From the IMG/VR virus record IMGVR_UViG_3300046167_000709, positions 1 through 64,000 of that record: DNA of 64,000 bases; one strand, 5' to 3'. Below the pieces are notes generated by a model that was not told the origin of the DNA, did not search any database, and saw only the letters and a list, made by a program, of their open reading frames with translations. The position numbers and the translations under genes are program-made. How positions within the stretch are numbered: the stretch's first letter is position 1; every line of letters begins with the position of its first letter. This stretch comes from a virus. Of the stretch, positions 1-64,000 are shown one piece after another.

Positions 1-35
1 ATAATCTACATCTGTATAACAATAAAATAACTTAA
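1..35 (+). CDS. 3' end of the thymidylate synthase family gene (partial, cut by window start)
   Basis: These bases encode the last residues and the TAA stop of the thymidylate synthase family gene that is complete at 62761-63417. They are identical to 63383-63417, which shows that the window starts inside that gene and that the sequence closes on itself. Confidence 0.9.
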   Translation, partial: NLHLYNNKIT

Positions 36-618
36 TATGTATTATTTATACCACATACCTGGTAAAAAGATCGGCGTTACACGTAATCTTAGAACTAGAG
101 TAACCCTTATGCAAGGCTATAAGGAGGGTGAGTATGAAGTTCTTGAACAGTCAGACGATATAGATTATATATCAGACCGTGAAATAGAACTTCAAAAGTC
201 TTATGGCTACAAGAGAGACAGAACATTATATAAAAATCTATTCAAATTAAATATGAAAGTAAATCCAACAGAGCAAACAAGCACGTTTCCAGTGCCAATT
301 AATAAATTAAAAGGTAACTTATTAGATAACTTAGGTATGGAGTGGAAAACTCCAGAATACAGTTTTAAGCTACAAAAAGAGCATATACCTTGGATATTAG
401 CTAACGCTCGAACCTCGATGTTTAATGATAATCGAAGCTACATTTACAACAAGGCTTTTTATGAAGCCTTTTTTAATCAAGATCATAATCCACCAAAGCA
501 AGTTAATTTAACTAATTATTTTCCTTTAATTAGAAACTGGGCTCAAGATCGCGGTATATATGATAAAGGTAATTCACATACGCAATATGTTAAGCTTATG
601 GAAGAAGCCGGTGAATTA
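1..618. repeat. Left copy of the terminal overlap
   Basis: Bases 1-618 match 63383-64000 at a constant offset of 63382. I found one difference, A99 versus G63481, which is silent in the Thr-Arg-Val codons of the MazG fusion gene. This means a circular map or a terminally redundant, circularly permuted chromosome. The overlap reaches the window edge, so its true length may be greater. Confidence 0.95.
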
Positions 619-807
619 GCTGAAGCATTACTTAAGAATGATAAGTATGAAATAAAAGATGCTATTGGCGATATGGTTGTAGTTCTAACAAATCTAGCTG
701 TATTAGAAGGTATGCAAATTGAAAACTGTATTGAATCAGCGTACAACGAAATAGCTAACCGTAAGGGTAAAATGGAAAATGGAACATTTGTAAAACAGAC
801 ATTATAA
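37..807 (+). CDS. GIY-YIG-like domain fused to a MazG-type nucleotide pyrophosphohydrolase
   Basis: The 256-residue protein has two parts. Residues 2-65 resemble a GIY-YIG nuclease core: YLYHI, then KIGVTRNL with an Arg pair at 19-21, and a Glu-rich helix near 49-51. Residues about 175-245 carry the MazG pattern, with EEAGELAEAL (E189, E190, E193) and EIKDAIGDM (E205, D208, D212), the acidic residues that bind Mg2+ in house-cleaning NTP pyrophosphatases. It follows the thymidylate synthase gene by one base and overlaps the next gene by one (TAATG), so it belongs to the nucleotide-metabolism operon. The MazG call is firm. The GIY-YIG call rests on short motifs and could be a catalytically dead or DNA-binding version. 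Confidence 0.8.
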   Translation: MYYLYHIPGKKIGVTRNLRTRVTLMQGYKEGEYEVLEQSDDIDYISDREIELQKSYGYKRDRTLYKNLFKLNMKVNPTEQTSTFPVPINKLKGNLLDNLGMEWKTPEYSFKLQKEHIPWILANARTSMFNDNRSYIYNKAFYEAFFNQDHNPPKQVNLTNYFPLIRNWAQDRGIYDKGNSHTQYVKLMEEAGELAEALLKNDKYEIKDAIGDMVVVLTNLAVLEGMQIENCIESAYNEIANRKGKMENGTFVKQTL

Positions 808-1163
808 TGAAGATAAAAACTAAAGATGAAATAGTACTAAAAGTACTAAAGAAGATGGATCAACGTAGTCTTGTTGGTCAAGAAAAGTACGGAGCTACAA
901 TGATGGAAGAGATTGAGGGCGAAGAAAAAGATCTTAATAGGTTTTTAATTGACGTTCAAGAAGAATTAATGGATGCTTTGTTATATATTGAAGCTGCTAA
1001 GCGATGCTTGTCAGATGAGATTGAACAGGCTATGATTAATAGAAATAATATCATTGGTCAAAACGGTAACGATGGTTTACATTACGATGAAGATCACGCG
1101 TTAGATATAGTTTTAAATGATATGGTTAAAGACATAGAAGTAAATGAAGAGACTACCCTATAA
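807..1163 (+). CDS. MazG-like / dNTP pyrophosphohydrolase-like protein
   Basis: A 118-residue, mostly helical protein. Residues 18-65 have the phage pattern G-x-x-KYG, followed by an acidic helix ending in EELMDALLYIEAA, which resembles all-alpha NTP pyrophosphatases that remove unusual nucleotides. It starts inside the stop codon of the MazG fusion (TAATG) and overlaps the following nuclease by 20 bases, so translation is probably coupled. The acidic helix is visible but the substrate cannot be read from sequence. It could be a non-catalytic MazG-superfamily member. Confidence 0.6.
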   Translation: MKIKTKDEIVLKVLKKMDQRSLVGQEKYGATMMEEIEGEEKDLNRFLIDVQEELMDALLYIEAAKRCLSDEIEQAMINRNNIIGQNGNDGLHYDEDHALDIVLNDMVKDIEVNEETTL

Positions 1164-1605
1164 AAAACGAAGTAGAAAAAAAGGTCCAGTGCAGTCGAAG
1201 AAGGTGTCATATGATGGCATCAACTTCGCCTCAGGGCTAGAACGTTATATGTATATGGCTTTAAAAAAAGCTAAAATAAAATCTAAATATGAAGGAGAAA
1301 CTTTTGTTTTGCTTAATGGTTTTCATTTTGAAAACGAAGTATATGAAAGACAAGCTAATGGTAAAGGTGAATACAAAAATAGAGGTTGTAAGAGAATACT
1401 TCCTATTAAATACACTCCTGATTTTATTGGCGATGGTTTTATTATAGAAACTAAAGGTCGTGCGAACGAAAGTTTTCCAATGCGCTGGAAGTTATTTAAA
1501 CAATTAATTGTTAGGCAATTTCCAAATGTAACATTATACAAACCACAAAATCAAAAAGAATGCGACGAGACAGTAAGCATAATCCTTTCGAAGCAAAAAG
1601 GATAG
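1144..1605 (+). CDS. Phage PD-(D/E)XK endonuclease, DUF1064 / T7 endonuclease I-like
   Basis: A 153-residue basic protein. Glu in GLERYMY (about residue 33), the PDF motif after KYT (about 95) and ETKG (about 106) form the E...PD...ExK active-site pattern of phage Holliday-junction and DUF1064 nucleases. The likely role is branch resolution or host DNA breakdown during replication. The N-terminus is Lys/Arg-rich. The ATG at 1144 lies 20 bases inside the previous gene. Family assignment is by motif order and length. Confidence 0.7.
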   Translation: MKRLPYKKRSRKKGPVQSKKVSYDGINFASGLERYMYMALKKAKIKSKYEGETFVLLNGFHFENEVYERQANGKGEYKNRGCKRILPIKYTPDFIGDGFIIETKGRANESFPMRWKLFKQLIVRQFPNVTLYKPQNQKECDETVSIILSKQKG

Positions 1606-1733
1606 CTAGACAGAAGTATGCCGAGCGTCAAATTGAAAAGTTTGTTAAATGGAGCTGGGAAATACGAGGTAAAGTAAAGTACAATGAATTAGTAGAATTA
1701 CAAGAAGAATATAAAATAAAAGTTTATGGATAA
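1560..1733 (+). CDS. Small basic helical protein of unknown function (57 aa)
   Basis: The ORF starts at the ATG at 1560, overlapping the end of the nuclease gene, and reads about 57 residues rich in Lys, Arg, Glu and Trp (FVKWSWEIRGK near the middle). The packed gene order (overlap before, 8-base overlap after) supports a real gene. No family is recognised; it may be a small DNA- or protein-binding helix. Confidence 0.5.
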   Translation: MRRDSKHNPFEAKRIARQKYAERQIEKFVKWSWEIRGKVKYNELVELQEEYKIKVYG

Positions 1734-1878
1734 AGAAGAAAACAAACCATTATGGTCAATTGAACTAGGATTTTACCCTGGAATAGTAATAGGCGCTAGG
1801 ACATATCCTGAGCCTGATCGAACAACTCACGTGTTGTATATTCCATTTATAGACATTGCGTTAACTATTTATAAATAA
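1726..1878 (+). CDS. Conserved small phage protein (50 aa)
   Basis: A 50-residue ORF with the core LGFYPGIVIGARTY followed by THVLYIPF. From memory this resembles a small protein of unknown function common in marine phages near ribonucleotide reductase genes. Its start overlaps the previous ORF by 8 bases and its stop overlaps the next ATG, consistent with coupled translation. Hydrophobic strands suggest a small beta fold rather than a membrane segment. Confidence 0.6.
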   Translation: MDKEENKPLWSIELGFYPGIVIGARTYPEPDRTTHVLYIPFIDIALTIYK

Positions 1879-2045
1879 TGGAGCAAGATGTAGAAACACA
1901 ATTCCACACGATAGACCTGTTTATACGGTCTGTTTTAGACGATATGGATAAAGTATCAAAGTCCACGCGAAAGATCGATATAATGGCTTATATTGATTCC
2001 TGGAAGACTGAATTAAAGACTGTACAACACATAATAAATTTATAA
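1878..2045 (+). CDS. Small hypothetical protein (55 aa)
   Basis: The ORF starts in the stop codon of the previous gene and ends in the start codon of nrdB (TAATG at 2043-2047). It is 55 residues, helical and acidic at the N-terminus. It is supported only by tight packing in the nucleotide operon; no family is recognised. Confidence 0.5.
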   Translation: MEQDVETQFHTIDLFIRSVLDDMDKVSKSTRKIDIMAYIDSWKTELKTVQHIINL

Positions 2046-3013
2046 TGGGATTATTTGATGAAAGAGTAGCTTATAAACCTTTTGAGTACCCTGAGTACTA
2101 CACAGAAGGTTGGCTAAAACAAGCACAGGCATTTTGGTTGCACACCGAAATATCGATGCAAAGTGATATTAAAGATTGGAACGAAAAATTAGATGATAAA
2201 GAAAAAAACCTGGTCGGTAACATTTTACTCGGCTTTGCACAGACGGAGTGCGCGGTATCGGATTATTGGACACAGAAAGTAGTTGGTTGGTTTCCTAAGC
2301 ACGAGATACAACAAATGGCTATGATGTTTGGGTCACAAGAAACTATTCACGCTGTAGCGTATAGTTATTTAAACGAAACATTAAAACTAGAAGACTATGA
2401 AGCATTTTTACATGAGCCTGCTACGGCTGCTCGTTTTGATAACCTTGTTGCTTACGATGGCAATGATCCAATTGGCATTGCTAAGTCGCTTGCTGTCTTC
2501 TCTGCATTCGCTGAAGGAGTTAGTTTGTATTCTGCTTTTGCAGTGCTGTATTCTTTTCAGTTACGCAATTTGCTTAAAGGTATTGGACAGCAAATGAAAT
2601 GGTCTGTAAGAGATGAAAGCTTGCACAGCAAAATGGGTTGTAAACTATTTCGCGATATGTGCAGTGAAAATGGGCAATTGCTGAACTTATGTCGAGAAGA
2701 TATAATAAAAGCTGCAGATACTATGATTAAACTAGAAACTAAATATATTGACAAAATGTTTGAAGCTGGTGATATCGAAGGTATATCAGCTAATGATTTA
2801 AAACATTTTATAAAAAAGAGAACAAATGAAAAACTTGTGGAACTTGGTTACGTTGACTTGGGTTCGTATTTTGCGTATGACTCCAAAGCAGCAGGCAATC
2901 TTGATTGGTTCTATCATCTTACCGGCGGGGTCACTCATACTGATTTTTTCGCGACTAGGCCGACAGATTACTCGAAAGCTGGGGAAGGCGAAGACTTTGA
3001 GGACATTTGGTAA
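2045..3013 (+). CDS. nrdB: Ribonucleoside-diphosphate reductase, small (beta) subunit
   Basis: A 322-residue class I R2 protein that makes the radical used to reduce ribonucleotides to deoxyribonucleotides. The di-iron ligands line up with E. coli spacing: E68 (QTE, where E. coli has Asp84), E99 and H102 (ETIH), E157 (FAEG), E191 and H194 (DESLH). Y106 sits at the radical tyrosine position. The acidic C-terminus ending in EDFEDIW is the tail that docks on the large subunit. nrdA follows after two small genes. The length is slightly under the usual 340-375. This is a confident assignment. Confidence 0.97.
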   Translation: MGLFDERVAYKPFEYPEYYTEGWLKQAQAFWLHTEISMQSDIKDWNEKLDDKEKNLVGNILLGFAQTECAVSDYWTQKVVGWFPKHEIQQMAMMFGSQETIHAVAYSYLNETLKLEDYEAFLHEPATAARFDNLVAYDGNDPIGIAKSLAVFSAFAEGVSLYSAFAVLYSFQLRNLLKGIGQQMKWSVRDESLHSKMGCKLFRDMCSENGQLLNLCREDIIKAADTMIKLETKYIDKMFEAGDIEGISANDLKHFIKKRTNEKLVELGYVDLGSYFAYDSKAAGNLDWFYHLTGGVTHTDFFATRPTDYSKAGEGEDFEDIW

Positions 3014-3052
3014 TGTCATAACTGAAGACGAACTATACGAACAATTATATAA

Positions 3053-3292
3053 ATGAAAACACAAAAACAAAGTAGAACAGATCTATTAGAAAAAAAAGTA
3101 CAAGCATTGATTGGTGTAGTACAGCAACTATTAGATGAAACAGCTTATCTAAAAGATCTAGCTGTAGGAACATTAGAAACAATTAAACAGATGGACGACT
3201 ATGAACAAGCGATCGAAGACCTTAAGAAGAAAATGGCTGAAGAGTCTAGTAAGGCAAAAGAAGCTGACGCCAGTAGAGAGACTGTCGAGTAG
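3053..3292 (+). CDS. Small coiled-coil protein between nrdB and nrdA
   Basis: A 79-residue, Glu/Lys-rich protein predicted as one long helix with heptad-like Leu/Val spacing (VQALIGVVQQLLDETAYL), probably an oligomerising coiled coil. It sits between the two ribonucleotide reductase subunits on the same strand. No function is recognised; co-location suggests only shared expression. Confidence 0.6.
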   Translation: MKTQKQSRTDLLEKKVQALIGVVQQLLDETAYLKDLAVGTLETIKQMDDYEQAIEDLKKKMAEESSKAKEADASRETVE

Positions 3293-3302
3293 ATTAGGAT
3301 AT

Positions 3303-3479
3303 ATGGGGACGGCATTTATGATGATGTCTCCCCATTTATTGCCAGATCAAACAGGAATAATTACATACATAATAGCAGGTACATTATCGATACCTCAAGT
3401 GTTTGTAGCAAAACAATGGAACTTAGTAGCAGTTAATTTAAACGTAGCAATAGCCTACATAATATTATATTTATCATAA
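3303..3479 (+). CDS. Small two-helix membrane protein
   Basis: From the ATG at 3303 the ORF gives 58 residues with two hydrophobic stretches (IITYIIAGTLSIPQVF and LVAVNLNVAIAYIILYL) separated by a short basic turn, so it is probably an inner-membrane protein. An in-frame ATG at 3201 would overlap the previous gene by 92 bases. The residues just upstream of 3303 (SSRLGY) look family-like, so the true start may be slightly upstream. The stop abuts nrdA. Confidence 0.55.
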   Translation: MGTAFMMMSPHLLPDQTGIITYIIAGTLSIPQVFVAKQWNLVAVNLNVAIAYIILYLS

Positions 3480-5198
3480 ATGTGGAATGAAAATTGGAAA
3501 AAAGGAGAGGATTACCCTGCGTGGGGTAATACGGACGTATACAAGAAGACTATATCCGGGGGATATCTATTTGACGGAGAGTCACCTAGAGAAGCATACC
3601 ATCGCGTCGCTAAAACGGTTGCTCGTAGATTATATAAGCCGGAAATGGCAGAGACTTTCTTCGAGTACATATGGAACGGTTGGCTTTGCCTCGCAAGTCC
3701 AGTATTATCTAATACCGGTACTGATCGCGGCTTGCCTATTAGCTGCTTTGGTATCGATGTTGCAGATAGTATACAAGACATAGGGCAAAAGAATTTAGAG
3801 ATGATGCTACTCGCTAAGCACGGCGGTGGAGTTGGTATCGGAGTTAATCAAATTAGACCCGCTGGCGCAACAATAACAGGAAATGGAACATCAGACGGAG
3901 TTGTACCCTTTTGTAAAATATATGACTCAACAATACTCGCGACTAATCAAGGATCAGTCAGAAGAGGAGCAGCATCGGTTAACATCAATATTGAACACGA
4001 TGATTTCGAAGAGTGGCTTGAAATCAGAGAACCTAAAGGGGATGTTAATAGACAATCGCTTAACTTACATCAATGCGCAGTTGTGGGTGATAAGTTTATG
4101 CGACGCCTTGAACAAGGAGATGCGAATGCTAGGACTAGATGGAGTAAACTACTTAGAAAGCGAAAGGCAACTGGAGAGCCGTATATTATGTTTAAAGGAA
4201 ACGTTAACAAAGCAAATCCAAAAGCATATAAAGAAAACGGATTAAAAGTACATATGACGAACATATGTTCAGAAATTGCATTACACACCGATGAGAACCA
4301 CAGCTTTGTCTGTTGCTTATCATCATTAAACTTAGCAAAATATGAAGAATGGAAAGACACTAACCTTATTTACGACGCCATATGGTTTCTTGACGGTGTT
4401 ATGGAAGAATTTATTCAAAGGGCGAAGGGATTACGCGGATTCGAGAATTCTATACGATCTGCACAGAAAGGGAGAGCATTGGGATTGGGAGTCCTCGGCT
4501 GGCACACTTACTTACAAGAGAAGGGTATTCCTTTCGAAGGTTTATTATCTCAGTTTGAGACTAGGAAAATCTTTTCGCAAATTAAAATCGAAAGCGAAAG
4601 AGCTTCCATGGCGCTTGCTGAAACTTACGGTGAGCCTTTGTGGTGTGTTGGTACTGGTTATCGCAACACTCATTTGCGCGCCGTTGCTCCTACTGTCTCT
4701 AATAGTAAGCTCTCTGGAAATGTCTCCGCTGGAATAGAACCTTGGGCTGCCAATGTATTTACAGAGCAATCAGCTAAAGGAACTTTTATAAGAAAAAATC
4801 CTACGCTTTTAAAGTTATTAAGGAAACATAAAATCAATAACAATGAAATATGGAATAAGATCCTTGCTGATGGTGGTAGCGTTCAAGATATTGCTGAGCT
4901 TGATGATATCACTATGGGACACGACATCCCCGCAAAAGAGGTATTTAAGACTTTTAAGGAGATTAATCAACTAGAGTTAGTCAATCAAGCTGGACTTAGA
5001 CAGCAGTATATAGATCAGTCAGTTAGTTTAAACTTAGCTTTTCCTAGTGAAGCAACACCTAAATGGCTTAACAAAGTACATTTTGAAGCTTGGAAAAAAG
5101 GGGTTAAAACCTTGTACTATACAAGAACAGAGTCAGTGCTACGAGGAGATATAGCACAACAAGCAATGAACGAAGATTGTTTAGCTTGTGATGGTTAA
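3480..5198 (+). CDS. nrdA: Ribonucleoside-diphosphate reductase, large (alpha) subunit
   Basis: A 572-residue class I R1 catalytic subunit. NICSEI gives N261, C263 and E265, matching the active-site Asn, thiyl Cys and Glu of E. coli. C89 (PISCFG) and C278/C279 (VCCLSS) supply the redox pair. Y546/Y547 (LYYTR) form the radical relay and the C-terminal C567-x-x-C570 is the thioredoxin-reactable pair. It is shorter than the bacterial enzyme because there is no N-terminal ATP-cone, so allosteric activity control is probably lost, as in many phage enzymes. It is the last gene before the terminator at 5206. Confidence 0.97.
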   Translation: MWNENWKKGEDYPAWGNTDVYKKTISGGYLFDGESPREAYHRVAKTVARRLYKPEMAETFFEYIWNGWLCLASPVLSNTGTDRGLPISCFGIDVADSIQDIGQKNLEMMLLAKHGGGVGIGVNQIRPAGATITGNGTSDGVVPFCKIYDSTILATNQGSVRRGAASVNINIEHDDFEEWLEIREPKGDVNRQSLNLHQCAVVGDKFMRRLEQGDANARTRWSKLLRKRKATGEPYIMFKGNVNKANPKAYKENGLKVHMTNICSEIALHTDENHSFVCCLSSLNLAKYEEWKDTNLIYDAIWFLDGVMEEFIQRAKGLRGFENSIRSAQKGRALGLGVLGWHTYLQEKGIPFEGLLSQFETRKIFSQIKIESERASMALAETYGEPLWCVGTGYRNTHLRAVAPTVSNSKLSGNVSAGIEPWAANVFTEQSAKGTFIRKNPTLLKLLRKHKINNNEIWNKILADGGSVQDIAELDDITMGHDIPAKEVFKTFKEINQLELVNQAGLRQQYIDQSVSLNLAFPSEATPKWLNKVHFEAWKKGVKTLYYTRTESVLRGDIAQQAMNEDCLACDG

Positions 5199-5205
5199 AA
5201 TCAAA

Positions 5206-5234
5206 AAAGGGGTTCACGTAATGTGGACCCCTTT
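5206..5234. terminator. Bidirectional terminator between convergent blocks
   Basis: A 12-bp stem (AAAGGGGTTCAC with GTGGACCCCTTT, one G-T pair) closes a 5-base loop. On the minus strand it is followed by a T-rich run, and on the plus strand it sits just after the nrdA stop. It separates the rightward nucleotide block from the leftward late block that ends at 5285. Confidence 0.9.
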
Positions 5235-5284
5235 CTGGTTACAGGAACTTTAGGTATGGTACGCCTATTTTATTTTGTTCCTTT

Positions 5285-5725
5285 TTATTTTTGTTTAGTT
5301 ATTTCAAAGCTTTTATCGCCTGTTTTTTTAGTTTTGTAATCTCCTCCCATTAAATAACCGTCTTGGATGAGCTTATTTAATTTGTTAGGTATTCTTATAG
5401 TATCACCTTCAGCACCAGCTACACTACGCTCGCTGCGTAATACATATTTTCCTTTTTTATCTTCTTTAACCTCACCAGTATTTTCACCAACTGTGTTTTG
5501 ATTCAAAGGAGCACTATTTTTAGCGGCGCTACGTGCGTTGTCTATATGTGTTTTAGTTCTGGTCTTTGTTTTATTTTGCTTGTTTAAACTAGCTTCACTT
5601 TTAGAGCATTCAAAACCTTCACAGTCTTTCATAGGCTGTCTCTTTTTAGTTTTTCTGCTAGAATTTGCTTTTCTTAAATCGTTTAAAGGACTTTTAAACA
5701 TGAATGGGCTTGAGAAATTGCTCAT
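5285..5725 (-). CDS. S-P-L motif protein, last gene of the late block
   Basis: A 146-residue, very basic and mostly disordered protein. The N-terminus carries SPF (residues 6-8) and FKSPLND (10-16), a short motif repeated in about ten other small late proteins here. The C-terminal half (DTIRIPNKLNKLIQDGY) is more ordered. It probably acts in or on the virion, given its place in the late block, but no function can be assigned. Confidence 0.65.
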   Translation of the reverse strand: MSNFSSPFMFKSPLNDLRKANSSRKTKKRQPMKDCEGFECSKSEASLNKQNKTKTRTKTHIDNARSAAKNSAPLNQNTVGENTGEVKEDKKGKYVLRSERSVAGAEGDTIRIPNKLNKLIQDGYLMGGDYKTKKTGDKSFEITKQK

Positions 5726-5728
5726 AAT

Positions 5729-6001
5729 TTAATGATTATATTTTCTAGATTTCATTTTTTTTATCTCTTCAGCAGTTAGTTCGGTACTAGGTTTAAAAGG
5801 CCGTGTATCTCTCTTAGATAGTTTATCAACAACAGTAGGCTTAGGCTTACCCATTGACTTTTCTCTTTTCTCTATTGCTTTTTTTATTTCAGCATTAATT
5901 ACTTCTCTAGGTCTCTTGTCGTTTTTAAGAATCAATCCTTGATTTAACGGTGATTCTTTAGTTAAATACTGTGCGCAGTGTTTTGATGTAAATGGTTTCA
6001 T
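5729..6001 (-). CDS. Small basic S-P-L motif protein
   Basis: A 90-residue Lys/Arg-rich protein with the motif KESPLNQGL near residue 17 and low-complexity basic segments after it. It is transcribed leftward with its neighbours and separated by 3 bases from the next gene. Function unknown; the motif groups it with the other late small proteins. Confidence 0.6.
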   Translation of the reverse strand: MKPFTSKHCAQYLTKESPLNQGLILKNDKRPREVINAEIKKAIEKREKSMGKPKPTVVDKLSKRDTRPFKPSTELTAEEIKKMKSRKYNH

Positions 6002-6006
6002 TTTTT

Positions 6007-6135
6007 TTATTTTTTAGTTTTTGGTACTATTGTACCACAGTTTTTATTTTTTATTTTTGTTTTTTCTTTTTTAAACATTAACCAGTACATTAAAGAGTTC
6101 CATTCACCCTTTAAAAAATCTATTATTTTTATCAT
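6007..6135 (-). CDS. Possible 42-residue protein after the amidase
   Basis: The ORF starts in the amidase stop codon (TAATG on the minus strand). It begins with a hydrophobic/aromatic stretch (IIDFLKGEWNSLMYWLMF) and ends in a Lys-rich tail. A hydrophobic segment beside a lysis enzyme would suit a small lysis accessory protein, but this is inference; the sequence is A/T-rich and could be non-coding. Confidence 0.4.
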   Translation of the reverse strand: MIKIIDFLKGEWNSLMYWLMFKKEKTKIKNKNCGTIVPKTKK

Positions 6136-6560
6136 TATTTCCACATGTTAGTTATGTTATCGTATTCTTTTGTTGCGTTAAAACTAGGACAAGCTTTATT
6201 AGCAAAATCATTATGACCGTGTATCGTAGCATGAGCGTGTTGTATCTTCAAATACTCTAGTATATATACTAAAGTTTCTTTCTGCTCTTCAGTTCTAGTA
6301 TCTTTAGGTTTAAAATTAACCTTATCAATTCCTCCAACATAAGCTATTCCAATAGATCCTTTATTATGACCCTTGCAATGAGCTCCTGTCTTTTCAACAG
6401 GTCTTCCCGTGTGCAGAGAGCCATCTAGATAGATTAAAAAATGATATCCGATATCAGACCAACCTCGATCTAAATGCCATCGTCTAACGTCTTCTACGGT
6501 AGTATGTCTACCTTCAGGCGTAGCTGTACAATGAACTATGATCTTGTCAATTTCTCTCAA
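6135..6560 (-). CDS. N-acetylmuramoyl-L-alanine amidase (endolysin, T7 lysozyme-like)
   Basis: A 141-residue Amidase_2/PGRP-fold enzyme that cuts the bond between MurNAc and the stem peptide for host lysis. The zinc ligands are H10 (IIVHCTATP), H116 (HGHNDF) and C124 (ACPSF). Y39 and K122 sit at the T7 lysozyme catalytic positions (spacing H-29-Y and H-8-C is conserved). It consists of the catalytic domain only, with no signal peptide, so it needs a holin; a 3TM holin is encoded at 35829. Confidence 0.95.
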   Translation of the reverse strand: MREIDKIIVHCTATPEGRHTTVEDVRRWHLDRGWSDIGYHFLIYLDGSLHTGRPVEKTGAHCKGHNKGSIGIAYVGGIDKVNFKPKDTRTEEQKETLVYILEYLKIQHAHATIHGHNDFANKACPSFNATKEYDNITNMWK

Positions 6561-6563
6561 CCT

Positions 6564-6968
6564 TTATTTTTTTACAAAATCTTTGTACTTCATTTTATAC
6601 AAGTCGCTTCTACTAGCTTTAACACCTTTAACGCCAGACTTACCTCCTTTGCCGATTTCAATACTTACAGCGTGTCTTTCTGGAGTAACAATAGTTTCAG
6701 GTGAAGGTTTTATGTAGCCATCTTCTGGATCTGTATACCCTTCTTTTTTTCTTTTAACATATTTCTTGTATCTATCCTTAACTCCAGGTAATTTTGTTAT
6801 TGAGTCAAAGTAAGATTTATCGTCTTGCTGCTCTAGAGGAGATCCATAATTATTTGGCGAAGCTTCAATAGCCGTTTTTAAAGCTTCAGGTAAATTAGCT
6901 TCCTGCTTAGCTGTTAATTCTTTTAGTGGAGATTTTCCACAAAACTTTTTTTCAAAAGGTGATTTCAT
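6564..6968 (-). CDS. S-P-L/F motif protein
   Basis: A 134-residue protein starting MKSPFEKKFCGKSPLKEL, with a further YGSPLEQQ near residue 41, so it has three copies of the short motif. The C-terminal half is basic with Gly/Lys (IGKGGKSGVKGVKA). It lies next to the amidase in the late block. No known domain is recognised. The repeated motif suggests a common partner such as a capsid protein or protease. Confidence 0.65.
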   Translation of the reverse strand: MKSPFEKKFCGKSPLKELTAKQEANLPEALKTAIEASPNNYGSPLEQQDDKSYFDSITKLPGVKDRYKKYVKRKKEGYTDPEDGYIKPSPETIVTPERHAVSIEIGKGGKSGVKGVKASRSDLYKMKYKDFVKK

Positions 6969-6971
6969 AAT

Positions 6972-7262
6972 TTATTTTTTTGATTTATTTTTTTGACAAA
7001 AGTTTCTAGCAGCTTCTACACTACCAAAACCCCATTTTTTTAAAGCCATTGCTTTTTTCGTTGGTTCACCTTTAGCATCTTTCATTGCTCCAGCCATACC
7101 TGCGAATCTACATGCAAATGAAACTCGACGTTTGTTAGTTCCAGAAGTTAATCTTTTACCTAGTGACTTACCTGTTTCAGATTTATACTCTGATCGCATT
7201 TTTTTATTTGATTTTTCATAAGCTTCTTCTTTTATGAAAAGTGGTGATTGTTTATACGCCAT
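6972..7262 (-). CDS. Small basic protein with a DUF6321-like core
   Basis: A 96-residue protein. The N-terminus has YKQSPLFIKE. Residues about 44-90 hold the pattern KRRVSFACRFAGM, a Lys/Gly turn, and KKWGFGSVEAARNFC, which resembles a small basic domain (DUF6321-like) I recall from marine phages. Two conserved Cys and many Lys suggest nucleic-acid or virion binding. The family name is from memory and should be treated as tentative. Confidence 0.6.
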   Translation of the reverse strand: MAYKQSPLFIKEEAYEKSNKKMRSEYKSETGKSLGKRLTSGTNKRRVSFACRFAGMAGAMKDAKGEPTKKAMALKKWGFGSVEAARNFCQKNKSKK

Positions 7263-7418
7263 TATTTATCTTTTTTTAATTCGATCCACTTAGATATAGT
7301 ATAACCTATAGTCACTAGTAGTAGAAATATTTTCAAACCGTCTTCTATTCTGTGTAAATGTTGTTACGCCTAATGCTCCAGCATTCATTGCGTATATTTT
7401 AATATCTGATATACTCAT
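7262..7418 (-). CDS. Small one-helix membrane protein, frameshifted
   Basis: From the ATG at 7418 the first frame reads MSISDIKIYAMNAGALGVTTFT. Skipping one base then gives RIEDGLKIFLLLVTIGYTISKW and a Lys-rich end with its stop at 7262-7264. The joined product is about 51 residues with one membrane helix and would suit a holin-like or membrane accessory protein. The unshifted frame ends early with a non-hydrophobic tail. A one-base insertion near 7345 is the simplest reading. Confidence 0.5.
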
Positions 7419-7419
7419 T

Positions 7420-7713
7420 TTATTCTCCACATTTTTTTGATGGATCACCAACTTGTCTCCAGTCTTGCTCCAACCATTTTTTTAAACTACCACCACTACT
7501 AGTTCCAGTGACATTACTTTTACTAGATCTTTTATATTTGCCTTTAGCGCCCGCAGCTCTCTTAGCGTTTATGACTTTCTGTCTCTCCTCTTTACTCATA
7601 CTAGCTATCTTAGCTTTAGGTAGGCACACTTTTTTAGTACCACCGCCTTTTGCTTTGACTTTCTTTACTTCTTTTTTATGTAGAGGTGTATTACCTGGTT
7701 GCACAAAAGCCAT
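7420..7713 (-). CDS. Small basic protein, Gly/Lys-rich
   Basis: A 97-residue protein beginning MAFVQPGNTPLHKKE; the start at 7713 overlaps the upstream stop (TAATG) and is preferred over the ATG two codons earlier. It contains LPKAKIASMSKEERQKVINAKRAAG and ends EQDWRQVGDPSKKCGE. NTPL is a variant of the S-P-L motif. The pattern resembles small basic virion-associated proteins of marine viruses (DUF5872-like), but function is unknown. Confidence 0.6.
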   Translation of the reverse strand: MAFVQPGNTPLHKKEVKKVKAKGGGTKKVCLPKAKIASMSKEERQKVINAKRAAGAKGKYKRSSKSNVTGTSSGGSLKKWLEQDWRQVGDPSKKCGE

Positions 7714-7853
7714 TAGCACTTACCTTTTTTCTGTTGCTTTGAAGCCCAGATGTTAGCATATGCACTAGGATATACATCGAATTTTCTTCTCGCTGCAGCT
7801 TTACACTTAGCTGTTAACTTGACGTATAGCGGTGAACTTTCATTATTTTTCAT
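7713..7853 (-). CDS. Small DUF5872-like protein (46 aa)
   Basis: A 46-residue ORF with SSPLYVKL near the N-terminus, then basic Ala/Arg residues and KFDVYPSAYANIWAS. The VYPSAYAN signature is the hallmark I associate with DUF5872, a small basic domain found in large DNA viruses and phages. It overlaps the giant gene's 3' end by 11 bases and is coupled to the next gene by TAATG. Confidence 0.65.
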   Translation of the reverse strand: MKNNESSPLYVKLTAKCKAAARRKFDVYPSAYANIWASKQQKKGKC

Positions 7854-10800
7854 CTTTATCTTTTTTTTGTAGTTCTAATATTTTTTTAACTCTATTGTTT
7901 TCGTTTTTAAGCTCTCTAATTTGCTTTTTAGTTAAGCCAAAGTCTAATAATGTTTTAACTTGATCAGGTTTGTTAGTGTCTTTCTTCATTTTATCAACCT
8001 CAAGTTGCAATTCTTGCTTAGGTGTTAAAGGTTCTTTTTTATCAAAACCTCCGTAATACCCAAGACCTAATTCCCAAGTTCCCCATCCAAGACCTAAAGC
8101 TACTTTTTGCCAAAGTGAAGATCTTTCATTTACTAAACCTCTTAAGTTATTTATTTTCTTAGCAACTCTATCAAGTGGAATATTGGTAAAACCAGTTACA
8201 ACTTGAGCGCCCGCCATATAAGCTGGGTTATCTAAGCTAAAGCCTTTCTCTTTTATATCCTTCATATTCCAGCTAAAACTTCTCAATCCACCTTTTATTT
8301 TACCTATTTTAGATCCAAGAGGCGGTGAAAAACTTAGTAAGTCATCTACTGCGTTTTCATATTTAGAACCTTTCTTACCATACTCTTCATAAAGAGTCAT
8401 TAAAGTGTTTTTAATAGCTGCACTTGCAGCTCCAAATATACCTAAACCTTTTAACTGAGAATCAATCATTCCATTAGCTACTTTATAAGCTTTATCGTTT
8501 CTCTTCTTAGCTTTTGCCTCGTCAGTTTCTTCTTCATCATCTCCAAACCCTAAAGCAAATACTGCTTGTTGCAGCGAGTTAAATATTAAATTCTGAATAG
8601 CACCGTAGTAAACTATCTTAGATACATTGCTTCTCCAGTCACCTCGACCATTTATAAGATCCTGCGCAGCGCGTTTTTGAATACGAGCATACTGCATTGG
8701 AGTATTAGCCCAAGCAAGTATAACACGCCCCGCTGCAGAGGCTTGTTGTTGGCTAATTTTACTAGGTGAACTAGACTGTTGGTTTTCTTCCGCTATAGCT
8801 TTAAAATCTTCAAAAGCTTGCGTCTCAGCATCAGCATCGCTTAAACCTTGTTTCTTTAAAGCTTCTAATCTATTTCTATAGAAAGTAGATCCACCAGATG
8901 CAATAGCAAAACTATCTGCAAATCTAGTCATAACAAAACCTTTACTAAGTAAGAAAGCAATAGCTGCTTTAGGTTTGTTCTTAGATTCTCTTACAGCATC
9001 AGCAATTTCAGATTCACTTACGTTAATCTTAAGACCGTTTCTACGTTCCACTAAGTAATCAGAATTCATAAGCGTCATAAAATCACCCCAAAATTGTTTT
9101 TGGTTTGCAAACGCTCTTCCTGCCTTTATTATATTATTATCACCTAAGTTTATGAAGTTTACCGCAGATATAGTTTGTAGTAGTGCAGATCTTGTATTTA
9201 AGAACATTACAGCACCAACAGAATTGTTTAACCAGTTAAGTAATCCTTCTGTCACTCTGTTACCTCCGATTGGTCTATTGCTACCAGATTTCATTCTACG
9301 TATAGAATCTTCCATAGCTTCACGCCATCTAGTTCCGTACGCAGCTTCCATCTTGTTCATATTATCTTCTGAGAATATAATGTCGATGTTCTCTCTCCAC
9401 TCTTGCTGATACTCAGCTCTATTAACTTTGTTAATACCACCAATAATATCTGTAGTAATGTTTCCACCTAACCAGTCTTTATCAGGTTTTGGATATTCTT
9501 TACCTTTTTGTATTTTAATAAGCTCGTCAGTAAACACTCTAAGCTTAGCGTCTTTGTTTACAAAATCATTTAATTCTTTAATATCTCTTTTAGATAAACC
9601 AGGTATATCCATACCTTGCTTAGTCCAAGCAGCGACACGCACTGCGTGAGAATAAGTGAATTTACCAATACCAGTTTGTTTGCTTAAGGTTTTAGGTAAT
9701 GTTTTTAGTTTTGTTTTTAAAGCTACAAAATCATTTGCAGCAGATATCTTAGCTTGCGTAACCGCAGACTCAGCTCTATTGTAAGTATCAAGCAAGTTTG
9801 TTTTTAAGAAAGCCATTTGAGCATCTCCTTTCTTACCTTTGCCTATCATCTTATATAGTAAACCTGTAAAGTCTTCAGCGGATGGTGGAATAAGGAAATT
9901 GTACTTACCTTTGCTAGCACCAACTGTTTTAGCTCTAGCTGCAGAATACTTTTTATAAGTTTCAATACCAGACGAATCCTCGATCATATCATTTACAACA
10001 GTATCAAAGGTTTGTCTTTTACTAGCTTTTGCTAATTGAACTTTAGACTTAACATCTATTTGACTTAATACGTCTTTAACTGCTTTAACGTTTCCTGTGT
10101 GATCGTCTGCGAAATAAAAGTCATTATAACCTTCAGCTGCTTTACCCATAATCCACCCAGCTTTAGCCTGTGGAGTACCATCACCTAAACCAGTTATGTT
10201 AGCAAGTGGAATATCTAATCCCATGCTAGCTAAAAATTCTTTAATTGGTCCAGCTGCATCTGCAGGTCTTGCCGTTAAAACAAATACGTCTTTAGTTCCA
10301 CGTTTTTCTGCTATAATTTTAGCTACATCTAATAGTGGTCCTTTACTTCCTTGCATTACTTTACTAAACTCAGAGAAATCCCATTGAGCTCCTTCAGCTT
10401 CCATATTACCTGCTTCTTTAGCAAATGTAGCAGCGTCTATAGCTCCAGTAGTTCCATCAGGCATTGTATATAACACATTGCTTTTAGTTCGAGCTAATGT
10501 ATCATCAAAGTCAAATACTCTAATCTTTTTAACAGGTTGATCTAGTTTTCTAGCAAGCTCTAGAGACTTGTCAGTTTTTTCTAAAGCGTTTATAGCTGTT
10601 TGTACAGTTATAGGTCTGTCGTATTTTATAGCATCAGGAATTAAATCGCTATCACGTTTTGAAGCCATAGCTTTTCCTGGTGCTAATTCTGTATATACTT
10701 TAATATCTTGCTTAGCTTTCTCAGCTGTAGTTTCACCTATAAACTGCTCGTATATTAATCTTTGTTGTTCCGCTTGAACATCTAGATTATTTCTAAACTT

Positions 10801-13800
10801 AGCATCAACTTCTACGTTGTATTTAGCAGCGTCTGAAACACCATTTATAGATCTATTATTTGGGTTTAACGCGAAATATTCATTGTATTTTCTTATATCC
10901 GCGGGAGGTACTTCACTAAAATCACCAGTCTCAAAAGCTTCATTTAGTTTTTCATGAAGATAGGGATGTTCTTCAGATTTAGCTTTCCACGTAGTACCGT
11001 CTTTAAAATAAGTAGCATCTACTATAGCTTGAGTTTCTTTACCTGTAACTTCTTGATAATAATTATCATTAACCCATTTAATCCAGCCGTCTAAAACTTT
11101 TGGGTTATCGCTGGATATAGCTTGAAGTGTTCTATTAGCAAAGTTTCCAAATTGATAAACGTGCTCTTCCCAAGACTTAGAACCAGCTTCTACACCTTGT
11201 TCTAAGCCAAGAACCGCTGCCATTTTTCTACCAAAACTATAATTAGCATTTTGATTATATATCATAGCTGCTATACCTCTGATGTTTTTAGGATCTAACT
11301 TATAAAGTTCAGCAAGTTTCTCTATAATAAGTCTAACACCCTTGTCGTGTAGTGATTTATTTTTAAGATTACCTTCTATGTTTTTTATAGTTTGGCTAGA
11401 TATAGCTTGTTTTATAGCTTTTAAATCTGATTCTGATATAGCATCTAAACCTTCTAAAGCGCTTATAGTATTGTTTATTACTTTTAAATCTCCTAACTCT
11501 CCAGATTCTAAAGCTTCTTTGGTTTCTTTTATATATCTTTTAGTCTTATTAGCGTCACTTATAAACAAAAATTTTCTACCTTTAGCTCCACTAGTTGGCT
11601 TGCTACCTATGTAGGAGTTTCCAGCACCCGCTAAGTTTGATGCAACTGCAAATAAGCTAGCGTTTTTTCCAAAAACTTTAGTTAAATCATCGACAAGGAA
11701 ATTACTTAAATCAGTAACACCTTCAACTCCAGGTTTTATAGGTTTATAACCTGCATTAACAACGTTAGAATCTACGTTGTATTGAGATCCAGCGCTTCTC
11801 TTACTAAACTTAGCTTGCTGAGAAACCTGCAGCCTTTCTGCTATTTTAGCTTTATCTAATTGAGGCTTGGCTTTAAAGGCTTCTGTGCTAGGTGTTGCTT
11901 CTGCTATAAATTTGTTAGCTATCGCTTTTGCTATAGCTCTTTTTCTATTGCTATTATTTTGAGGTGTACTTCCAAAGAAATTATTTATTACAGCTGCGAC
12001 TTTAGGGTTTAATCTATTGTAAAGAACTGCACCAGCTTTTTGTTGAGTAGTTGTAAGATAAGGAATTCTACCCTGCATCATAAACTTTTCAATATCAGCT
12101 TGCTTTGTTAACCTTCTATTTGGTTCTGTAAAAAGTCTAGGTTGACCCTTCTTAACTCTACCATCGTCAATAGCAACTAAGTCTGTTATACTCAAACCTT
12201 TATAAAACGTAGGATTAGAATTTAAAAACTCTCTAAATTGTTTTGGATTTCCTATTAAGTCTTTAACAATAAAATCTACAAAATCTTTAGATGGTTTAAA
12301 AACTTGTTTTCTAAACTTTTCACTATTAATATCTACATTCTTTAGCTGTTCTGTTACAAAACCTCTAACTTTATCCTTAAACGGGATATCTAGTGGCTTT
12401 CCATCTATTTTAATATTATCAACAAGCTTGACATCTGTGTCTACTTCTATAGCTGGACCTCTTGATGTGTCTTCTATAGATTCAAGTTCTTTTTGTCTTT
12501 CGTCTGAAATACTAGTTTCAACGCTTTTAGTTCCAATTTCTTGCTCATAAAACTTAGCTTGCTTTGGCTGTATGTTTCTATAGACAAAAGTAGATATTTG
12601 CTGAGGCACGTCTTTACCATCTATGTTCTTAACAGGCTTAAATCTTCTAAGTATTCCAGGTATATAATCATTAACAAATCCTAGAGCTTTATCCCTAGAT
12701 ACTGTTCCTTTTCCTTGCTTATAACCTAAAGCTTCTATAGCCATTAATTGAACTTGCTCAACTAAATTGTCTTCTTCTTTCTTGGTTAAACCTTCTTTTG
12801 ATTTGGATTTTACAGCTAAATCTTGAGCGCTAGTAGATGCTATAGCACCTGTATCTTTTTTACTTTCTTTAGCTACTATGCTTTCAATCTCTTTAGTGTT
12901 GTCAACCATTGCTTCGTTAAGAGCTTTCACGGCTTTACCACCTTTTTTCCTACCGTCAATTTTTACATCTCCACTAACCAACTCGCCTTTAGCTCCTTCT
13001 TTAGCTATTCTAACTTGATCTTCGGTTAGTTTACCGCCAGATTGTATAGTGTCGTTAAAGTCTTTAATAAAATTAAAAGCATCTAAACCAGTGTCAAATG
13101 TTATACTTAGCTTTTGTTGGTTCGCTGGGTTTTTAAATAAGTTAGAGATTTTATTGCCTATCGACTTCCAAAAACTATCTTGTTTCTTGTTATATACAAT
13201 GTCTCCATCGGTAAGAGATTCACTTAATAAAGGAATAACTTCTTCCCACGTGTTTTCTGCTGAATAATTTTCATCACTTAAGTATTCGTTGAACCTGTTC
13301 ATGAAAGTAAATCCACCTGTTATATCAGGGTTATTAACTATTTCATTAATCAGTGCTTGGCCAAATTTAATTGCAGCGTCTGGATTTGTTTTGAACGTTT
13401 GAAGGAAGAAATGATGTAAAAGCTCGTGTTGATCCGTGGTATACTTGAAGTCTTCTGCTTGCGCTTGGTCGTTTATTAGTATTACTTTTTTACCATCTAA
13501 AACCAAAGCTTGACCGTAACCAGTAGACTCTAAAACGCTACCTCCTTGTTCTTTTATTTCTTTTACTCTTTCATCTATTTTAGCTTGGTCACTAAAAGTT
13601 TCTAGTGTACTTTCTATTTGATCAGATATATTTTTAGCACCCGCTCTTGACTTAGATTCTGCTATTTTAGTTTTATTGATTTCAACTATTTGCTCATCTA
13701 CTTTTGCTATTTTTTCATTTATAGGTCCATGAAAAGATGAGTCTACGTTTTCTTTTTCTTTTAATAGCTCTGTTTTCTCCATTAACAAATCAACTTCCAC

Positions 13801-16392
13801 TCCAGTAACATCACCTGGAGCTTTACTCATAGCTTTAGATACATTGAAAGCAAGTTGCTGCGCTTTTATTATTTGCTGTATTGTTTCAGGATTGCTACTA
13901 GATTTTTTCATTGTATCAAGATACATCATAGTAGAATTTATGTTGTTATGTATCTGATTGTATATTAAGGTTTTTTGATTATTAAATGTTTTAACAGCAC
14001 CAATAGATCCCATACCTCCGCTTAACATTAAAGTTCCAGCAATTAATTCTATTTGTGAATTTAAAAACTCAGAAGACTTAGGTAGAGCTAATCCAAAAGA
14101 AGCATCAGTAACTATATTCATAGCCGCGTTTATTTCTTCTTCACCAAGTTCTTTTAATATATTAACTGTAAACTCTTTTCCAGCTGCTTTAAAACCTTCT
14201 TTAGTTGCTATGTTTTTTAATTTACCTGAAAATATATCTTTTATTTTCTTACCTCCAACTCCTCTTAGAAACTGAGCATCTGGCATTATAGTCTGAACTA
14301 AACCTTCTGTCAAAGAAACAGCACTAGCATACGCAAGCCCACGCCCTCCAAACAATCCTTTAGCTTCAGCATCTTTAACGTTGTCCATTAAAGTTGCTCT
14401 AAAAGTAGCGTCCGCCATTAATATACTGTCTTTTAATTTACTAGAAACAGGTGATAAAACTTTAGACTTAGATCCAAGCCCAGTAATTGTTTTACCTATT
14501 CCTTTTTGAAAAGATGTAACATTACCTTTTCTAACCTCGTTCATTAAATGTAAAGTAAAAGGAAGCATTTGACCGCCAAGTTTTAGGTAATTTCTAGCAC
14601 CAGCATCTGTGTTAAAACCACCTTCTTCAGTTGTGATTTTAAATTTTTCGTCTTCAGACTTAGGTACTAAACTATAATCCGTAAAGTTGTACACTGTATC
14701 TCTCCAAGCGTCATAAACCGAATAATCTTCTTCGTCTGTAAAAAGATCTCCAAAGCCAGCCATTAAAGCGGCAGGAAAACCAATAGAAGCTTTTTTAGCT
14801 AAACCATATAAGCCACCAACAATTTCTCCACCTACAATATCCATTGTGCCATTCCAAAAACCTTCTCCTGAAAAGCTTTCTCTGTAAGCTTCAACTTCAT
14901 CAGATAATTTAAAATTATTTCCCAAGGTTTCTCTAGAAAAACTCATGTTTAAATCTCCTTCAATACTGCTTTTAGTCGCGGCTATATTAGATAACTCTTT
15001 CTTATAAAAACTAAGCTTTTCGTTTCTTATTTTAGAAGTCTCTGTGTAAGTTGAAACTAAGGAATTATAGTTTTGTACTTGCTCAGGAGTGTTTAATCCA
15101 GACTCTTTGAGAGCTGTCATTTGAGAATTTATAGTGTCTAAATCAGAATCTAATTGAATAATATCCTCATCGTATTTTAGTTTAACGTTTTCAAATTGAG
15201 AACTTAAAAATTTAGACTTTCTTTTTATTACAGGTATTTTAAATTTATTTATTAAATCTTCTTTTTCCTGTAAATTAAAAGTTCCTTTAGCTAGTTTTTG
15301 TAAAGATCTTTTGTCTAAAGAATTTACTATATTTAACTCTATCTCATCGTTTATTTCTATAGTTTCACTAGGTTCACTGAAGTCTACACCAAAGCCTTTT
15401 AAAGCAGAGTTTAAATAGTTTGTTACGTCTCCAAAACCACCTCCTGTGCTAGCGTTGTTTCCAGTGTCTTTTCTAAGCTCTTCAAGAGCCTTTGACTGAG
15501 TGTCTGTTAAACCATCTAACTCTTTAATTAACTCTATTTCTTTAGCATTGTTTTCGTCAAAATTAGCTAGCTCTTTAGCTATAAATTGATCTCTAGACGC
15601 TTGATCTTCAAAGTTTTTATTAGCAAATCTAGTTGACTTAGATTCTAGGTCAACTCTTTGTTGCTCTATTTCTTTAAGTTTGTTTTTTTGAGCAGTGTAA
15701 TATGTAAGTTCAGGGCTTTGCTCTATATCTTCTTCTATAACGTCACCAACATATTCCGACATAGGCGGAGCGTAGGTTTGAGTTTCCCATAAAGCACCCT
15801 CTTCTTGATTCACACCTAAGTCTATGGGTTGATTTCTAGCTTCTTGAAGCTCTTTTTTAGTTATATCGTCTCTATGACCTAACTCTAATTGAACTGCTGC
15901 TAAGTTTATTTGAGCATCTTGAGATCCATTGTTTTCACTTAGATTTGACCAATTATCGGTTTCTTGCTTTTTAGTATAGTACTTTATTTTGTTATCGTCA
16001 CCAACCTGCCATTTGTAGTCGTAGTTGTCAGCAGAATAGGTTTCATTTTCCTTCACTACACTGTTCAACTTAGCTGTTTGTTCTGTGTATTGTTTCTGTG
16101 ATTTTCTAGCTTGATCCATCTCTTGATCAGTCATTCCAGGACCAAAAAATCTAGGTTCTTGAGATGCTAATTTTCCACTTCCAGAACTTGAACTCTCGGA
16201 TGCTACCGGGGTTGTTGCTGCAGTCGCATCCTCTTCCACAACAACTTCTGTCTTTACTTCTTCAACAGGTGTTTCAACAACCTCTGCCTCAGCAGTTTTT
16301 GTTCTACCTTTAAATTCTTGAGCTTTAGCAAATATCTCTTCTTGAGATAACCCAGTGTCTTGTAAAGAAGTTACGTATTCTAGTAATGTCAT
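7843..16392 (-). CDS. Giant internal virion protein with HELLH and HAD-like domains
   Basis: A 2849-residue protein, the largest in the genome and about 13% of it. It probably travels in the capsid and is ejected with the DNA, as do the very large internal or ejection proteins of podoviruses. Around residue 988 is DQHELLHHFF, a zincin HExxH motif typical of metallopeptidases. Residues about 1955-2110 form a HAD-like domain: FDFDDTLA (DxDxT, about 1961), VLTAR (about 2039) and FADDH (about 2093). The N-terminus is acidic and disordered and long coiled coils follow. The gene next upstream in the operon order encodes other putative internal proteins. The frame is unbroken across 8.5 kb. Domain calls are by motif only. 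Confidence 0.8.
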   Translation of the reverse strand: MTLLEYVTSLQDTGLSQEEIFAKAQEFKGRTKTAEAEVVETPVEEVKTEVVVEEDATAATTPVASESSSSGSGKLASQEPRFFGPGMTDQEMDQARKSQKQYTEQTAKLNSVVKENETYSADNYDYKWQVGDDNKIKYYTKKQETDNWSNLSENNGSQDAQINLAAVQLELGHRDDITKKELQEARNQPIDLGVNQEEGALWETQTYAPPMSEYVGDVIEEDIEQSPELTYYTAQKNKLKEIEQQRVDLESKSTRFANKNFEDQASRDQFIAKELANFDENNAKEIELIKELDGLTDTQSKALEELRKDTGNNASTGGGFGDVTNYLNSALKGFGVDFSEPSETIEINDEIELNIVNSLDKRSLQKLAKGTFNLQEKEDLINKFKIPVIKRKSKFLSSQFENVKLKYDEDIIQLDSDLDTINSQMTALKESGLNTPEQVQNYNSLVSTYTETSKIRNEKLSFYKKELSNIAATKSSIEGDLNMSFSRETLGNNFKLSDEVEAYRESFSGEGFWNGTMDIVGGEIVGGLYGLAKKASIGFPAALMAGFGDLFTDEEDYSVYDAWRDTVYNFTDYSLVPKSEDEKFKITTEEGGFNTDAGARNYLKLGGQMLPFTLHLMNEVRKGNVTSFQKGIGKTITGLGSKSKVLSPVSSKLKDSILMADATFRATLMDNVKDAEAKGLFGGRGLAYASAVSLTEGLVQTIMPDAQFLRGVGGKKIKDIFSGKLKNIATKEGFKAAGKEFTVNILKELGEEEINAAMNIVTDASFGLALPKSSEFLNSQIELIAGTLMLSGGMGSIGAVKTFNNQKTLIYNQIHNNINSTMMYLDTMKKSSSNPETIQQIIKAQQLAFNVSKAMSKAPGDVTGVEVDLLMEKTELLKEKENVDSSFHGPINEKIAKVDEQIVEINKTKIAESKSRAGAKNISDQIESTLETFSDQAKIDERVKEIKEQGGSVLESTGYGQALVLDGKKVILINDQAQAEDFKYTTDQHELLHHFFLQTFKTNPDAAIKFGQALINEIVNNPDITGGFTFMNRFNEYLSDENYSAENTWEEVIPLLSESLTDGDIVYNKKQDSFWKSIGNKISNLFKNPANQQKLSITFDTGLDAFNFIKDFNDTIQSGGKLTEDQVRIAKEGAKGELVSGDVKIDGRKKGGKAVKALNEAMVDNTKEIESIVAKESKKDTGAIASTSAQDLAVKSKSKEGLTKKEEDNLVEQVQLMAIEALGYKQGKGTVSRDKALGFVNDYIPGILRRFKPVKNIDGKDVPQQISTFVYRNIQPKQAKFYEQEIGTKSVETSISDERQKELESIEDTSRGPAIEVDTDVKLVDNIKIDGKPLDIPFKDKVRGFVTEQLKNVDINSEKFRKQVFKPSKDFVDFIVKDLIGNPKQFREFLNSNPTFYKGLSITDLVAIDDGRVKKGQPRLFTEPNRRLTKQADIEKFMMQGRIPYLTTTQQKAGAVLYNRLNPKVAAVINNFFGSTPQNNSNRKRAIAKAIANKFIAEATPSTEAFKAKPQLDKAKIAERLQVSQQAKFSKRSAGSQYNVDSNVVNAGYKPIKPGVEGVTDLSNFLVDDLTKVFGKNASLFAVASNLAGAGNSYIGSKPTSGAKGRKFLFISDANKTKRYIKETKEALESGELGDLKVINNTISALEGLDAISESDLKAIKQAISSQTIKNIEGNLKNKSLHDKGVRLIIEKLAELYKLDPKNIRGIAAMIYNQNANYSFGRKMAAVLGLEQGVEAGSKSWEEHVYQFGNFANRTLQAISSDNPKVLDGWIKWVNDNYYQEVTGKETQAIVDATYFKDGTTWKAKSEEHPYLHEKLNEAFETGDFSEVPPADIRKYNEYFALNPNNRSINGVSDAAKYNVEVDAKFRNNLDVQAEQQRLIYEQFIGETTAEKAKQDIKVYTELAPGKAMASKRDSDLIPDAIKYDRPITVQTAINALEKTDKSLELARKLDQPVKKIRVFDFDDTLARTKSNVLYTMPDGTTGAIDAATFAKEAGNMEAEGAQWDFSEFSKVMQGSKGPLLDVAKIIAEKRGTKDVFVLTARPADAAGPIKEFLASMGLDIPLANITGLGDGTPQAKAGWIMGKAAEGYNDFYFADDHTGNVKAVKDVLSQIDVKSKVQLAKASKRQTFDTVVNDMIEDSSGIETYKKYSAARAKTVGASKGKYNFLIPPSAEDFTGLLYKMIGKGKKGDAQMAFLKTNLLDTYNRAESAVTQAKISAANDFVALKTKLKTLPKTLSKQTGIGKFTYSHAVRVAAWTKQGMDIPGLSKRDIKELNDFVNKDAKLRVFTDELIKIQKGKEYPKPDKDWLGGNITTDIIGGINKVNRAEYQQEWRENIDIIFSEDNMNKMEAAYGTRWREAMEDSIRRMKSGSNRPIGGNRVTEGLLNWLNNSVGAVMFLNTRSALLQTISAVNFINLGDNNIIKAGRAFANQKQFWGDFMTLMNSDYLVERRNGLKINVSESEIADAVRESKNKPKAAIAFLLSKGFVMTRFADSFAIASGGSTFYRNRLEALKKQGLSDADAETQAFEDFKAIAEENQQSSSPSKISQQQASAAGRVILAWANTPMQYARIQKRAAQDLINGRGDWRSNVSKIVYYGAIQNLIFNSLQQAVFALGFGDDEEETDEAKAKKRNDKAYKVANGMIDSQLKGLGIFGAASAAIKNTLMTLYEEYGKKGSKYENAVDDLLSFSPPLGSKIGKIKGGLRSFSWNMKDIKEKGFSLDNPAYMAGAQVVTGFTNIPLDRVAKKINNLRGLVNERSSLWQKVALGLGWGTWELGLGYYGGFDKKEPLTPKQELQLEVDKMKKDTNKPDQVKTLLDFGLTKKQIRELKNENNRVKKILELQKKDKDEK

Positions 16393-16402
16393 TTAATTAA
16401 AT

Positions 16403-17499
16403 TTATAGGTTATTATCGTCAATAAACTTTTGAGCTTTAGCTTTCTTAGCTTCAGCTAAATCAAACACCGCGGCATCTGCCTGAACCGTAGGCAATTGGT
16501 TTGTAGTAAATTGTTTCAGATAATTATTCATAAAGTATTCTTTATATTTCTTTTCAAATAAAACTTTTTTATCTTGCATAAGTGGCAAGTCTTCTGTGTA
16601 GCTCCAAGAGCTCTCTCCAGCATTAGCGTTTCTGTACCATTTGATCGTCCTCTTCAACGCTTGTGCCTTTAGATATATAAACGTTCCAAGCTGCAACTGC
16701 GTCTTGTTCAGAGCTAAGTAAACCAGCAACCTCAGCGTTTATAAACGGAGTTACTTTCTTTTCGATTTTATCTAAATCGTATTTAAGTATGTTTCTACCT
16801 TTTCCATTTCCGATGTCTACGATCTCATAATCAGGGGTTCCATCAGGATTAATAATCACATATTCTTCAATTATTTTAGCTTGAGCTGCAAGCTCTCCAT
16901 TTTCATTAACCATGTCAGGTGAAAATACACCAACTTCAGTCAATAGTCTTAACATGTTTTTATCTATATCTGGGGTCGGCGCTACAAGCGAAGTGTTTGA
17001 TTCAATTAAAGCATTTAAAGCTGTATTGTTTATAACTAATGGCTCTTGAAAAGCAGGGCCAGTGAAAACAATCTGTTGAGAACCACCTGGTAGTAAATCT
17101 AAATAAACATTATAACCATCTGACTTAGAAAAACCAGGTTTAGCTGTCATAATGCTATTAGCTGCTTTATACTTAAAGTCATTGTTTGGATCAAAGTTTG
17201 AATCATCTGTTACGCTTAATTCTGCTAGTAGTGAAGATAAAAAATCTAAAGATAACTGTGGAGCTTCTTGCAGATGTTTAATTTCTGACAACTCATAAGC
17301 GCAAGTTTCGTCTTGACAATTGTTTGAGTCTACAGCTAATTTTAATTTAGCATAAACTCTTCCCTGTGTTTCTATAAGCATTGTCTAGTATTTGAAAATT
17401 GTAATCGCTAACACCTGACGTAAAGTCTTTGTTATAAGCAATAGCATCACTTTCGTTAAACTGCTGTAAAAAAAGGTTTTGATTTAAGTTGTTTTCCAT
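16403..17499 (-). CDS. Hypothetical virion protein, split by two one-base frame changes
   Basis: Three overlapping pieces make one plausible gene of about 365 residues. The first, from the ATG at 17499, starts MENNLNQNLFLQQF. The second runs through LIETQGRVYAKLKLA to about 16640. The third begins near KWYRNANAGESSW and ends FIDDNNL. Each join needs one base to be skipped. The start at 17499 follows the previous gene by 10 bases, which supports it over an internal start at 17381. Position between two putative internal virion proteins suggests a virion role; there is no recognised domain. Confidence 0.6.
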
Positions 17500-17509
17500 T
17501 TTTTATTTT

Positions 17510-18235
17510 TTAATTTCCACCACCTATTAAACTACCACCAATAGATGCTAGTGACCCAAACATCCCAGTTATAGCACCTGTTTGATCTGCTCTAGCCTGT
17601 GCTGTGGCTTGTGCAGCACCAGTTAACTGCGAAAGAGTTCTGCTTATGCGACCTTCTTCTCTAGCTTCTTTAGCACTAAATTGAAATTGTTTTCCGGCTG
17701 CTTGAGCTGCTTGAACTCTAGCTGCTTCAGACATTTGAATTCCTTGAATTCGTATTTTTTCAGCCATTTTAGCTTCTTGCATTTGACGTTCGCCTTCTGC
17801 TCTTTTTTCTTCGTTAGATTTTTCTTGTTGTTCTATATTAGCCGCAACACCTTTTTTGCTTCTTAAAGCGGCGTTAGCTAAAGCGGTTGCACCACCTGCT
17901 CCAGCACCTGTAGCTCTCATTGTATCTAGCGAAGCTGCTAAAGCTAAGTCACTTTCTTCCATTTGAATTTCGGCAGCTTGAGTAGCTACTCCTAGATTAG
18001 CGAAAGGGTTAGATATTTCACTAGACATGTCTTTAGAAAATCCAGCTACGCTTTCAACACCTTCATAAGGGTTAACAATCTTTCCTCTATGCGTTTCTAA
18101 ATGATGCAATCTTTTTGCTAACCTTGCTTTTGCTGCGGCTGCTTCTCTAGCAGCTCGCTTAGCTGAGCTAGATCCAAATAATCCACCTATTATACTAGCG
18201 CCTGCTCCTATTATTGCTCCTGCTCCTATTGGCAT
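17510..18235 (-). CDS. Internal virion protein, T7 gp14-like by layout
   Basis: A 241-residue protein with a Gly/Ala/Ile-rich N-terminal segment (AGAIIGAGASIIGGLFG) and a similar hydrophobic C-terminal one (GMFGSLASIGGSLIGGG) flanking a long Ala/Glu/Gln coiled coil. This layout matches small podovirus internal core proteins that insert in the host membrane during DNA ejection. Lying just before the giant protein gene fits an ejection-protein cluster. Assignment is by composition and position, not by sequence identity. Confidence 0.6.
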   Translation of the reverse strand: MPIGAGAIIGAGASIIGGLFGSSSAKRAAREAAAAKARLAKRLHHLETHRGKIVNPYEGVESVAGFSKDMSSEISNPFANLGVATQAAEIQMEESDLALAASLDTMRATGAGAGGATALANAALRSKKGVAANIEQQEKSNEEKRAEGERQMQEAKMAEKIRIQGIQMSEAARVQAAQAAGKQFQFSAKEAREEGRISRTLSQLTGAAQATAQARADQTGAITGMFGSLASIGGSLIGGGN

Positions 18236-18265
18236 ATTTGTATATTTTTATATTTATTATTCATT

Positions 18266-19735
18266 TTAAAATCCGTTTGAAAAAGTGTAGTTAGAAGAAA
18301 CCGCGAAAACCTCTTTATACCCTCCCACATTTGTAGCTGTGTCTGTAGAAATAGTTACGTTTGTATAAAAACCTTTTAAACCAGAAGATTTACCAACCAA
18401 TGTTCCATCTACTTGTTCACTAAAAATAACTTCGCCATTAAAAGCGGTTGGTGAACCAACTATGTTAGCTACGTATTTATTTTCTTTTCTATTAAAACCT
18501 GCTCTATTTATAGGAGGTATTAATGGTGATGGATATTCATTTCCAAAATTGTCATAACTTCCTTGTTCGTAACTATATATTTTATTAGACGTATCATAAG
18601 CGTATCCAAAATTTTCATTGTAATTAGGTATAAAACCTGTTGCATCAGAAGTTATAGATGTAACTTCCCAACCATTAGTTCCTTCATAACTAATAGTACT
18701 AAATACTTTTTCACTACTAACCTGCGGGTTAAATACAAATGATATAGATGAATTACTAGCTAATCCATAAAACAAATTATAGTTAACGTTTTGATCGTGG
18801 TGTTTGTACATTTTACTACCATTCGTTGTGTAGTAATTATTAGATAAACTAAATATCTGGCTAGGTTTATAAGTGTAAAAACTAACCCATCCTTTAACGT
18901 TTTCATCAAAAGTTAACGTTCTATAAGGTAACTTAGGATTTGATGGCTGAATAGATAAAACATATTCTTTAGAATATATATCCCATCCACCTATTATTTT
19001 TCCTTTACCAAAAGCTGGAGAGTCAACAGAAGATATTGTATCTCTAAAAAACGCTCTCATTCCTGTATTTGATATTTCAACTAAACTTCCATTACCACCT
19101 AATCTCATTACAACGTTGTGTGTTGGGTCTACAAAGTATTTATGAAAACCATAAACTGCAAAACTTTCAGGGTGAGTACCTATTCCGTATTCACCACCGT
19201 AAGGTTGTATTGTACCAATTACTAAGTTTGAAGATGTTACGGTTCCTCCACCTTCTGCAGAATATATAGCGTCTTTATCTATTAAAGCTCTTGATACTTT
19301 TAATTCTTGAAAAACAATAAGATTTGTATCTTCAGCGTATAATAGCTGTATTGAGCCATTAGCTGGATCAACACTTTTAGTTATTTCTTCTCCTACGCTA
19401 AAAACATTGGTTTGATTTATAGAGGTTCTAGAGTTAAATACACCAGAATATATCAACCCATTTGGCTTAATAGAAGACTTAGGAGCGTCTTCAACTATAT
19501 ACGCTCTAACACCATAATCAGTCGACGTATTGTTGTAACCCGCTCTTATTCTACTTTCTTCAATAAACCAAACCTTATCTTCAGAAACCGCTTGCTGTTC
19601 AAACCCACCAATAGACTGAGGTATACCCATAGATCCATTCCACAGTATACCGCCAATTGTTATAGGCGTAGGGTCTTTTACTTGCTTTTTAAGTAGAAAA
19701 CTATTAAAGTATTTAACTTCTATTATTGCTGCCAT
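18266..19735 (-). CDS. Tail structural protein, beta-rich
   Basis: A 489-residue protein dominated by short beta strands with repeated aromatic and Asn/Gly turns, suggesting a beta-propeller or nozzle-like fold. It sits between the 1479-residue tail protein and the internal virion proteins. In crAss-like phages this position holds tail hub or nozzle components. No catalytic motif is seen. Confidence 0.55.
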   Translation of the reverse strand: MAAIIEVKYFNSFLLKKQVKDPTPITIGGILWNGSMGIPQSIGGFEQQAVSEDKVWFIEESRIRAGYNNTSTDYGVRAYIVEDAPKSSIKPNGLIYSGVFNSRTSINQTNVFSVGEEITKSVDPANGSIQLLYAEDTNLIVFQELKVSRALIDKDAIYSAEGGGTVTSSNLVIGTIQPYGGEYGIGTHPESFAVYGFHKYFVDPTHNVVMRLGGNGSLVEISNTGMRAFFRDTISSVDSPAFGKGKIIGGWDIYSKEYVLSIQPSNPKLPYRTLTFDENVKGWVSFYTYKPSQIFSLSNNYYTTNGSKMYKHHDQNVNYNLFYGLASNSSISFVFNPQVSSEKVFSTISYEGTNGWEVTSITSDATGFIPNYNENFGYAYDTSNKIYSYEQGSYDNFGNEYPSPLIPPINRAGFNRKENKYVANIVGSPTAFNGEVIFSEQVDGTLVGKSSGLKGFYTNVTISTDTATNVGGYKEVFAVSSNYTFSNGF

Positions 19736-19776
19736 TTTTTATATTATCACTTAATTTGTTATTTAATTACTAAAAC

Positions 19777-22700
19777 TTAAGGTTCATTAACTATTATAGC
19801 TGTAGCTTGAGTTACGCCTTCTGTTGGTAAAGTAGGGAAATTTTGTGAAATACTATTTATTGTTATTTCATAAGTGTAACTTCCATCAAATAAGTCTACA
19901 GTTTCAGATTCGTTATTTTCAGAGACTGTATCTGTTCCAGTTACTAAAACAGCTACTTCTGTACCAACATTATTAAATATCCTACAAGTATAACCGATTT
20001 CTAAATCCGGGTTATCAGGTCCACTAGCGGAACCTCTAAGTTTAAACGGAGCTCCTTCAACTGAATCCGCATTAATTATCGTAAAACTACCAGGGCTTAC
20101 TACTTTGGGGGGAGTTCCACAGACTCCTACACCATTGCTCATACAAGCAGAGTTTTTTCCGTCAGCGTATTGTATATTAAGCGCGTATATATATCTTACT
20201 TTAAAAGGACACTCTATAAAAAGCCCGCCACCATCTGTTAAAGTAACTACGATATCATATTCACCTTCAGGTGTTTCGGTTTGAGTTGGACGGACGTGAC
20301 CCCAGTCAGTTAGAAATGGAAATTCTTCGTTTATAGTATTCCCTATAGTAAAAAAAGTAGGATGTGATTGACACTCTAAGCTCCAAACTAAATCCAATTG
20401 ATCTACATCCGGTGAATAGCTACCGTTTCTACCTGAAAAAGTAAAAATAGTATCTTGTGGGCTTGTTTTGATGCCAAATTCAATCGTAGCTTGGGGACAA
20501 ACATCTATTATTGGCGCTACGTTGTTTAAGACTACAGGTAAGTGTGCTATAAAAGGTGGTGCATTTGGCGGATCAGGGTCTTGGTTGGGATGGTTGAAAT
20601 GTATTTCAAAAACCAAGTTGTTTACACCAGTAGTAACAGCTAGATTACTATAAGGAGCTGCTACTTGCATTTTAAAACTTCCGTTATTATTAGATATTGG
20701 TTGCTCAAAGCTGTCTATGTATGGATCGCCTAACAAGTTGTTTGTATTAGACGGGTTTCCTTCCTCATATACACTGACTAGTTCCGCCGTCGCAAGGTTT
20801 AGTGGCTGTATTGAGCTTTCGTTAAACAAAACAGCTCTAAAGCTTTGAACAAAAACTCCATCAGTATTATCACCTTGATGTGTTGTCTCAAATAATTCAT
20901 CATTCCAGTTGCGTACTTCTGTGTAAATTTGTCCACCAGGATTATCAGATATAGCTTTATTTAACTCACTAACCAAACCGCTTGTTGATGTTTCCCAGTA
21001 TATATCTAGCAAAGATTTTTGAGCTTCTACTTCATATATATTTAAAGCTCCCCCAGCCGTAGGATATCCGCTTGCTGGAACCTGAACGCCTGCCTGTTTA
21101 GTTGTGCTAATTCTAGCAATTAAAGGGTCTGAATCTTGATTATAAAAGAAATCAGGTTGTCCTGGTTTTGAAAAACCAATAAAAAGACCCCCTGGACTAA
21201 TATATGAAGTTGAGTCTTGAATGTTAAGGTCTGGTGGGTCTGATAATATACAACGAAAAGCTGGCCCATTCGACACTGCACCAGAGTCAAGAGTGTAATC
21301 ATTGGGGTCTTGGCTGGATTGTATACTAGTAATAAACGTTTTATTAGTCGGGTATATAGGGCTATTAACTACGTCTCCAACTTTAAGGGTTAAATTAAGT
21401 CTAATTCTGTCTTGGATTTCTAGCGGTGTTGGTGCTGGAGTTCCACCTCCTGGGCTAATTAAGGTAAGTTGATTAGCAGGGGTTGATGGACCTGGTTGCC
21501 AAAGAATGTTGCTTTGACCTATTCTTCTTTTAACAGGGTCTGATTCTGGTATCTCAAATAAGTCATCTATAGTTCCAATAGCTGAAGCTATATCTCCAAC
21601 TTTATCCGGAAAGAATTGAACATTATCAAAAAAAGCAGAGCCATATGTAAAGTTTATTTCCGTACCAGCGCTACATTCAACTGCGCCACTGACTGTGATT
21701 TGCCCGGCATTTGTGTCTATGGCTTCTATAACCAAACCAGAAGGAATCGATATAGAGTCTAAACCCATACCAACTTCCATGCCCGTAAGATCTATTAATG
21801 CAAAACTCAAAATGTTAGAACCTCCAAGTGGAGAAGTATCATTAGTGTCTCTGGTAAATGCTATGTCTGTTTTTTTATCACAAGCTACTCTAGGCCAAAG
21901 CTTAACGCTACTTCTAAACTGCTTTTGAGTAGGTCCAAGTTCTTGTAAATCTCTAGGTATTTTATTTATATTGTCACCAAATAAAGATATGTGAGATGTT
22001 TCAAAAGCTTCTTTTCCTGCGTCTAAAGGATAGCCTTCCATTATTGGGGCTACATACGCATTATAATAATCTTGTTCTGTTTGCTTTACAACTACTTTGA
22101 AAGAATACCAACCAAGTGGGTTATAGTCGTTAGAGTTTTGATCTCCATTGTAAAGACCTGGACTACCTAAGTAGGTGGATGGTATTAAACTATTAAATAC
22201 GACTTTAAGTGACTCTCCATCAAATGCTGATGGATTATTTTGTTGGTCTGAAAGATCTCTAAAAGGATTGTATATAGTAGAAGCTAAGTAAGAAGGTATT
22301 GAGTTGAACTCAGACTCTGAAAGTATAACAGTAGACTGTCTACCAAACCTATCTGCTAATACTATACCTACTTCGTAGTTTCTGTTTTGTTTTAAAGAAG
22401 CATTTGGATATTCTATTTTACTAGTTCCAAATGAATTTAAAATACCTGGTCCAAAACCAAACTTTTCATTCGCAGCAAGGTTGTAGTTCAGAAAATTAGG
22501 CGGCATATGTTTATCTTGATAATTAGCATATACAACTCTATTACTTATTATTTCTTGAGACTGAGCCCTTACCGGTACTTTATCATAAACCCTAGTGTTT
22601 TCACTTTCTGGAATTGTTTTAAAAGGAGACTTAGAACCATATTCGTAAATAAAATATGTATCATTTCCAGAGAAGTTAGTAGAATTTACAGGTATAGTAT

Positions 22701-24216
22701 CTACTACTTTTATAGCTATTTCATTAGATTCTTTATACAGTATATCTATTTCTTGTATCTTAAGATCATTTTGTATATCACCAGCTTTGTAAGGTAATGG
22801 TACGTTTAAAGTTATTTTGTTAACTTTATTTTCCATAAAAGAAACCTCTGTACTTTGGTACGCTCTCTTTTCATCACTAATCTCAACGTCTTTTTTATAA
22901 TCAAACTCTGATGCATCTTTAGGTATAAAATCATTTTCTAAAAAATAACCATCTTGTTGAGGTATAAAGCAAGGTTGTGTAAACGGAGCTATTAAAGAAT
23001 ACTCGCCGTCATCAAACTTAAATCTGTAAGAAAATCTAACAAACTTATCTCCTAGATAATCAACGTTAGCAGTTGATGCAAATTGAGAGTCGTAATAAGG
23101 GTTTGGTATAGCAAATAAAATTTCTTCATTTAAAGATAAGGCGGGGTTAGGCGCTTGATCTACAATTACTTTTAAAGTTGGATAAAAAGCACTTCCGTCA
23201 GACGTAGAGTCTTTTTCTACGGAAACAACTTTAGATCCAGTATCTACGATACTTGTACCAAGTACTTTAAAAACACTAAAACCTATGCCTCCATTTACTG
23301 TTCCAGCTAAATTTACATAGCCAGTGTAGTCTGTTAAATAAAACTCTGTGTTTGGTGGGGGTGTGGCTGGATCAAAAACAAAACCGCTACCTCTTGGTGG
23401 TAAGTATTCTGATATAGCATCCTTCATTGTTGTTTCTGGTGAAGAAAAAACAAGAGTTTCAGATAAAGCAATTGTTACGTTTTGACTTAAAGTTACAGTT
23501 AAGTTATCTATACCTGTGACAAAAGTATTAAAAGGAACTCCAGCTCCACCACTTATTAAAACATCTCCAATACTTAAAGTGCCAACATTATTGCATACAA
23601 CTGTATTTACATCAGCTGAGGCGGATGTGGACGTGGTTGTTAAAACTTCAGCATCAGAAACTTGACTTCCTTGATACAATTCTATTGATTGGTAAGGATA
23701 GTACTTAGCAACTGATATTTGATCTTCAGTTGTATAATAACCAGTTTGGTTGTTTATATTTACTTTTCTAGGCTGATTTCTATTGTCTGTAAAAAACAAT
23801 AAATCTTCAAGAAGATTTGCCACTATAGGATTTAATGTTGAAAAGTTTAACCAATTACCTTCAGCTATTATTTTAGCACTAGTTGTAGCTTGGTTTACGT
23901 TCCATGAAACTATAGCGCTGTACTTAGTTGACTTATATGATTGTTTTTCGTTGTTTGTTAAAAAAGCAAAAACAGTATCAGAAGCTTCATCATCTAATAA
24001 ACCTATAACCTGTAAGTCATCAACACCAGTTACGTTGACGTTGAAATCTATAACTTGCAAGTTACCTCTAACCGTTTGAGCAGTACCCACGTCTTCACCA
24101 TCAGAATTATTTATAGTTATGTTGACAGCGTTTCTGTATTCACCGTTAGGTAACAATCTATCGTCGAGATCCTTGTTCATCTTCGACCTTAAGAAACTAT
24201 TTTTTACTTCAGCCAT
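19777..24216 (-). CDS. Large tail tube/nozzle (stabilisation-like) protein
   Basis: A 1479-residue protein whose N-terminus reads KMNKDLDDRLLPNGEYRNAVN, a signature I recognise from large tail structural proteins of crAss-like and marine Bacteroidetes phages. The rest is beta-rich with many Thr, Asn and Pro residues, and the last 300 residues look like Ig or PKD-like domains (for example EGEYDIVVTLTDGGG). It may therefore form the tail nozzle with surface-exposed adhesive domains. The frame is intact. Confidence 0.7.
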   Translation of the reverse strand: MAEVKNSFLRSKMNKDLDDRLLPNGEYRNAVNITINNSDGEDVGTAQTVRGNLQVIDFNVNVTGVDDLQVIGLLDDEASDTVFAFLTNNEKQSYKSTKYSAIVSWNVNQATTSAKIIAEGNWLNFSTLNPIVANLLEDLLFFTDNRNQPRKVNINNQTGYYTTEDQISVAKYYPYQSIELYQGSQVSDAEVLTTTSTSASADVNTVVCNNVGTLSIGDVLISGGAGVPFNTFVTGIDNLTVTLSQNVTIALSETLVFSSPETTMKDAISEYLPPRGSGFVFDPATPPPNTEFYLTDYTGYVNLAGTVNGGIGFSVFKVLGTSIVDTGSKVVSVEKDSTSDGSAFYPTLKVIVDQAPNPALSLNEEILFAIPNPYYDSQFASTANVDYLGDKFVRFSYRFKFDDGEYSLIAPFTQPCFIPQQDGYFLENDFIPKDASEFDYKKDVEISDEKRAYQSTEVSFMENKVNKITLNVPLPYKAGDIQNDLKIQEIDILYKESNEIAIKVVDTIPVNSTNFSGNDTYFIYEYGSKSPFKTIPESENTRVYDKVPVRAQSQEIISNRVVYANYQDKHMPPNFLNYNLAANEKFGFGPGILNSFGTSKIEYPNASLKQNRNYEVGIVLADRFGRQSTVILSESEFNSIPSYLASTIYNPFRDLSDQQNNPSAFDGESLKVVFNSLIPSTYLGSPGLYNGDQNSNDYNPLGWYSFKVVVKQTEQDYYNAYVAPIMEGYPLDAGKEAFETSHISLFGDNINKIPRDLQELGPTQKQFRSSVKLWPRVACDKKTDIAFTRDTNDTSPLGGSNILSFALIDLTGMEVGMGLDSISIPSGLVIEAIDTNAGQITVSGAVECSAGTEINFTYGSAFFDNVQFFPDKVGDIASAIGTIDDLFEIPESDPVKRRIGQSNILWQPGPSTPANQLTLISPGGGTPAPTPLEIQDRIRLNLTLKVGDVVNSPIYPTNKTFITSIQSSQDPNDYTLDSGAVSNGPAFRCILSDPPDLNIQDSTSYISPGGLFIGFSKPGQPDFFYNQDSDPLIARISTTKQAGVQVPASGYPTAGGALNIYEVEAQKSLLDIYWETSTSGLVSELNKAISDNPGGQIYTEVRNWNDELFETTHQGDNTDGVFVQSFRAVLFNESSIQPLNLATAELVSVYEEGNPSNTNNLLGDPYIDSFEQPISNNNGSFKMQVAAPYSNLAVTTGVNNLVFEIHFNHPNQDPDPPNAPPFIAHLPVVLNNVAPIIDVCPQATIEFGIKTSPQDTIFTFSGRNGSYSPDVDQLDLVWSLECQSHPTFFTIGNTINEEFPFLTDWGHVRPTQTETPEGEYDIVVTLTDGGGLFIECPFKVRYIYALNIQYADGKNSACMSNGVGVCGTPPKVVSPGSFTIINADSVEGAPFKLRGSASGPDNPDLEIGYTCRIFNNVGTEVAVLVTGTDTVSENNESETVDLFDGSYTYEITINSISQNFPTLPTEGVTQATAIIVNEP

Positions 24217-24222
24217 TTAATT

Positions 24223-25443
24223 TTAGTGTTTAATCCATTTAGACTTACCTCTCATTACTTGAGCAATTTCACCAGTCTTTATATTAGATAATCTTATTTT
24301 TGCATTCCTTAATTTAGCAGACCTTTCTTTTTTCAATCTTTGAACTACATACTCTGGTTGATTAGCACGTGTAGATATAACAGCATGCAATATATGCGCG
24401 TATAAAGCCTCCTCTGCCATTTTAGGTATCTTAGTATCTGTATCATATGCTAAGCCATCAGAGATGTATTCTAGCAATATAAGCTCACCAACTAATCCAC
24501 TAGAAAAAGACATTTTACCTTCTCTTTCGTTTAAATTAAAATAACCATTTTTTTGAGCATATTGAGGATCTAAACCATATTGTCCTCTATAGTTTCCATA
24601 TATAAAATCACCGTTACCTCTAAATTTAAAACCTAAAGTGTCTGGGTTTTCTGCTAAATAATCATTAAGATCTGGATCGCTATTACTATGCCATCTTTCT
24701 TGTATAATAGAGGTTCCTTCTACGTTTTCTCCAAAGTTATCTTGAGTTGGCACTCCTTTTGAGTCTTGAATGTTAGTGTAAAAAGGACTATCAGTTAAGT
24801 TGTTAGTTGGGTATATAATATGTTTAATACCATTTCTATCTGTCCAAGAAGTTCTAACATAATTAACATAGTCTTGTGGTAAAGCTAAAGTTAAATTTTG
24901 AGGTATAGTTAGCTCTGATTTTTTAACACTCTTAAGAGTATCGTAACTAAACTCTTGTAAACCTCTTTTAGCGAAAAAAAGTATATCTGATTTTTTAGCC
25001 CTTTGTATTAACTTGCCACTTCCTACATAACCAACCATAAAGTTGTCTATAACATCTTCTAATGTAATATAAGAATAACCTCCATAGTTATCTTCAACTG
25101 TTTGGCCAAAAGCTTTATCAATCTCATCGTTACCATAAAGACCTCCGTCTAGTTTTTTTAACTGAACAACTATGTATAAACCAGCGAGTGGAGGGTTAGA
25201 AAACTCTATAGCATTGTTTACAACAAAAAACTCTGTAATATACTCTTCATATTCACCTGGTAAGCCAGTGCTACTTGTGTATAGCTTGAAGTTGTTTAAA
25301 GAATAATTTATATTTTCAGGATCAAAATGCCCTAGTATTAAATCTGTATTAAAAGTGGTTGGAAAAGTTAGCGTAGTGCCATCACCTCTAAAGCTTTGAG
25401 CGCCTTGATAATATTGTTGGTTTGTTTCCGTTATTAAACTCAT
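24223..25443 (-). CDS. Connector or ring structural protein, crAss-like
   Basis: A 406-residue protein. Residues about 150-210 (ILFFAKRGLQEFSYDTLKSV followed by LPQDYVNYV) match a pattern seen in neck or ring proteins of crAss-like phages, as far as I recall. The C-terminus is basic. The position between the large tail protein and the other connector gene supports a neck role. No enzyme motif. Confidence 0.6.
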   Translation of the reverse strand: MSLITETNQQYYQGAQSFRGDGTTLTFPTTFNTDLILGHFDPENINYSLNNFKLYTSSTGLPGEYEEYITEFFVVNNAIEFSNPPLAGLYIVVQLKKLDGGLYGNDEIDKAFGQTVEDNYGGYSYITLEDVIDNFMVGYVGSGKLIQRAKKSDILFFAKRGLQEFSYDTLKSVKKSELTIPQNLTLALPQDYVNYVRTSWTDRNGIKHIIYPTNNLTDSPFYTNIQDSKGVPTQDNFGENVEGTSIIQERWHSNSDPDLNDYLAENPDTLGFKFRGNGDFIYGNYRGQYGLDPQYAQKNGYFNLNEREGKMSFSSGLVGELILLEYISDGLAYDTDTKIPKMAEEALYAHILHAVISTRANQPEYVVQRLKKERSAKLRNAKIRLSNIKTGEIAQVMRGKSKWIKH

Positions 25444-25446
25444 TTA

Positions 25447-26187
25447 TTAGCTTTTTTCGTTAATTTCCATTTGTTGAGCTTCTTGAGAAGCTGCTTGAAT
25501 TATTGTTGGATCATTTATTACTATTCCAAAATATTTTAATATTTCTAATATCAAAAGACTTTGTTCAGATACATCTAATTCAAAGTCAGTAGACACGCTT
25601 GGACTTGAGTTGTAAATATATTGACCTAATCCACCAATAGTAAAACCCCATTTTGGTGGTGTTGGCGTTATTATTGTATTTACTGTTATAGAGTTTGGAG
25701 TAGGTGTTACTTTAAGTGTTAAAGCACCTACTGCGTTTCCTGTGAAGAATAAAGGATTTTTTTTGTTTGGAGCTGTAAGTTTTGATCTTGATATTTTATT
25801 AAACTCTGCTTTACTAACTAATTGAGTTGTAGAGTTTATAATAGGATTTACGTCAGTGTAGTTTGATATTACTTCACCTATTTTGTAAACATTAGCACTA
25901 GTAAGAAAAACATCTTTATTATCATTATAAGTAAAAATTGATTCTTTTTCAAAAGGGTATAATTTATACTCTATATCTTTAAACATGTTGAAAAACTCTG
26001 TATCGTTTTGAGAGTTTGTTTGATCTTTACGGTATTGTTGATTGCCATCTGGAAAATAAGATTCAAATATTTGAAACTGAACTTGCTCAGCAACACTGTT
26101 AAACTCAGCAGGTGTTACATAACCTCTTTGTTCTTTGTTTAGTACAAACAAGACTGTTTTATATACTTTGTCTACGCTTACCGCCAT
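25447..26187 (-). CDS. Head-tail connector-like structural protein
   Basis: A 246-residue protein with the N-terminal pattern VLNKEQRGYVTPAEFN and IFESYF, conserved in ring or connector proteins of crAss-like phages. It is followed by a beta-rich centre and a helical C-terminus with EAQQ. It lies 3 bases from its downstream neighbour, in the head-to-tail gene order expected for a connector. Exact ring identity is not resolvable here. Confidence 0.55.
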   Translation of the reverse strand: MAVSVDKVYKTVLFVLNKEQRGYVTPAEFNSVAEQVQFQIFESYFPDGNQQYRKDQTNSQNDTEFFNMFKDIEYKLYPFEKESIFTYNDNKDVFLTSANVYKIGEVISNYTDVNPIINSTTQLVSKAEFNKISRSKLTAPNKKNPLFFTGNAVGALTLKVTPTPNSITVNTIITPTPPKWGFTIGGLGQYIYNSSPSVSTDFELDVSEQSLLILEILKYFGIVINDPTIIQAASQEAQQMEINEKS

Positions 26188-26256
26188 TTTTTATTTTTTA
26201 TTATAATATATTGGAGACCACTTGCGTAGCCTCCATTATATTAGTATTACTTGTTT

Positions 26257-27081
26257 TTATAGTTTTTTATCTATAGACTTATAGATTTCTACACCTTCGT
26301 CAGTTTTTAAGAAAGCCGCGAATGCAGAATAAGGGTTTTCGTCAAATGGTACATTCATTAATTTCCTACCATTTGATCCCCATGTAAATGTTCTTTGATC
26401 TCCTGATAAATTTATAATACCAGATTCAGATGCTCTAATAGCAAAATTACGCAGCATAACATTTTCATCATTAGCAAGACTTATAAAAGTTGCTGGATTA
26501 CGTCTAGCAAATAACAATAAATCTCTTTTCAATTCCTTAGATCCCATAGTTGTTACTTTAGACCCTAACTCAACTCTCAGTATAGCTTCTGCTTGATCTA
26601 TATCCATTGTCTTTGCAGCAGACATCGCATCAAACTCTAAGTTTAAATAATCAAGTTCATCAACAGCTTTTTTAACTGAATCAAACTCACTGTATTTAAC
26701 ATCCTTGTAAGGGTGGTAAATAGATAGTAATTTTTGTAAGTTTTGTTTTTCCTTTGGTACCGTTAAAGTTCCATTTTTAAATATAATATGACCTAATGTA
26801 ACTTGACCTTTTTGTTCTTGAACAAATACAGAGTTTTGATTAGTAGCATACCTAAGTTCTTTTTGAGTGTTTTCATCTTTATCAAACCAAATTAATGGAT
26901 ATCTAGAACTATGTTTTGAAGGTATTGTGTGTGTGAGTGGGGTTTGTGGACCTTTTAAAAAATAAGTCCTATCTTTAATTTCCCACGTTGGTTTTGTGGG
27001 TTTTTGTGGTGCAGTTTTAACTGCTACCTCTTGAGTTGCAACCTCAATTGTTTCTTCTGCTTTAGTAGCTTTTTTAGCCAT
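26257..27081 (-). CDS. Conserved late protein downstream of the capsid gene
   Basis: A 274-residue protein with a Lys/Thr/Glu-rich leader (1-30), then YFLKGPQTPLTHTIPSK, a beta core ending FKNGTLTVPKEKQ, and a helical half. The beta core pattern is familiar from marine phages and giant viruses as a conserved protein of unknown role near capsid genes. Its 135-base upstream gap holds a hairpin and one GTGACA element, so it may be expressed independently of the capsid gene. Confidence 0.5.
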   Translation of the reverse strand: MAKKATKAEETIEVATQEVAVKTAPQKPTKPTWEIKDRTYFLKGPQTPLTHTIPSKHSSRYPLIWFDKDENTQKELRYATNQNSVFVQEQKGQVTLGHIIFKNGTLTVPKEKQNLQKLLSIYHPYKDVKYSEFDSVKKAVDELDYLNLEFDAMSAAKTMDIDQAEAILRVELGSKVTTMGSKELKRDLLLFARRNPATFISLANDENVMLRNFAIRASESGIINLSGDQRTFTWGSNGRKLMNVPFDENPYSAFAAFLKTDEGVEIYKSIDKKL

Positions 27082-27110
27082 GATATAATAAAATTAAATA
27101 GTTTAAAATT

Positions 27111-27154
27111 GTGACAATAGCCATAGTATATAAATAGTAAGGGGCTAATGTCAT
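27111..27154 (-). promoter_or_regulatory. GTGACA element copy 1
   Basis: On the minus strand this 44-bp site begins ATGACATTAGCCCCTTACTA and ends GGCTATTGTCAC, so its ends are inverted repeats of RTGACAWWAGCC. It lies 30 bases upstream of the gene starting at 27081 and just after the hairpin that follows the major capsid gene. Three more copies are at 49031, 49692 and 57587. It is probably an operator or phase-specific promoter. Confidence 0.65.
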
Positions 27155-27167
27155 ATAAGAGTAATAA

Positions 27168-27194
27168 TTACCCCCGTCAGTTCAACGAGGGTAA
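27168..27194 (-). terminator. Hairpin after the major capsid gene
   Basis: TTACCC pairs with GGGTAA and, after one mismatch, CGT with ACG, around a 7-base loop. It begins 22 bases after the capsid stop and a T-rich stretch follows on the minus strand. It could end or attenuate capsid transcription. Confidence 0.6.
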
Positions 27195-27216
27195 GAATTA
27201 CATTTGTTTAGTTTAA

Positions 27217-28692
27217 CTATGCAGCGTTAAATAACACGAAGTTATTAGCAGCTTGCACACATAAACATCTTTCAGTTAAGAAATGTACTTGCATCGCGTC
27301 TAGTGAAGAAGTGTAAGCTCCACCTGCAGAACCAGTGATCCAAGACTTCATACGACGATCATCAGCTTGTGAAGCTCTGTATCGTACATGTAAGAATGGT
27401 CGACGGATGTTAGTTCCTAAGATTTGATCGTAAACAGTAGAAGTTCCAGCTGGTACTAATATACCATCTATACTAGCAACTGCAACACCACCACGAGTAG
27501 AAGCATCGTTAAGATATTTCCAGTCAGTCTTATAGAAATCGTAAGATCCTCTACGGAACCCGCTAAATCCTAAGTTCAAAGCCATTTCTTCTGAGTTTTC
27601 AAACAAACCAAAAGCAGTTCCACCGTTAGTTCCATTAGAAATACTAGCTAACATATCATCAAAATCTAAAGAAGTAGCTCTATTTAAGAAAAGCATATTC
27701 TCTTCAATTGCTCCTTGAGTATCTAAGTTTTTAAGAATCTCATCGAAAGAACCTAAACGATTTGCATCAGTTTCACCAGCAGCGCTGAATCCAGTAACAA
27801 CGTTACCACGATCTTTTACAGCTGCAAATAAACCTTCAGTACCTTTATACCCAGCAGTAGCAAGTGTTCCACCAGCTTTTGCTAGTTCACCTTCAACTAC
27901 AGACATTTCTAAGTAATCTTCAAAACGTAAACGAGTTTCAGATTCAGCTTTTAAATACCATAAGTACCCAGATGTTCCGTCTTCAGTAGCAACTTCAACC
28001 CATCCAATCTGTGCCATATCAGATCCATTGATCTCATATTTAGACCTAATAATTATTGGAGAATTGCTAAATTGTGTAAAAGATGGTTCAACAGAAATTA
28101 AATCATCGTCATGAGAACCTTTTTTGAACTCAGAACCGTATACGAAAATTTTCAAAGTTGTTGAGTCTGATAAATCAACTTCACCAGCACCACCACCTGC
28201 AAGAGTATCTTGAGTGTAAGGAGTTACTTGTAAAACACCAGCTGCTAAAGCAGATCCTGGAGTAGCGCCAGAGGCATCTACAAAACACTTTAATTCAACG
28301 CCAGTCGCTGGGTCAGCTACTACAATTGTTTGTCCTGGAGACACAACGTTTTGAACGAAAGCAGTTCCAGCTCCACCAACAGTGATAGTAAGTTCTGTTC
28401 CAGCTACGTTAGAAGCTACACCATCGTATGCGACGTGTAATCTGTTTTGCTCTGACCATACAACTTGATCAGAAGTCATTGGCATTTCAGCTCCTACCAT
28501 ACGTAAGAATCCAGATAAAGTTCTGTTTCCGTAACGCTCTACTTCTTGCTCATAAATCTCAGGTAGATACTGTTGTGCAAAGTCATTTCCTCCACCATCT
28601 GTGAAGTTTAAGTAATTTGATTCAAGCGTCTGCTGTTTTTGAGACGGCTTGATTGATCCTAAAAAAGGATCTGGGCTATAAGTTATTGCCAT
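27217..28692 (-). CDS. Major capsid protein
   Basis: A 491-residue structural protein. The N-terminus (QQYLPEIYEQEVERYGNRTL, then MPMTSDQVVWSEQ) is a signature of capsid proteins of crAss-like and marine Bacteroidetes phages, expected to have the HK97 fold with a helical N-arm. Order portal, scaffold-like, capsid, connector in the direction of transcription is the classic head module. Flanking hairpin and GTGACA element suggest separate dosage control. Confidence 0.88.
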   Translation of the reverse strand: MAITYSPDPFLGSIKPSQKQQTLESNYLNFTDGGGNDFAQQYLPEIYEQEVERYGNRTLSGFLRMVGAEMPMTSDQVVWSEQNRLHVAYDGVASNVAGTELTITVGGAGTAFVQNVVSPGQTIVVADPATGVELKCFVDASGATPGSALAAGVLQVTPYTQDTLAGGGAGEVDLSDSTTLKIFVYGSEFKKGSHDDDLISVEPSFTQFSNSPIIIRSKYEINGSDMAQIGWVEVATEDGTSGYLWYLKAESETRLRFEDYLEMSVVEGELAKAGGTLATAGYKGTEGLFAAVKDRGNVVTGFSAAGETDANRLGSFDEILKNLDTQGAIEENMLFLNRATSLDFDDMLASISNGTNGGTAFGLFENSEEMALNLGFSGFRRGSYDFYKTDWKYLNDASTRGGVAVASIDGILVPAGTSTVYDQILGTNIRRPFLHVRYRASQADDRRMKSWITGSAGGAYTSSLDAMQVHFLTERCLCVQAANNFVLFNAA

Positions 28693-28706
28693 TTTTTTTA
28701 ATTTTT

Positions 28707-29885
28707 TTAGTTAAATTTTCTTGTTTTTACTCTTAGTTTTGTAGAGTCAGCGCCTGAAATCGCTTTAACTTTAAATCCGTTAACAAACACATCACCTTGT
28801 GAAGACCTAGCTTTGGTATCACTTAAGTTTTTTGATTTGTTCATAACGTCTTTTACAGCGTCGGCTTTTCCTTGCTCATAAAAATGAGCGGCAATCTTGT
28901 CTACGTTTTCAGCTGCATACATAGCTTTGTGATAACCTTTCGTGTCACTAACATTACCATCAGAGTCTAGGAACTTCCCGACAAGGTTGTTAATATTTGA
29001 TTGGTTTTCTGCAACTCTATCTCTGTTTTGAATATTGTACTTATAATTCTTATCACCGACTTTGATATCGAAACCTTCGAAACCATCGCTAAAAAGTTGT
29101 TTAGTACTTTCTTTAAATTGTGAATGTTGTTGCTCGGCTAATTCCTGCTGCTTATTATATCGGTTGAAAAAGTCCATTGCTTTTTGCTGATCCTGAGTAA
29201 CGCCCGGTCTCAACTTGATCTCGTCGTAATATTTACTCTTAGTCTCTTCTAAAAAGCCTTTGGCCTTTGCAACTTCTTCTTTAAACGCAAGTTTTTTCTT
29301 ACGTATATCTTTATCCTCGTCTAAATCTTCATCATAATCAAAGTCTTCTAATAACAACTCAAGATCTGAACTATCTAAATAAGGTTTATTTTTTTTGTAA
29401 TATTCTTTTAACAATGTTTTGTCATCTACATTAGAGTAGTCCGCATTTAAACGAGTGTAATCCTCTATAGTTCCACCTGTTTCTTCCATAAATGAAACTA
29501 ATTTTTCGATGTTTTCTGGTAATTGCCTACCTAAAACTTTTTCGTCTCTCAAAGCCTCTTTAACCTCAGCTTCTACTTTAGCTACTTCAACTTCTTTGAT
29601 TGGTGTAAACTCTTTAGCATCTTTGACGGGCTCTTGTACTTGTTCTCCCACCTTAGCGCTATCTCCGGATGGTTCTTCCACAAGAACTTCCTTTGTTTCT
29701 CCGATTTGAATGGCATCTTCTACTTTTGTTTCTTCTTTAGGTATCACCACTTTGGTAACTTCCTCTTCAACTTTTTTCACTGGTTCTTTTAATTCAACCT
29801 TTGTGATTTCATTTTTTTTACCTAAGTTTTTAGGTTTTGGTTTTGACTTTATTTTAAAGTCACCTTCTTGTTTTACTTCTGACAT
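28707..29885 (-). CDS. Probable scaffolding protein
   Basis: A 392-residue, highly charged protein (Lys/Glu-rich, residues 1-110 almost free of aromatic residues), helical in the middle with acidic runs (DFDYDEDLDEDKD), and without catalytic motifs. Its place between portal and major capsid genes and its composition are typical of phage scaffold proteins that guide capsid assembly and are then removed. No protease gene is recognised next to it. Confidence 0.6.
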   Translation of the reverse strand: MSEVKQEGDFKIKSKPKPKNLGKKNEITKVELKEPVKKVEEEVTKVVIPKEETKVEDAIQIGETKEVLVEEPSGDSAKVGEQVQEPVKDAKEFTPIKEVEVAKVEAEVKEALRDEKVLGRQLPENIEKLVSFMEETGGTIEDYTRLNADYSNVDDKTLLKEYYKKNKPYLDSSDLELLLEDFDYDEDLDEDKDIRKKKLAFKEEVAKAKGFLEETKSKYYDEIKLRPGVTQDQQKAMDFFNRYNKQQELAEQQHSQFKESTKQLFSDGFEGFDIKVGDKNYKYNIQNRDRVAENQSNINNLVGKFLDSDGNVSDTKGYHKAMYAAENVDKIAAHFYEQGKADAVKDVMNKSKNLSDTKARSSQGDVFVNGFKVKAISGADSTKLRVKTRKFN

Positions 29886-29917
29886 AATATAATATAATTA
29901 AAAAAATTGTTTACTTT

Positions 29918-32305
29918 CTACATGAAAGCTTGCATACCCATATCGGGTTCGTTTTCAAAGTCCTTAGGTAAGCTATCGTTTTGTCGTTGGCTTATCATTT
30001 CACTTTGTTGTGTAGCTTCCATTTTGCTACGCTTGTCTTTTCTATCTTCTATAGCTGCTTCTTTCTGCTGCATAGCCTGAACCTCTAATTGCTTTAATTG
30101 CATGTCGTATTCAAACTTTTGTTGCATTTTAATTTTTTCTAAATCAGCTGCTATTTGCATTTTGTTTATTTCCATTTGAGCTTTAGCTTGCTCGTATTGC
30201 ACTTTAGAACCTGATATAGCTTCTTGCTTTTGAACTTCAGCCATAGCTGTTTTCTCAGCAGTACTAGCTTGAGCATCGGCTTGAGCTTGTATATTAGCTT
30301 GTTGGTTGGCTTGATCTTGAATAGCTTTTTGCTTGCGCTTAACCTTAAGCATTTGATTAGCTAGCTTAAGATTTTTAATTTGTCTTAAATCTATAGCATC
30401 TTCTAAATCAATACCACCTTGACCTAATGCAACTTGAATATTTTGTTCTAACTTAGCCTGCTCTTCATCATCTGGCTCTAATTCTAAGAATATACCAAAG
30501 TCATATAAGTTTAAATCAATAACCTGTTGAAGCGTTTCAACATTAAAAGTTGATATAGAGTTTTTAAGCGACTCAGCTGTTAACGGAAAGTGTAAAGCGT
30601 CTGCTATTTTAAGAGACACGTTTTCTGCTAGCTTTAATGTTAGATATAAACTAGCTTGTTTAATATGTCTAGTTGCAACATTAGATGCGTTAGCTGCCAT
30701 CTTTTGAAGACCTACTAACGAGTTTTTATCTTGTGAACTTCCATCTCTAGCTTCGTTTAATCCGGTCACATCGCGTATCATTTGTAAATAATATTGATAC
30801 GTTTGTATAAGCGCTTGTATCTTACCTAAACCACTTGAGCTGTTAAGTTCTTGAATAGGTACTTTACCTGGATTTATATCACCGTCTTGTGTCATTGATC
30901 TACCTACGATAGAACCAGTTTGGAAATACATATTCAAAGCCTCTGCAGGATTATAATTAGTACCATTTCCAAGATCTACCTCAGCTAAACCATCCATATC
31001 CAAATAAACACCATCTGGTACCATTCTAGACATTACCTGTTGCAGTTTAAGATGCGTTAGTTGAATCATATCTGCAAATCCAATACATTTGCTTACAACA
31101 GACTCTATGCGTCCCTTATACATTCTAGGAGCACATATCGTGTAATTCATTTCAACTTTAGTTGTATCTGCCATTGGTCTAGACATGTTCTCTGCTAATT
31201 TCCAGTCTAATATAGTATTAGTTCCTAAAACTTTAGCTCCAGTATATAAAACCTCTATTGATCTAGATACTCTTTCAAAGTTGTCATTTTCAGGTGGATT
31301 AAATGTATCTGGCTTTTCTAAAGCTTTTAATAAACCTGAATCTGTTTGTTTTATTTTAAACACTTGATTGTGGTAAGTCTTGTATTCAAAGTACATAACC
31401 TGCACAGTGTTTTCATCATAGTTACCCCAACCAGTTATATATTGCCTGTTGCCAGGTGTTTCTTGTATTTTCTTTAACTCTTCCTCTGATATATTAGGAA
31501 ACTCTTTTTTAAGCTCTGGAATTGTTATAGACTTAACCTCACCTACGTAATATATGTCTTCAAAGTTTGGATCTTCTGTGTATGAATAAACCATGTAAGA
31601 AGGATCAACGTAGTCAACTGTAATTCCTTCAGCTGTATTGAAGTTGGTTTTACCAGCAGCAATACCAATAGTTGTAAGATCCATGTTTAATCTACGTCTT
31701 ACAAGATCATATTTATTTTGAGCAAATACTGTTGATATAGCCTCTTCTTCTGCTATTTCAATTGACTGCTTATAGCTAAGCTGCATATGCAGTTCTAACT
31801 CTTCTTTAGATTCTGGAACTACAACTCCACTTGGTGATTGGTGTAAATCAATACCTAGTGTTTGTTTTAAGTTGTCTAAATACTCTTTAGCAACCATATC
31901 TTCTTGAAGCTTGCTAGCGTATTCGGTTCTTCTTTTAACTGAGCTAGGATCTTGAGAGTAAGCTTTTATGTCGTAAGACTTTTGTGATATGCCGTTAACT
32001 ACTATGTCTACGAACTTAGATAAAATAGGTACTGGCTTCCAGTCTAAATTAAGATAAGACAAATCACCGTTTATAGATAATTCATCTTTGTATTTTTGCA
32101 CAGGTTGTTCACCTCTAGCATATAGTCTTAATGTGTGGAAATTATTCCAATTAGTTAAGTATCTGTTACCTCCAGTTCGCCCTTGGTCAAACCACTCGTA
32201 CTCTATTGCTTGAGCAACTTGAGTTCCGTATTCCCAGCTGTCTTTTTCAGCATCGCTTACTACTTGGCTTGGAAAAGCGCTATTGGTGTTAGTGTATATA
32301 CCCAT
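29918..32305 (-). CDS. Portal protein
   Basis: A 795-residue protein that would form the 12-fold channel for DNA packaging and ejection. N-terminal patterns (EYEWFDQGRTGGNRYLTNWN, then LSYLNLDWKPVPILSKFVD) match the portal family of crAss-like and marine flavobacterial phages. The last 140 residues are a Gln/Ala/Lys-rich coiled coil, corresponding to the long C-terminal barrel or crown. It lies directly after the terminase gene with one base between them. Confidence 0.85.
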   Translation of the reverse strand: MGIYTNTNSAFPSQVVSDAEKDSWEYGTQVAQAIEYEWFDQGRTGGNRYLTNWNNFHTLRLYARGEQPVQKYKDELSINGDLSYLNLDWKPVPILSKFVDIVVNGISQKSYDIKAYSQDPSSVKRRTEYASKLQEDMVAKEYLDNLKQTLGIDLHQSPSGVVVPESKEELELHMQLSYKQSIEIAEEEAISTVFAQNKYDLVRRRLNMDLTTIGIAAGKTNFNTAEGITVDYVDPSYMVYSYTEDPNFEDIYYVGEVKSITIPELKKEFPNISEEELKKIQETPGNRQYITGWGNYDENTVQVMYFEYKTYHNQVFKIKQTDSGLLKALEKPDTFNPPENDNFERVSRSIEVLYTGAKVLGTNTILDWKLAENMSRPMADTTKVEMNYTICAPRMYKGRIESVVSKCIGFADMIQLTHLKLQQVMSRMVPDGVYLDMDGLAEVDLGNGTNYNPAEALNMYFQTGSIVGRSMTQDGDINPGKVPIQELNSSSGLGKIQALIQTYQYYLQMIRDVTGLNEARDGSSQDKNSLVGLQKMAANASNVATRHIKQASLYLTLKLAENVSLKIADALHFPLTAESLKNSISTFNVETLQQVIDLNLYDFGIFLELEPDDEEQAKLEQNIQVALGQGGIDLEDAIDLRQIKNLKLANQMLKVKRKQKAIQDQANQQANIQAQADAQASTAEKTAMAEVQKQEAISGSKVQYEQAKAQMEINKMQIAADLEKIKMQQKFEYDMQLKQLEVQAMQQKEAAIEDRKDKRSKMEATQQSEMISQRQNDSLPKDFENEPDMGMQAFM

Positions 32306-34516
32306 TTAACTTATTATTTTTGATGTGACACCTTTATTGTCATATTTTTTAATTCCTAAATTTACAGCTTCTCTTCTAACTGGAGCAGACGGAGCGTATC
32401 TATGTTTGTTACAAGCCATTAAAGCAAGTCCAGAACTAATAGAAGCATCATGCTTTGTTCTATTGTTTATGTTAAACTTTGCCCAGTCTTCTAATGTTCT
32501 TTGAAAATACATATCACCGTAGCCTGTAGTTTTTAAACCTACAAAGTCTTCTATATAAGATTCTATTGCAGCGGCGTGAGCTTGTTTTATATCTTCACTT
32601 GAATTTGGTATTCCACCTAATTCTCTTTCTGTTACTGATAATTTATTGTGTTTTCGATCTGGTCTATTTATAGAGAACTTTCTATAACCTCTTCTTTTTA
32701 AATGATATAATAATCTAGGCTTATTGTTTTCCGCTAGTATTGGCATACCGTAAAAAACCAAAGCCATTAAAACATCTTCAAAAAATATTTCAGCGGTTTG
32801 TGGTCTAGCTATATATTCTAAAAAGAAATGATTCGGAGGCACATCCTCCATACTAAACTTAGTTAAACCGTGTAAAGATCCATTTGATCCTCTTTTATCA
32901 ACTGTACCTGATATATCATAGCTATCGCAGCCAAAGGCTCCACAGTGTTCATTACCTGGATATTTAACTCCTCCCTTTATTATCACACGATTTTGGAGAT
33001 TTAAAGGTGGAACCCAGGAAACTCTGAATCTACCGTTTTTATTTGGTACAAATATAACCTTTGTATCTTTAACTCCGTTTTCCCATTGAAAGCTTCCTTG
33101 AGTAACTGATATTGAGTTTTTAAGATCTTCATTAAAATCTATTTGCTCGTATATTTTTGTTAGGTTAAATAAAGATTCTTTAGACTCATCTCTAAATGCG
33201 TGTTTAGTTGTGCGAGGAAATTGTCTATAAAATTCATTTAAACCATCTTGATCGTTCTTAAGACCTTCAACTTCATTGTCCCAATATTCTATTACCCCTT
33301 GTGCTATAACGTCTCCAAAAGGACCTACTACTTCTTTTTTTGGTGTGTTGAATACAGGAAAGCCATAAGAATCAATGTAGCCTTCGTAGTTCCATTCCAT
33401 AGGTATGAACAAAGAATAGAGTCCTGAGCGAGTCTGTCCATTGGCGTTTCTTTGTGTAACGTCTGAGTCATTGTAAAGTTTTTTAAAGTTATCTCCTCCT
33501 TTATCTAAAGCATTTGATGTTGATCCCATCATACACTTGCCTATAATTCTAGAACCTAACCTTAAACAAGTTTTAGTTACCCTCCAGTTGTTTAATATGT
33601 TTGTTGGTCTTTCCCACTTTCCACTTTCATCGTGTACTAGTAGTTTTAATTTCTCACCGTCATATGAGTTGTCGCCCGTGTTTTTCCAGTCGATTGTTGT
33701 GTCGAGGCCGGTGATTTCCTGTAGCTTCTCATTTGAGTCGAGTTTACGCCTTGTGAACTTTGATGCTGGTACCCTGTACGCAAGTTCTGTCTTCGGCCTG
33801 TCCATACCGTCTTGTATTGGTTTGAAGAAGAAGGGATAGTTAACTGATATTGGGACAACTTTGTCAGTAAACATCTTCTTTGCATCGGGTCCAGATTTCG
33901 AGAGTATACCAAAGCGTGAATCTGTAGATATTGTTGCTTGGTTAACCGTTTCCCCACTTGCCATAAATGAAAAACCTGACCGTCTATTTTTAAGGTAGCA
34001 CATGCCGTAGCAGCGCGGGTCGGCTTTACAAGCTTCCCAGAATAAATAGAATAATCTGTTTGATTCCCTAAAGTCTGGCTGCCCGACGTCAATTTTACTC
34101 CACTGCAAGTACATATAGTTAGTACCAGTAATGTAAGTAGCCACACCCTTATTATAGAACCAAAAGCCTTGTTCTCTTCTATTAAATTCTTCATCAATGT
34201 AATCATACCATTTTTCTTTAAAGTCCAAAGGGTATTCTTCCCAATCAAATACTGATTTGATTTTACTAAGCTCCTTTGGGTATTCAGTGTGCTTCCACCT
34301 GTCCTCTTCAAATGTATGTACATTTTCAGCTTTTGGCAAAGCTATTTTTAAATCTTGTATTTCATAAATCTCACCTATTTGCCCGGTTTTACTTATAACA
34401 ACCATATCGTGTTCTTCGTTATAACCGTACTCCCATTTCTTATACCTATTAGTTCTTTTTATAACCTTAGGCTTAACGTGGTCTTTAAGTATTTTATATA
34501 AAGTCTGCTCGTACAT
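32306..34516 (-). CDS. Large terminase subunit (ATPase-nuclease)
   Basis: A 736-residue packaging motor. A Walker A-like segment YLKNRRSGFSF is at about 174-184, and Walker B with catalytic Glu is LLVHDES at about 292-298. The C-terminal RNase H-like nuclease has Asp in FGCDSYDISG. Residues 113-150 (RREQGFWFYNKGVATYITG) are characteristic of crAss-like and marine Bacteroidetes terminases. The start overlaps the stop of the upstream small gene. Confidence 0.92.
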   Translation of the reverse strand: MYEQTLYKILKDHVKPKVIKRTNRYKKWEYGYNEEHDMVVISKTGQIGEIYEIQDLKIALPKAENVHTFEEDRWKHTEYPKELSKIKSVFDWEEYPLDFKEKWYDYIDEEFNRREQGFWFYNKGVATYITGTNYMYLQWSKIDVGQPDFRESNRLFYLFWEACKADPRCYGMCYLKNRRSGFSFMASGETVNQATISTDSRFGILSKSGPDAKKMFTDKVVPISVNYPFFFKPIQDGMDRPKTELAYRVPASKFTRRKLDSNEKLQEITGLDTTIDWKNTGDNSYDGEKLKLLVHDESGKWERPTNILNNWRVTKTCLRLGSRIIGKCMMGSTSNALDKGGDNFKKLYNDSDVTQRNANGQTRSGLYSLFIPMEWNYEGYIDSYGFPVFNTPKKEVVGPFGDVIAQGVIEYWDNEVEGLKNDQDGLNEFYRQFPRTTKHAFRDESKESLFNLTKIYEQIDFNEDLKNSISVTQGSFQWENGVKDTKVIFVPNKNGRFRVSWVPPLNLQNRVIIKGGVKYPGNEHCGAFGCDSYDISGTVDKRGSNGSLHGLTKFSMEDVPPNHFFLEYIARPQTAEIFFEDVLMALVFYGMPILAENNKPRLLYHLKRRGYRKFSINRPDRKHNKLSVTERELGGIPNSSEDIKQAHAAAIESYIEDFVGLKTTGYGDMYFQRTLEDWAKFNINNRTKHDASISSGLALMACNKHRYAPSAPVRREAVNLGIKKYDNKGVTSKIIS

Positions 34517-34791
34517 TATTTAGATCTCCCTTCTGCAAAGCCTCTAAAAGATTTCTCTTCTTTAACTTCCACTGGTTTTTCATTTAACATATTCTCTTCA
34601 GCTTCTATTCTACTTAGTATTTCAAAAGCATCAAATATAGCTAACTTTTTTGTAGCCGCAGCATTCTTCAATCTATCAGCTGATATATCGTCATCTGAAT
34701 CAACAATAGCTTCTTTAGCTACTTTGATTAACTCCTCCACTGCTCTCTGCCCAGCTTGGATTATATTCAACTTCGTTTCCTTGGTGTTCAT
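34516..34791 (-). CDS. Small protein before the terminase, candidate small terminase subunit
   Basis: A 91-residue helical protein (SADRLKNAAATKKLAIFDAF, then ILSRIEAEE) with a charged C-terminus. Location just upstream of the large terminase with overlapping stop and start suggests it could be the DNA-recognition subunit. I see no clear helix-turn-helix motif, so this rests on position and size. It overlaps the upstream gene by 77 bases. Confidence 0.5.
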   Translation of the reverse strand: MNTKETKLNIIQAGQRAVEELIKVAKEAIVDSDDDISADRLKNAAATKKLAIFDAFEILSRIEAEENMLNEKPVEVKEEKSFRGFAEGRSK

Positions 34792-35341
34792 ATTTAATTA
34801 CGATATCATTAGATTTCATACAGTATAGTCTTTTACCGTCTATTAAAAACTCCCATTCTCCGTTTGGCGTATAGCCAACCAAATCTCCTGAGTTAATTCC
34901 TAGTGCATTTAAAGAGCTATTGTCATATTTTAATATACCAACAAGGCTTTTTTCTTTATCTAGCGTTAAAGACTCTGTATCTTTTATAGGTGAAATAAAG
35001 CATCTGTCTCCAAAAGATTTCCACTTATCACCTTTATTATATAAATAGATTTGATCTATAGCGCAAAAATATAAATCATCTTTGAACCAAGATCTACTTT
35101 TCTTTTTTTCTCCTCTCATGTCATAGAATACTCTAAACACGTTTTGGTGTATAACAATTATATCACCAACATCAATACCAGTATTAAAAGCTTTAGGTGT
35201 TTCTACTACTTTAGCTAATCTATTTACAAACTTGAAGTCTTCAATTTTTGTATTTAAAACTAACTCTTTATTACCTACTTTTATTTTGTTACTGTATTTA
35301 TCACCTAATGGCTCTACTATAAAGTCATATAAACTTTTCAA
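34715..35341 (-). CDS. GroES-fold-like protein in the packaging module
   Basis: A 208-residue protein. Residues about 40-75 (VVETPKAFNTGIDVGDIIVIHQNVF) resemble the beta-barrel of co-chaperonin GroES, and the second half (LKYDNSSLNALGINSGDLVGY) looks like a similar barrel, possibly a tandem repeat. Co-chaperonin-like barrels occur in phage assembly genes, so it may aid capsid folding with the phage GroEL at 39536. Assignment is tentative. Confidence 0.45.
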   Translation of the reverse strand: MKSLYDFIVEPLGDKYSNKIKVGNKELVLNTKIEDFKFVNRLAKVVETPKAFNTGIDVGDIIVIHQNVFRVFYDMRGEKKKSRSWFKDDLYFCAIDQIYLYNKGDKWKSFGDRCFISPIKDTESLTLDKEKSLVGILKYDNSSLNALGINSGDLVGYTPNGEWEFLIDGKRLYCMKSNDIVIKYEHQGNEVEYNPSWAESSGGVNQSS

Positions 35342-35565
35342 TACTCTAAGTCATATTCAACAGATATTGCCATGTTAGAGTTAAATTTCTTCCATGGCAT
35401 TACCTCGTTGTTTTTCTTAATGTGAATATTGTAAGAGTTATCCTCTTCGTCTAGAAGTATATGTGATATCTCGTGACCGCCATAAACTTGTTGACCTACA
35501 GAATAATGCATAGCATCATTTTTGTAGTCAGAACCAATACTTATTTTTCTTACAATAGAAGACAT
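35338..35565 (-). CDS. Conserved small late protein (75 aa)
   Basis: A 75-residue protein with VRKISIGSDYKNDAMHYSVG followed by an I-x-I beta pattern and a final EYDLEY. I recall this small protein as widely conserved beside packaging genes in marine phages. No function known. It overlaps the next gene by 4 bases. Confidence 0.65.
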   Translation of the reverse strand: MSSIVRKISIGSDYKNDAMHYSVGQQVYGGHEISHILLDEEDNSYNIHIKKNNEVMPWKKFNSNMAISVEYDLEY

Positions 35566-35566
35566 A

Positions 35567-35818
35567 TTATGCTTTTTCTAGTTTAGCATCTTCTTCAATA
35601 GTTTCGTATTCTCCAGTTTTTAAATTTATATTAACTGGTCCATACTCTGCTTCTAATTCAGCCTTTACTTCTTCCAACTCTTTATTAGCCTCTGCAACTT
35701 GGTGTAACAACCCATGTTTTTGGGTTTCTAAAATACCAATTTGATTAACTAAAGCTGACAAGCTTTCTTGACTTTCGTTTACTTTTTTTAATTGTTCTTC
35801 TGTGATTTTTTTACTCAT
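35567..35818 (-). CDS. Small coiled-coil protein
   Basis: An 83-residue protein, mostly one helix (residues 5-58, Glu/Lys/Gln-rich with heptad Leu) then a short beta hairpin (PVNINLKTGEYETI). It is probably a dimer. It lies between the holin and packaging genes. No function recognised; length and composition could suit a scaffold or tail accessory. Confidence 0.55.
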   Translation of the reverse strand: MSKKITEEQLKKVNESQESLSALVNQIGILETQKHGLLHQVAEANKELEEVKAELEAEYGPVNINLKTGEYETIEEDAKLEKA

Positions 35819-35828
35819 TTGATTTAAT

Positions 35829-36224
35829 TTAATTATTTGTTATTGATTTTGCTTTTTCCCAAGTACGACCTACAAAGTAAGCTCCGTAAACAGTTACTAG
35901 TAAAGTTTGAAATATTGGTATATATTCTTTGGCTAATCCAAACTCACCGATATTACCATCAAAAAAAGCTAAAGACGTAAAAATTACAGTCAGATATATC
36001 AGTATCATTGGTCTAATGTTTTTACTTAAAAAACTATCAGATTTCATATCTGCTTCCCAACGCCTACTAACCTCTTCTTGAGCTTTATTATCTGCGTCTT
36101 CTAATATCTGCTGTATTTGCTTTTTTACTTCTAACCTTTCTTCCTCGGTTGTAGTAAGCTTATCGATGACGTCACCAACTTCTTTGATAACGCCACCTGT
36201 TAGCCATTGAATTATTTTTTTCAT
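35829..36224 (-). CDS. Holin, 3TM family
   Basis: A 131-residue protein. Residues 10-75 are a charged amphipathic coiled region and residues 72-125 hold two or three membrane segments (NIRPMILIYLTVIFTSLAFF and YIPIFQTLLVTVYGAYFVG). The layout matches the GTA/phage 3TM holin group, which forms inner-membrane lesions to release the endolysin. The amidase partner is far away at 6135. Confidence 0.75.
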   Translation of the reverse strand: MKKIIQWLTGGVIKEVGDVIDKLTTTEEERLEVKKQIQQILEDADNKAQEEVSRRWEADMKSDSFLSKNIRPMILIYLTVIFTSLAFFDGNIGEFGLAKEYIPIFQTLLVTVYGAYFVGRTWEKAKSITNN

Positions 36225-36566
36225 TTATTCTCTTTTCATTAATACAGTACTGTTTTCATCTCCTGTAAAAACACATTGTAAAGTGTCTTTATCTATAACA
36301 GTGTAAGACATTCCAATAGTATAACCATTTCTTGGGTTGTGTATCGAAGTAGTCATAGTAGTATCTGTTTGGCTTAGTATAACCTCATTTAGTGTAGCAT
36401 CTTCTTTAAAACTATAATTAATAATTTTAACAACAGCGTAATCGCTAGCTAAAATAACAGTTTTATATGTTGATCCTTTCGTAACCCAAACACCTTCAAA
36501 TGCTTCTTGAGCTTTAGAGGTTAGTACTGTAAAAAATAAAGCTATTGTAATAAGTAATTTTTTCAT
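36225..36566 (-). CDS. Secreted small protein with Bacteroidetes signal peptide
   Basis: From the internal ATG at 36566 the product has 113 residues and starts MKKLLITIALFFTVLTSKAQ, a standard cleavable signal with an AQ end typical of Bacteroidetes. The mature part is a beta-rich domain (VWVTKGSTYKTVILASDYAVV). It is probably exported to the periplasm or envelope, perhaps for lysis or superinfection exclusion. An upstream ATG at 36605 would hide the signal and is not preferred. Confidence 0.6.
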   Translation of the reverse strand: MKKLLITIALFFTVLTSKAQEAFEGVWVTKGSTYKTVILASDYAVVKIINYSFKEDATLNEVILSQTDTTMTTSIHNPRNGYTIGMSYTVIDKDTLQCVFTGDENSTVLMKRE

Positions 36567-36624
36567 AATATTAAATTTAATTGTTATAATATTATAATTA
36601 CACATAATTACTAATGTTTATTTT

Positions 36625-37326
36625 TTAGCCTTTTTTCTTATCTCTCTCTTGTTTAGCTTTTCTAGCTGCGTCTAATTTTGCTTTGTTAGCTTCTCTTTTA
36701 GCAACGTTTTCAGGTTTATTAAACTCTTTCTCTTTTGTTGCTTTATATCTTTTTTTAGCTTCAGAACCTTTTGGGTTTCTAGGATCTTGATCAAAATCAG
36801 AAGCTTTTTGAGCTGCAGTTTTAGGTATAAATTTACCACCAGAGTCATAACCACCTCCAATAACAACTTCACCTGATTTACGGTCTTTCACAACCTGGCT
36901 ATCACGTGTAAGTCTAGTAGTTTTATCTAACTCAACGTTTGCTCTATTTGGTTGAAAACCGCCTCTTATATCTTGATATAAAGGACTTTTTCCAGATCCT
37001 CCTAAATGTACTGGTGATCCAGCTGCAATTGAGTGTTTTGAAATCCAAGATCCGTGAGAAGCGATTGGATTGTCTTTTAATAAGTTTTTCTTTTCTTGTT
37101 TGTTAGATTCCATATTTGTTTTTTTGATGGGTGTTTCTGTTACGTATTTAGCTCCAGGAAATTTATAATCATATCCTGGTTGCATTATTTTTGTATATCC
37201 TCTGTCGTCAGTACCTAGTACTTTAAAATCGACTCCTTTCATTGTTATATCGCCTCCTTGTATAATATTTTGAGGCTTGTTAACATCAGGGCTGTTTCTT
37301 AAATAACCTGTCTTAGACGTCTTCAT
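36625..37326 (-). CDS. S-P-L/V motif late protein
   Basis: A 233-residue, basic, low-complexity protein with motif copies at AAGSPVHLGG and GKSPLYQDIRGGF (about residues 100-120) and a Lys/Ala/Arg-rich helical tail. It is in the second cluster of motif proteins. No fold recognised; disorder and basic charge suggest a virion protein bound to DNA or capsid. Confidence 0.6.
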   Translation of the reverse strand: MKTSKTGYLRNSPDVNKPQNIIQGGDITMKGVDFKVLGTDDRGYTKIMQPGYDYKFPGAKYVTETPIKKTNMESNKQEKKNLLKDNPIASHGSWISKHSIAAGSPVHLGGSGKSPLYQDIRGGFQPNRANVELDKTTRLTRDSQVVKDRKSGEVVIGGGYDSGGKFIPKTAAQKASDFDQDPRNPKGSEAKKRYKATKEKEFNKPENVAKREANKAKLDAARKAKQERDKKKG

Positions 37327-37636
37327 TATGATCTTCTATAAGCCTCAGCTTCCCAAGGCAAGGTTTTTAGCACCTTCTTGCATTTGTGCTCGTGAATATT
37401 TTTTACCTTTCCAGTATACGTATTTATCGTCGTAATCTAAATCACCCTCTATCCATTTGTTCTAAATGAATTTTTTCGTGAGCAACTACATCTTCTACAT
37501 CGTCTGGGTTTAAATTTTTGTTTATGGTTATAGAACCATTATTATTAGCTTTTCCCATAACACCATCCTCCATATCTACTCGATATATTGGAGTGTTGTC
37601 CATGCGGAAAGGAGGGTTATTTAGTTTGAAAGCCAT
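37326..37636 (-). CDS. Small zincin-like peptidase, split by two insertions
   Basis: The first frame gives 64 residues from MAFKLNNPPFRMDNTPIY to VAHEKIHLEQMDRG, including the HExxH motif at about 54-58 (HEKIH). Removing one G after AGAGG continues DLDYDDKYVYWKGKKYSR, and a second one-base skip gives PWEAEAYRRS before the stop that couples to the next gene. The joined product of about 102 residues with a downstream Glu matches small phage metallopeptidases; NTP and NPP variants resemble the S-P-L motif. Confidence 0.65.
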
Positions 37637-37638
37637 AT

Positions 37639-37824
37639 TTATTTTTTATAAGGAAATGCTTTATTTAACATTTCTTTTCTTTTATTACAACCGCAAGGTT
37701 TTCCTATTTTTTCAGAAGCTAATTTAACTAGTTGTTTAACTCCTGTTGCTGTAGTTATTTTTTCAATAGTATCACCTAAACCTTTTGATGGGTTATTGTC
37801 CGAATTTTTTAAAATAATTTCCAT
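37639..37824 (-). CDS. Small conserved Cys protein
   Basis: A 61-residue ORF from the ATG at 37824, ending SEKIGKPCGCNKRKEMLN then KAFPYKK. The CGC-x-KR pair near the C-terminus is conserved in my memory of similar phages and may bind metal. The longer reading from 37881 would overlap the upstream gene by 88 bases. Function unknown. Confidence 0.6.
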   Translation of the reverse strand: MEIILKNSDNNPSKGLGDTIEKITTATGVKQLVKLASEKIGKPCGCNKRKEMLNKAFPYKK

Positions 37825-38287
37825 CAGCTTGGTTTTTTTCAAAATTTGATATACTAGGTATTTGGTATTTACCATCTTCAAAACCTTTAAACTCCTTTTC
37901 AGTTGTTTCTTTTAGCTTTTCTGCTACTTTTTCAGTTTCACCTTTAAACTCAGCTTCTTTTTCGGCTTTTGTTTTACCACCAGTTTGTGAAAAAGCTCTA
38001 GCTATATTATCTTGAAGTCTTTGAAAATGTGGAGCGGTAGAAACGTAAGCATACATACCTAGTGGCGAATCTTCTTGTTTTCCATAAGTATAAGTGTCAT
38101 CTCCGGCAAATTTCTGAGGATCTTTAGACTCGTAATCAGGATTACCTGGTCCTTCTACTTGAGGTAAAATAGCCGCGCTTTTTTTCATTTGCTTTTCGGC
38201 TTTTTTAGAAGACTTTTCTAGTTGATCCATAGTAAATCCTTTTATAGGATTTTTAGATGTAAACTTTTGTTGGAATGGTGAACTCAT
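37793..38287 (-). CDS. S-P-F/L motif protein
   Basis: From the ATG at 38287 the product has 164 residues and starts MSSPFQQKFTSKNPIKGF, with another motif at EDSPLGMYAYV. A Lys/Glu-rich coiled region lies at about 115-145. The shorter start gives the motif at the N-terminus as in its paralogue-like neighbours. Function unknown. Confidence 0.6.
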   Translation of the reverse strand: MSSPFQQKFTSKNPIKGFTMDQLEKSSKKAEKQMKKSAAILPQVEGPGNPDYESKDPQKFAGDDTYTYGKQEDSPLGMYAYVSTAPHFQRLQDNIARAFSQTGGKTKAEKEAEFKGETEKVAEKLKETTEKEFKGFEDGKYQIPSISNFEKNQADGNYFKKFGQ

Positions 38288-38288
38288 A

Positions 38289-38486
38289 TTATTTATATAC
38301 TTTAGCGCGTTGTGTAATTGGCTCTCCACCACAGTGGCAAGGATATTTAGAGACTTCTAATCCATTTTTACCTGAACTAGAACCTTTACCCATTGGAAAA
38401 CCTTCTTTGCTTAATGGACCGTCCCATACAGCGTTTTCACCTACTTGACCTGCAAGATCAGCTTTTAGTTGCTTGATGTTTTTCAT
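38289..38486 (-). CDS. Small Gly-rich Cys protein (65 aa)
   Basis: Starting at 38486 the product is MKNIKQLKADLAGQ, then VWDGPLSKEGFPMGKGSSSG, and a C-terminal CHCGGE that could bind metal. It sits between two motif proteins. DGPL is a weak variant of the shared motif. No family recognised. Confidence 0.5.
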   Translation of the reverse strand: MKNIKQLKADLAGQVGENAVWDGPLSKEGFPMGKGSSSGKNGLEVSKYPCHCGGEPITQRAKVYK

Positions 38487-38487
38487 A

Positions 38488-38847
38488 TTAGTATTTTTTG
38501 TTACATTTTTTCTTAAACATAGGAGTTGCACCTACTGCGTTTTGTCTCTGCTCTATTCCACCATAAATACCTTGAGCTGCTTGTTGAGCTTGAGGTTTAA
38601 AAACCGGTTGAGCAGTACCTAATGTATTAGCTTGTTGAGGCGGCACGTTTGTCATTTGCTGAACTGGTTGACCCGTCAAAGGATCAACAATACCAACTTG
38701 TTTAACTGGCGAATCGTAATGAGCTGGAGAACATTTTTTAATAGGATTGTCCTGATCATTTCTAGCGTTTTCAAGATAATGAAGTCTAGCCTTAGCTGTT
38801 AGGTTTTTATTGTAAGCTTCTTTGTAATCGTAATTCTTACCTTTCAT
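38488..38847 (-). CDS. S-P-A/V motif protein, Gln/Pro-rich
   Basis: A 119-residue protein: a charged helix (1-35), then KCSPAHYDSPVKQ, then a Gln/Pro/Ala-rich disordered stretch (about 60-105) and a basic Cys-containing end (MFKKKCNKK). The composition suggests an extended linker or tail-associated role. Function unknown. Confidence 0.55.
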   Translation of the reverse strand: MKGKNYDYKEAYNKNLTAKARLHYLENARNDQDNPIKKCSPAHYDSPVKQVGIVDPLTGQPVQQMTNVPPQQANTLGTAQPVFKPQAQQAAQGIYGGIEQRQNAVGATPMFKKKCNKKY

Positions 38848-38848
38848 T

Positions 38849-39295
38849 TTATCTGTTTTTATCTTTATTGACGTTTTTAATAGAAGTTATAAGAACTTTA
38901 TCAGTGTACGTCTTACCCTTCATAATACTGTTTCTGTGATTGCTAGTCGGTAGATCATCTTGACCTAGTATAATTCTATACATATGCTTGATTAAATGCT
39001 TACACTTAAACGATGTTTTGTATATATGATACTTTTGAGTTGTTCTATTTCTTTTTCTCCAAACAACTATCCAACCTTCTTTCAATAAACGATTCCAGCG
39101 GCGGTTATCCCAACTATAGGAATAACTACCAGCCTCGAAATCTTTTTTTGTAAACATATCCATGCAGTCTAAGTAAATCAATAACTCTAGATCAGCATCG
39201 TTAAGGTTGTTGTTTCTGCAAGCCCACTTACGTATTATACGATAATGTTTAAACAGATTCATGTTCTTTATGTCATCTGCGTCTAGCCTTTTCAT
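38849..39295 (-). CDS. Winged-helix-like DNA-binding protein
   Basis: A 148-residue basic protein. FKHYRIIRKWACRNNNLNDA followed by DLELLIYLDCMDMFTKKDF and a wing-like WNRLLKEGWIVVWRKRNRTT reads as a winged helix-turn-helix (PadR/MarR-like) domain. In the late block, next to the chaperonin genes, it could be a late regulator or a DNA-bound virion protein. It overlaps the GroES start by 4 bases. Confidence 0.6.
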   Translation of the reverse strand: MKRLDADDIKNMNLFKHYRIIRKWACRNNNLNDADLELLIYLDCMDMFTKKDFEAGSYSYSWDNRRWNRLLKEGWIVVWRKRNRTTQKYHIYKTSFKCKHLIKHMYRIILGQDDLPTSNHRNSIMKGKTYTDKVLITSIKNVNKDKNR

Positions 39296-39555
39296 AAAAC
39301 AACAACTACATCTTGCGCTTTAATAACGTGATATGTTTTTTTATCTATTTCTATTTTATGCCCAGCGTGTCGATCAAAAAAGATCTTATCACCTTTTTTT
39401 ATCCCTTCAACTTGCTCACCTACCGAAAACACAAATGCTTCTGTGTAGCGTATATCTTCACGTTGGTTTTCTGCAAGAAGTAAACCACCTTTCGTTTTGG
39501 TGGTTCCTTCTTTTATTTTTTCTATTATTAAGTTTCTACCTATCGCTTTCATCAA
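39292..39555 (-). CDS. groES: Phage co-chaperonin GroES
   Basis: An 87-residue 10-kDa co-chaperonin: AIGRNLIIEKIKEGTTKTKGGLLLAE is the first strand plus mobile loop, and FSVGEQVEGIKKGDKIFF and VIKAQDVVVVL complete the beta-barrel. It caps GroEL and provides the folding cage. It overlaps the GroEL gene by 20 bases, so the pair is co-expressed and probably folds phage structural proteins. Confidence 0.92.
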   Translation of the reverse strand: MMKAIGRNLIIEKIKEGTTKTKGGLLLAENQREDIRYTEAFVFSVGEQVEGIKKGDKIFFDRHAGHKIEIDKKTYHVIKAQDVVVVL

Positions 39556-41089
39556 TTCTTAAATTATTGATTACACAATCGGTTGATAATATCGTTGTCG
39601 CTACTGAAGCTGCGTTCTGAAGAGCGCTCTTGGTAACTAGTAAAGGGTCAATAATACCTGAGTTAATCATATTTACCATTTTTCCTGTAACCACATTTAA
39701 ACCTCTTCCTTTAGCTTTTGGCAGTTCTACGTCTGTTATGCCGGCGTTCTCTAGTATTGTCTTAAATGGTGCTCTAATTGCTTCTAATAGCAGCTTCTCA
39801 CCATCTGATTTTGGTACTATACTTTTCGCAGCATTTAACAGTGCTATACCACCTCCAGGAACGATACCTTCTTTAATAGCAGCTTTTGTAGCGCAGATAG
39901 CATCTTCGACTCTATCTGTTTTTTCTTTTAATTCAATATCAGAATTAGCACCTACTTTTACAATCGCTATTTTAGCAGCAAGCATTGCTAATCTTTTTTC
40001 AAGTTTAATTACTTTGTGAGGTGGGTTATCTTTTGACAACTCATTTTTAATCTCATCTATAATATCTAATATTTCCTGTGAAGATTCTCCAAACTGAAGA
40101 ATAGTCTCTGTGTGTGTTGTAACACTTTTTAAGCAACTACCTAAATGCTCTACTTGGATTAAATCCATATCATCGCCTAGGTCTTCATTTATTATAGTAG
40201 CTCCAGTTAATAAAGCTAAATCATCTAAAACTTCTTTCTTGCTAATACCATAAGTAGGTGCGTTAATTACATTGACTTTGATATTGCCTTTGTTTTTATT
40301 CATAGCTAAAGCAGATAAAACACCTTGTTCTAAATCGCCGATAATCAGCAAAGGTTTATTGTTTTTTATTACATGCTCCAGCACTGATTGAATTTGCCTA
40401 ATTGTATCAATAGGTGATTCAACTAGTAATACTAATGCGTTTTCAAGTTCAGCTGACTTGTTTTGCTTGTTTGTTATAAAATGAGAGTTCGTAAGACCTT
40501 TGTCATATTGAACACCATCTATAACTTCTACTTCTGTTTTACCCTCTGCTGAGGTTTCCATCATTACAATCCCTGTATTATCTACAGCTCTAAAAGCGTC
40601 AGCTATAATGCTACCTAGCTTTGGATCATTATTTGTAGATATAGTTGCGATCTGATCGATCATACTACCTTCTACAGGTACTGATGCAGATTCTAAGTAA
40701 GTAATTACTTTTTCTACAGCTTTGTTAATACCTTCTTTTAACTCTCTTGAGTTTGTTTTATCTGAAACCTTATAAGCTTCAGTTAATATAGCGTGAGCTA
40801 AGACTGTGGCTGTGGTTGTACCATCGCCTGCTTCTCTCACTGTTTTTCTTGCTGCTTCTTTCAAAAGTGTCGCACCCATATTTTCTACTGGGTCTCGCAA
40901 GATTATTGAATCTGCTACTGTAACACCATCTTTTGTAATAATTGGTTTTCCAGTATGATCCTCAAGCATCACACATTTGCCGCTAGCTCCGAGTGTGGAG
41001 CTAACAGCTTTTGTGAGTTTTTCTATTCCTTTAAATACATTAACTCTAGCGTCTTCGCCGAAGTTAAGGTTTTTGACAATTGCGTCCAT
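39536..41089 (-). CDS. groEL: Phage chaperonin GroEL
   Basis: A 517-residue group I chaperonin. GDGTTTATV at 88-96 includes D89, the nucleotide-binding Asp (E. coli D87). The second ATPase Asp lies in RVEDAICATKAAIKEG and GGGIALLNA follows. Equatorial, intermediate and apical parts are all present in the order expected. The Gly-Gly-Met tail of bacterial GroEL is missing. Divergence from bacterial proteins (for example many charged substitutions in the apical region) suggests an old phage lineage rather than a recent host capture. Confidence 0.96.
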   Translation of the reverse strand: MDAIVKNLNFGEDARVNVFKGIEKLTKAVSSTLGASGKCVMLEDHTGKPIITKDGVTVADSIILRDPVENMGATLLKEAARKTVREAGDGTTTATVLAHAILTEAYKVSDKTNSRELKEGINKAVEKVITYLESASVPVEGSMIDQIATISTNNDPKLGSIIADAFRAVDNTGIVMMETSAEGKTEVEVIDGVQYDKGLTNSHFITNKQNKSAELENALVLLVESPIDTIRQIQSVLEHVIKNNKPLLIIGDLEQGVLSALAMNKNKGNIKVNVINAPTYGISKKEVLDDLALLTGATIINEDLGDDMDLIQVEHLGSCLKSVTTHTETILQFGESSQEILDIIDEIKNELSKDNPPHKVIKLEKRLAMLAAKIAIVKVGANSDIELKEKTDRVEDAICATKAAIKEGIVPGGGIALLNAAKSIVPKSDGEKLLLEAIRAPFKTILENAGITDVELPKAKGRGLNVVTGKMVNMINSGIIDPLLVTKSALQNAASVATTILSTDCVINNLRIDESDR

Positions 41090-41121
41090 ATTTTATTTAA
41101 TTTAATTTAATTGAGTGTGGT

Positions 41122-41412
41122 TTATTTAAAGGTTTTTATTACTTTGGGTCCGTTGATAAATTCAACTTTCTTTAAGTAATGCGCTACTGTTTGGTCGATA
41201 GCTGTTTCAGCTCCTTCTAAAGTTTCACGCCGGGTTACATCATGCCATGTTTCTGGATCTTTGATGTCTTGGTACTCTGTTTGGTAAAAGCCGTTAATAA
41301 GCTGGACAATTCTCCAGTTTTCTTTATTAGCTATGTGTTTCCATAGTTTAACTTGGCTTTTGCCTGGTTGTGGGTGACTACTCCACGATTCAGTCTGGTA
41401 AAATAGTGTCAT
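41122..41412 (-). CDS. Hypothetical late protein
   Basis: From the ATG at 41412 the product has 96 residues (MTLFYQTESWSSHPQPGKSQ at its start) with alternating beta strands and a helix (TLEGAETAIDQTVAHYLKKV). A longer start at 41457 exists. It lies between the chaperonins and the fibre cassette. No family recognised. Confidence 0.5.
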   Translation of the reverse strand: MTLFYQTESWSSHPQPGKSQVKLWKHIANKENWRIVQLINGFYQTEYQDIKDPETWHDVTRRETLEGAETAIDQTVAHYLKKVEFINGPKVIKTFK

Positions 41413-41487
41413 TGGTTTTGGTTTTAAATTACTATTGGTTTTATGCTCTTGTAGCATATGGCTATTATTACTCGTTTTACTCGATAT

Positions 41488-41808
41488 TTACTCTCCTATT
41501 GTCATAGTTACAGATACTGGGTTTTTTTGATCTTCAATTTGACCAGCTATGCTAGCTTCTATTTGATCTACTTGATCTTTACCCATAGCGTCTTTTGTCC
41601 AACCAACAACTATTTCGTTTGTTAAGTCTTCAAAAGGTATAAACGCGCCGCCCTCGCTTAAAGAAACAACTTGAGTACCTATGTTAGTAGCTGAATAATC
41701 TCCATCAACTCCTGTCACTATCCAGTGTACGTTATACACTACATTTGTTTCACCTTCTTCTTGAGGGTGTACATCTACTGTTTTACAATTCCAATCGTAT
41801 GTTATCAT
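41488..41808 (-). CDS. Conserved phage structural-type protein, DUF7936-like
   Basis: A 106-residue protein: ITYDWNCKTVDVHPQ, VVYNVHWIVTGVDG, then IPFEDLTNEIVVGWTKDAMG. This beta-strand pattern followed by a helix matches, from memory, a small family (DUF7936) next to tail-fibre genes in marine phages. Function unknown. Confidence 0.65.
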   Translation of the reverse strand: MITYDWNCKTVDVHPQEEGETNVVYNVHWIVTGVDGDYSATNIGTQVVSLSEGGAFIPFEDLTNEIVVGWTKDAMGKDQVDQIEASIAGQIEDQKNPVSVTMTIGE

Positions 41809-41814
41809 TTTTAT

Positions 41815-44412
41815 TTATTTTGATGGTGCAAAATTATACACCGTTCCACCTATATTAACTTGTAACTTATTAGCTTTAGGGTTAAATACTATGCTAGTTA
41901 CATTGCTTAAATGGCTATTACCATCTGCTCCGTTTTTTCCATTAGAACCATCAGCTCCCGCTGGACCAGTTGCACCAGTAGCACCAGTAGCACCAGTAGT
42001 ACCTTGTGAGCCTGTCGCTCCTGTATCTCCTTTTGGCCCTTGCACACCTTGCGGTCCTTGTGTTAAAGATATATCTTCAAGTTCTTTTTCAAGTTCAGCT
42101 ACACGTTTAATTAATAAATCTATATAGCTAACACCTTTTACTCCATCTTCACCTGTATGAACAAGTTCTGGGTAGTACTGCTCTATATCTTCAACTATAA
42201 CTCCGTACCTAACTCTCTCGGTGTCTCCTGTTTTGTATTTATACTGCTTAAACGGTATGGCTGTTGCTTTATTTTTATCAATATTAGCAATGTCTTTTTT
42301 CGTGTCTGCTTGAGATTGCTGTACTAAAGACGAATAATACAGTGTGTCTGTAAATCTACCTGTTCCCTTTACGTCTAATTTGTAGCTAGGGTTTATTTGA
42401 CCAACACCTACGTTTCCACCAACTGGGTTTAATGACATTTCATAAGCTGTTGCGGAAGTGTTGCTCTGTGCTTGCAGCCAAGAGGCACCTACATTGTTGA
42501 CACCTATATTTAAGCCGTAACTATTAGCTGTATTACTAACAAAAAACGGAGCTGTCGAAGATCCTAAAGACGGATCATCATCACCTGTTAAACCTGATAC
42601 GTGTAGTTTAGTTCTAGCGCTAGACGTTCCAATACCGACTCTACCACCCACTGGCTGTAATAAAAGGTCGTATGACGTAGCTGTTCCGTCTGACCTACCT
42701 TGTTGTATTACACCTCTACCTGATGTTAAAGTGCTAAACAGTGTTCCAAAAGATGAACCACCTATTTGAGCCGCTGAAGCTGCTGCTCCTAGAGAAGGCA
42801 TTGAAGAAGTAGTCCCGAAAACGTGTAGTTTAGTTGTAGGGGTAGTAATCCCAATACCAACTCTCTCACTTGTGTCTATTGTAATTGTTCTAGTGGAATC
42901 TCTAGCTATAGATATACAATCATTTAATGTGTTATTTGTAACACCACCTATTTCAACAGTTGTGCTTCCATCGTCAAAAGAAAAGTGAGCTCCATAAGCA
43001 GTGTTGCTAGGATCCTCTATTTTTAAACCATCAGTGTTGCCTATTCCTATACCTCCTATAGTTAGTTTCTTAGCTGGACTAGTCGTTCCGATCCCAACGT
43101 TGCCTGTATTCGTAATACGCATTCTTTCGGTTGGAGCGCTTCCAGTGGTGTTACCTGAAAGTAAAAATCTAAATATTCCACCTCCAGTGTTTCCGCTGCC
43201 AGCACCTACAGCTGTAGTGCATATTATTTGACCGTTAGCATACCCATTTGTTTGATCGTCTTTACCTCCAAATTGTAATACGCCTAGATCTTGACCAGGA
43301 CTTATAGTAGTATCTTGATTAATTAATGTTATTACGCCTGGCGTAAAAGAAGCAAAGTTTAAACCACCAACTACTAAGTTCCCAGCGCCTACGCCGCCAT
43401 ACCCGTAAGTTAGAGCTCCAGATATTGTAGTTTCTATATTTAAAGTTTCATCTATATATGCATCCCCTGAAACATCTAGTTTAGCTCCAGGACTAGTCGT
43501 TCCTATTCCTACATCTCCATCGCCTTTTATGGTTAAATAATCTTGCTGGTTATTAGACCCAAAACCTAAGTCACCAATATCTCTATTATATATATAAGAA
43601 TTTACTCCTGTCTTGGATATAAGCAAAGATTCTGAAACACTACTACCACTCGCGTCAGCTGATAGATATATCCTACCAGTAGTGTTTGAACCTACAACTT
43701 GTAAGTCACCACCTGGGTTAGCTGTGTTTATACCCATACGCTTATTAGTCTCATCTAAGTGTACAACAGTAGATTCTGCTGTGTTATTAGCTGTACCAAC
43801 CCATATTTTACCAGTTGTAAGATTAGGTACATCGTTAGATCTAAGCAAGGCAGCTACAACTATATTACCGTCGGCTGAAGTACTTACTCTACCCACTTGA
43901 CCTACGTTTTGTATAAGATTTGTAGACCCAGTTGGTTTTATCAAAGTAAGTCCGCCACCTGATTTTACATATACAGTGTCATTTTCACTTGGAACATTTA
44001 CACCTATTGGATTTGTAATTAAGTTCCTTAACTTACCAACAACAGTTGCTGTACCTTCCCCGTTAGGTGCTAGATCTTGATCTAACAAACCAACGCATGG
44101 CATTTTACTATCACCTAAGTTGTTAGTTGCTGTAGAATCAGCATCCGCTAAATCAACATAAAGTCTAGGTGAAGCACCTACGCTTCCATATATATAAACT
44201 GGATCTCCCTTAGACAAACTAACACCGCCATTTCCTGAAGATATATTTTTTACTTGTATATCTACAACTTCTGAAGAGCCAGAGTGTATTGCGCTTTGGT
44301 CTATCCAAGATGTGCCGGCGACTGTAGAAGACAACACTTGCCCAGATGTACCTGGAGAAGTGCTTGTGTCTTTTATACCAGACTCAGTTTCAATATAATT
44401 CTTAAACTTCAT
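41815..44412 (-). CDS. Tail fibre with S74 intramolecular chaperone and collagen-like tail
   Basis: An 865-residue fibre. Residues about 210-690 contain several copies of a VGIGTTSP-type beta repeat. Residues about 700-775 form the S74 self-cleaving chaperone (DTKKDIANIDKNKA, YGVIVEDIEQYYPELV, VSYIDLLIKRVAELE), which helps fibre trimers fold. After it, about 784-826, Gly-x-y collagen-like repeats (GPQGVQGPKGDTG) follow and then a short end domain. A chaperone followed by collagen is unusual because S74 is normally the last domain. It is the first of the four-gene fibre cassette from the terminator side. Confidence 0.8.
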   Translation of the reverse strand: MKFKNYIETESGIKDTSTSPGTSGQVLSSTVAGTSWIDQSAIHSGSSEVVDIQVKNISSGNGGVSLSKGDPVYIYGSVGASPRLYVDLADADSTATNNLGDSKMPCVGLLDQDLAPNGEGTATVVGKLRNLITNPIGVNVPSENDTVYVKSGGGLTLIKPTGSTNLIQNVGQVGRVSTSADGNIVVAALLRSNDVPNLTTGKIWVGTANNTAESTVVHLDETNKRMGINTANPGGDLQVVGSNTTGRIYLSADASGSSVSESLLISKTGVNSYIYNRDIGDLGFGSNNQQDYLTIKGDGDVGIGTTSPGAKLDVSGDAYIDETLNIETTISGALTYGYGGVGAGNLVVGGLNFASFTPGVITLINQDTTISPGQDLGVLQFGGKDDQTNGYANGQIICTTAVGAGSGNTGGGIFRFLLSGNTTGSAPTERMRITNTGNVGIGTTSPAKKLTIGGIGIGNTDGLKIEDPSNTAYGAHFSFDDGSTTVEIGGVTNNTLNDCISIARDSTRTITIDTSERVGIGITTPTTKLHVFGTTSSMPSLGAAASAAQIGGSSFGTLFSTLTSGRGVIQQGRSDGTATSYDLLLQPVGGRVGIGTSSARTKLHVSGLTGDDDPSLGSSTAPFFVSNTANSYGLNIGVNNVGASWLQAQSNTSATAYEMSLNPVGGNVGVGQINPSYKLDVKGTGRFTDTLYYSSLVQQSQADTKKDIANIDKNKATAIPFKQYKYKTGDTERVRYGVIVEDIEQYYPELVHTGEDGVKGVSYIDLLIKRVAELEKELEDISLTQGPQGVQGPKGDTGATGSQGTTGATGATGATGPAGADGSNGKNGADGNSHLSNVTSIVFNPKANKLQVNIGGTVYNFAPSK

Positions 44413-44428
44413 GTATTAAATTTTATTA

Positions 44429-45853
44429 TTATCCTATTTTTTGTACTAATACTCTAACCGAATTAGTTGGAGTCGCAGAAAATGTAACACCAATTCTAGA
44501 AGGGCTAATTCTTTCTACATCAGCATATACAGTTTCGTCTGTAGTTACGTCGTATAACTGCACAATAACATCTTTAGTGCCTAAGTTATGGTCAATTGTT
44601 AAATCTGTGTCTGTGATTGTTTCAGCATAAGTGTTAGCTGAGTTCGTTTGTGTGTTTGTAACCGTTGCTGTACCAGAAGCGTAAGAAACGCTTATACCAG
44701 TACCAGCATCAACAATAACAGCACCTTTTTGTGCAGGTGTTGAATCAACAACATCTAAAGTAGCAGTTCCACTAGAATATGGTGCAGTTATAGTGTTACT
44801 AGATCCAGGCACCACATTTCCAAGCCCAACCACAAGGCTAGTTGCTAGGTCTATGTTATTTTGAACAGTTGTCCAATCTGATAACGAGGTGGGCGCGTCT
44901 ATTTCAGCAATAAGTACATCACCTACTCTAACTTGCTCACCGAAGAAAGTTCCATCAGCCGTAACAGTATACATCCAACCAATCTCTATAATGTTAGGGT
45001 TTGGCGGTGTTTGAAGACCGTAGTTGCCCGGTGAAGTTAAGTCAGTTGTTGGATCATAACCACCTTGGTAGTAAACGCCTCCTGATACAGAGTTGTCGAT
45101 GTAATTCTTTACTAAAGTTAAAGAGTTTATAGGTATAGTACCTAAAGTAGTTTTCTTTACATTACTATCAGTATCGTCGCTAAAGTTTATTATATCATCA
45201 GAATCTGCAACTGTAGCAACTCCAGCTTCTAGTAAATAGTTATCAGAGCCTAAGTAATCAACAGCTACCGTAGGTGATGTAGCTGATCCGGTTACTGTAA
45301 TACCAGGACCTTCAGTTACACTAGTGACTGTACCTGTAAATTGATCGTTAGAGGTTACTGTTAAAGTGTTACCGCTTCTAGTTACTGTTGTTGTTCCTGC
45401 TCCTACAATTAAAACGTCATCATTAGTAGCGTCTGAACCAGATAATCTCACTCCAGCTGTTCCGTTTGTAGAGCCAACACCTTCTAAATCATAAGTAGTA
45501 CCGGATATTCCAGACACCTCAGCCCAAGTATTACTTTTGGTTAAATATCTTTCACCCGCTGCAGCAGTTCCATCGACTGCGTTTAAGTCAAATGTTATAA
45601 TAGGCTTAGGTGTTGTACCTGTTACTGTTCCCGTGACGTAAGTTCCTGTTGGAAAAGAGTACTCTTTTAGACTTACCCATTGGTCCGCTCCGTTTGAATA
45701 GTATTTAGCGGTTAAGTCGCTGGAAGGATTTGTTGTGCTATCAAAGTAAATTTGACCGGCAGCCGCTGTAGGAGCCGTGGGTGTTACATGTAGTTTAGCA
45801 TTAAGCAACTGATTGTCGGTAATGTCTAGGTTATTTAAAAAAGGTATTGCCAT
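44429..45853 (-). CDS. Tail fibre or adhesin protein
   Basis: A 474-residue, Thr/Gly/Ser-rich beta protein. The last 70 residues (LTIDHNLGTKDVIVQLYDV and RIGVTFSATPTNSVRVLV) form a compact C-terminal domain shared in style with the neighbouring fibre at 45856. It probably lies at the fibre tip and binds host surface. Confidence 0.65.
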   Translation of the reverse strand: MAIPFLNNLDITDNQLLNAKLHVTPTAPTAAAGQIYFDSTTNPSSDLTAKYYSNGADQWVSLKEYSFPTGTYVTGTVTGTTPKPIITFDLNAVDGTAAAGERYLTKSNTWAEVSGISGTTYDLEGVGSTNGTAGVRLSGSDATNDDVLIVGAGTTTVTRSGNTLTVTSNDQFTGTVTSVTEGPGITVTGSATSPTVAVDYLGSDNYLLEAGVATVADSDDIINFSDDTDSNVKKTTLGTIPINSLTLVKNYIDNSVSGGVYYQGGYDPTTDLTSPGNYGLQTPPNPNIIEIGWMYTVTADGTFFGEQVRVGDVLIAEIDAPTSLSDWTTVQNNIDLATSLVVGLGNVVPGSSNTITAPYSSGTATLDVVDSTPAQKGAVIVDAGTGISVSYASGTATVTNTQTNSANTYAETITDTDLTIDHNLGTKDVIVQLYDVTTDETVYADVERISPSRIGVTFSATPTNSVRVLVQKIG

Positions 45854-45855
45854 AG

Positions 45856-46707
45856 TTAGTTTATGTATGCTTTACCGGAAACAGCTCCGGAAAATGTTAT
45901 TGTTAAGTTATTTTCGTCTATAAAATTTACATCTCCATAACCTTGTTGTCCTGTAGAAAGAACCATAGTACATGAAGGGAATTTATCTAAGTTATGTTGT
46001 ACTGTCCAAGTTATGCTAGCTACTGGTTGATCGTGTACATAGTTTTTATCGCCCATGTCAACTACATCTATCAGTATACTATTACCCGTGTTAGTTAATG
46101 TCACATTGGTTCCAGCTTCTAAAGTTACAATGTCAGTTGTTGAGTCGCTACCTATAAGCCTTATATCTGAGTTAGGTCCATTTTGAATTGAGTCTAAATC
46201 ATATGTCGTGTTATTATCTTCACTAGATAAAACAAATGAGCACGCGTTATATATTTTCTTCTTTTCAATATAACCGCTACCACCTATAAATGTTAGGTTT
46301 AAAGTGTAAAAAGTAGTTGTACCTATTTGAGTATAAGATTCTATATTATAATGGCCAAATGTACTTATTTCATCTTGCTCGCTAATAAGTATTTCAGTAC
46401 CCACTATATATTCTAGAAACCCAACTGTATTCTGACCGCTGATATCAACAACGTTTATATTTAACGATGTTATATCTGAGAACTGCGTAAGGTTTGGAAC
46501 ACCTGTTATATCACCTTCACCTGCGCCTGATATCTCAAACTTGTATAGCATACATGCAGATATAGATATAGTCCCAGTTATATTTATATACTCACCTACA
46601 GCTTCAGCGGTAAAATTTCTAGTGACTAGATTTTTAGCTCTTGTTCCAATCCAATAATCCTCTGGCTGTACAGGTAAATTCTTAGGGTACGCGCTAATTC
46701 TAGCCAT
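45856..46707 (-). CDS. Tail fibre-related protein
   Basis: A 283-residue beta-rich protein whose final 55 residues (WTVQHNLDKFPSCTMV, VNFIDENNLTITFSGAVSG) match the H-N-L tip-type domain found in phage fibres. It starts 15 bases from the end of the next fibre gene, in a cassette of co-oriented fibre genes. Likely host recognition; no enzyme motif. Confidence 0.6.
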   Translation of the reverse strand: MARISAYPKNLPVQPEDYWIGTRAKNLVTRNFTAEAVGEYINITGTISISACMLYKFEISGAGEGDITGVPNLTQFSDITSLNINVVDISGQNTVGFLEYIVGTEILISEQDEISTFGHYNIESYTQIGTTTFYTLNLTFIGGSGYIEKKKIYNACSFVLSSEDNNTTYDLDSIQNGPNSDIRLIGSDSTTDIVTLEAGTNVTLTNTGNSILIDVVDMGDKNYVHDQPVASITWTVQHNLDKFPSCTMVLSTGQQGYGDVNFIDENNLTITFSGAVSGKAYIN

Positions 46708-46722
46708 ATATTAGTTTATAAG

Positions 46723-48735
46723 TTAAGATATTATTATCCATTCGCCTCCACGGTTCCATATTTCAACGACACTATATCCTGCAGTTGGTATAGTATAAGA
46801 AGATACTCCATTTATTGTCTGACTTAAAAAAGGTGTGATAATTACGTTTCTACCGCCCACGCTAAAGTCACCACTTAAAACAAACTTAAATTTTCTATAG
46901 TAGTTAGCAGTAATAGTAGCGTCTGGAAGCAACAAGTCAAAATCACCATTTACACCACTCCATGTTATAAATGTTATACCCGCACTATTTATATCTAGAG
47001 TTAATCCTGCGCCTGATGCCGCTGTAACAATTTGACCTGTTGTGTAGTTTGGTGCGTCTGCTGTTATAATTTTTCCAGTATCTTTGGAAACCGCAAATCC
47101 AGTTTGTCTAACATTTGAACCGTAAAAAGGAAGAGTTAATTCACCGTCGTCGTTTAACTCAAGAGCATTTGATCTATTTACAGTGCTAGTTCCATTACCT
47201 ACTATAAATAAATTATTTGGTGGTGTAGATGGTCGTATTGTTTGACTACCTGTGCTTACTTTATTATAGAGCCCGAAAACAGTTTCACCAAAATCATGCG
47301 CTTCTGTATAATAACCGCTACATATTGCGTAGTTTCCAGAGGCATTTGCGTTAAAACCCGCCATAACTTTAGAGCCGTGGCTTCCAGTTGCTGTGCTAAA
47401 ACTACCAAAAACCATAGACGTAGATCCAGACGCTTCACCGCCTATACCTATTATAATAGATGCAGCACCACTCGCAATAGGCACGTTAGATCCCACACCT
47501 ATTGCTACGGAGTAATCTGCAGAAGTTTCCACTTTAGCTCTACCTATGGCTGTGCTAGCTAGACCATAAGCTTGAGAGTCACTCCCTATTGCTGTAGAGA
47601 AACGTCCAGTACTTTCTGAATTATAACCTATAGACACCGTAGAATCAGCTCTAGCTGCGCTATCATAACCTATAGCTATAGGTCCAGTTCCAGTTTCAGC
47701 TGTAGCATTATCACCAAAAGCTATAGCACCGATGCTTGTCGATGAAGCATTATTACCAAAAGCTATAGAATTTGTTGCCGTAGCAGTAGCGTTAGAAGTT
47801 TTTATCGATGTTTGTGAAGTTCCTTTTTGTAAAAAGCTATTACCTAGTTCAGTATTACCAGTCCATATAGCTAAAGTGCCAGGCGTACCAGAGCCTGTTA
47901 ATCCAAACGGAACGTTTGCACTTACTATTGGGTTTGCAGGGTCGCTAGCATCTACGGTTACATTTGTTCCAGCAACTACTGATTGCATAACACCATCAGC
48001 TCCATCAACCCCGGGCTCGCCTTGATCACCTTTTGCGCCAGTATTTCCTGTTAGTCCTTGAACTCCCTGAGGTCCTTGTGACCCCGTAGCTCCAGGAGCT
48101 CCATCCGTACCGTTTGTACCGTCCACACCATCTACACCGTCTGCGCCAGCAGGACCAGTTGCCCCAGGAGCACCATCTGTACCGTTCGTACCATTTGTTC
48201 CATTAGTACCTGCGGTACCTTGTATTCCTTGAGGTCCTCTTAAAGGCCCGATGTTTAACCACGTGTTTCCAGCAGTCCAAACATAGCCATCACCAGCTGT
48301 AGCACCACCACCGGTTTGATCTATAACCCATAAATCACCAACTGTATTACCAGTCGCAGGTAGATCAGCCACCGTAGGTTTAGTACCTAATATATTTATT
48401 GACGTTCCATCTGCACCTGCAGGGCCTTGAGCTCCGTCTTGTCCGTCAGCACCATCTGCTCCATTAGCGCCAGGTGCTCCGTCTTGTCCGTCTACTCCGT
48501 TGGTTCCGTTAGTTCCGTTAGTACCATTAGCTCCATCAGCACCGTCCGCGCCATCTGCTCCTGCTGGACCTGGTACGCCTTGTGGTATTTCAGTTGCTAT
48601 TAAAGTTGATATACCACTAACTGGAAAGTTAACAGTTTTTGGATCGTCGTTTGTGTTAGGATCTGGTATCGATGTACCTATTATTAAGTCGCTGGACTTA
48701 GGTGTGCTTATTGGGTATTTTTGTGCTATTGCCAT
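46723..48735 (-). CDS. Tail fibre with collagen-like and YadA-head-like repeats
   Basis: A 670-residue fibre. Gly-x-y repeats at about residues 50-115 and 165-240 should form collagen-type triple helices. Residues about 310-490 are repeats of the AIGYDSAARA type, which are the left-handed beta-roll heads (YadA/Hep_Hag) of bacterial trimeric autotransporter adhesins. A beta C-terminal domain closes it. The mix suggests a long trimeric fibre whose head binds host surface. Low-complexity repeats make its length likely to vary between strains. Confidence 0.8.
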   Translation of the reverse strand: MAIAQKYPISTPKSSDLIIGTSIPDPNTNDDPKTVNFPVSGISTLIATEIPQGVPGPAGADGADGADGANGTNGTNGTNGVDGQDGAPGANGADGADGQDGAQGPAGADGTSINILGTKPTVADLPATGNTVGDLWVIDQTGGGATAGDGYVWTAGNTWLNIGPLRGPQGIQGTAGTNGTNGTNGTDGAPGATGPAGADGVDGVDGTNGTDGAPGATGSQGPQGVQGLTGNTGAKGDQGEPGVDGADGVMQSVVAGTNVTVDASDPANPIVSANVPFGLTGSGTPGTLAIWTGNTELGNSFLQKGTSQTSIKTSNATATATNSIAFGNNASSTSIGAIAFGDNATAETGTGPIAIGYDSAARADSTVSIGYNSESTGRFSTAIGSDSQAYGLASTAIGRAKVETSADYSVAIGVGSNVPIASGAASIIIGIGGEASGSTSMVFGSFSTATGSHGSKVMAGFNANASGNYAICSGYYTEAHDFGETVFGLYNKVSTGSQTIRPSTPPNNLFIVGNGTSTVNRSNALELNDDGELTLPFYGSNVRQTGFAVSKDTGKIITADAPNYTTGQIVTAASGAGLTLDINSAGITFITWSGVNGDFDLLLPDATITANYYRKFKFVLSGDFSVGGRNVIITPFLSQTINGVSSYTIPTAGYSVVEIWNRGGEWIIIS

Positions 48736-48738
48736 TTT

Positions 48739-48987
48739 TTATTTATTTTTTGTAACTCTGTTTGTTTCTGGGTTATATGTAGCTGAAGCTGCGGTTTCAC
48801 CAGCTCTATCTAGTGCTCTTTCCTCTGCTGTCATACGATTTCTAGCTTCTCCTTTAGCTGTTAGTTTACCATCAGCTGTCATATCGCCACGTTTCTTTAA
48901 TAACGCTATAGCAAAGCCTCTGTCTCTAACCTGAGCTGTAAGTCTATCGACTAATTGCCCGGAACCCATAAATCGTTGTGTTTCCAT
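48739..48987 (-). CDS. Conserved small protein, first gene of the leftward late block
   Basis: An 82-residue protein: SGQLVDRLTAQVRDRGFAIA, then KRGDMTADGKLTAKGEARNR and MTAEERALDRA. I recall similar small proteins with this order in marine phages, of unknown role. It is the first gene of the late block read leftward from the control region, 43 bases from the GTGACA element copy 2. Confidence 0.65.
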   Translation of the reverse strand: METQRFMGSGQLVDRLTAQVRDRGFAIALLKKRGDMTADGKLTAKGEARNRMTAEERALDRAGETAASATYNPETNRVTKNK

Positions 48988-49030
48988 ATCTATATATACT
49001 TACACATATCACCGTTTATTTACCAATAGT

Positions 49031-49075
49031 GTGACATAAGCCCCTTACTAGTATACATTAATAGCCTATTGTCAT
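49031..49075. promoter_or_regulatory. GTGACA element copy 2
   Basis: A 45-bp site beginning GTGACATAAGCCCCTTACTA and ending AATAGCCTATTGTCAT. Its arms are inverted repeats. It lies 44 bases upstream of the first late gene (48987) and may control leftward late transcription. Confidence 0.65.
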
Positions 49076-49250
49076 ACTTTTTAAAAAAAATGTTACATAT
49101 TTGGGGGTATGGTGTTATATTTCTCCTCCGGGAAGCGCGTTCGACAGGAAAAACGCAACCTTTTAGCCACCCCCGCCGACTTTTTACAACCATTTTTCAT
49201 ATATATCGGGATTTTTTACTGTATATTTCTCTAGCATTTATGCTTTTTTA

Positions 49251-49294
49251 TTACAAACTAAATACGAAGTATATTGGATAATAATAATGTAAGT
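49251..49294 (+). promoter_or_regulatory. Early promoter-like repeat R1
   Basis: TTACAAACTAAATACG, a short variable spacer, TTGGATAATAATAATGTAA. This is the first of eight copies upstream of small rightward genes (R1-R8). It ends about 35 bases before the ATG at 49329. The repeats look like promoters recognised by host or phage sigma factor. Confidence 0.7.
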
Positions 49295-49328
49295 AAAAAC
49301 AAATATAAACAATAAAACAAAACTCACT

Positions 49329-49529
49329 ATGTCTAAACTATTAAACACTATTCAATTCTTAAATTCAAATAATATTAAATACTTAAAAATATTCAATTAT
49401 ATTATTTCATTACCAACTCAATCAATACATAATAACTTTTTAAATCTTAAAAATACAAAACAAATTAATTTTACAATACCATTTAAAAAATCATTTAATT
49501 ACATAACAATATTAATAACTAAATATTAA
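49329..49529 (+). CDS. Small early protein (66 aa)
   Basis: A 66-residue Asn/Ile/Lys-rich ORF, first behind repeat R1 with the common A-rich leader before its ATG. The composition reflects very high A/T content, so coding is supported mainly by position. No family recognised. Confidence 0.5.
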   Translation: MSKLLNTIQFLNSNNIKYLKIFNYIISLPTQSIHNNFLNLKNTKQINFTIPFKKSFNYITILITKY

Positions 49530-49549
49530 TATTTTTTACAAAAATAACT

Positions 49550-49687
49550 ATGAAACGAATAAAATACATACAGTCAATTGAATTATTTCTACTAAAAAAT
49601 CCAGAAGTAATTATACAAAATGTAATGCCGCAATGTATACTCGATGAATTGTATTACTTTCAAAGATGTCAATACAAACTGTTGTAA
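49550..49687 (+). CDS. Small early protein (45 aa)
   Basis: A 45-residue ORF from the ATG at 49550, 20 bases after the previous gene and with the same A-rich leader. It has two Cys and a hydrophobic centre (IELFLLKNPEVIIQ). Unknown function; supported by packing. Confidence 0.45.
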   Translation: MKRIKYIQSIELFLLKNPEVIIQNVMPQCILDELYYFQRCQYKLL

Positions 49688-49691
49688 AAGT

Positions 49692-49737
49692 GTGACAATA
49701 GCCCCTTACTATACTTAGCTTAATACCCTAATGTCAC
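49692..49737. promoter_or_regulatory. GTGACA element copy 3
   Basis: A 46-bp site: GTGACAATAGCCCCTTACTA at one end and CCCTAATGTCAC at the other. It directly follows the stop of the 45-residue ORF and precedes repeat R2 by about 20 bases, so an operator role on the R2 promoter is plausible. Confidence 0.65.
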
Positions 49738-49759
49738 AGTTTTTAATAACAAAACAAAA

Positions 49760-49802
49760 TTACAAACTAAATACGAGTTATATTGGATAATATAAATGTA
49801 AC
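49760..49802 (+). promoter_or_regulatory. Early promoter-like repeat R2
   Basis: TTACAAACTAAATACGAG, then TATATTGGATAATATAAATG. It starts about 70 bases before the ATG at 49832 and is the second of eight copies. It sits next to GTGACA element copy 3. Confidence 0.7.
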
Positions 49803-49831
49803 TAAATAATAATAATACTAAAATTAAAACT

Positions 49832-49963
49832 ATGCAATTAATAAACTACATCGATTTCACTTCAATATGTGAAGATAACAATTTAAAATATGGCGACTTG
49901 TCACCAAAACAACATATTGAATTAGAAATAATATTACAACAATTTATAAATCAAAATAAATAA
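49832..49963 (+). CDS. Small early protein (43 aa)
   Basis: A 43-residue acidic ORF (INYIDFTSICEDNNLKYG) after R2. Its stop codon overlaps or touches repeat R3. No family recognised; supported by leader and promoter context. Confidence 0.5.
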   Translation: MQLINYIDFTSICEDNNLKYGDLSPKQHIELEIILQQFINQNK

Positions 49964-50005
49964 TTACAAACAAAATACGATATGTATTGGATAATAATAA
50001 TGTAA
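49964..50005 (+). promoter_or_regulatory. Early promoter-like repeat R3
   Basis: TTACAAACAAAATACGAT, then TGTATTGGATAATAATAATG. It begins at the stop of the previous ORF and ends about 33 bases before the gene at 50039. Confidence 0.7.
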
Positions 50006-50038
50006 CTAATAAATAATAATAACTAAAATATAATAACT

Positions 50039-50266
50039 ATGTCAAATTTACAATCAAAACGATTCGTCGTCAGAAAATCTTTAATCGGAAAAAATCAAAT
50101 TATCGAAGTAACTTTCAAATCAGGTAAAACTTTTACTTACAATCATGATATTGTATATGAACTAATGAAAGATAAATTAAATTCTATGAACTGTTTCGAA
50201 AAGTATAAATCTTATACATCGTCCACTTCAGTTCCAGTAATTCTTCGTGACAAAGTAGTAATATAA
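50039..50266 (+). CDS. Small early protein (75 aa)
   Basis: A 75-residue basic protein (QSKRFVVRKSLIGKN, FKSGKTFTYNHDIVYELM) with a beta-hairpin then helix layout that loosely recalls KTSC-like domains. It follows repeat R3. Its stop lies in the loop of a strong hairpin at 50249-50277. Confidence 0.55.
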   Translation: MSNLQSKRFVVRKSLIGKNQIIEVTFKSGKTFTYNHDIVYELMKDKLNSMNCFEKYKSYTSSTSVPVILRDKVVI

Positions 50267-50277
50267 TACTACTTGTC
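50249..50277. terminator. Long hairpin overlapping the stop codon, with GTGACA-like ends
   Basis: GACAAAGTAGTA pairs with TACTACTTGTC (one bulged A) around a 6-base loop. It could end transcription of the previous ORF, but there is no T-run after it. Its ends (GTGACAAAG ... CTTGTCAT) look like the GTGACA element in compact form and more TGTCA boxes follow to 50306, so it may instead be an operator. Confidence 0.5.
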
Positions 50278-50359
50278 ATGACAAACTGTCACATCGAGTG
50301 TCATACTCTAACTATAAAAATAACTAATAAACTTTTATACACCTATAAAAATAACTTAT

Positions 50360-50458
50360 ATGAGAAAATTCTTTCACACTATTGTACTCAAAATCAGTAA
50401 CTTTAAAGTATCTGACTATGTAGAAATTGGTTTCGCTCCGAATGAAACTAAGTGGTAA
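50360..50458 (+). CDS. Possible 32-residue protein
   Basis: An ORF from the ATG at 50360 (MRKFFHTIVLKISNFKV, then GFAPNETKW) with the usual A-rich leader. Very short; support is context and leader only. Confidence 0.35.
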   Translation: MRKFFHTIVLKISNFKVSDYVEIGFAPNETKW

Positions 50459-50483
50459 TTCAAAATGGTGACTATCCGAACCA

Positions 50484-50555
50484 TGAAGTGGGCACTCAAA
50501 CTGGATAGGAAATCTGAAGTAATGGTTAATGTGAGTTCGATTCTCACTGCTTCAA
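50484..50555 (+). ncRNA. tRNA-like RNA 4 (T-arm and acceptor, no clear anticodon arm)
   Basis: 72 nt, the usual tRNA length. TGAAGTG and TGCTTCA pair as a 7-bp acceptor with two G-T pairs, and GTGAG-TTCGATT-CTCAC is a perfect T-arm with discriminator A. The D-loop-like CTCAAACTGGATAGG is close to normal. I cannot form a 5-bp anticodon stem with a 7-base loop and U33. It could be a damaged tRNA or a tRNA mimic. It sits directly before repeat R4. Confidence 0.5.
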
Positions 50556-50600
50556 CTACAAACAAAATACGATTATCTTTGGATAATATAATAAACTAAT
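50556..50600 (+). promoter_or_regulatory. Early promoter-like repeat R4
   Basis: CTACAAACAAAATACGAT, then TATCTTTGGATAATATAATA. It contains TATCTTTG, a match to the Bacteroidetes -7 box TAnnTTTG. It lies just behind tRNA-like RNA 4 and before the ORF at 50624. Confidence 0.72.
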
Positions 50601-50623
50601 AATAACTAATAAAATTAAATACT

Positions 50624-50743
50624 ATGTCAAACTATTCTTACACACTATACAAAATAAGTATGCGAATATACAAAAAATGTTACTCTAAATTAACTGAAAA
50701 ACAAAAATCTGAAGTACTAGATATATACTACGACTTCTACTAA
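50624..50743 (+). CDS. Possible 39-residue protein
   Basis: An ORF after repeat R4 with 39 residues (Tyr/Lys/Ser-rich, MSNYSYTLYKISMRIY at its start). The leader and promoter context support it weakly. No family recognised. Confidence 0.4.
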   Translation: MSNYSYTLYKISMRIYKKCYSKLTEKQKSEVLDIYYDFY

Positions 50744-50754
50744 ACTAAATAACT

Positions 50755-50967
50755 ATGCGAATAATTAAACACTTTAACCCACACTTTCCAGAGCGTGAAA
50801 CTTACAAATGTACTATACGATACACTACTAAGTTCGGTTCGCTCGATGAAGTAAATCAGTGGCGAGATGACCAACTAAAAAACGAAGACTATTACAAATC
50901 GCTTGAAGAATCAAATAACAAAGCGGCAGGTGTATTCTACCAAACATTAACTTATAAAGGCGATTAA
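50755..50967 (+). CDS. Small early protein (70 aa)
   Basis: A 70-residue charged protein (FPERETYKCTIRYTTKFGS, then WRDDQLKNEDYYKSLEE). It starts 12 bases after the previous ORF. Predicted beta-alpha layout. No family recognised. Confidence 0.55.
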   Translation: MRIIKHFNPHFPERETYKCTIRYTTKFGSLDEVNQWRDDQLKNEDYYKSLEESNNKAAGVFYQTLTYKGD

Positions 50968-50968
50968 T

Positions 50969-51151
50969 ATGAAATATATAACAATACTAGATTTCTCAAC
51001 GGGACATGTACACCAATATGAAATACAAGAAGACCAATATGAAGGAATCAAGACTTAAGATTTCATAATATCTAAAGGTTTTAGCTTAAGTAATATTGAG
51101 TGGATGAGTCACACTATGATAAAACAATATACTAACAAAAAACTCAGATGA
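50969..51151 (+). CDS. Small conserved protein interrupted by an in-frame TAA
   Basis: From the ATG at 50969 the frame reads MKYITILDFSTGHVHQYEIQ, 29 residues in all, then TAA at 51056. The same frame continues DFIISKGFSLSNIEWMSH to a TGA at 51149-51151. The two halves together resemble a small phage protein in which the TAA position is usually Glu. This is a substitution, not a frame change, so it could be a sequencing error, true nonsense mutation or read-through. Product about 60 residues if read through. Confidence 0.5.
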
Positions 51152-51369
51152 ATATGAAGAAAAATTTAAGAAACGTAGTATTTACTACAATGATAGGACT
51201 ATGCACTTTTCAAATAGGTGTGATATGGAAACAAAATCAAGTCAATCAAGTAAACGAATGGCGAGAGTCTATAGTAGAATCTTATATTCTACGAACAGAT
51301 GACGGTACAATGCTCGGATATAATATCAATATTCTTGACGACGAAAGACTTTTCACTTATGAAGACTAA
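51148..51369 (+). CDS. Small membrane-anchored early protein
   Basis: A 73-residue protein with a basic start (MNMKKNLRN) then a hydrophobic segment (VVFTTMIGLCTFQIGVIW) and an acidic outside-type tail. It looks like an uncleaved signal anchor, placing it in the inner membrane; an early membrane protein could serve superinfection exclusion. Function not known. Confidence 0.55.
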   Translation: MNMKKNLRNVVFTTMIGLCTFQIGVIWKQNQVNQVNEWRESIVESYILRTDDGTMLGYNINILDDERLFTYED

Positions 51370-51493
51370 GAAAACTAAGCGTAAATTTAGTCACCATAAG
51401 ATTAAATTAACAGAGATAGAAGCAATCGAGCGCGAATGGGCGATGAGATATAACTCTGAAATACCAAAGTGGCAACAAGAAATGTACACTTAA
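51359..51493 (+). CDS. Small basic early protein (44 aa)
   Basis: From the ATG at 51359, overlapping the previous gene by 11 bases, 44 residues: a Lys-rich start (MKTKKTKRKFSHHK), then EIEAIEREWAMRYNSEIPKW. The 51299 alternative start lies inside the previous gene. Unknown function. Confidence 0.5.
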   Translation: MKTKKTKRKFSHHKIKLTEIEAIEREWAMRYNSEIPKWQQEMYT

Positions 51494-51535
51494 TACAAAC
51501 AAAATACGATTATCTTTGGATAATAATAATGTAAC
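51493..51535 (+). promoter_or_regulatory. Early promoter-like repeat R5
   Basis: ATACAAACAAAATACGAT, then TATCTTTGGATAATAATAAT and GTAAC. It contains TATCTTTG. It precedes the gene at 51552 by 16 bases after the repeat end. Confidence 0.72.
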
Positions 51536-51551
51536 AACTAAATAATATACT

Positions 51552-51752
51552 ATGAAAAAAATTAAATTTATCAACTCGACAACTATCAGGTTTGATGGCC
51601 AAGATTACAAAGGTTATCCTGTCGGCGAGTTACCAAAACGCTTTGCGTTTATCTACAACGAAGACAAAGACCAAGAAGGTATCACTGAGTGGTTCAACTA
51701 CAAAGGTCTAACTTTTGTCGAGTATAACCCTTCAATCTGGTCTTATGTCTAG
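51552..51752 (+). CDS. Small early protein (66 aa)
   Basis: A 66-residue beta-rich protein (IKFINSTTIRFDGQDYKGY, then FAFIYNEDKDQEG) first behind repeat R5. Overlaps the next gene by 8 bases at its TAG stop. Function unknown. Confidence 0.55.
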   Translation: MKKIKFINSTTIRFDGQDYKGYPVGELPKRFAFIYNEDKDQEGITEWFNYKGLTFVEYNPSIWSYV

Positions 51753-51978
51753 TCCTAAAAATATGAAGGAAGCGTGTCAAGCTATGATAGACTCGAGAAG
51801 AAATCGTGCAAGAGGGCATAGACTCAAGCACCAACACGAGGTGTGTAGCGGACTGACTGATAAAGAGTGGAACGCCGTGGTTACAAGGCAGAAAAGCTCT
51901 TTCGCTAAAGGCAAGTCGTTCGCTTACACTGCTCGATGGAATGATTACAAAGTAAACTATAAAAAAATAAAACTATGA
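51745..51978 (+). CDS. Small basic early protein (77 aa)
   Basis: The ATG at 51745 gives 77 residues (MSSPKNMKEACQAMIDSRRN, then RGHRLKHQHEVCSGLTDKEW). An upstream ATG at 51715 lies inside the previous gene and is less likely. His/Cys/Arg-rich, which could bind nucleic acid. It overlaps the next gene by 4 bases (ATGA). Confidence 0.55.
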   Translation: MSSPKNMKEACQAMIDSRRNRARGHRLKHQHEVCSGLTDKEWNAVVTRQKSSFAKGKSFAYTARWNDYKVNYKKIKL

Positions 51979-52262
51979 AACTAATAGAAGTAAACAAAAA
52001 CGGAACATCTACGTTCTTATTAAATGACGGGCGTAAAATAAAGTCATATCAATCAGGTTATGTAAGAATTGAAACCTCTTATCTTGATCGACTATATCAA
52101 ATAAACAAAAGAATTGAAGTTAGAGACGAATACTGGACAGGTTATTGGCATGGTAAAGGCTATACTGATAGAGTTGTAAGCAACTACAAGCGTATACTAA
52201 TACCAAACGAGATCGACAGGTTGCAATATATTATTAACTGGGTAAAGAAAAATGTAAAATGA
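51975..52262 (+). CDS. Early protein (95 aa)
   Basis: A 95-residue protein beginning MKLIEVNKNGTSTFLLNDG, with beta strands then a tyrosine/arginine-rich helix and an end helix (IDRLQYIINWVKKNVK). ATGA overlaps on both sides mark coupled translation. No family recognised. Confidence 0.55.
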   Translation: MKLIEVNKNGTSTFLLNDGRKIKSYQSGYVRIETSYLDRLYQINKRIEVRDEYWTGYWHGKGYTDRVVSNYKRILIPNEIDRLQYIINWVKKNVK

Positions 52263-52462
52263 CAGAAAAAATAAAAGACTTTGTAGAACACGAGTTAAAA
52301 ATGTTAGACAAAGGTATCGTGGCAACTCCACAAGATAGAGAGTATCTAGAATCTTTTGCTAAAGCAAACCAAGGATCTATGGATATACTACTAATGCAAA
52401 TGAGTATTAACTTTGGCTATAAAATAGCTTTAGAAAACATGAAAGACAGATTTTATGAGTAA
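52259..52462 (+). CDS. Early protein (67 aa)
   Basis: A 67-residue acidic, helical protein (MTEKIKDFVEHELKMLDKG) in a chain of overlapping genes. No motif recognised. Overlaps the next gene by 8 bases. Confidence 0.5.
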   Translation: MTEKIKDFVEHELKMLDKGIVATPQDREYLESFAKANQGSMDILLMQMSINFGYKIALENMKDRFYE

Positions 52463-52682
52463 AATGAACGAAATAGATGAGATAGCTCAGTATCAAGCTG
52501 ATGTTATACTAGAAACCCTGAAAGAACAGGTGGAATGGTCCATAGCGGACTATGATGTAAACGGTGATGACTATTATAATCTAAGAGATTACACTGTCTA
52601 CCAAACTGTAATTAAATTACTAGAACAAGTGGATCTTGTAGATGTTGATAATTACAAACAAAATACGATTATCTCTGGATAA
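52455..52682 (+). CDS. Early protein (75 aa), end overlaps repeat R6
   Basis: A 75-residue acidic helical protein (MSKMNEIDEIAQYQADVILE, then EQVEWSIADYDVNGDDYYN). Its last codons are made from the repeat R6 itself (NYKQNTIISG), so the promoter-like repeat has been kept inside coding sequence. Unknown function. Confidence 0.5.
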   Translation: MSKMNEIDEIAQYQADVILETLKEQVEWSIADYDVNGDDYYNLRDYTVYQTVIKLLEQVDLVDVDNYKQNTIISG

Positions 52683-52694
52683 TATATATGTAAC
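52652..52694 (+). promoter_or_regulatory. Early promoter-like repeat R6
   Basis: TTACAAACAAAATACGAT, then TATCTCTGGATAATATATAT. It overlaps the end of the previous gene and precedes the zinc-ribbon gene at 52713 by 18 bases. Confidence 0.7.
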
Positions 52695-52712
52695 AAATAA
52701 AAATAATAAACT

Positions 52713-52901
52713 ATGTATTGTAAATGTGGAAATGAAGTACACCCTGTGAGGTTGGAATTAGGTTATAAAACGTGTGTTGAGCACTCGACAACTCAAACAT
52801 ATTCGTATGTACCTATTATCGAGCACAAAACAGGTAATACAATACAAATTGTCAGCCAAGAAGTAAGTGCATCTGTGCACAGAGCTTGGCGGCGTAAATA
52901 G
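52713..52901 (+). CDS. Small zinc-ribbon protein
   Basis: A 62-residue protein with C3-x-C5 and, after a stretch with RLELGYKTCVEHS, a further Cys at 21 and His at 24; this resembles the single zinc ribbon of DksA/TraR-like proteins that bind RNA polymerase. The C-terminus is basic (VHRAWRRK). It may modulate host transcription early in infection. The match is partial: only three Cys are seen. It is immediately followed by the RNA cluster. Confidence 0.55.
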   Translation: MYCKCGNEVHPVRLELGYKTCVEHSTTQTYSYVPIIEHKTGNTIQIVSQEVSASVHRAWRRK

Positions 52902-52916
52902 CTAGATAAATCTAGC
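52901..52916 (+). other. Perfect hairpin with TAAA loop before RNA 1
   Basis: GCTAGA-TAAA-TCTAGC: a 6-bp stem with a 4-base loop starting at the last base of the zinc-ribbon stop codon. A second TAAA hairpin (CGCA-TAAA-TGCG) lies inside RNA 2 at 53066-53077. It may protect or process the RNA transcript. Confidence 0.55.
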
Positions 52917-52919
52917 GGC

Positions 52920-53005
52920 AACTAGGTATGGATGCAACAGGAGTTATTAAATTAACCAGAGTTCATTACTGCGACGGCATGAGAGTTCGATTCTCTCACT
53001 AGTTA
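52920..53005 (+). ncRNA. tRNA-like RNA 1
   Basis: 86 nt. AACTAG pairs with CTAGTT (6 bp, the seventh G-A mismatched) and GAGAG-TTCGATT-CTCTC is a perfect 5-bp T-arm with a 7-base loop. The middle does not give a regular cloverleaf: possible hairpins are GTTA/TAAC around TTAAAT and CAG/CTG around AGTTCATTA. Length would suit a class II tRNA (Leu type) damaged by an extra base. It is first of three tandem RNAs 6 and 5 bases apart. Confidence 0.5.
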
Positions 53006-53011
53006 CAAATC

Positions 53012-53090
53012 GTACAGTATCACGGGTTGCAGAGTAATTAACTGCATGCACGGTGGAAGTCCGATCGCATAAATGCGGAGATAACTGTAC
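53012..53090 (+). ncRNA. Acceptor-stem RNA 2 without a T-arm
   Basis: 79 nt closed by a perfect 7-bp stem (GTACAGT with ACTGTAC). Inside are TGCAG/CTGCA around a 9-base loop and CGCA/TGCG around TAAA, but no T-arm. It sits exactly between two RNAs that do have T-arms. It could be a degenerate tRNA or another small structured RNA. Confidence 0.4.
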
Positions 53091-53095
53091 TTTTT

Positions 53096-53173
53096 GGGGG
53101 TGATTTGGTTTTGACGTGATAGAAAGCCTATATGGAACTATTACGGAAGACAGTTCGAATCTGTCCACCTCCA
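53096..53173 (+). ncRNA. RNA 3, tRNA/tmRNA tRNA-like-domain mimic
   Basis: 78 nt. GGGGGTG pairs with CACCTCC (one G-T), GACAG-TTCGAAT-CTGTC is a perfect T-arm, and the D region reads TTGGTTTTGACG without a stem, as in tmRNA where GG-TTTCGACG follows the acceptor. TGATAG with CTATTA (one G-T pair) makes the helix that in tmRNA leads to the mRNA-like domain, but here it closes a 15-base loop. So it looks like the tRNA-like domain of tmRNA with the rest removed. The 3' end reads ACTA, not ACCA. Confidence 0.5.
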
Positions 53174-53189
53174 CTAAAACAAATAAATT

Positions 53190-53444
53190 ATGGAAATTAA
53201 AGAAAAAGATTTAATAACTCTAGGTTTCGAGCGAACTGACGTGTCTGAGAAAGAATCTGGTGCTAATTCGTTTTATTATTATACATTAGATTTTGGTGAA
53301 AATAAAGTTGTAAGTCTTATTAGCTCAAGCAATGACGAAGTTGTGGACGATAATTGGGATTTATCAATATTTGAAGACGATAGTTTAGCAATAAAAAAGC
53401 TAGAAGATTTAATTAGTTTTATAACTATAATGAAAAAAAATTAA
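53190..53444 (+). CDS. Early acidic protein (84 aa)
   Basis: An 84-residue acidic protein (MEIKEKDLITLGFERTDVSE, FYYYTLDFGENKVVSL) directly after the RNA cluster. Predicted beta layout, net negative, a possible nucleic-acid mimic, but this is only composition. No family recognised. Confidence 0.5.
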   Translation: MEIKEKDLITLGFERTDVSEKESGANSFYYYTLDFGENKVVSLISSSNDEVVDDNWDLSIFEDDSLAIKKLEDLISFITIMKKN

Positions 53445-53463
53445 TTCAAAAGAGAAATAAATT

Positions 53464-53709
53464 ATGAGTGAATACAACGGATGGACAAACTACGCCACAT
53501 GGCGTGTAAATTTAGAAATATTAAGCGACATAGAGTTTGAGAACAAAACGTCGGTAGATGACCTAAAAGAAATAGTAGAAGACTGTGTATTTAACAATAC
53601 AGTGGAAAAAGATTGTTTAGCAGCGGATTACGCTAGAGCTTTTGTATCTGAGGTTAATTTCTACGAAATAGCTCAGAGTATTAACGAAGAATTAGAATTA
53701 CAATCATAA
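53464..53709 (+). CDS. Early protein of the NGWTNYATW family (DUF7249-like)
   Basis: An 81-residue protein with NGWTNYATWRVNLE near its start, a pattern I recall as a small phage/prokaryote family (DUF7249) of unknown function. The remainder is acidic and helical. Its stop codon overlaps repeat R7. Confidence 0.65.
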   Translation: MSEYNGWTNYATWRVNLEILSDIEFENKTSVDDLKEIVEDCVFNNTVEKDCLAADYARAFVSEVNFYEIAQSINEELELQS

Positions 53710-53740
53710 TACGACGACTATTGGATAATATTAATGTAAC
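53698..53740 (+). promoter_or_regulatory. Early promoter-like repeat R7
   Basis: TTACAATCATAATACGAC, then CTATTGGATAATATTAATG. It overlaps the end of the previous gene and is about 20 bases before the ATG at 53759. Confidence 0.68.
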
Positions 53741-53758
53741 AAATAAAAAATTATAACT

Positions 53759-53899
53759 ATGAAAATCAAAGGATTAACAGAACAAGACTGTGCTTTTGTG
53801 TACTATGTCTTGCGAGACTGGTCACAAAACCATGAAAATTATGACGAACAAGATGTAGATGATGTCTACCAAATTGCTAAAAAATTTAAAACTTACTAA
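53759..53899 (+). CDS. Small acidic early protein (46 aa)
   Basis: A 46-residue acidic protein (MKIKGLTEQDCAFVYYVLRD, then ENYDEQDVDDVYQIAKKF) first behind repeat R7 and 2 bases before the next gene. Unknown function. Confidence 0.5.
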   Translation: MKIKGLTEQDCAFVYYVLRDWSQNHENYDEQDVDDVYQIAKKFKTY

Positions 53900-53901
53900 A
53901 T

Positions 53902-54048
53902 ATGAAATACCTTTATCAAGAGTTAGACAGCTTACTAAGTACTATTATGTACTCAGACGAAGGCGGTTTAGATGATCTATATGATGATCTATACTTCGAA
54001 GACATTTTAGAAACATGTAAAGAAATTGCAAAATATATAGAAGAATAA
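53902..54048 (+). CDS. Small acidic early protein (48 aa)
   Basis: A 48-residue strongly acidic helical ORF (YSDEGGLDDLYDDLYFED). It lies between two packed small genes. Acidic composition is compatible with DNA mimicry but this is not tested. No family. Confidence 0.5.
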   Translation: MKYLYQELDSLLSTIMYSDEGGLDDLYDDLYFEDILETCKEIAKYIEE

Positions 54049-54052
54049 ACAT

Positions 54053-54302
54053 ATGAGATCAAATTTATTATCTCGGCTAAAGCCCGAGTTTAAAAAAGGC
54101 TTGGAAGACAACAAGGTTAGATATCCTGATATGACTAACGATATTGAGTTCTTACTTACTCAATTATTTTACTACGACGACTTAACTGTTCGTCAAGTGT
54201 TAAACATTTTTGTGTTCTCTGACATGGAGTACCTTGACAGAAAAAGCTTTCGACTGGCGTTATGGTGAAGACGTATTCGAAATTGAAAACAATGTAGCAT
54301 AA
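54053..54302 (+). CDS. Early protein, frameshifted near its end
   Basis: The first frame gives 71 residues (MRSNLLSRLKPEFKKGLEDN to about MEY). Skipping one base near 54233 continues LTEKAFDWRYGEDVFEIENN and ends at the TAA joined to the next ATG (TAATG at 54300-54304). The joined protein has about 82 residues; helical, with acidic end. A one-base insertion is the simplest reading. Function unknown. Confidence 0.5.
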
Positions 54303-54526
54303 TGGCTATGTGCGAATTGACGCTTGCAGATATTAAGAATAGAGCAAGCAATAAAGCTTTTGCAAAAGTTACAATATTAACTTTAGATATTGAAACTTAC
54401 AAGAAAGACTTGAGAACAGGTAATATCGGAGGTGTTACGTACGAGGAGTTTGAGCAAATAGTAGAAGGTTATAAAAAAGAACTACAAGTATGGAATTACA
54501 TTACAGAATTAATAGAAAAACAATAA
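54302..54526 (+). CDS. Early protein (74 aa)
   Basis: A 74-residue helical protein (ELTLADIKNRASNKAFAK, then EEFEQIVEGYKKELQVW) whose ATG overlaps the previous stop. No family recognised. Confidence 0.5.
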   Translation: MAMCELTLADIKNRASNKAFAKVTILTLDIETYKKDLRTGNIGGVTYEEFEQIVEGYKKELQVWNYITELIEKQ

Positions 54527-54527
54527 C

Positions 54528-55040
54528 ATGAGTAAAAAACTAATCACAGACGAACTAATTAACGAAAGACTAGAAGCTAAAGGCTTCGGTGAAAAGCAGA
54601 TTAATGACGAAGATCTAGCTAAAGAATCAGTATTAAAACATTTTGGTGTAGAATTTACAGATGACTATTCTAGCAACGCAGACTTTTATATATACGAAGA
54701 GTCAACAGCTGATGGCTACTCAGTGTTTATAGCTACGTATGACCAGAATTCTATTAATATAAACGAAAACGTATACTATTATGACAGCGATCTAGGCGAC
54801 GCTCTTGAAGAACATATTAGATATTCTAACGGCGACGAAGAATACCCAGAAATTATATATGTAGATGATCTTCACCAGCAATTCATTGACGATGCTATCA
54901 ACCAGTTATTCGAGTATCTAGCTGAAAGATTCGAAGAAGAAGTTATAGACGAGCTAAAAGACGAAGGGTATGTATATGATGAACCTACACCTAAAACAAC
55001 AGCAGAATTAATAAACGAAGTAAATAATATATTAAACTAA
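54528..55040 (+). CDS. Acidic early protein (170 aa)
   Basis: A 170-residue protein with about a quarter Asp/Glu (for example SNADFYIYEESTADGY, then DSDLGDALEEHIRYSNGDEE). It is a larger member of the early region and strongly negative. Possible inhibitor or DNA mimic, inferred from charge only. No domain recognised. Confidence 0.5.
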   Translation: MSKKLITDELINERLEAKGFGEKQINDEDLAKESVLKHFGVEFTDDYSSNADFYIYEESTADGYSVFIATYDQNSININENVYYYDSDLGDALEEHIRYSNGDEEYPEIIYVDDLHQQFIDDAINQLFEYLAERFEEEVIDELKDEGYVYDEPTPKTTAELINEVNNILN

Positions 55041-55042
55041 TT

Positions 55043-55306
55043 ATGACAGAGACAGAACAAAAATTACCAAATTGGTTTAACGGTTCTTTATACAAGACAG
55101 GTGAATCAGTTAAAAATCCTTTCAGTGGAGAGGTGTATGAATTAAACAATGTAGAGTTAAGTATGTATGACTTTTTAGTCGGATGTGCTACATTATTTGA
55201 AAGATCATCTAACAGAGTTAACGACAATATGATAAGAGATTATGAAAAAGGTATCAGATGGTTTAGGCAAAATAACCCTGAAGCTTACATGGCTCTACTA
55301 GATTAA
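55043..55306 (+). CDS. Early protein (87 aa)
   Basis: An 87-residue protein (KLPNWFNGSLYKTGESVKNP, then YDFLVGCATLFERSS, end RWFRQNNPEAYMALLD). It sits 2 bases after the acidic gene; its stop at 55306 abuts repeat R8. I recall similar small proteins in phages; function unknown. Confidence 0.55.
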   Translation: MTETEQKLPNWFNGSLYKTGESVKNPFSGEVYELNNVELSMYDFLVGCATLFERSSNRVNDNMIRDYEKGIRWFRQNNPEAYMALLD

Positions 55307-55350
55307 TTACAAACTAAATACGATTAACATCGGATAATAATAATAACAAT
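55307..55350 (+). promoter_or_regulatory. Early promoter-like repeat R8
   Basis: TTACAAACTAAATACGAT, then AACATCGGATAATAATAATA. It is the most diverged copy (TCGG instead of TTGG) and lies 16 bases before the KTSC gene at 55366. Confidence 0.65.
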
Positions 55351-55365
55351 TAAATTAAATAACTT

Positions 55366-55599
55366 ATGAACAAATTAATTTTACCAATGCAGACTGTAGA
55401 AGTCAACTCAACCGCTATACAAAAGGCTGATTATGAGTATGATAGCTATAAACTAACCTTGACGTATACAAACGGTAGTTCTTACAGCTATACTAAAGTT
55501 CCAAACTTTGTATTCGAAGGCTTGAGATTATCTCAATCTAAAGGCAAGTTTATTAACAAGCACGTACTATCAACTTATAACTATAGAAGAGTATCATAA
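55366..55599 (+). CDS. KTSC-domain protein
   Basis: A 77-residue protein matching the KTSC pattern: an early VEVNSTAIQKADYEYDSYKL, then LTLTYTNGSSYSYTKVPNFV and a GKFINKHVLSTYNYRRV end. KTSC domains are small, often in phage or lysyl-tRNA synthetase contexts, with unclear function. It overlaps no gene and is followed without spacing by the next ORF. Confidence 0.75.
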   Translation: MNKLILPMQTVEVNSTAIQKADYEYDSYKLTLTYTNGSSYSYTKVPNFVFEGLRLSQSKGKFINKHVLSTYNYRRVS

Positions 55600-55878
55600 A
55601 TGACAGATAAAGAAATGAGCAAGTTGGCTGATCTTATTGTAGACAAGATAATCGAAAGACAAAAAGCTTATGACGAAGAGTTTAAGGCCGATATTCAATC
55701 AATGGTAGATGAAAATACCAATATTGAGTTCGGCACTATAACTCAAGACGAGCTTATAATCGAAGAGATTGACAGTCTTCAAGAAACATTAGACAGACTA
55801 GAAACAGAAGAAAATTACGAAGCTGCAAGAATCGTAGCAAATAAAATTAAACACTTAAAAAACAAATATAAACTATGA
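55600..55878 (+). CDS. Coiled-coil protein with UVR-like helices
   Basis: A 92-residue helical protein. The C-terminal part (LQETLDRLETEENYEAARIV and NKIKHLK) resembles a UVR-type helical hairpin that links to DNA repair proteins, followed directly by the ligase gene (ATGA overlap). It may bind a repair partner. Tentative. Confidence 0.5.
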   Translation: MTDKEMSKLADLIVDKIIERQKAYDEEFKADIQSMVDENTNIEFGTITQDELIIEEIDSLQETLDRLETEENYEAARIVANKIKHLKNKYKL

Positions 55879-56714
55879 TAAAACCAATGCTCGCATACAA
55901 AGTAGACAAAAAACCTGTCGACTGGTCCGAGAAAGTATTCATACAACCTAAGCTTGACGGTGTTCGTTGTATATTCACTAAAGACGGTGCATACTCTCGT
56001 ACAGGTAAAGAATTTAAAAACCTAGCTCACTATTAAGTATGATCTAACAGATTTTTTCAGAAAACATCCTAACGTAATACTAGACGGTGAGTTGTATAAT
56101 CATGCTCTAAAGGACGATTTTGAAAAGATCATATCATTAGTCAGAAAACAAAAACCGACTGATCAGGACGCGCGTGACGCAGCAGCATCTTGTACAATAT
56201 CATGTGTATGATGGTATTCACAATATGCTACACGACGTTAATTACGAAGATCGTTTTAATTGGCTAACTCGTTACTTGCCTATCGCAGCTACAATGACAC
56301 TTATTAAAAATACAGTTGTTGATAGCTATGATGAAGCTAAAATGTTACACAATGTACACTTAGCTCAAGGTTACGAAGGCTCTATGTTACGTCTTAACAA
56401 AAAGTATGAGCATAAACGTTCTTACAATTTGCAGAAGTTCAAAGACTTCAGTGACACAGAAGCTACTATTGTAGGCTATGAAGCTGGCAAAGGTAAGTTT
56501 ACAGGTCTTATTGGCAAGTTCTTAATGCTAGATGATGACGGCAATGAGTTTGGCTGTCCTATTGGTAAAGGTTACAACTTTCGCAGATCGTAAAAATATA
56601 CTAGACAATATACACGACTATATCGGTCAGCGTGCTACCTTTACTTATTTTCAACGAACACAAGCAGGTTCTTACAGACATCCGCTTTTTAAAACATTAC
56701 GCAATTATGAATAG
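55875..56714 (+). CDS. ATP-dependent DNA ligase, broken by three one-base frame changes
   Basis: The gene seals nicks in replicating DNA. Motif I is QPKLDGVRC with K26 as the adenylated Lys; motif III is ILDGELY; motif IV is YEGSMLRL; motif V includes KFKDFSDTEATIVG and the C-terminal part ends TFTYFQRTQAGSYRHPLFK. The frame moves by one base after 56031, near 56170-56200 and near 56575, always as if one base was inserted. The joined length of about 280 residues is typical of small phage ligases. It overlaps the previous gene by ATGA. Confidence 0.8.
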
Positions 56715-56913
56715 AGATAAACACATATGGGAAGGCTGGACAGTCGGTGACTTTATAGACGATATAGAAGTTACATTTAATTATCGATCAAAGTATTCTA
56801 ACTTTTGGAAATCTAAAGAAGAGCTTAAAAAATGGGTTGCATCAGAACAGCCTTATTACAAAAAGCATATACCAGAAGTTTATAACTATTTCTTAAAAAA
56901 ATCAGGACTATGA
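56707..56913 (+). CDS. Small early protein (68 aa)
   Basis: From the ATG at 56707, 68 residues (MNRDKHIWEGWTVGDFIDDI, then KYSNFWKSKEELKKWVASEQ). Helical and Lys/Trp-rich. A longer frame starting at 56632 would lie inside the ligase. The 8-base overlap with the ligase fits the local style. Family unknown. Confidence 0.55.
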   Translation: MNRDKHIWEGWTVGDFIDDIEVTFNYRSKYSNFWKSKEELKKWVASEQPYYKKHIPEVYNYFLKKSGL

Positions 56914-57017
56914 GTAAACTTATATGGAAACTATACAATGAAAATATGATAAGTGAAGAGGTTGTACATCAACTTCTTGACTGTCATTACAACAGAGTTA
57001 ATAATAAAAAATACTAA
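56910..57017 (+). CDS. Possible 35-residue protein
   Basis: A 35-residue ORF (MSKLIWKLYNENMISEEVV) with ATGA overlap to the previous gene and a stop that overlaps the next ATG. The double coupling supports it despite its length. Unknown function. Confidence 0.45.
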   Translation: MSKLIWKLYNENMISEEVVHQLLDCHYNRVNNKKY

Positions 57018-57491
57018 TGAATATATTTTATTTACACGAAAACCCATACTTAGCTGCTACATACTTTTATGATAAGCATAAGGTTAAGATGATACTAGAG
57101 TGTGCTCAAATGCTTTGTACAGCTCATCACGTATACGGAAATGGTGACAATGTACCTTATAAGAAAGCACATTTAAACCATCCGTCTACAATATGGGCTA
57201 GATCAAGTAAGTCAAACTACTATTGGCTATACGATCATATGTTGAGTATTGGTAAACAATATACTAAGCGATATGGTAAGTATCATCTTAAGTATTGAAA
57301 AATGTAGAGAAGCTTTAGCTTTTGCTCCAGCTGGTATGCCTGACACTGGTTTTACAGAACCACCACAATGTATGCCTGATGAATATAAAGTTGAAGGCGA
57401 TAGTGTATCAGCGTATTGGAATTATTATGAAGCTGAAAAAGTTTCAGTAAGAAACAAAGGTGAAGCTATAATAACAAGACCAAATGGGTAG
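57017..57491 (+). CDS. Conserved DKHKVKM-type phage protein, frameshifted
   Basis: The first frame reads MNIFYLHENPYLAATYFYDK then HKVKMILECAQMLCTAHH; a one-base skip near 57290 continues SIEKCREALAFAPAGMPDTG and PPQCMPDEYKVEG. Together they look like one conserved phage protein of about 157 residues, near replication genes. Similar proteins are often called pyrimidine-dimer glycosylase-like or hypothetical; I do not accept a specific activity. The true C-terminus may lie in a third frame. Confidence 0.5.
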
Positions 57492-57609
57492 AACTAGAGA
57501 ATTATTTGAACAAATGAGGTTGGAGACAGAAAATGATTATAATAATAATCATATTTTTTACCAACAATTAATACCAACCGAGGACTATGACAACAGCCCT
57601 CGAATATAA
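57484..57609 (+). CDS. Possible small protein (41 aa)
   Basis: An ORF of 41 residues (MGRTRELFEQMRLETENDYN), acidic and Asn-rich, overlapping the previous gene by 8 bases. Its end lies inside GTGACA element copy 4. Weakly supported. Confidence 0.4.
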   Translation: MGRTRELFEQMRLETENDYNNNHIFYQQLIPTEDYDNSPRI

Positions 57610-57630
57610 ATAGTAATAGGCTTATGTCAC
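57587..57630. promoter_or_regulatory. GTGACA element copy 4, over the start of the HTH gene
   Basis: Read on the minus strand: GTGACATAAGCCTATTACTA at one end and GGGCTGTTGTCAT at the other, 44 bp. It covers the ATG at 57624 of the helix-turn-helix gene. Occupancy would block translation initiation or transcription start, so autoregulation is an attractive inference. Confidence 0.6.
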
Positions 57631-58244
57631 ACGAAAGAAACCTTGATTATCTTATCAAGAGACGTATCATATATCGTAGATCACCGATCACAGATCAACC
57701 AACAGAGTCGTTTGACTGGGGTGATTACTATGAAGATGGTACATATGAATGCTATGAATTATTTCGTAGCAAAGCTAAGATAACAACATATAAATCTCTT
57801 AAGTGGCATATGCTTGTTCTATGGTATTTAAACCCTCAACTAGATCAAGACGAGTTTCAAGCTTTATTTAAGTATATATGTAACAAGCGCACTGGTTTTA
57901 TAACATTTAATGTTAATGAATCGTTGCTATACACAATGGTATACGAAGTGAGTATGATGGATCTAGATCAACCACCAAGAAATAAACAACGTAAGATTAT
58001 CTTCAAAGAGTTTTGTAAACTAACAACTGAAGAAAAATTAAGTGTTGTAGGTAAAATGGTAGGTAGATCTAAAACAGTACACGAAGATGATATATACCAG
58101 TGCATGTTAGATATACACGATATGGGTAAGAAAATAACAATAGCAAACATAGCTAAATTATTAGATTGCTCAGCTAGAACGATACATAGAAATATGGGTA
58201 TGGATCTTAAGAAAGAAAAAGAATTACTAAACAAAGAATTATGA
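57624..58244 (+). CDS. Helix-turn-helix protein, candidate regulator
   Basis: A 206-residue protein. Residues about 20-110 are an aromatic/helical domain (KWHMLVLWYLNPQLDQDEFQ) and the C-terminus has a clear helix-turn-helix: ITIANIAKLLDCSARTIHRN at about 176-195. It probably binds DNA as regulator or initiator. Its start codon lies in GTGACA element copy 4. No sigma or primase motif is seen. Conserved in similar phages as far as I recall. Confidence 0.65.
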   Translation: MSHERNLDYLIKRRIIYRRSPITDQPTESFDWGDYYEDGTYECYELFRSKAKITTYKSLKWHMLVLWYLNPQLDQDEFQALFKYICNKRTGFITFNVNESLLYTMVYEVSMMDLDQPPRNKQRKIIFKEFCKLTTEEKLSVVGKMVGRSKTVHEDDIYQCMLDIHDMGKKITIANIAKLLDCSARTIHRNMGMDLKKEKELLNKEL

Positions 58245-58351
58245 AACAAGACTTTAACGAGTGGATGGCAAGCATAGGTAATATATACTACGCCGATAAC
58301 AGGCTAATGTCACAAGCTTTTGAAAAACTAGAAGATTATGAAGAAATATAA
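58241..58351 (+). CDS. Small protein (36 aa)
   Basis: A 36-residue ORF (MKQDFNEWMASIGNIYYADN) with a 4-base overlap to the previous gene and 14-base overlap to the sigma factor gene. Tight packing supports it. Function unknown. Confidence 0.45.
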   Translation: MKQDFNEWMASIGNIYYADNRLMSQAFEKLEDYEEI

Positions 58352-59101
58352 TGTACCAAATTACGTAAGATATAAAAACGATGTTAAAACATCAATAGCA
58401 AATCTTGAAGGTAAAATGTGGGACGAATATACTCGTGACGAACTTATAATAAAGTTTATGCCTCTTGTAGAAAATCTAGCACGTAAGTTTTCAACTACGC
58501 AGCAAGCGTCAGGGGTTTTAAGTATTAATGATTTATTGCAGATAGGTAATGAAGGTTTGATTAAAGCTGTAGACAAGCTTGACTGGGAAATGCTAAATGA
58601 ATCTGAAGATATTGAAAAGACATTAAAATCATTTTTCAGTAAACGTATAAAAGGTAATATAAGACGTAGAATTGATATGATGCGTGGCGATATACGTATA
58701 CCAGAGCATAAGCTAAATGAAATACGTAAAAACCCAAAAGACAAAGTTATGGTTGCTATGTTTTTTAATTCAGTGTTTTTAAGTATCGATGCTCAAGTTA
58801 CTAACGATGATGAAGATAATATGATGCATCAAATACCTGATAAATCAGAGCCATATAATATACAGTTAATGAATGTGTATTTAAAAGGTTTAATGCAGAA
58901 GCATTTAACTGGTAATGAATACGAAGTGTTGAGACTAAGTTACGGTTTAGACTGTGACAAAGCACTCAGCTAAAGAAATTGCTAGCATCTTAAATATAAA
59001 CGGTGTTAGCTCTTATGTACGAGTATCTGAGCTTAAAAAAGCAAGCGGTACAGAAATTAATTGACAATGTAGATCACTCGCAAGTGCTTGATATATTGTA
59101 A
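58338..59101 (+). CDS. Sigma-70 family factor, broken by two one-base insertions
   Basis: Region 2 is visible: LIIKFMPLVENLARKF, then SINDLLQIGNEGLIKAVDKL and SFFSKRIKGNIRRRIDMM (-10 binding and melting). Region 4 starts at YEVLRLSYGLDCDK and continues, after one skipped base, HSAKEIASILNINGVSSYV, and after a second skip in an A6 run, KKQAVQKLIDNVD. Joined length is about 254 residues. It should redirect host RNA polymerase, perhaps to late or middle promoters. Breaks look like added bases in A-runs. Confidence 0.8.
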
Positions 59102-59142
59102 GTTAAATGTAAATCAATAACCAAATATGTAATTATAATAGT

Positions 59143-59668
59143 ATGACCTTAAACGAAAAGTTAGCAACAATTCAGACAAAGTTTAAATCGAAAAAAAGTA
59201 GATTTAACTCATTCGGCAAATACAACTTCCGGTCGGCCGAAGACATTCTCGAAGCAACAAAGCCCTTTCTATTAGAGTTAGGAGTATCAGTGACTATTCA
59301 AGAAATGTTGGAAGAAATAGCTGGTTTGCCTATAATGGCATCAACCTGCTATATTGAGTGACGGTGAGAGTGAAATGTCAGCTACAGCTATAGTTGGAGT
59401 TGATCTAAATCAAAAAGGTATGAACGTACCTCAGCAGTTTGGATCAGCATCTAGTTACGCTAAAAAGTATGCGCTTGGAAATTTATTTCTAATCGATGAT
59501 ACAGCAGACAGTGATGCGACAAACACTCACGGTAAAGGTAAAGCAGCCAAACCTAAGTTAGAAGGAGCTGCATTAACGAAAGCAAAAGCTTTCATCAAGT
59601 CAGGTGGTAGTCTAGAAGCTATTAAGAAAAAGTATGATATACCAGCTGCAACATTAAAAACGTTATAA
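59143..59668 (+). CDS. ERF-family single-strand annealing protein, frameshifted
   Basis: A recombination protein that anneals complementary single strands. The first frame reads KLATIQTKFKSKKSRFNSFG and KYNFRSAEDILEATKPFLLE; then one extra base near 59350 (ACCTGCTATA) hides the join to ILSDGESEMSATAIVGV and FGSASSYAKKYALGNLFLID, the conserved ERF core. The C-terminus is a Lys/Ala tail with a predicted DNA-binding helix. It pairs with the exonuclease that follows without spacing. Confidence 0.75.
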
Positions 59669-60399
59669 TGAAGAGAAAAGATGAGTTAAACAAGTTGAGA
59701 GAAGATGAACATTACTATGGTAAGTTTGGAAAACAATTCCTAAGTAATTCAGATATCTCGACCTTATTAACAAATCCTTTGGCGCTAGGGAAACCAATGA
59801 AACCGATCCCTGCATTCCTAGTTGGAGGCTATTTTCATACAGCTATTCTTGAACCACATAAGCTCAAGAACTTTAAGATAATAGAAACAACGACTAGGAA
59901 TACCAAAGCGTACAAAGAGATCTCAGACGGAGAGCTTTGCTTATTACAACACGAAGTAGATCAAACAGAGTTACTAGTAGACAAAATGATGTCTAATGAA
60001 ATCTGTAGAAATTTAATACGTGGTGAGAACGTAGAGTACGAAGTACCTGGGATTGCTGAAATATTCGGTAACCAATGGAAAGGTAAAGCAGATATTGTTA
60101 ATCACGATGAGAAGTTAGTCATTGATTTAAAAACAACTGCAGATATTTCTAAGTTTCAATATTCAGCATCAAAGTACAATTACAACAGTCAAGCTTATAT
60201 ATACCAAAAGCTGTTTGGTTATGAAATGATCTTTATGGTCATAGATAAAAACACACATCAAATAGGTATATATGACTGTTCTGATAAGTTCCTTTCTTAT
60301 GGAGAGGAAAAAGTTCAGCAAGCAAGTGAAGCTTACAATTTATTTTTTAAAAACCCGGACTTTAAACCGGAAAATTATTTTATTAACAAAACCCTATAA
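59668..60399 (+). CDS. PD-(D/E)XK exonuclease, RecE/YqaJ-like
   Basis: A 243-residue 5'-3' exonuclease candidate. LGKPMKPIPAFLVGGYFHTA carries the N-terminal His; GKADIVNHDEKLVIDLKTT gives the D...DxK catalytic pair; and YNYNSQAYIYQKL supplies the Q-x-x-x-Y motif of this fold. It starts on the ERF stop codon, the usual arrangement of a phage two-component recombination system: exonuclease makes 3' tails, ERF anneals them. Confidence 0.78.
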   Translation: MKRKDELNKLREDEHYYGKFGKQFLSNSDISTLLTNPLALGKPMKPIPAFLVGGYFHTAILEPHKLKNFKIIETTTRNTKAYKEISDGELCLLQHEVDQTELLVDKMMSNEICRNLIRGENVEYEVPGIAEIFGNQWKGKADIVNHDEKLVIDLKTTADISKFQYSASKYNYNSQAYIYQKLFGYEMIFMVIDKNTHQIGIYDCSDKFLSYGEEKVQQASEAYNLFFKNPDFKPENYFINKTL

Positions 60400-60401
60400 T
60401 T

Positions 60402-60714
60402 ATGGCAAGTATTATTAAAGCAAGTATTAACTTAAATGAAATCCCAAAGGATAAAATTTATGTTGGCAAAAAAAGGTAAGTATTTACCTATTACAATTAC
60501 CCTAAACGATGAAGTAGATAACTACGGAAATCAAGGACCAGTTGTAGTTGAGCAGACTAAAGAAGAAAGAGAGGCTAAAGCGCCTAAAACTTATTTAGGT
60601 AATGTCAAAGTAGTATGGACTAATGGAGACAACGTTGCAGCAGCGCCTCGCGATGGTCAACCTCAACAAGCAGCAGCGGCAGTACCAGAGCCTGCAGATG
60701 ATCTACCGTTCTAA
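60402..60714 (+). CDS. Single-stranded DNA-binding protein, frameshifted in an A7 run
   Basis: The first frame is MASIIKASINLNEIPKDKIY followed by VGKKR and stop at TAA. With one A fewer in the run of seven (60468-60474) it continues KGKYLPITITLNDEVDNYGN and TYLGNVKVVWTNGD. The C-terminus is acidic ADDLPF, the tip that recruits partners in bacterial-type SSBs. Product about 103 residues. An added base in a homopolymer is the clearest case of likely sequencing error. Confidence 0.75.
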
Positions 60715-60806
60715 TGCTCTATATGTGTGAGATGTGCGCTGAGGATATGTCTAAAGAAGATCACGACTTCTGCGATATATGTCCTAAGTGCTTAGAAGAA
60801 TGGTAA
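60714..60806 (+). CDS. Zinc-finger microprotein (30 aa)
   Basis: A 30-residue ORF with five Cys: C5-x-x-C8 and C20-x-x-C23-x-x-C26 (CEMC ... CDICPKC). It starts in the SSB stop (TAATG). It may bind zinc and act with SSB or primase. Supported by Cys spacing and coupling. Confidence 0.55.
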   Translation: MLYMCEMCAEDMSKEDHDFCDICPKCLEEW

Positions 60807-60824
60807 CAAATTAAATTAAATTAA

Positions 60825-62534
60825 ATGCAGACAACAGAGATCAATGGATTTTTGATTGACGAGTTCAATCAACATAAGCTTGAAGAGGGAAAAAAGCAGG
60901 GTATATGTCCTCTTTGTTCTCACGATAGAAAACCCAAGAATCAAAAGGCAAAATGCGCGTCTTATGATTGGGATCGGGGTCTCGGTACTTGTCACAACTG
61001 TAATACATCATTTCAACTACATACGTATCAGCGTAAAGGTGCTAGCGAAAAGGTATATGTAAGACCTGCAGAGGTCGTAGCATAATCCTCCAGCTAGCAA
61101 AGTAGTTGAGTGGTTTAAAACTAGGGGAATATCTCAGCAAACTCTCACTGATCTTAAGATTAGTGAGGGTCCTGAGTATATGCCTCAGACCGGTAAAACC
61201 GAGAACGTTATAAAGTTTAATTACTTCATGGGCGATCAACTTATCAATGTTAAGTATCGCGATGGACGAAAGAACTTTAAATTATATAAGGGTGCTGAAA
61301 AAGTATTCTATAATATAAACAGTATAATAGGTTATGAGTATTGTGTTATTGTTGAAGGTGAAATGGATGTGCTTGCGCTACACGAAGCTGGAATCACAAA
61401 TGCAATATCAGTTCCAAACGGAGCTACATTAAATAGCAATAACCTTGATTACTTAGATGCTTGTATAGATTATTTCGATGACAAAGAAAAAATTATATTA
61501 GCTGTAGACACAGACGAGGCTGGTATAGCTTTACAGACAGAGCTAGTTAGAAGACTAGGATCTGAAGTATGCTACTTAGCATCGTTTGAAGATTGTAAAG
61601 ATGCAAATGAATATTTACAAAAGTATGGAAAAGAAAAACTATCAGAGCGTATTTCGGGAGCAAGACCAGTACCGCTTGAGAATGTTACAACATTCAGGGA
61701 TATTGAAGATGAAGTTACCGACTTTGTTAAGAATGGCTTTAAACCAGGATTTCAAGTTGGCTTGGAAAATTTTGATGATATCTTTTCAACTTACACTGGT
61801 CAATTCATTACTGTTACTGGTATTCCTAGTTCCGGTAAGAGTGATTTCGTCGATCAGATGGTTGTCGGATATAATAATAACTACGGATGGAAAACAGCTT
61901 TTGCGTCGCCAGAAAATGTACCGACTTATTTACACGCTCATAAGCTAATGCGTAAGCATTGGCAAGGTATGCCAACTAGAGATGATATAACGGTGAGAAA
62001 TGGAATCAAGTAGCGGATCACTGTAATACTAACTACTTTCATATTGACATGGAACGTTACACGCTTGAGTCAGTACTTAGAAAAGGTGCTGAGCTTGTTA
62101 AGCGTAAAGGTATTAAATGCTTGGTCATTGATCCATTTAATAAGGTTAGAGACATTGATTGTAAAACTGAAGACGTTAATCGTTATACTATGGAGTACTT
62201 AAGCAAGATCGAGATCTTTGCTAAAAAGTACGATGTATTAGTATTCATAGTTGCTCACCCAACTAAAATGTATAAGACACAGGACGGTAAAATCGAAGAG
62301 CCTACAATGTACAACATTAAAGGTGGTGGCGAATGGTATGATGCTAGTTATCACGGTATACTAGTTCACAGAGATTATGAGCAAAAAACAGTTAAAGCTA
62401 AAGTTTTAAAAGTTAAGTTTCAAAACCTTGGTGAAAACGGTGCTGAAGCTCATTTTAAATGGGAACCAAAGTCAGGTTGTTTTGTACCTCACGAGCAGAT
62501 AAACTTAGCTGGTGAAAAAATGCCATGGGAATAA
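60825..62534 (+). CDS. Primase-helicase (T7 gp4-like), broken by two frame changes
   Basis: It lays primers and unwinds DNA at the fork. The N-terminal zinc finger has C28, C31, C56 and C59 (ICPLC ... TCHNC). After one skipped base near 61083 the Toprim core follows: VIVEGEMDVLALHEAG and LAVDTDEAG. The helicase has Walker A TGIPSSGKSD and, after a frame change near 62000 (apparent one-base loss), KCLVIDPFNKV (Walker B) and GGGEWYDASYHG (H4). About 570 residues joined, similar to T7 gp4. It is the only helicase seen. Confidence 0.85.
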
Positions 62535-62777
62535 ATGGCTAAAAGTAAAGGTATAAACATGGGCGAATATCTAGCTACGCCTGAAGAGTGGAACGCATAT
62601 AGATGGTGTATAAGAAATGCTATACACATTGCGCCTAAAGCTTTAACAGAAGCTAGATGGACAATTACAATAACAAATAAAGGAATAACTAATCAAGACC
62701 CTGAAAGCTACACGAAGGTAGTTATTTGGGAGACAGTCTTTAAATACTACAAACATTATTATGACAAATATAACTAA
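62535..62777 (+). CDS. Conserved small protein (80 aa)
   Basis: An 80-residue protein (MGEYLATPEEWNAYRWCIRN, then ARWTITITNKGITNQDPESY) that begins at the primase-helicase stop and overlaps the thymidylate synthase gene by 17 bases. Role unknown; context suggests replication or nucleotide metabolism. Confidence 0.55.
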   Translation: MAKSKGINMGEYLATPEEWNAYRWCIRNAIHIAPKALTEARWTITITNKGITNQDPESYTKVVIWETVFKYYKHYYDKYN

Positions 62778-63417
62778 CGCAGAATTTAAAACTGCTAGTG
62801 AAGCTTATAATTGGCTTTTTCCTAAAATACTTTGGGACGGAGTTGACTTCGGCGACACTAAAGCTTTGTTTAATGTAGGGTTTACAATACTAGATCCTAC
62901 AGACAAAGTTATTCATAACAAGAACCGTAAGTGGAATGCTGAGTACGCAGAAGCTGAATGGCAATGGTATTTATCCGGTGATCCTAGCATTGAAAAGCTT
63001 GGTGATATATACGGTAAAGTACCTCAGATATGGAAACGTATGGCTGATAGCTTAGGTAATGTAAGATCTAATTACGGCTGGCAATGGCAAAGACAAGATC
63101 AAATAGATAAAGTTGTAGCAACGCTAAAAGACAACCCGCAAACTAGACAAGCAGCAATAAGTATATATGACGGTAAAGAAATTGATACATATAGAAACGA
63201 TACACCGTGTACGTATGCTGTTCAGTTTACTGTACTAGACAATAAGCTTAATATGTCTGTCTATATGCGTTCTAATGATCTCTGGTACGGCTTCTGCAAC
63301 GATCAGTATCAATTTGCATCATTGCAAGAATTAATTGCAGAGAGGACAGGATACGAGGTTGGTACTTATTACCATCACGCACATAATCTACATCTGTATA
63401 ACAATAAAATAACTTAA
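62761..63417 (+). CDS. Thymidylate synthase / dCMP hydroxymethylase family enzyme
   Basis: A 218-residue folate-dependent pyrimidine methylase or hydroxymethylase. C150 in DTPCTYAVQF is the nucleophile and R170-S171-N172-D173 (YMRSNDLWYG) matches the RS-x-D phosphate motif. Counting without gaps, E. coli TS Asn177 falls on D181 (GFCND), the substitution that marks dCMP hydroxymethylase; one-residue shift would give N180. So it could make dTMP or 5-hydroxymethyl-dCMP. It is shorter than bacterial TS (264). It ends one base before the MazG fusion. Confidence 0.75.
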   Translation: MTNITNAEFKTASEAYNWLFPKILWDGVDFGDTKALFNVGFTILDPTDKVIHNKNRKWNAEYAEAEWQWYLSGDPSIEKLGDIYGKVPQIWKRMADSLGNVRSNYGWQWQRQDQIDKVVATLKDNPQTRQAAISIYDGKEIDTYRNDTPCTYAVQFTVLDNKLNMSVYMRSNDLWYGFCNDQYQFASLQELIAERTGYEVGTYYHHAHNLHLYNNKIT

Positions 63418-64000
63418 TATGTATTATTTATACCACATACCTGGTAAAAAGATCGGCGTTACACGTAATCTTAGAACTAGGGTAACCCTTATGCAAGGCT
63501 ATAAGGAGGGTGAGTATGAAGTTCTTGAACAGTCAGACGATATAGATTATATATCAGACCGTGAAATAGAACTTCAAAAGTCTTATGGCTACAAGAGAGA
63601 CAGAACATTATATAAAAATCTATTCAAATTAAATATGAAAGTAAATCCAACAGAGCAAACAAGCACGTTTCCAGTGCCAATTAATAAATTAAAAGGTAAC
63701 TTATTAGATAACTTAGGTATGGAGTGGAAAACTCCAGAATACAGTTTTAAGCTACAAAAAGAGCATATACCTTGGATATTAGCTAACGCTCGAACCTCGA
63801 TGTTTAATGATAATCGAAGCTACATTTACAACAAGGCTTTTTATGAAGCCTTTTTTAATCAAGATCATAATCCACCAAAGCAAGTTAATTTAACTAATTA
63901 TTTTCCTTTAATTAGAAACTGGGCTCAAGATCGCGGTATATATGATAAAGGTAATTCACATACGCAATATGTTAAGCTTATGGAAGAAGCCGGTGAATTA
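63383..64000. repeat. Right copy of the terminal overlap
   Basis: Identical to 1-618 except G63481 for A99. The repeated part covers the end of the thymidylate synthase gene and most of the MazG fusion gene. It shows that 63,382 bp is the unit length. Confidence 0.95.
63419..64000 (+). CDS. GIY-YIG/MazG fusion gene, second (partial) copy in the overlap
   Basis: The same gene as 37-807, cut by the window end after 194 codons (about EEAGEL). It is not a true duplication but the closure of the circular map. The one base difference is silent. Confidence 0.95.
   Translation, partial: MYYLYHIPGKKIGVTRNLRTRVTLMQGYKEGEYEVLEQSDDIDYISDREIELQKSYGYKRDRTLYKNLFKLNMKVNPTEQTSTFPVPINKLKGNLLDNLGMEWKTPEYSFKLQKEHIPWILANARTSMFNDNRSYIYNKAFYEAFFNQDHNPPKQVNLTNYFPLIRNWAQDRGIYDKGNSHTQYVKLMEEAGEL

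Follow-up and report, generated by a model that had tools for sequence, protein, structure and literature searches.

Virus-encoded mini-tmRNAs as candidate alanylated decoys for host trans-translation

The RNA at positions 53096-53173 (plus strand) of the window, the whole 64,000-nucleotide stretch of viral DNA analysed here, is, to judge from its sequence and predicted fold, the tRNA-like domain (TLD) of tmRNA without the mRNA-like domain (MLD). It belongs to an apparently virus-specific family of mini-tmRNAs with a strictly conserved G3·U70 pair, the main identity element for charging with alanine together with the discriminator A. By analogy with known TLD-only RNAs, mini-tmRNAs probably jam or bypass the host rescue of stalled ribosomes.

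Identity of the RNA

The whole window was compared with all Rfam families by cmscan, and the tmRNA model RF00023 matched at 53096-53176 on the plus strand with 65.7 bits (cut-off 47, E 2.3e-23); apart from this match, nothing in the window scored above any curated cut-off. The alignment covers model positions 1-374, of which 304 internal positions are deleted, the MLD among them, and 11 nt stand in their place. The earlier note on this DNA, made from the letters alone, had proposed a tRNA-like domain of tmRNA without its mRNA-like domain, and the score and the deleted positions bear this out. A permissive search (E≤1) of the 49-58 kb region returned RF00023 as its sole match; no tRNA model competes with it or scores better. 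ARAGORN called neither a tRNA nor a tmRNA on 53096-53173.

An ordinary tRNA could be rejected because there is no RF00005 match at E≤1, no ARAGORN call and no D stem, and because the loop has 15 nt. A permuted two-piece tmRNA with its MLD elsewhere was likewise rejected, since the 5′ and 3′ halves are contiguous and in standard order; the record holds no second RF00023 match, and the window no match to any other tmRNA family of Rfam. The resume codon, tag frame and stop of a tagging-competent tmRNA are absent from the RNA, the apical loop of which has 15 nt, and pseudoknots PK1-PK4 are absent as well, there being no sequence between the arms of helix 2 to build them.

Secondary structure

The predicted fold (−26.8 kcal/mol, z −3.1) consists of a 7-bp acceptor stem, a stemless D segment, helix 2 and a T arm. 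The mature RNA without CCA has 78 nt, and its assignment is supported by RF00023, by the fold and by the viral family. From the 5′ end, the acceptor strand GGGGGTG (53096-53102) forms seven of seven pairs, with G3 (53098) opposite U70, and is followed by the stemless D segment ATTTGGTTTTGA (53103-53114), which aligns to RF00023 positions 8-19 and, together with the next C, gives the tmRNA signature GG-N-TTYGAC. The 5′ strand of helix 2, CGTGATAG (53115-53122), forms 8 bp with the 3′ strand CTATTACG (53138-53145), a pairing supported by the fold and by covariation. Between them, the apical element AAAGCCTATATGGAA (53123-53137) replaces the MLD; it caps the helix with a 15-nt loop containing AAAG and a small CC/GG hairpin, with four unpaired bases on the 5′ side. 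The junction GAA (53146-53148) then completes the tmRNA GGA (G53145-G53146-A53147), and is followed by the T arm GACAG TTCGAAT CTGTC (53149-53165; five of five pairs) and by the acceptor 3′ strand CACCTCC with the discriminator A (53166-53173), in which U70 stands at 53170. The next three bases are CTA (53174-53176); as no CCA end is encoded, CCA must be added after transcription.

The RNA thus has the features of a tmRNA TLD, namely G3·U70, discriminator A, stemless D segment, GGA junction and T arm. The architecture described previously (GGGGGTG, a stemless segment, a helix and a T-arm) stands except for the length of the helix, which is 8 bp and not 6, and the helix does close a small loop, as had been noticed, instead of leading to a reading frame. 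The G3·U70 pair and the discriminator A are the two keys to recognition by AlaRS (PMC3968760).

A viral family of mini-tmRNAs

A first pattern, in which part of the TLD was fixed and helix 2, the GGA junction and base 70 were left free, was scanned against 2.9 million viral contigs and matched 29 further ones, all with RNAs of 74-80 nt. Widening of the gap to 53-83 nt gave one viral contig (109 nt), and shortening to 0-21 nt gave four (59-63 nt). The cluster at 74-80 nt, with few matches having longer or shorter gaps, indicates a size class rather than a smear of deletions. Two wider patterns matched at least 119 and 54 viral stretches, and the merged patterns comprise at least 174 viral contigs, with 118 distinct sequences among the matches listed and a mode of 79 nt; most members have 77-80 nt. 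In the short members (59-63 nt), helix 2 ends in a minimal loop, and the apical element is missing.

The helices are maintained by compensatory changes. Helix 2 is 94% paired in the 19 distinct first-pattern sequences, against a shuffled mean of 60% and maximum of 78%, and 92% paired when one sequence per phage group is taken (n=11), which limits relatedness; this value was reached by 0 of 5000 shuffles. Across the 118 distinct sequences, 842 of 912 helix 2 pairs are formed (shuffled mean 52%), as are all 590 of the T stem and 310 of 354 at acceptor pairs 5-7 (shuffled 59%). The GGA junction, although free in the pattern, is invariant in 22 aligned sequences, and the junction begins with GA in 110 of the 118, while CCA is encoded in 30 of them. 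Furthermore, 90 of 106 family cores show an internal loop or bulge with more bases on its 5′ side. Distant groups, Streptomyces phage Shaeky included, share the apical motif AAAGCC..GG(A), a recurrence in sequence that favours common ancestry or shared function. Contigs with the RNA fall into 54 components joined by at least two shared proteins, an upper estimate of the number of independent groups because many contigs are short. The covarying helices, together with recurrence in many unrelated phage groups, argue that the RNA is neither a one-off nor a relic.

RF00023 passed its cut-off in all 45 records checked, with exactly one tmRNA match in each, always short. ARAGORN, the usual tmRNA finder, made no tmRNA call in the 174 family stretches, and its blindness to the short form is probably why mini-tmRNAs were missed. 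Among 84,980 genomes of bacteria and archaea, the first pattern found no match where a full-length tmRNA control pattern did, so far marking the family as virus-specific at the level of sequence patterns. One R1 match was seen in genome G071 (39 bits over 114 nt), R1 being ill suited to the detection of full-length tmRNAs.

Conservation of the alanine identity pair

Base 70 was free in the first pattern and is U in all 30 members (19 distinct sequences). When any non-U base was demanded at position 70, no viral contig matched, against at least 119 for the otherwise identical pattern with U. The G-U pair for AlaRS that the earlier note had proposed looking for is accordingly present in the window RNA and invariant in its relatives. 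A change from G·U to G-C is a single transition and would strengthen the stem. That such an easy stem-strengthening change is never found is strong evidence, drawn from sequence comparison, that charging by AlaRS matters and that alanylation is under selection.

Genomic context

The window comes from a virus contig of 66,242 bases. The terminase of this phage is nearest to those of Flavobacterium elemo phages (44% identity), with Cellulophaga and Tenacibaculum phages more distant, which makes a host among the Flavobacteriia probable. The mini-tmRNA lies among small ORFs, directly after two other structured RNAs.

A blastn search of annotated phages with the window RNA gave nothing useful, whereas BLAST with another family member (L100) found mini-tmRNAs in two sequenced phages that the patterns had not, Streptomyces phage Shaeky (MT701595, 42932-43010; 59.3 bits) and Stenotrophomonas phage Jojan60 (ON045087, 37725-37804; 61.8 bits), both of which keep G3·U70, the D-segment signature and GGA. 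The former occupies an unannotated gap within a tRNA array, and the latter is itself unannotated and overlapped by an annotated hypothetical CDS. With these two phages, the question of why the RNA should carry alanine comes within reach of ordinary genetics and biochemistry.

In 24 of the 174 loci (e.g. L109, L127 and L129), an ORF on the same strand ends at most 3 nt from the start of the RNA, which would be freed from phage mRNA by tRNA-type processing. Among the 45 mini-tmRNA records, many of them fragments, none encodes SmpB, which points to the use of host SmpB, AlaRS and EF-Tu by the RNA. None of the 45 has a full-length tmRNA, and one has an RF-1-domain protein (L413, G088 15029-15208). 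In one locus (L094, 4049-4116), a compact RNA of 68 nt with G3·U70 and a 7-nt loop CTTGCAA lies approximately 500 nt downstream of the mini-tmRNA and is possibly a small tRNA-Ala(UGC).

Origin and related RNAs

Cellulophaga phage phi38:1, distantly related to the window phage by its terminase (36.6% identity), carries a full-length tmRNA of 362 nt (KC821614, 26803-27164; L271, 1501-1862) that is not annotated and has the predicted ARAGORN tag AQIEANMEAVNAILNLEVAVGV*, at a site where the record shows a hypothetical CDS on the opposite strand. With such a relative, the window lineage could plausibly have lost the MLD from a phage tmRNA, and the mini form may have arisen once or many times, the alignments being short. 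Nearer relatives with 79-81% terminase identity (L121-L123) have TLD-like RNAs at 900-974, 1504-1634 and 1504-1608, respectively, which score 27-37 bits, below the RF00023 cut-off, and are not counted as members. In those of L122 and L123, a long insert interrupts helix 2 and the ends are TLD-like; that of L123 is without G3·U70. The L122 insert is similar to one that another scaffold carries in L118.

Upstream of the mini-tmRNA, both in the window (52899-53092) and in L111-L119, lie further structured RNAs, whose ends are conserved and whose inserts are hypervariable. Six scaffolds were observed in these arrays, for example CTAGACGAGTAGCTTAATTAG..CATAAGTGAATTGCTAG, the insert of which (39-75 nt) takes six forms, and those in the window have no Rfam match (E≤1, 49-58 kb). 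The arrays might represent a modular RNA system of phages. Elsewhere in the window, at 50488-50567, a T-arm-like GTGAGTTCGATTCTCAC stands near matching acceptor-like ends, and the stretch folds no better than shuffles.

Several other phage RNAs were observed alongside. The annotated tmRNAs of the gut crAss-like phages cr10_1 and cr125_1 (L249 and L250) read as permuted genes, T arm first, and that of cr10_1 passes the Rfam permuted tmRNA model. In Tunturiibacter phage Tunturi_4 (L251), a gene for a small RF-1-domain release factor (421-768) is directly upstream of a permuted tmRNA (773-1182), the two making a possible rescue module.

Proposed function

On balance, we lean towards the reading in which the virus-encoded mini-tmRNA is an alanylated decoy for host trans-translation. 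tRNA-processing enzymes would cut the RNA from the phage transcript, and it would gain CCA. Host AlaRS would charge it through G3·U70, an element that is present and strictly conserved, and host SmpB, for which the binding features are in place, would bind the elbow of D segment and T loop. The complex with SmpB and EF-Tu would then be a competitor of host tmRNA, both for SmpB and for ribosomes that have stalled at the end of an mRNA; the mini-tmRNA could take the nascent chain and would provide no reading frame. No degradation tag would be added and, if the DS6A precedent described below holds, ordinary tmRNA rescue would be lowered during infection. This reading is supported by the RF00023 match with the MLD deleted, the covarying acceptor, helix 2 and T stem, the invariant U70, the occurrence in viruses only, as far as the pattern scans show, and the lack of SmpB in the 45 records. 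It is also supported by the inhibition of E. coli tmRNA by a TLD-only RNA, as reported in PMC4131195 and PMC11915505.

A plain decoy accounts neither for the conserved apical hairpin nor for what a phage would gain from blocking rescue, which counts against it. Moreover, titration of SmpB alone would need no alanine, the inhibition being described as occurring 'whether or not chargeable' (PMC4131195), and with G3·U70 so strict a pure SmpB sponge would not be the whole story. The conservation of the pair hints at a role beyond titration, and a role on the ribosome, by poisoning or by tagless rescue, has to be considered. The invariant pair sharpens a vague decoy idea into the question of why the decoy must carry alanine.

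Tagless rescue is the main rival to the decoy, possible though rather doubtful. Here the alanylated mini-tmRNA and SmpB would enter stalled ribosomes and take the nascent chain, which a host hydrolase or release factor would free, so that ribosomes are recycled and truncated phage proteins spared degradation; the outcome would be productive, as has been suggested for the MLD-less mitochondrial tmRNA. The strict G3·U70 and the fully conserved TLD fit such an active substrate, and the mitochondrial tmRNA that has no tag frame is found together with SmpB and is believed to remain helpful (PMC11915505). A phage release factor that might act as partner is nevertheless scarce, the RF-1 domain family being present in that single record of the 45, and the TLD-only RNA in E. 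coli was inhibitory (PMC4131195).

The apical element is given its due in a different and unlikely reading, in which the TLD serves as a tRNA-like scaffold for processing, stability and protein binding while the apical element does the real work, e.g. by binding a phage or host factor. The tightly kept length, the recurring AAAGCC..GG, the TLD-like ends around long inserts in L122 and L123 and the modular RNAs upstream are consistent with it, whereas the members of 59-63 nt do without the apical element and the invariant G3·U70 would be superfluous. A role not aimed at SmpB, with the RNA diverting AlaRS or EF-Tu as a decoy or carrying alanine in a form that resists nucleases, is very improbable; G3·U70 and the discriminator A are present and conserved as this would demand, but the D segment and GGA junction, which AlaRS does not need, are kept even in Shaeky and Jojan60, found by BLAST. 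Finally, although the relative phi38:1 has a full-length tmRNA and ssrA is a phage integration site, a decaying tmRNA remnant or pseudogene, an attachment site or an assembly deletion is hardly credible and was rejected on covariation and recurrence. Three helices show compensatory changes, the members on at least 174 contigs form one size class, and two phages sequenced completely have the RNA; against an attachment core speaks the presence of both 5′ and 3′ halves.

Beyond the decoy itself, a wider proposal can be made tentatively: the large virus-specific class of 77-80 nt, strongly selected for alanine charging, may be a widespread phage counter-measure that reprograms ribosome rescue, swapping tag-and-degrade for tagless transfer to a phage RNA, the apical hairpin being active.

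Comparison with known systems

A TLD-only phage tmRNA is already known from one phage, Mycobacterium phage DS6A (tmID 11587; Mao et al. 2009, as cited in PMC4131195 and PMC11915505), and an RNA of this type reportedly inhibits the tmRNA of E. coli. For the wider family of mini-tmRNAs, no description was found in the literature searched, subscription journals being mostly outside its coverage. In the literature consulted, phage control of ribosome rescue has so far been represented by DS6A alone, and the present data suggest that it is common. The tmRNA database paper of 2025 lists nine 'standard, no CDS' sequences of 97,179 (PMC11915505).

Standard one-piece tmRNA (RF00023) shares with the window RNA the acceptor with G3·U70, the D segment, the GGA junction, the T arm and the start of helix 2, but has approximately 360 nt against 78 nt; the pseudoknots, resume codon and tag frame are missing from the latter. 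The tmRNAs without CDS of jakobid mitochondria and Mallomonadaceae plastids (PMC11915505) have, as here, lost the tag frame and kept the TLD. The usual mitochondrial gene is permuted (PMC11915505), whereas the viral mini-tmRNA has the standard gene order. The tmRNAs of phi38:1, cr10_1 and Melnitz are phage-encoded like the mini-tmRNA and differ from it in that phi38:1 keeps the tag frame and the other two are permuted (PMC9004378 for Melnitz).

The closest counterpart is the DS6A RNA, which like the window RNA is phage-encoded and has a complete TLD and no tag frame. Compared by description only, DS6A is presented alongside forms of ~65 bp, whereas the window type, which is spread over many phage groups, has 77-80 nt and a hairpin conserved at its apex. 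What is new relative to DS6A is therefore the breadth of the family, the 77-80 nt form with its apical element (as judged from published descriptions), the virus-specificity and the strict alanine identity pair.
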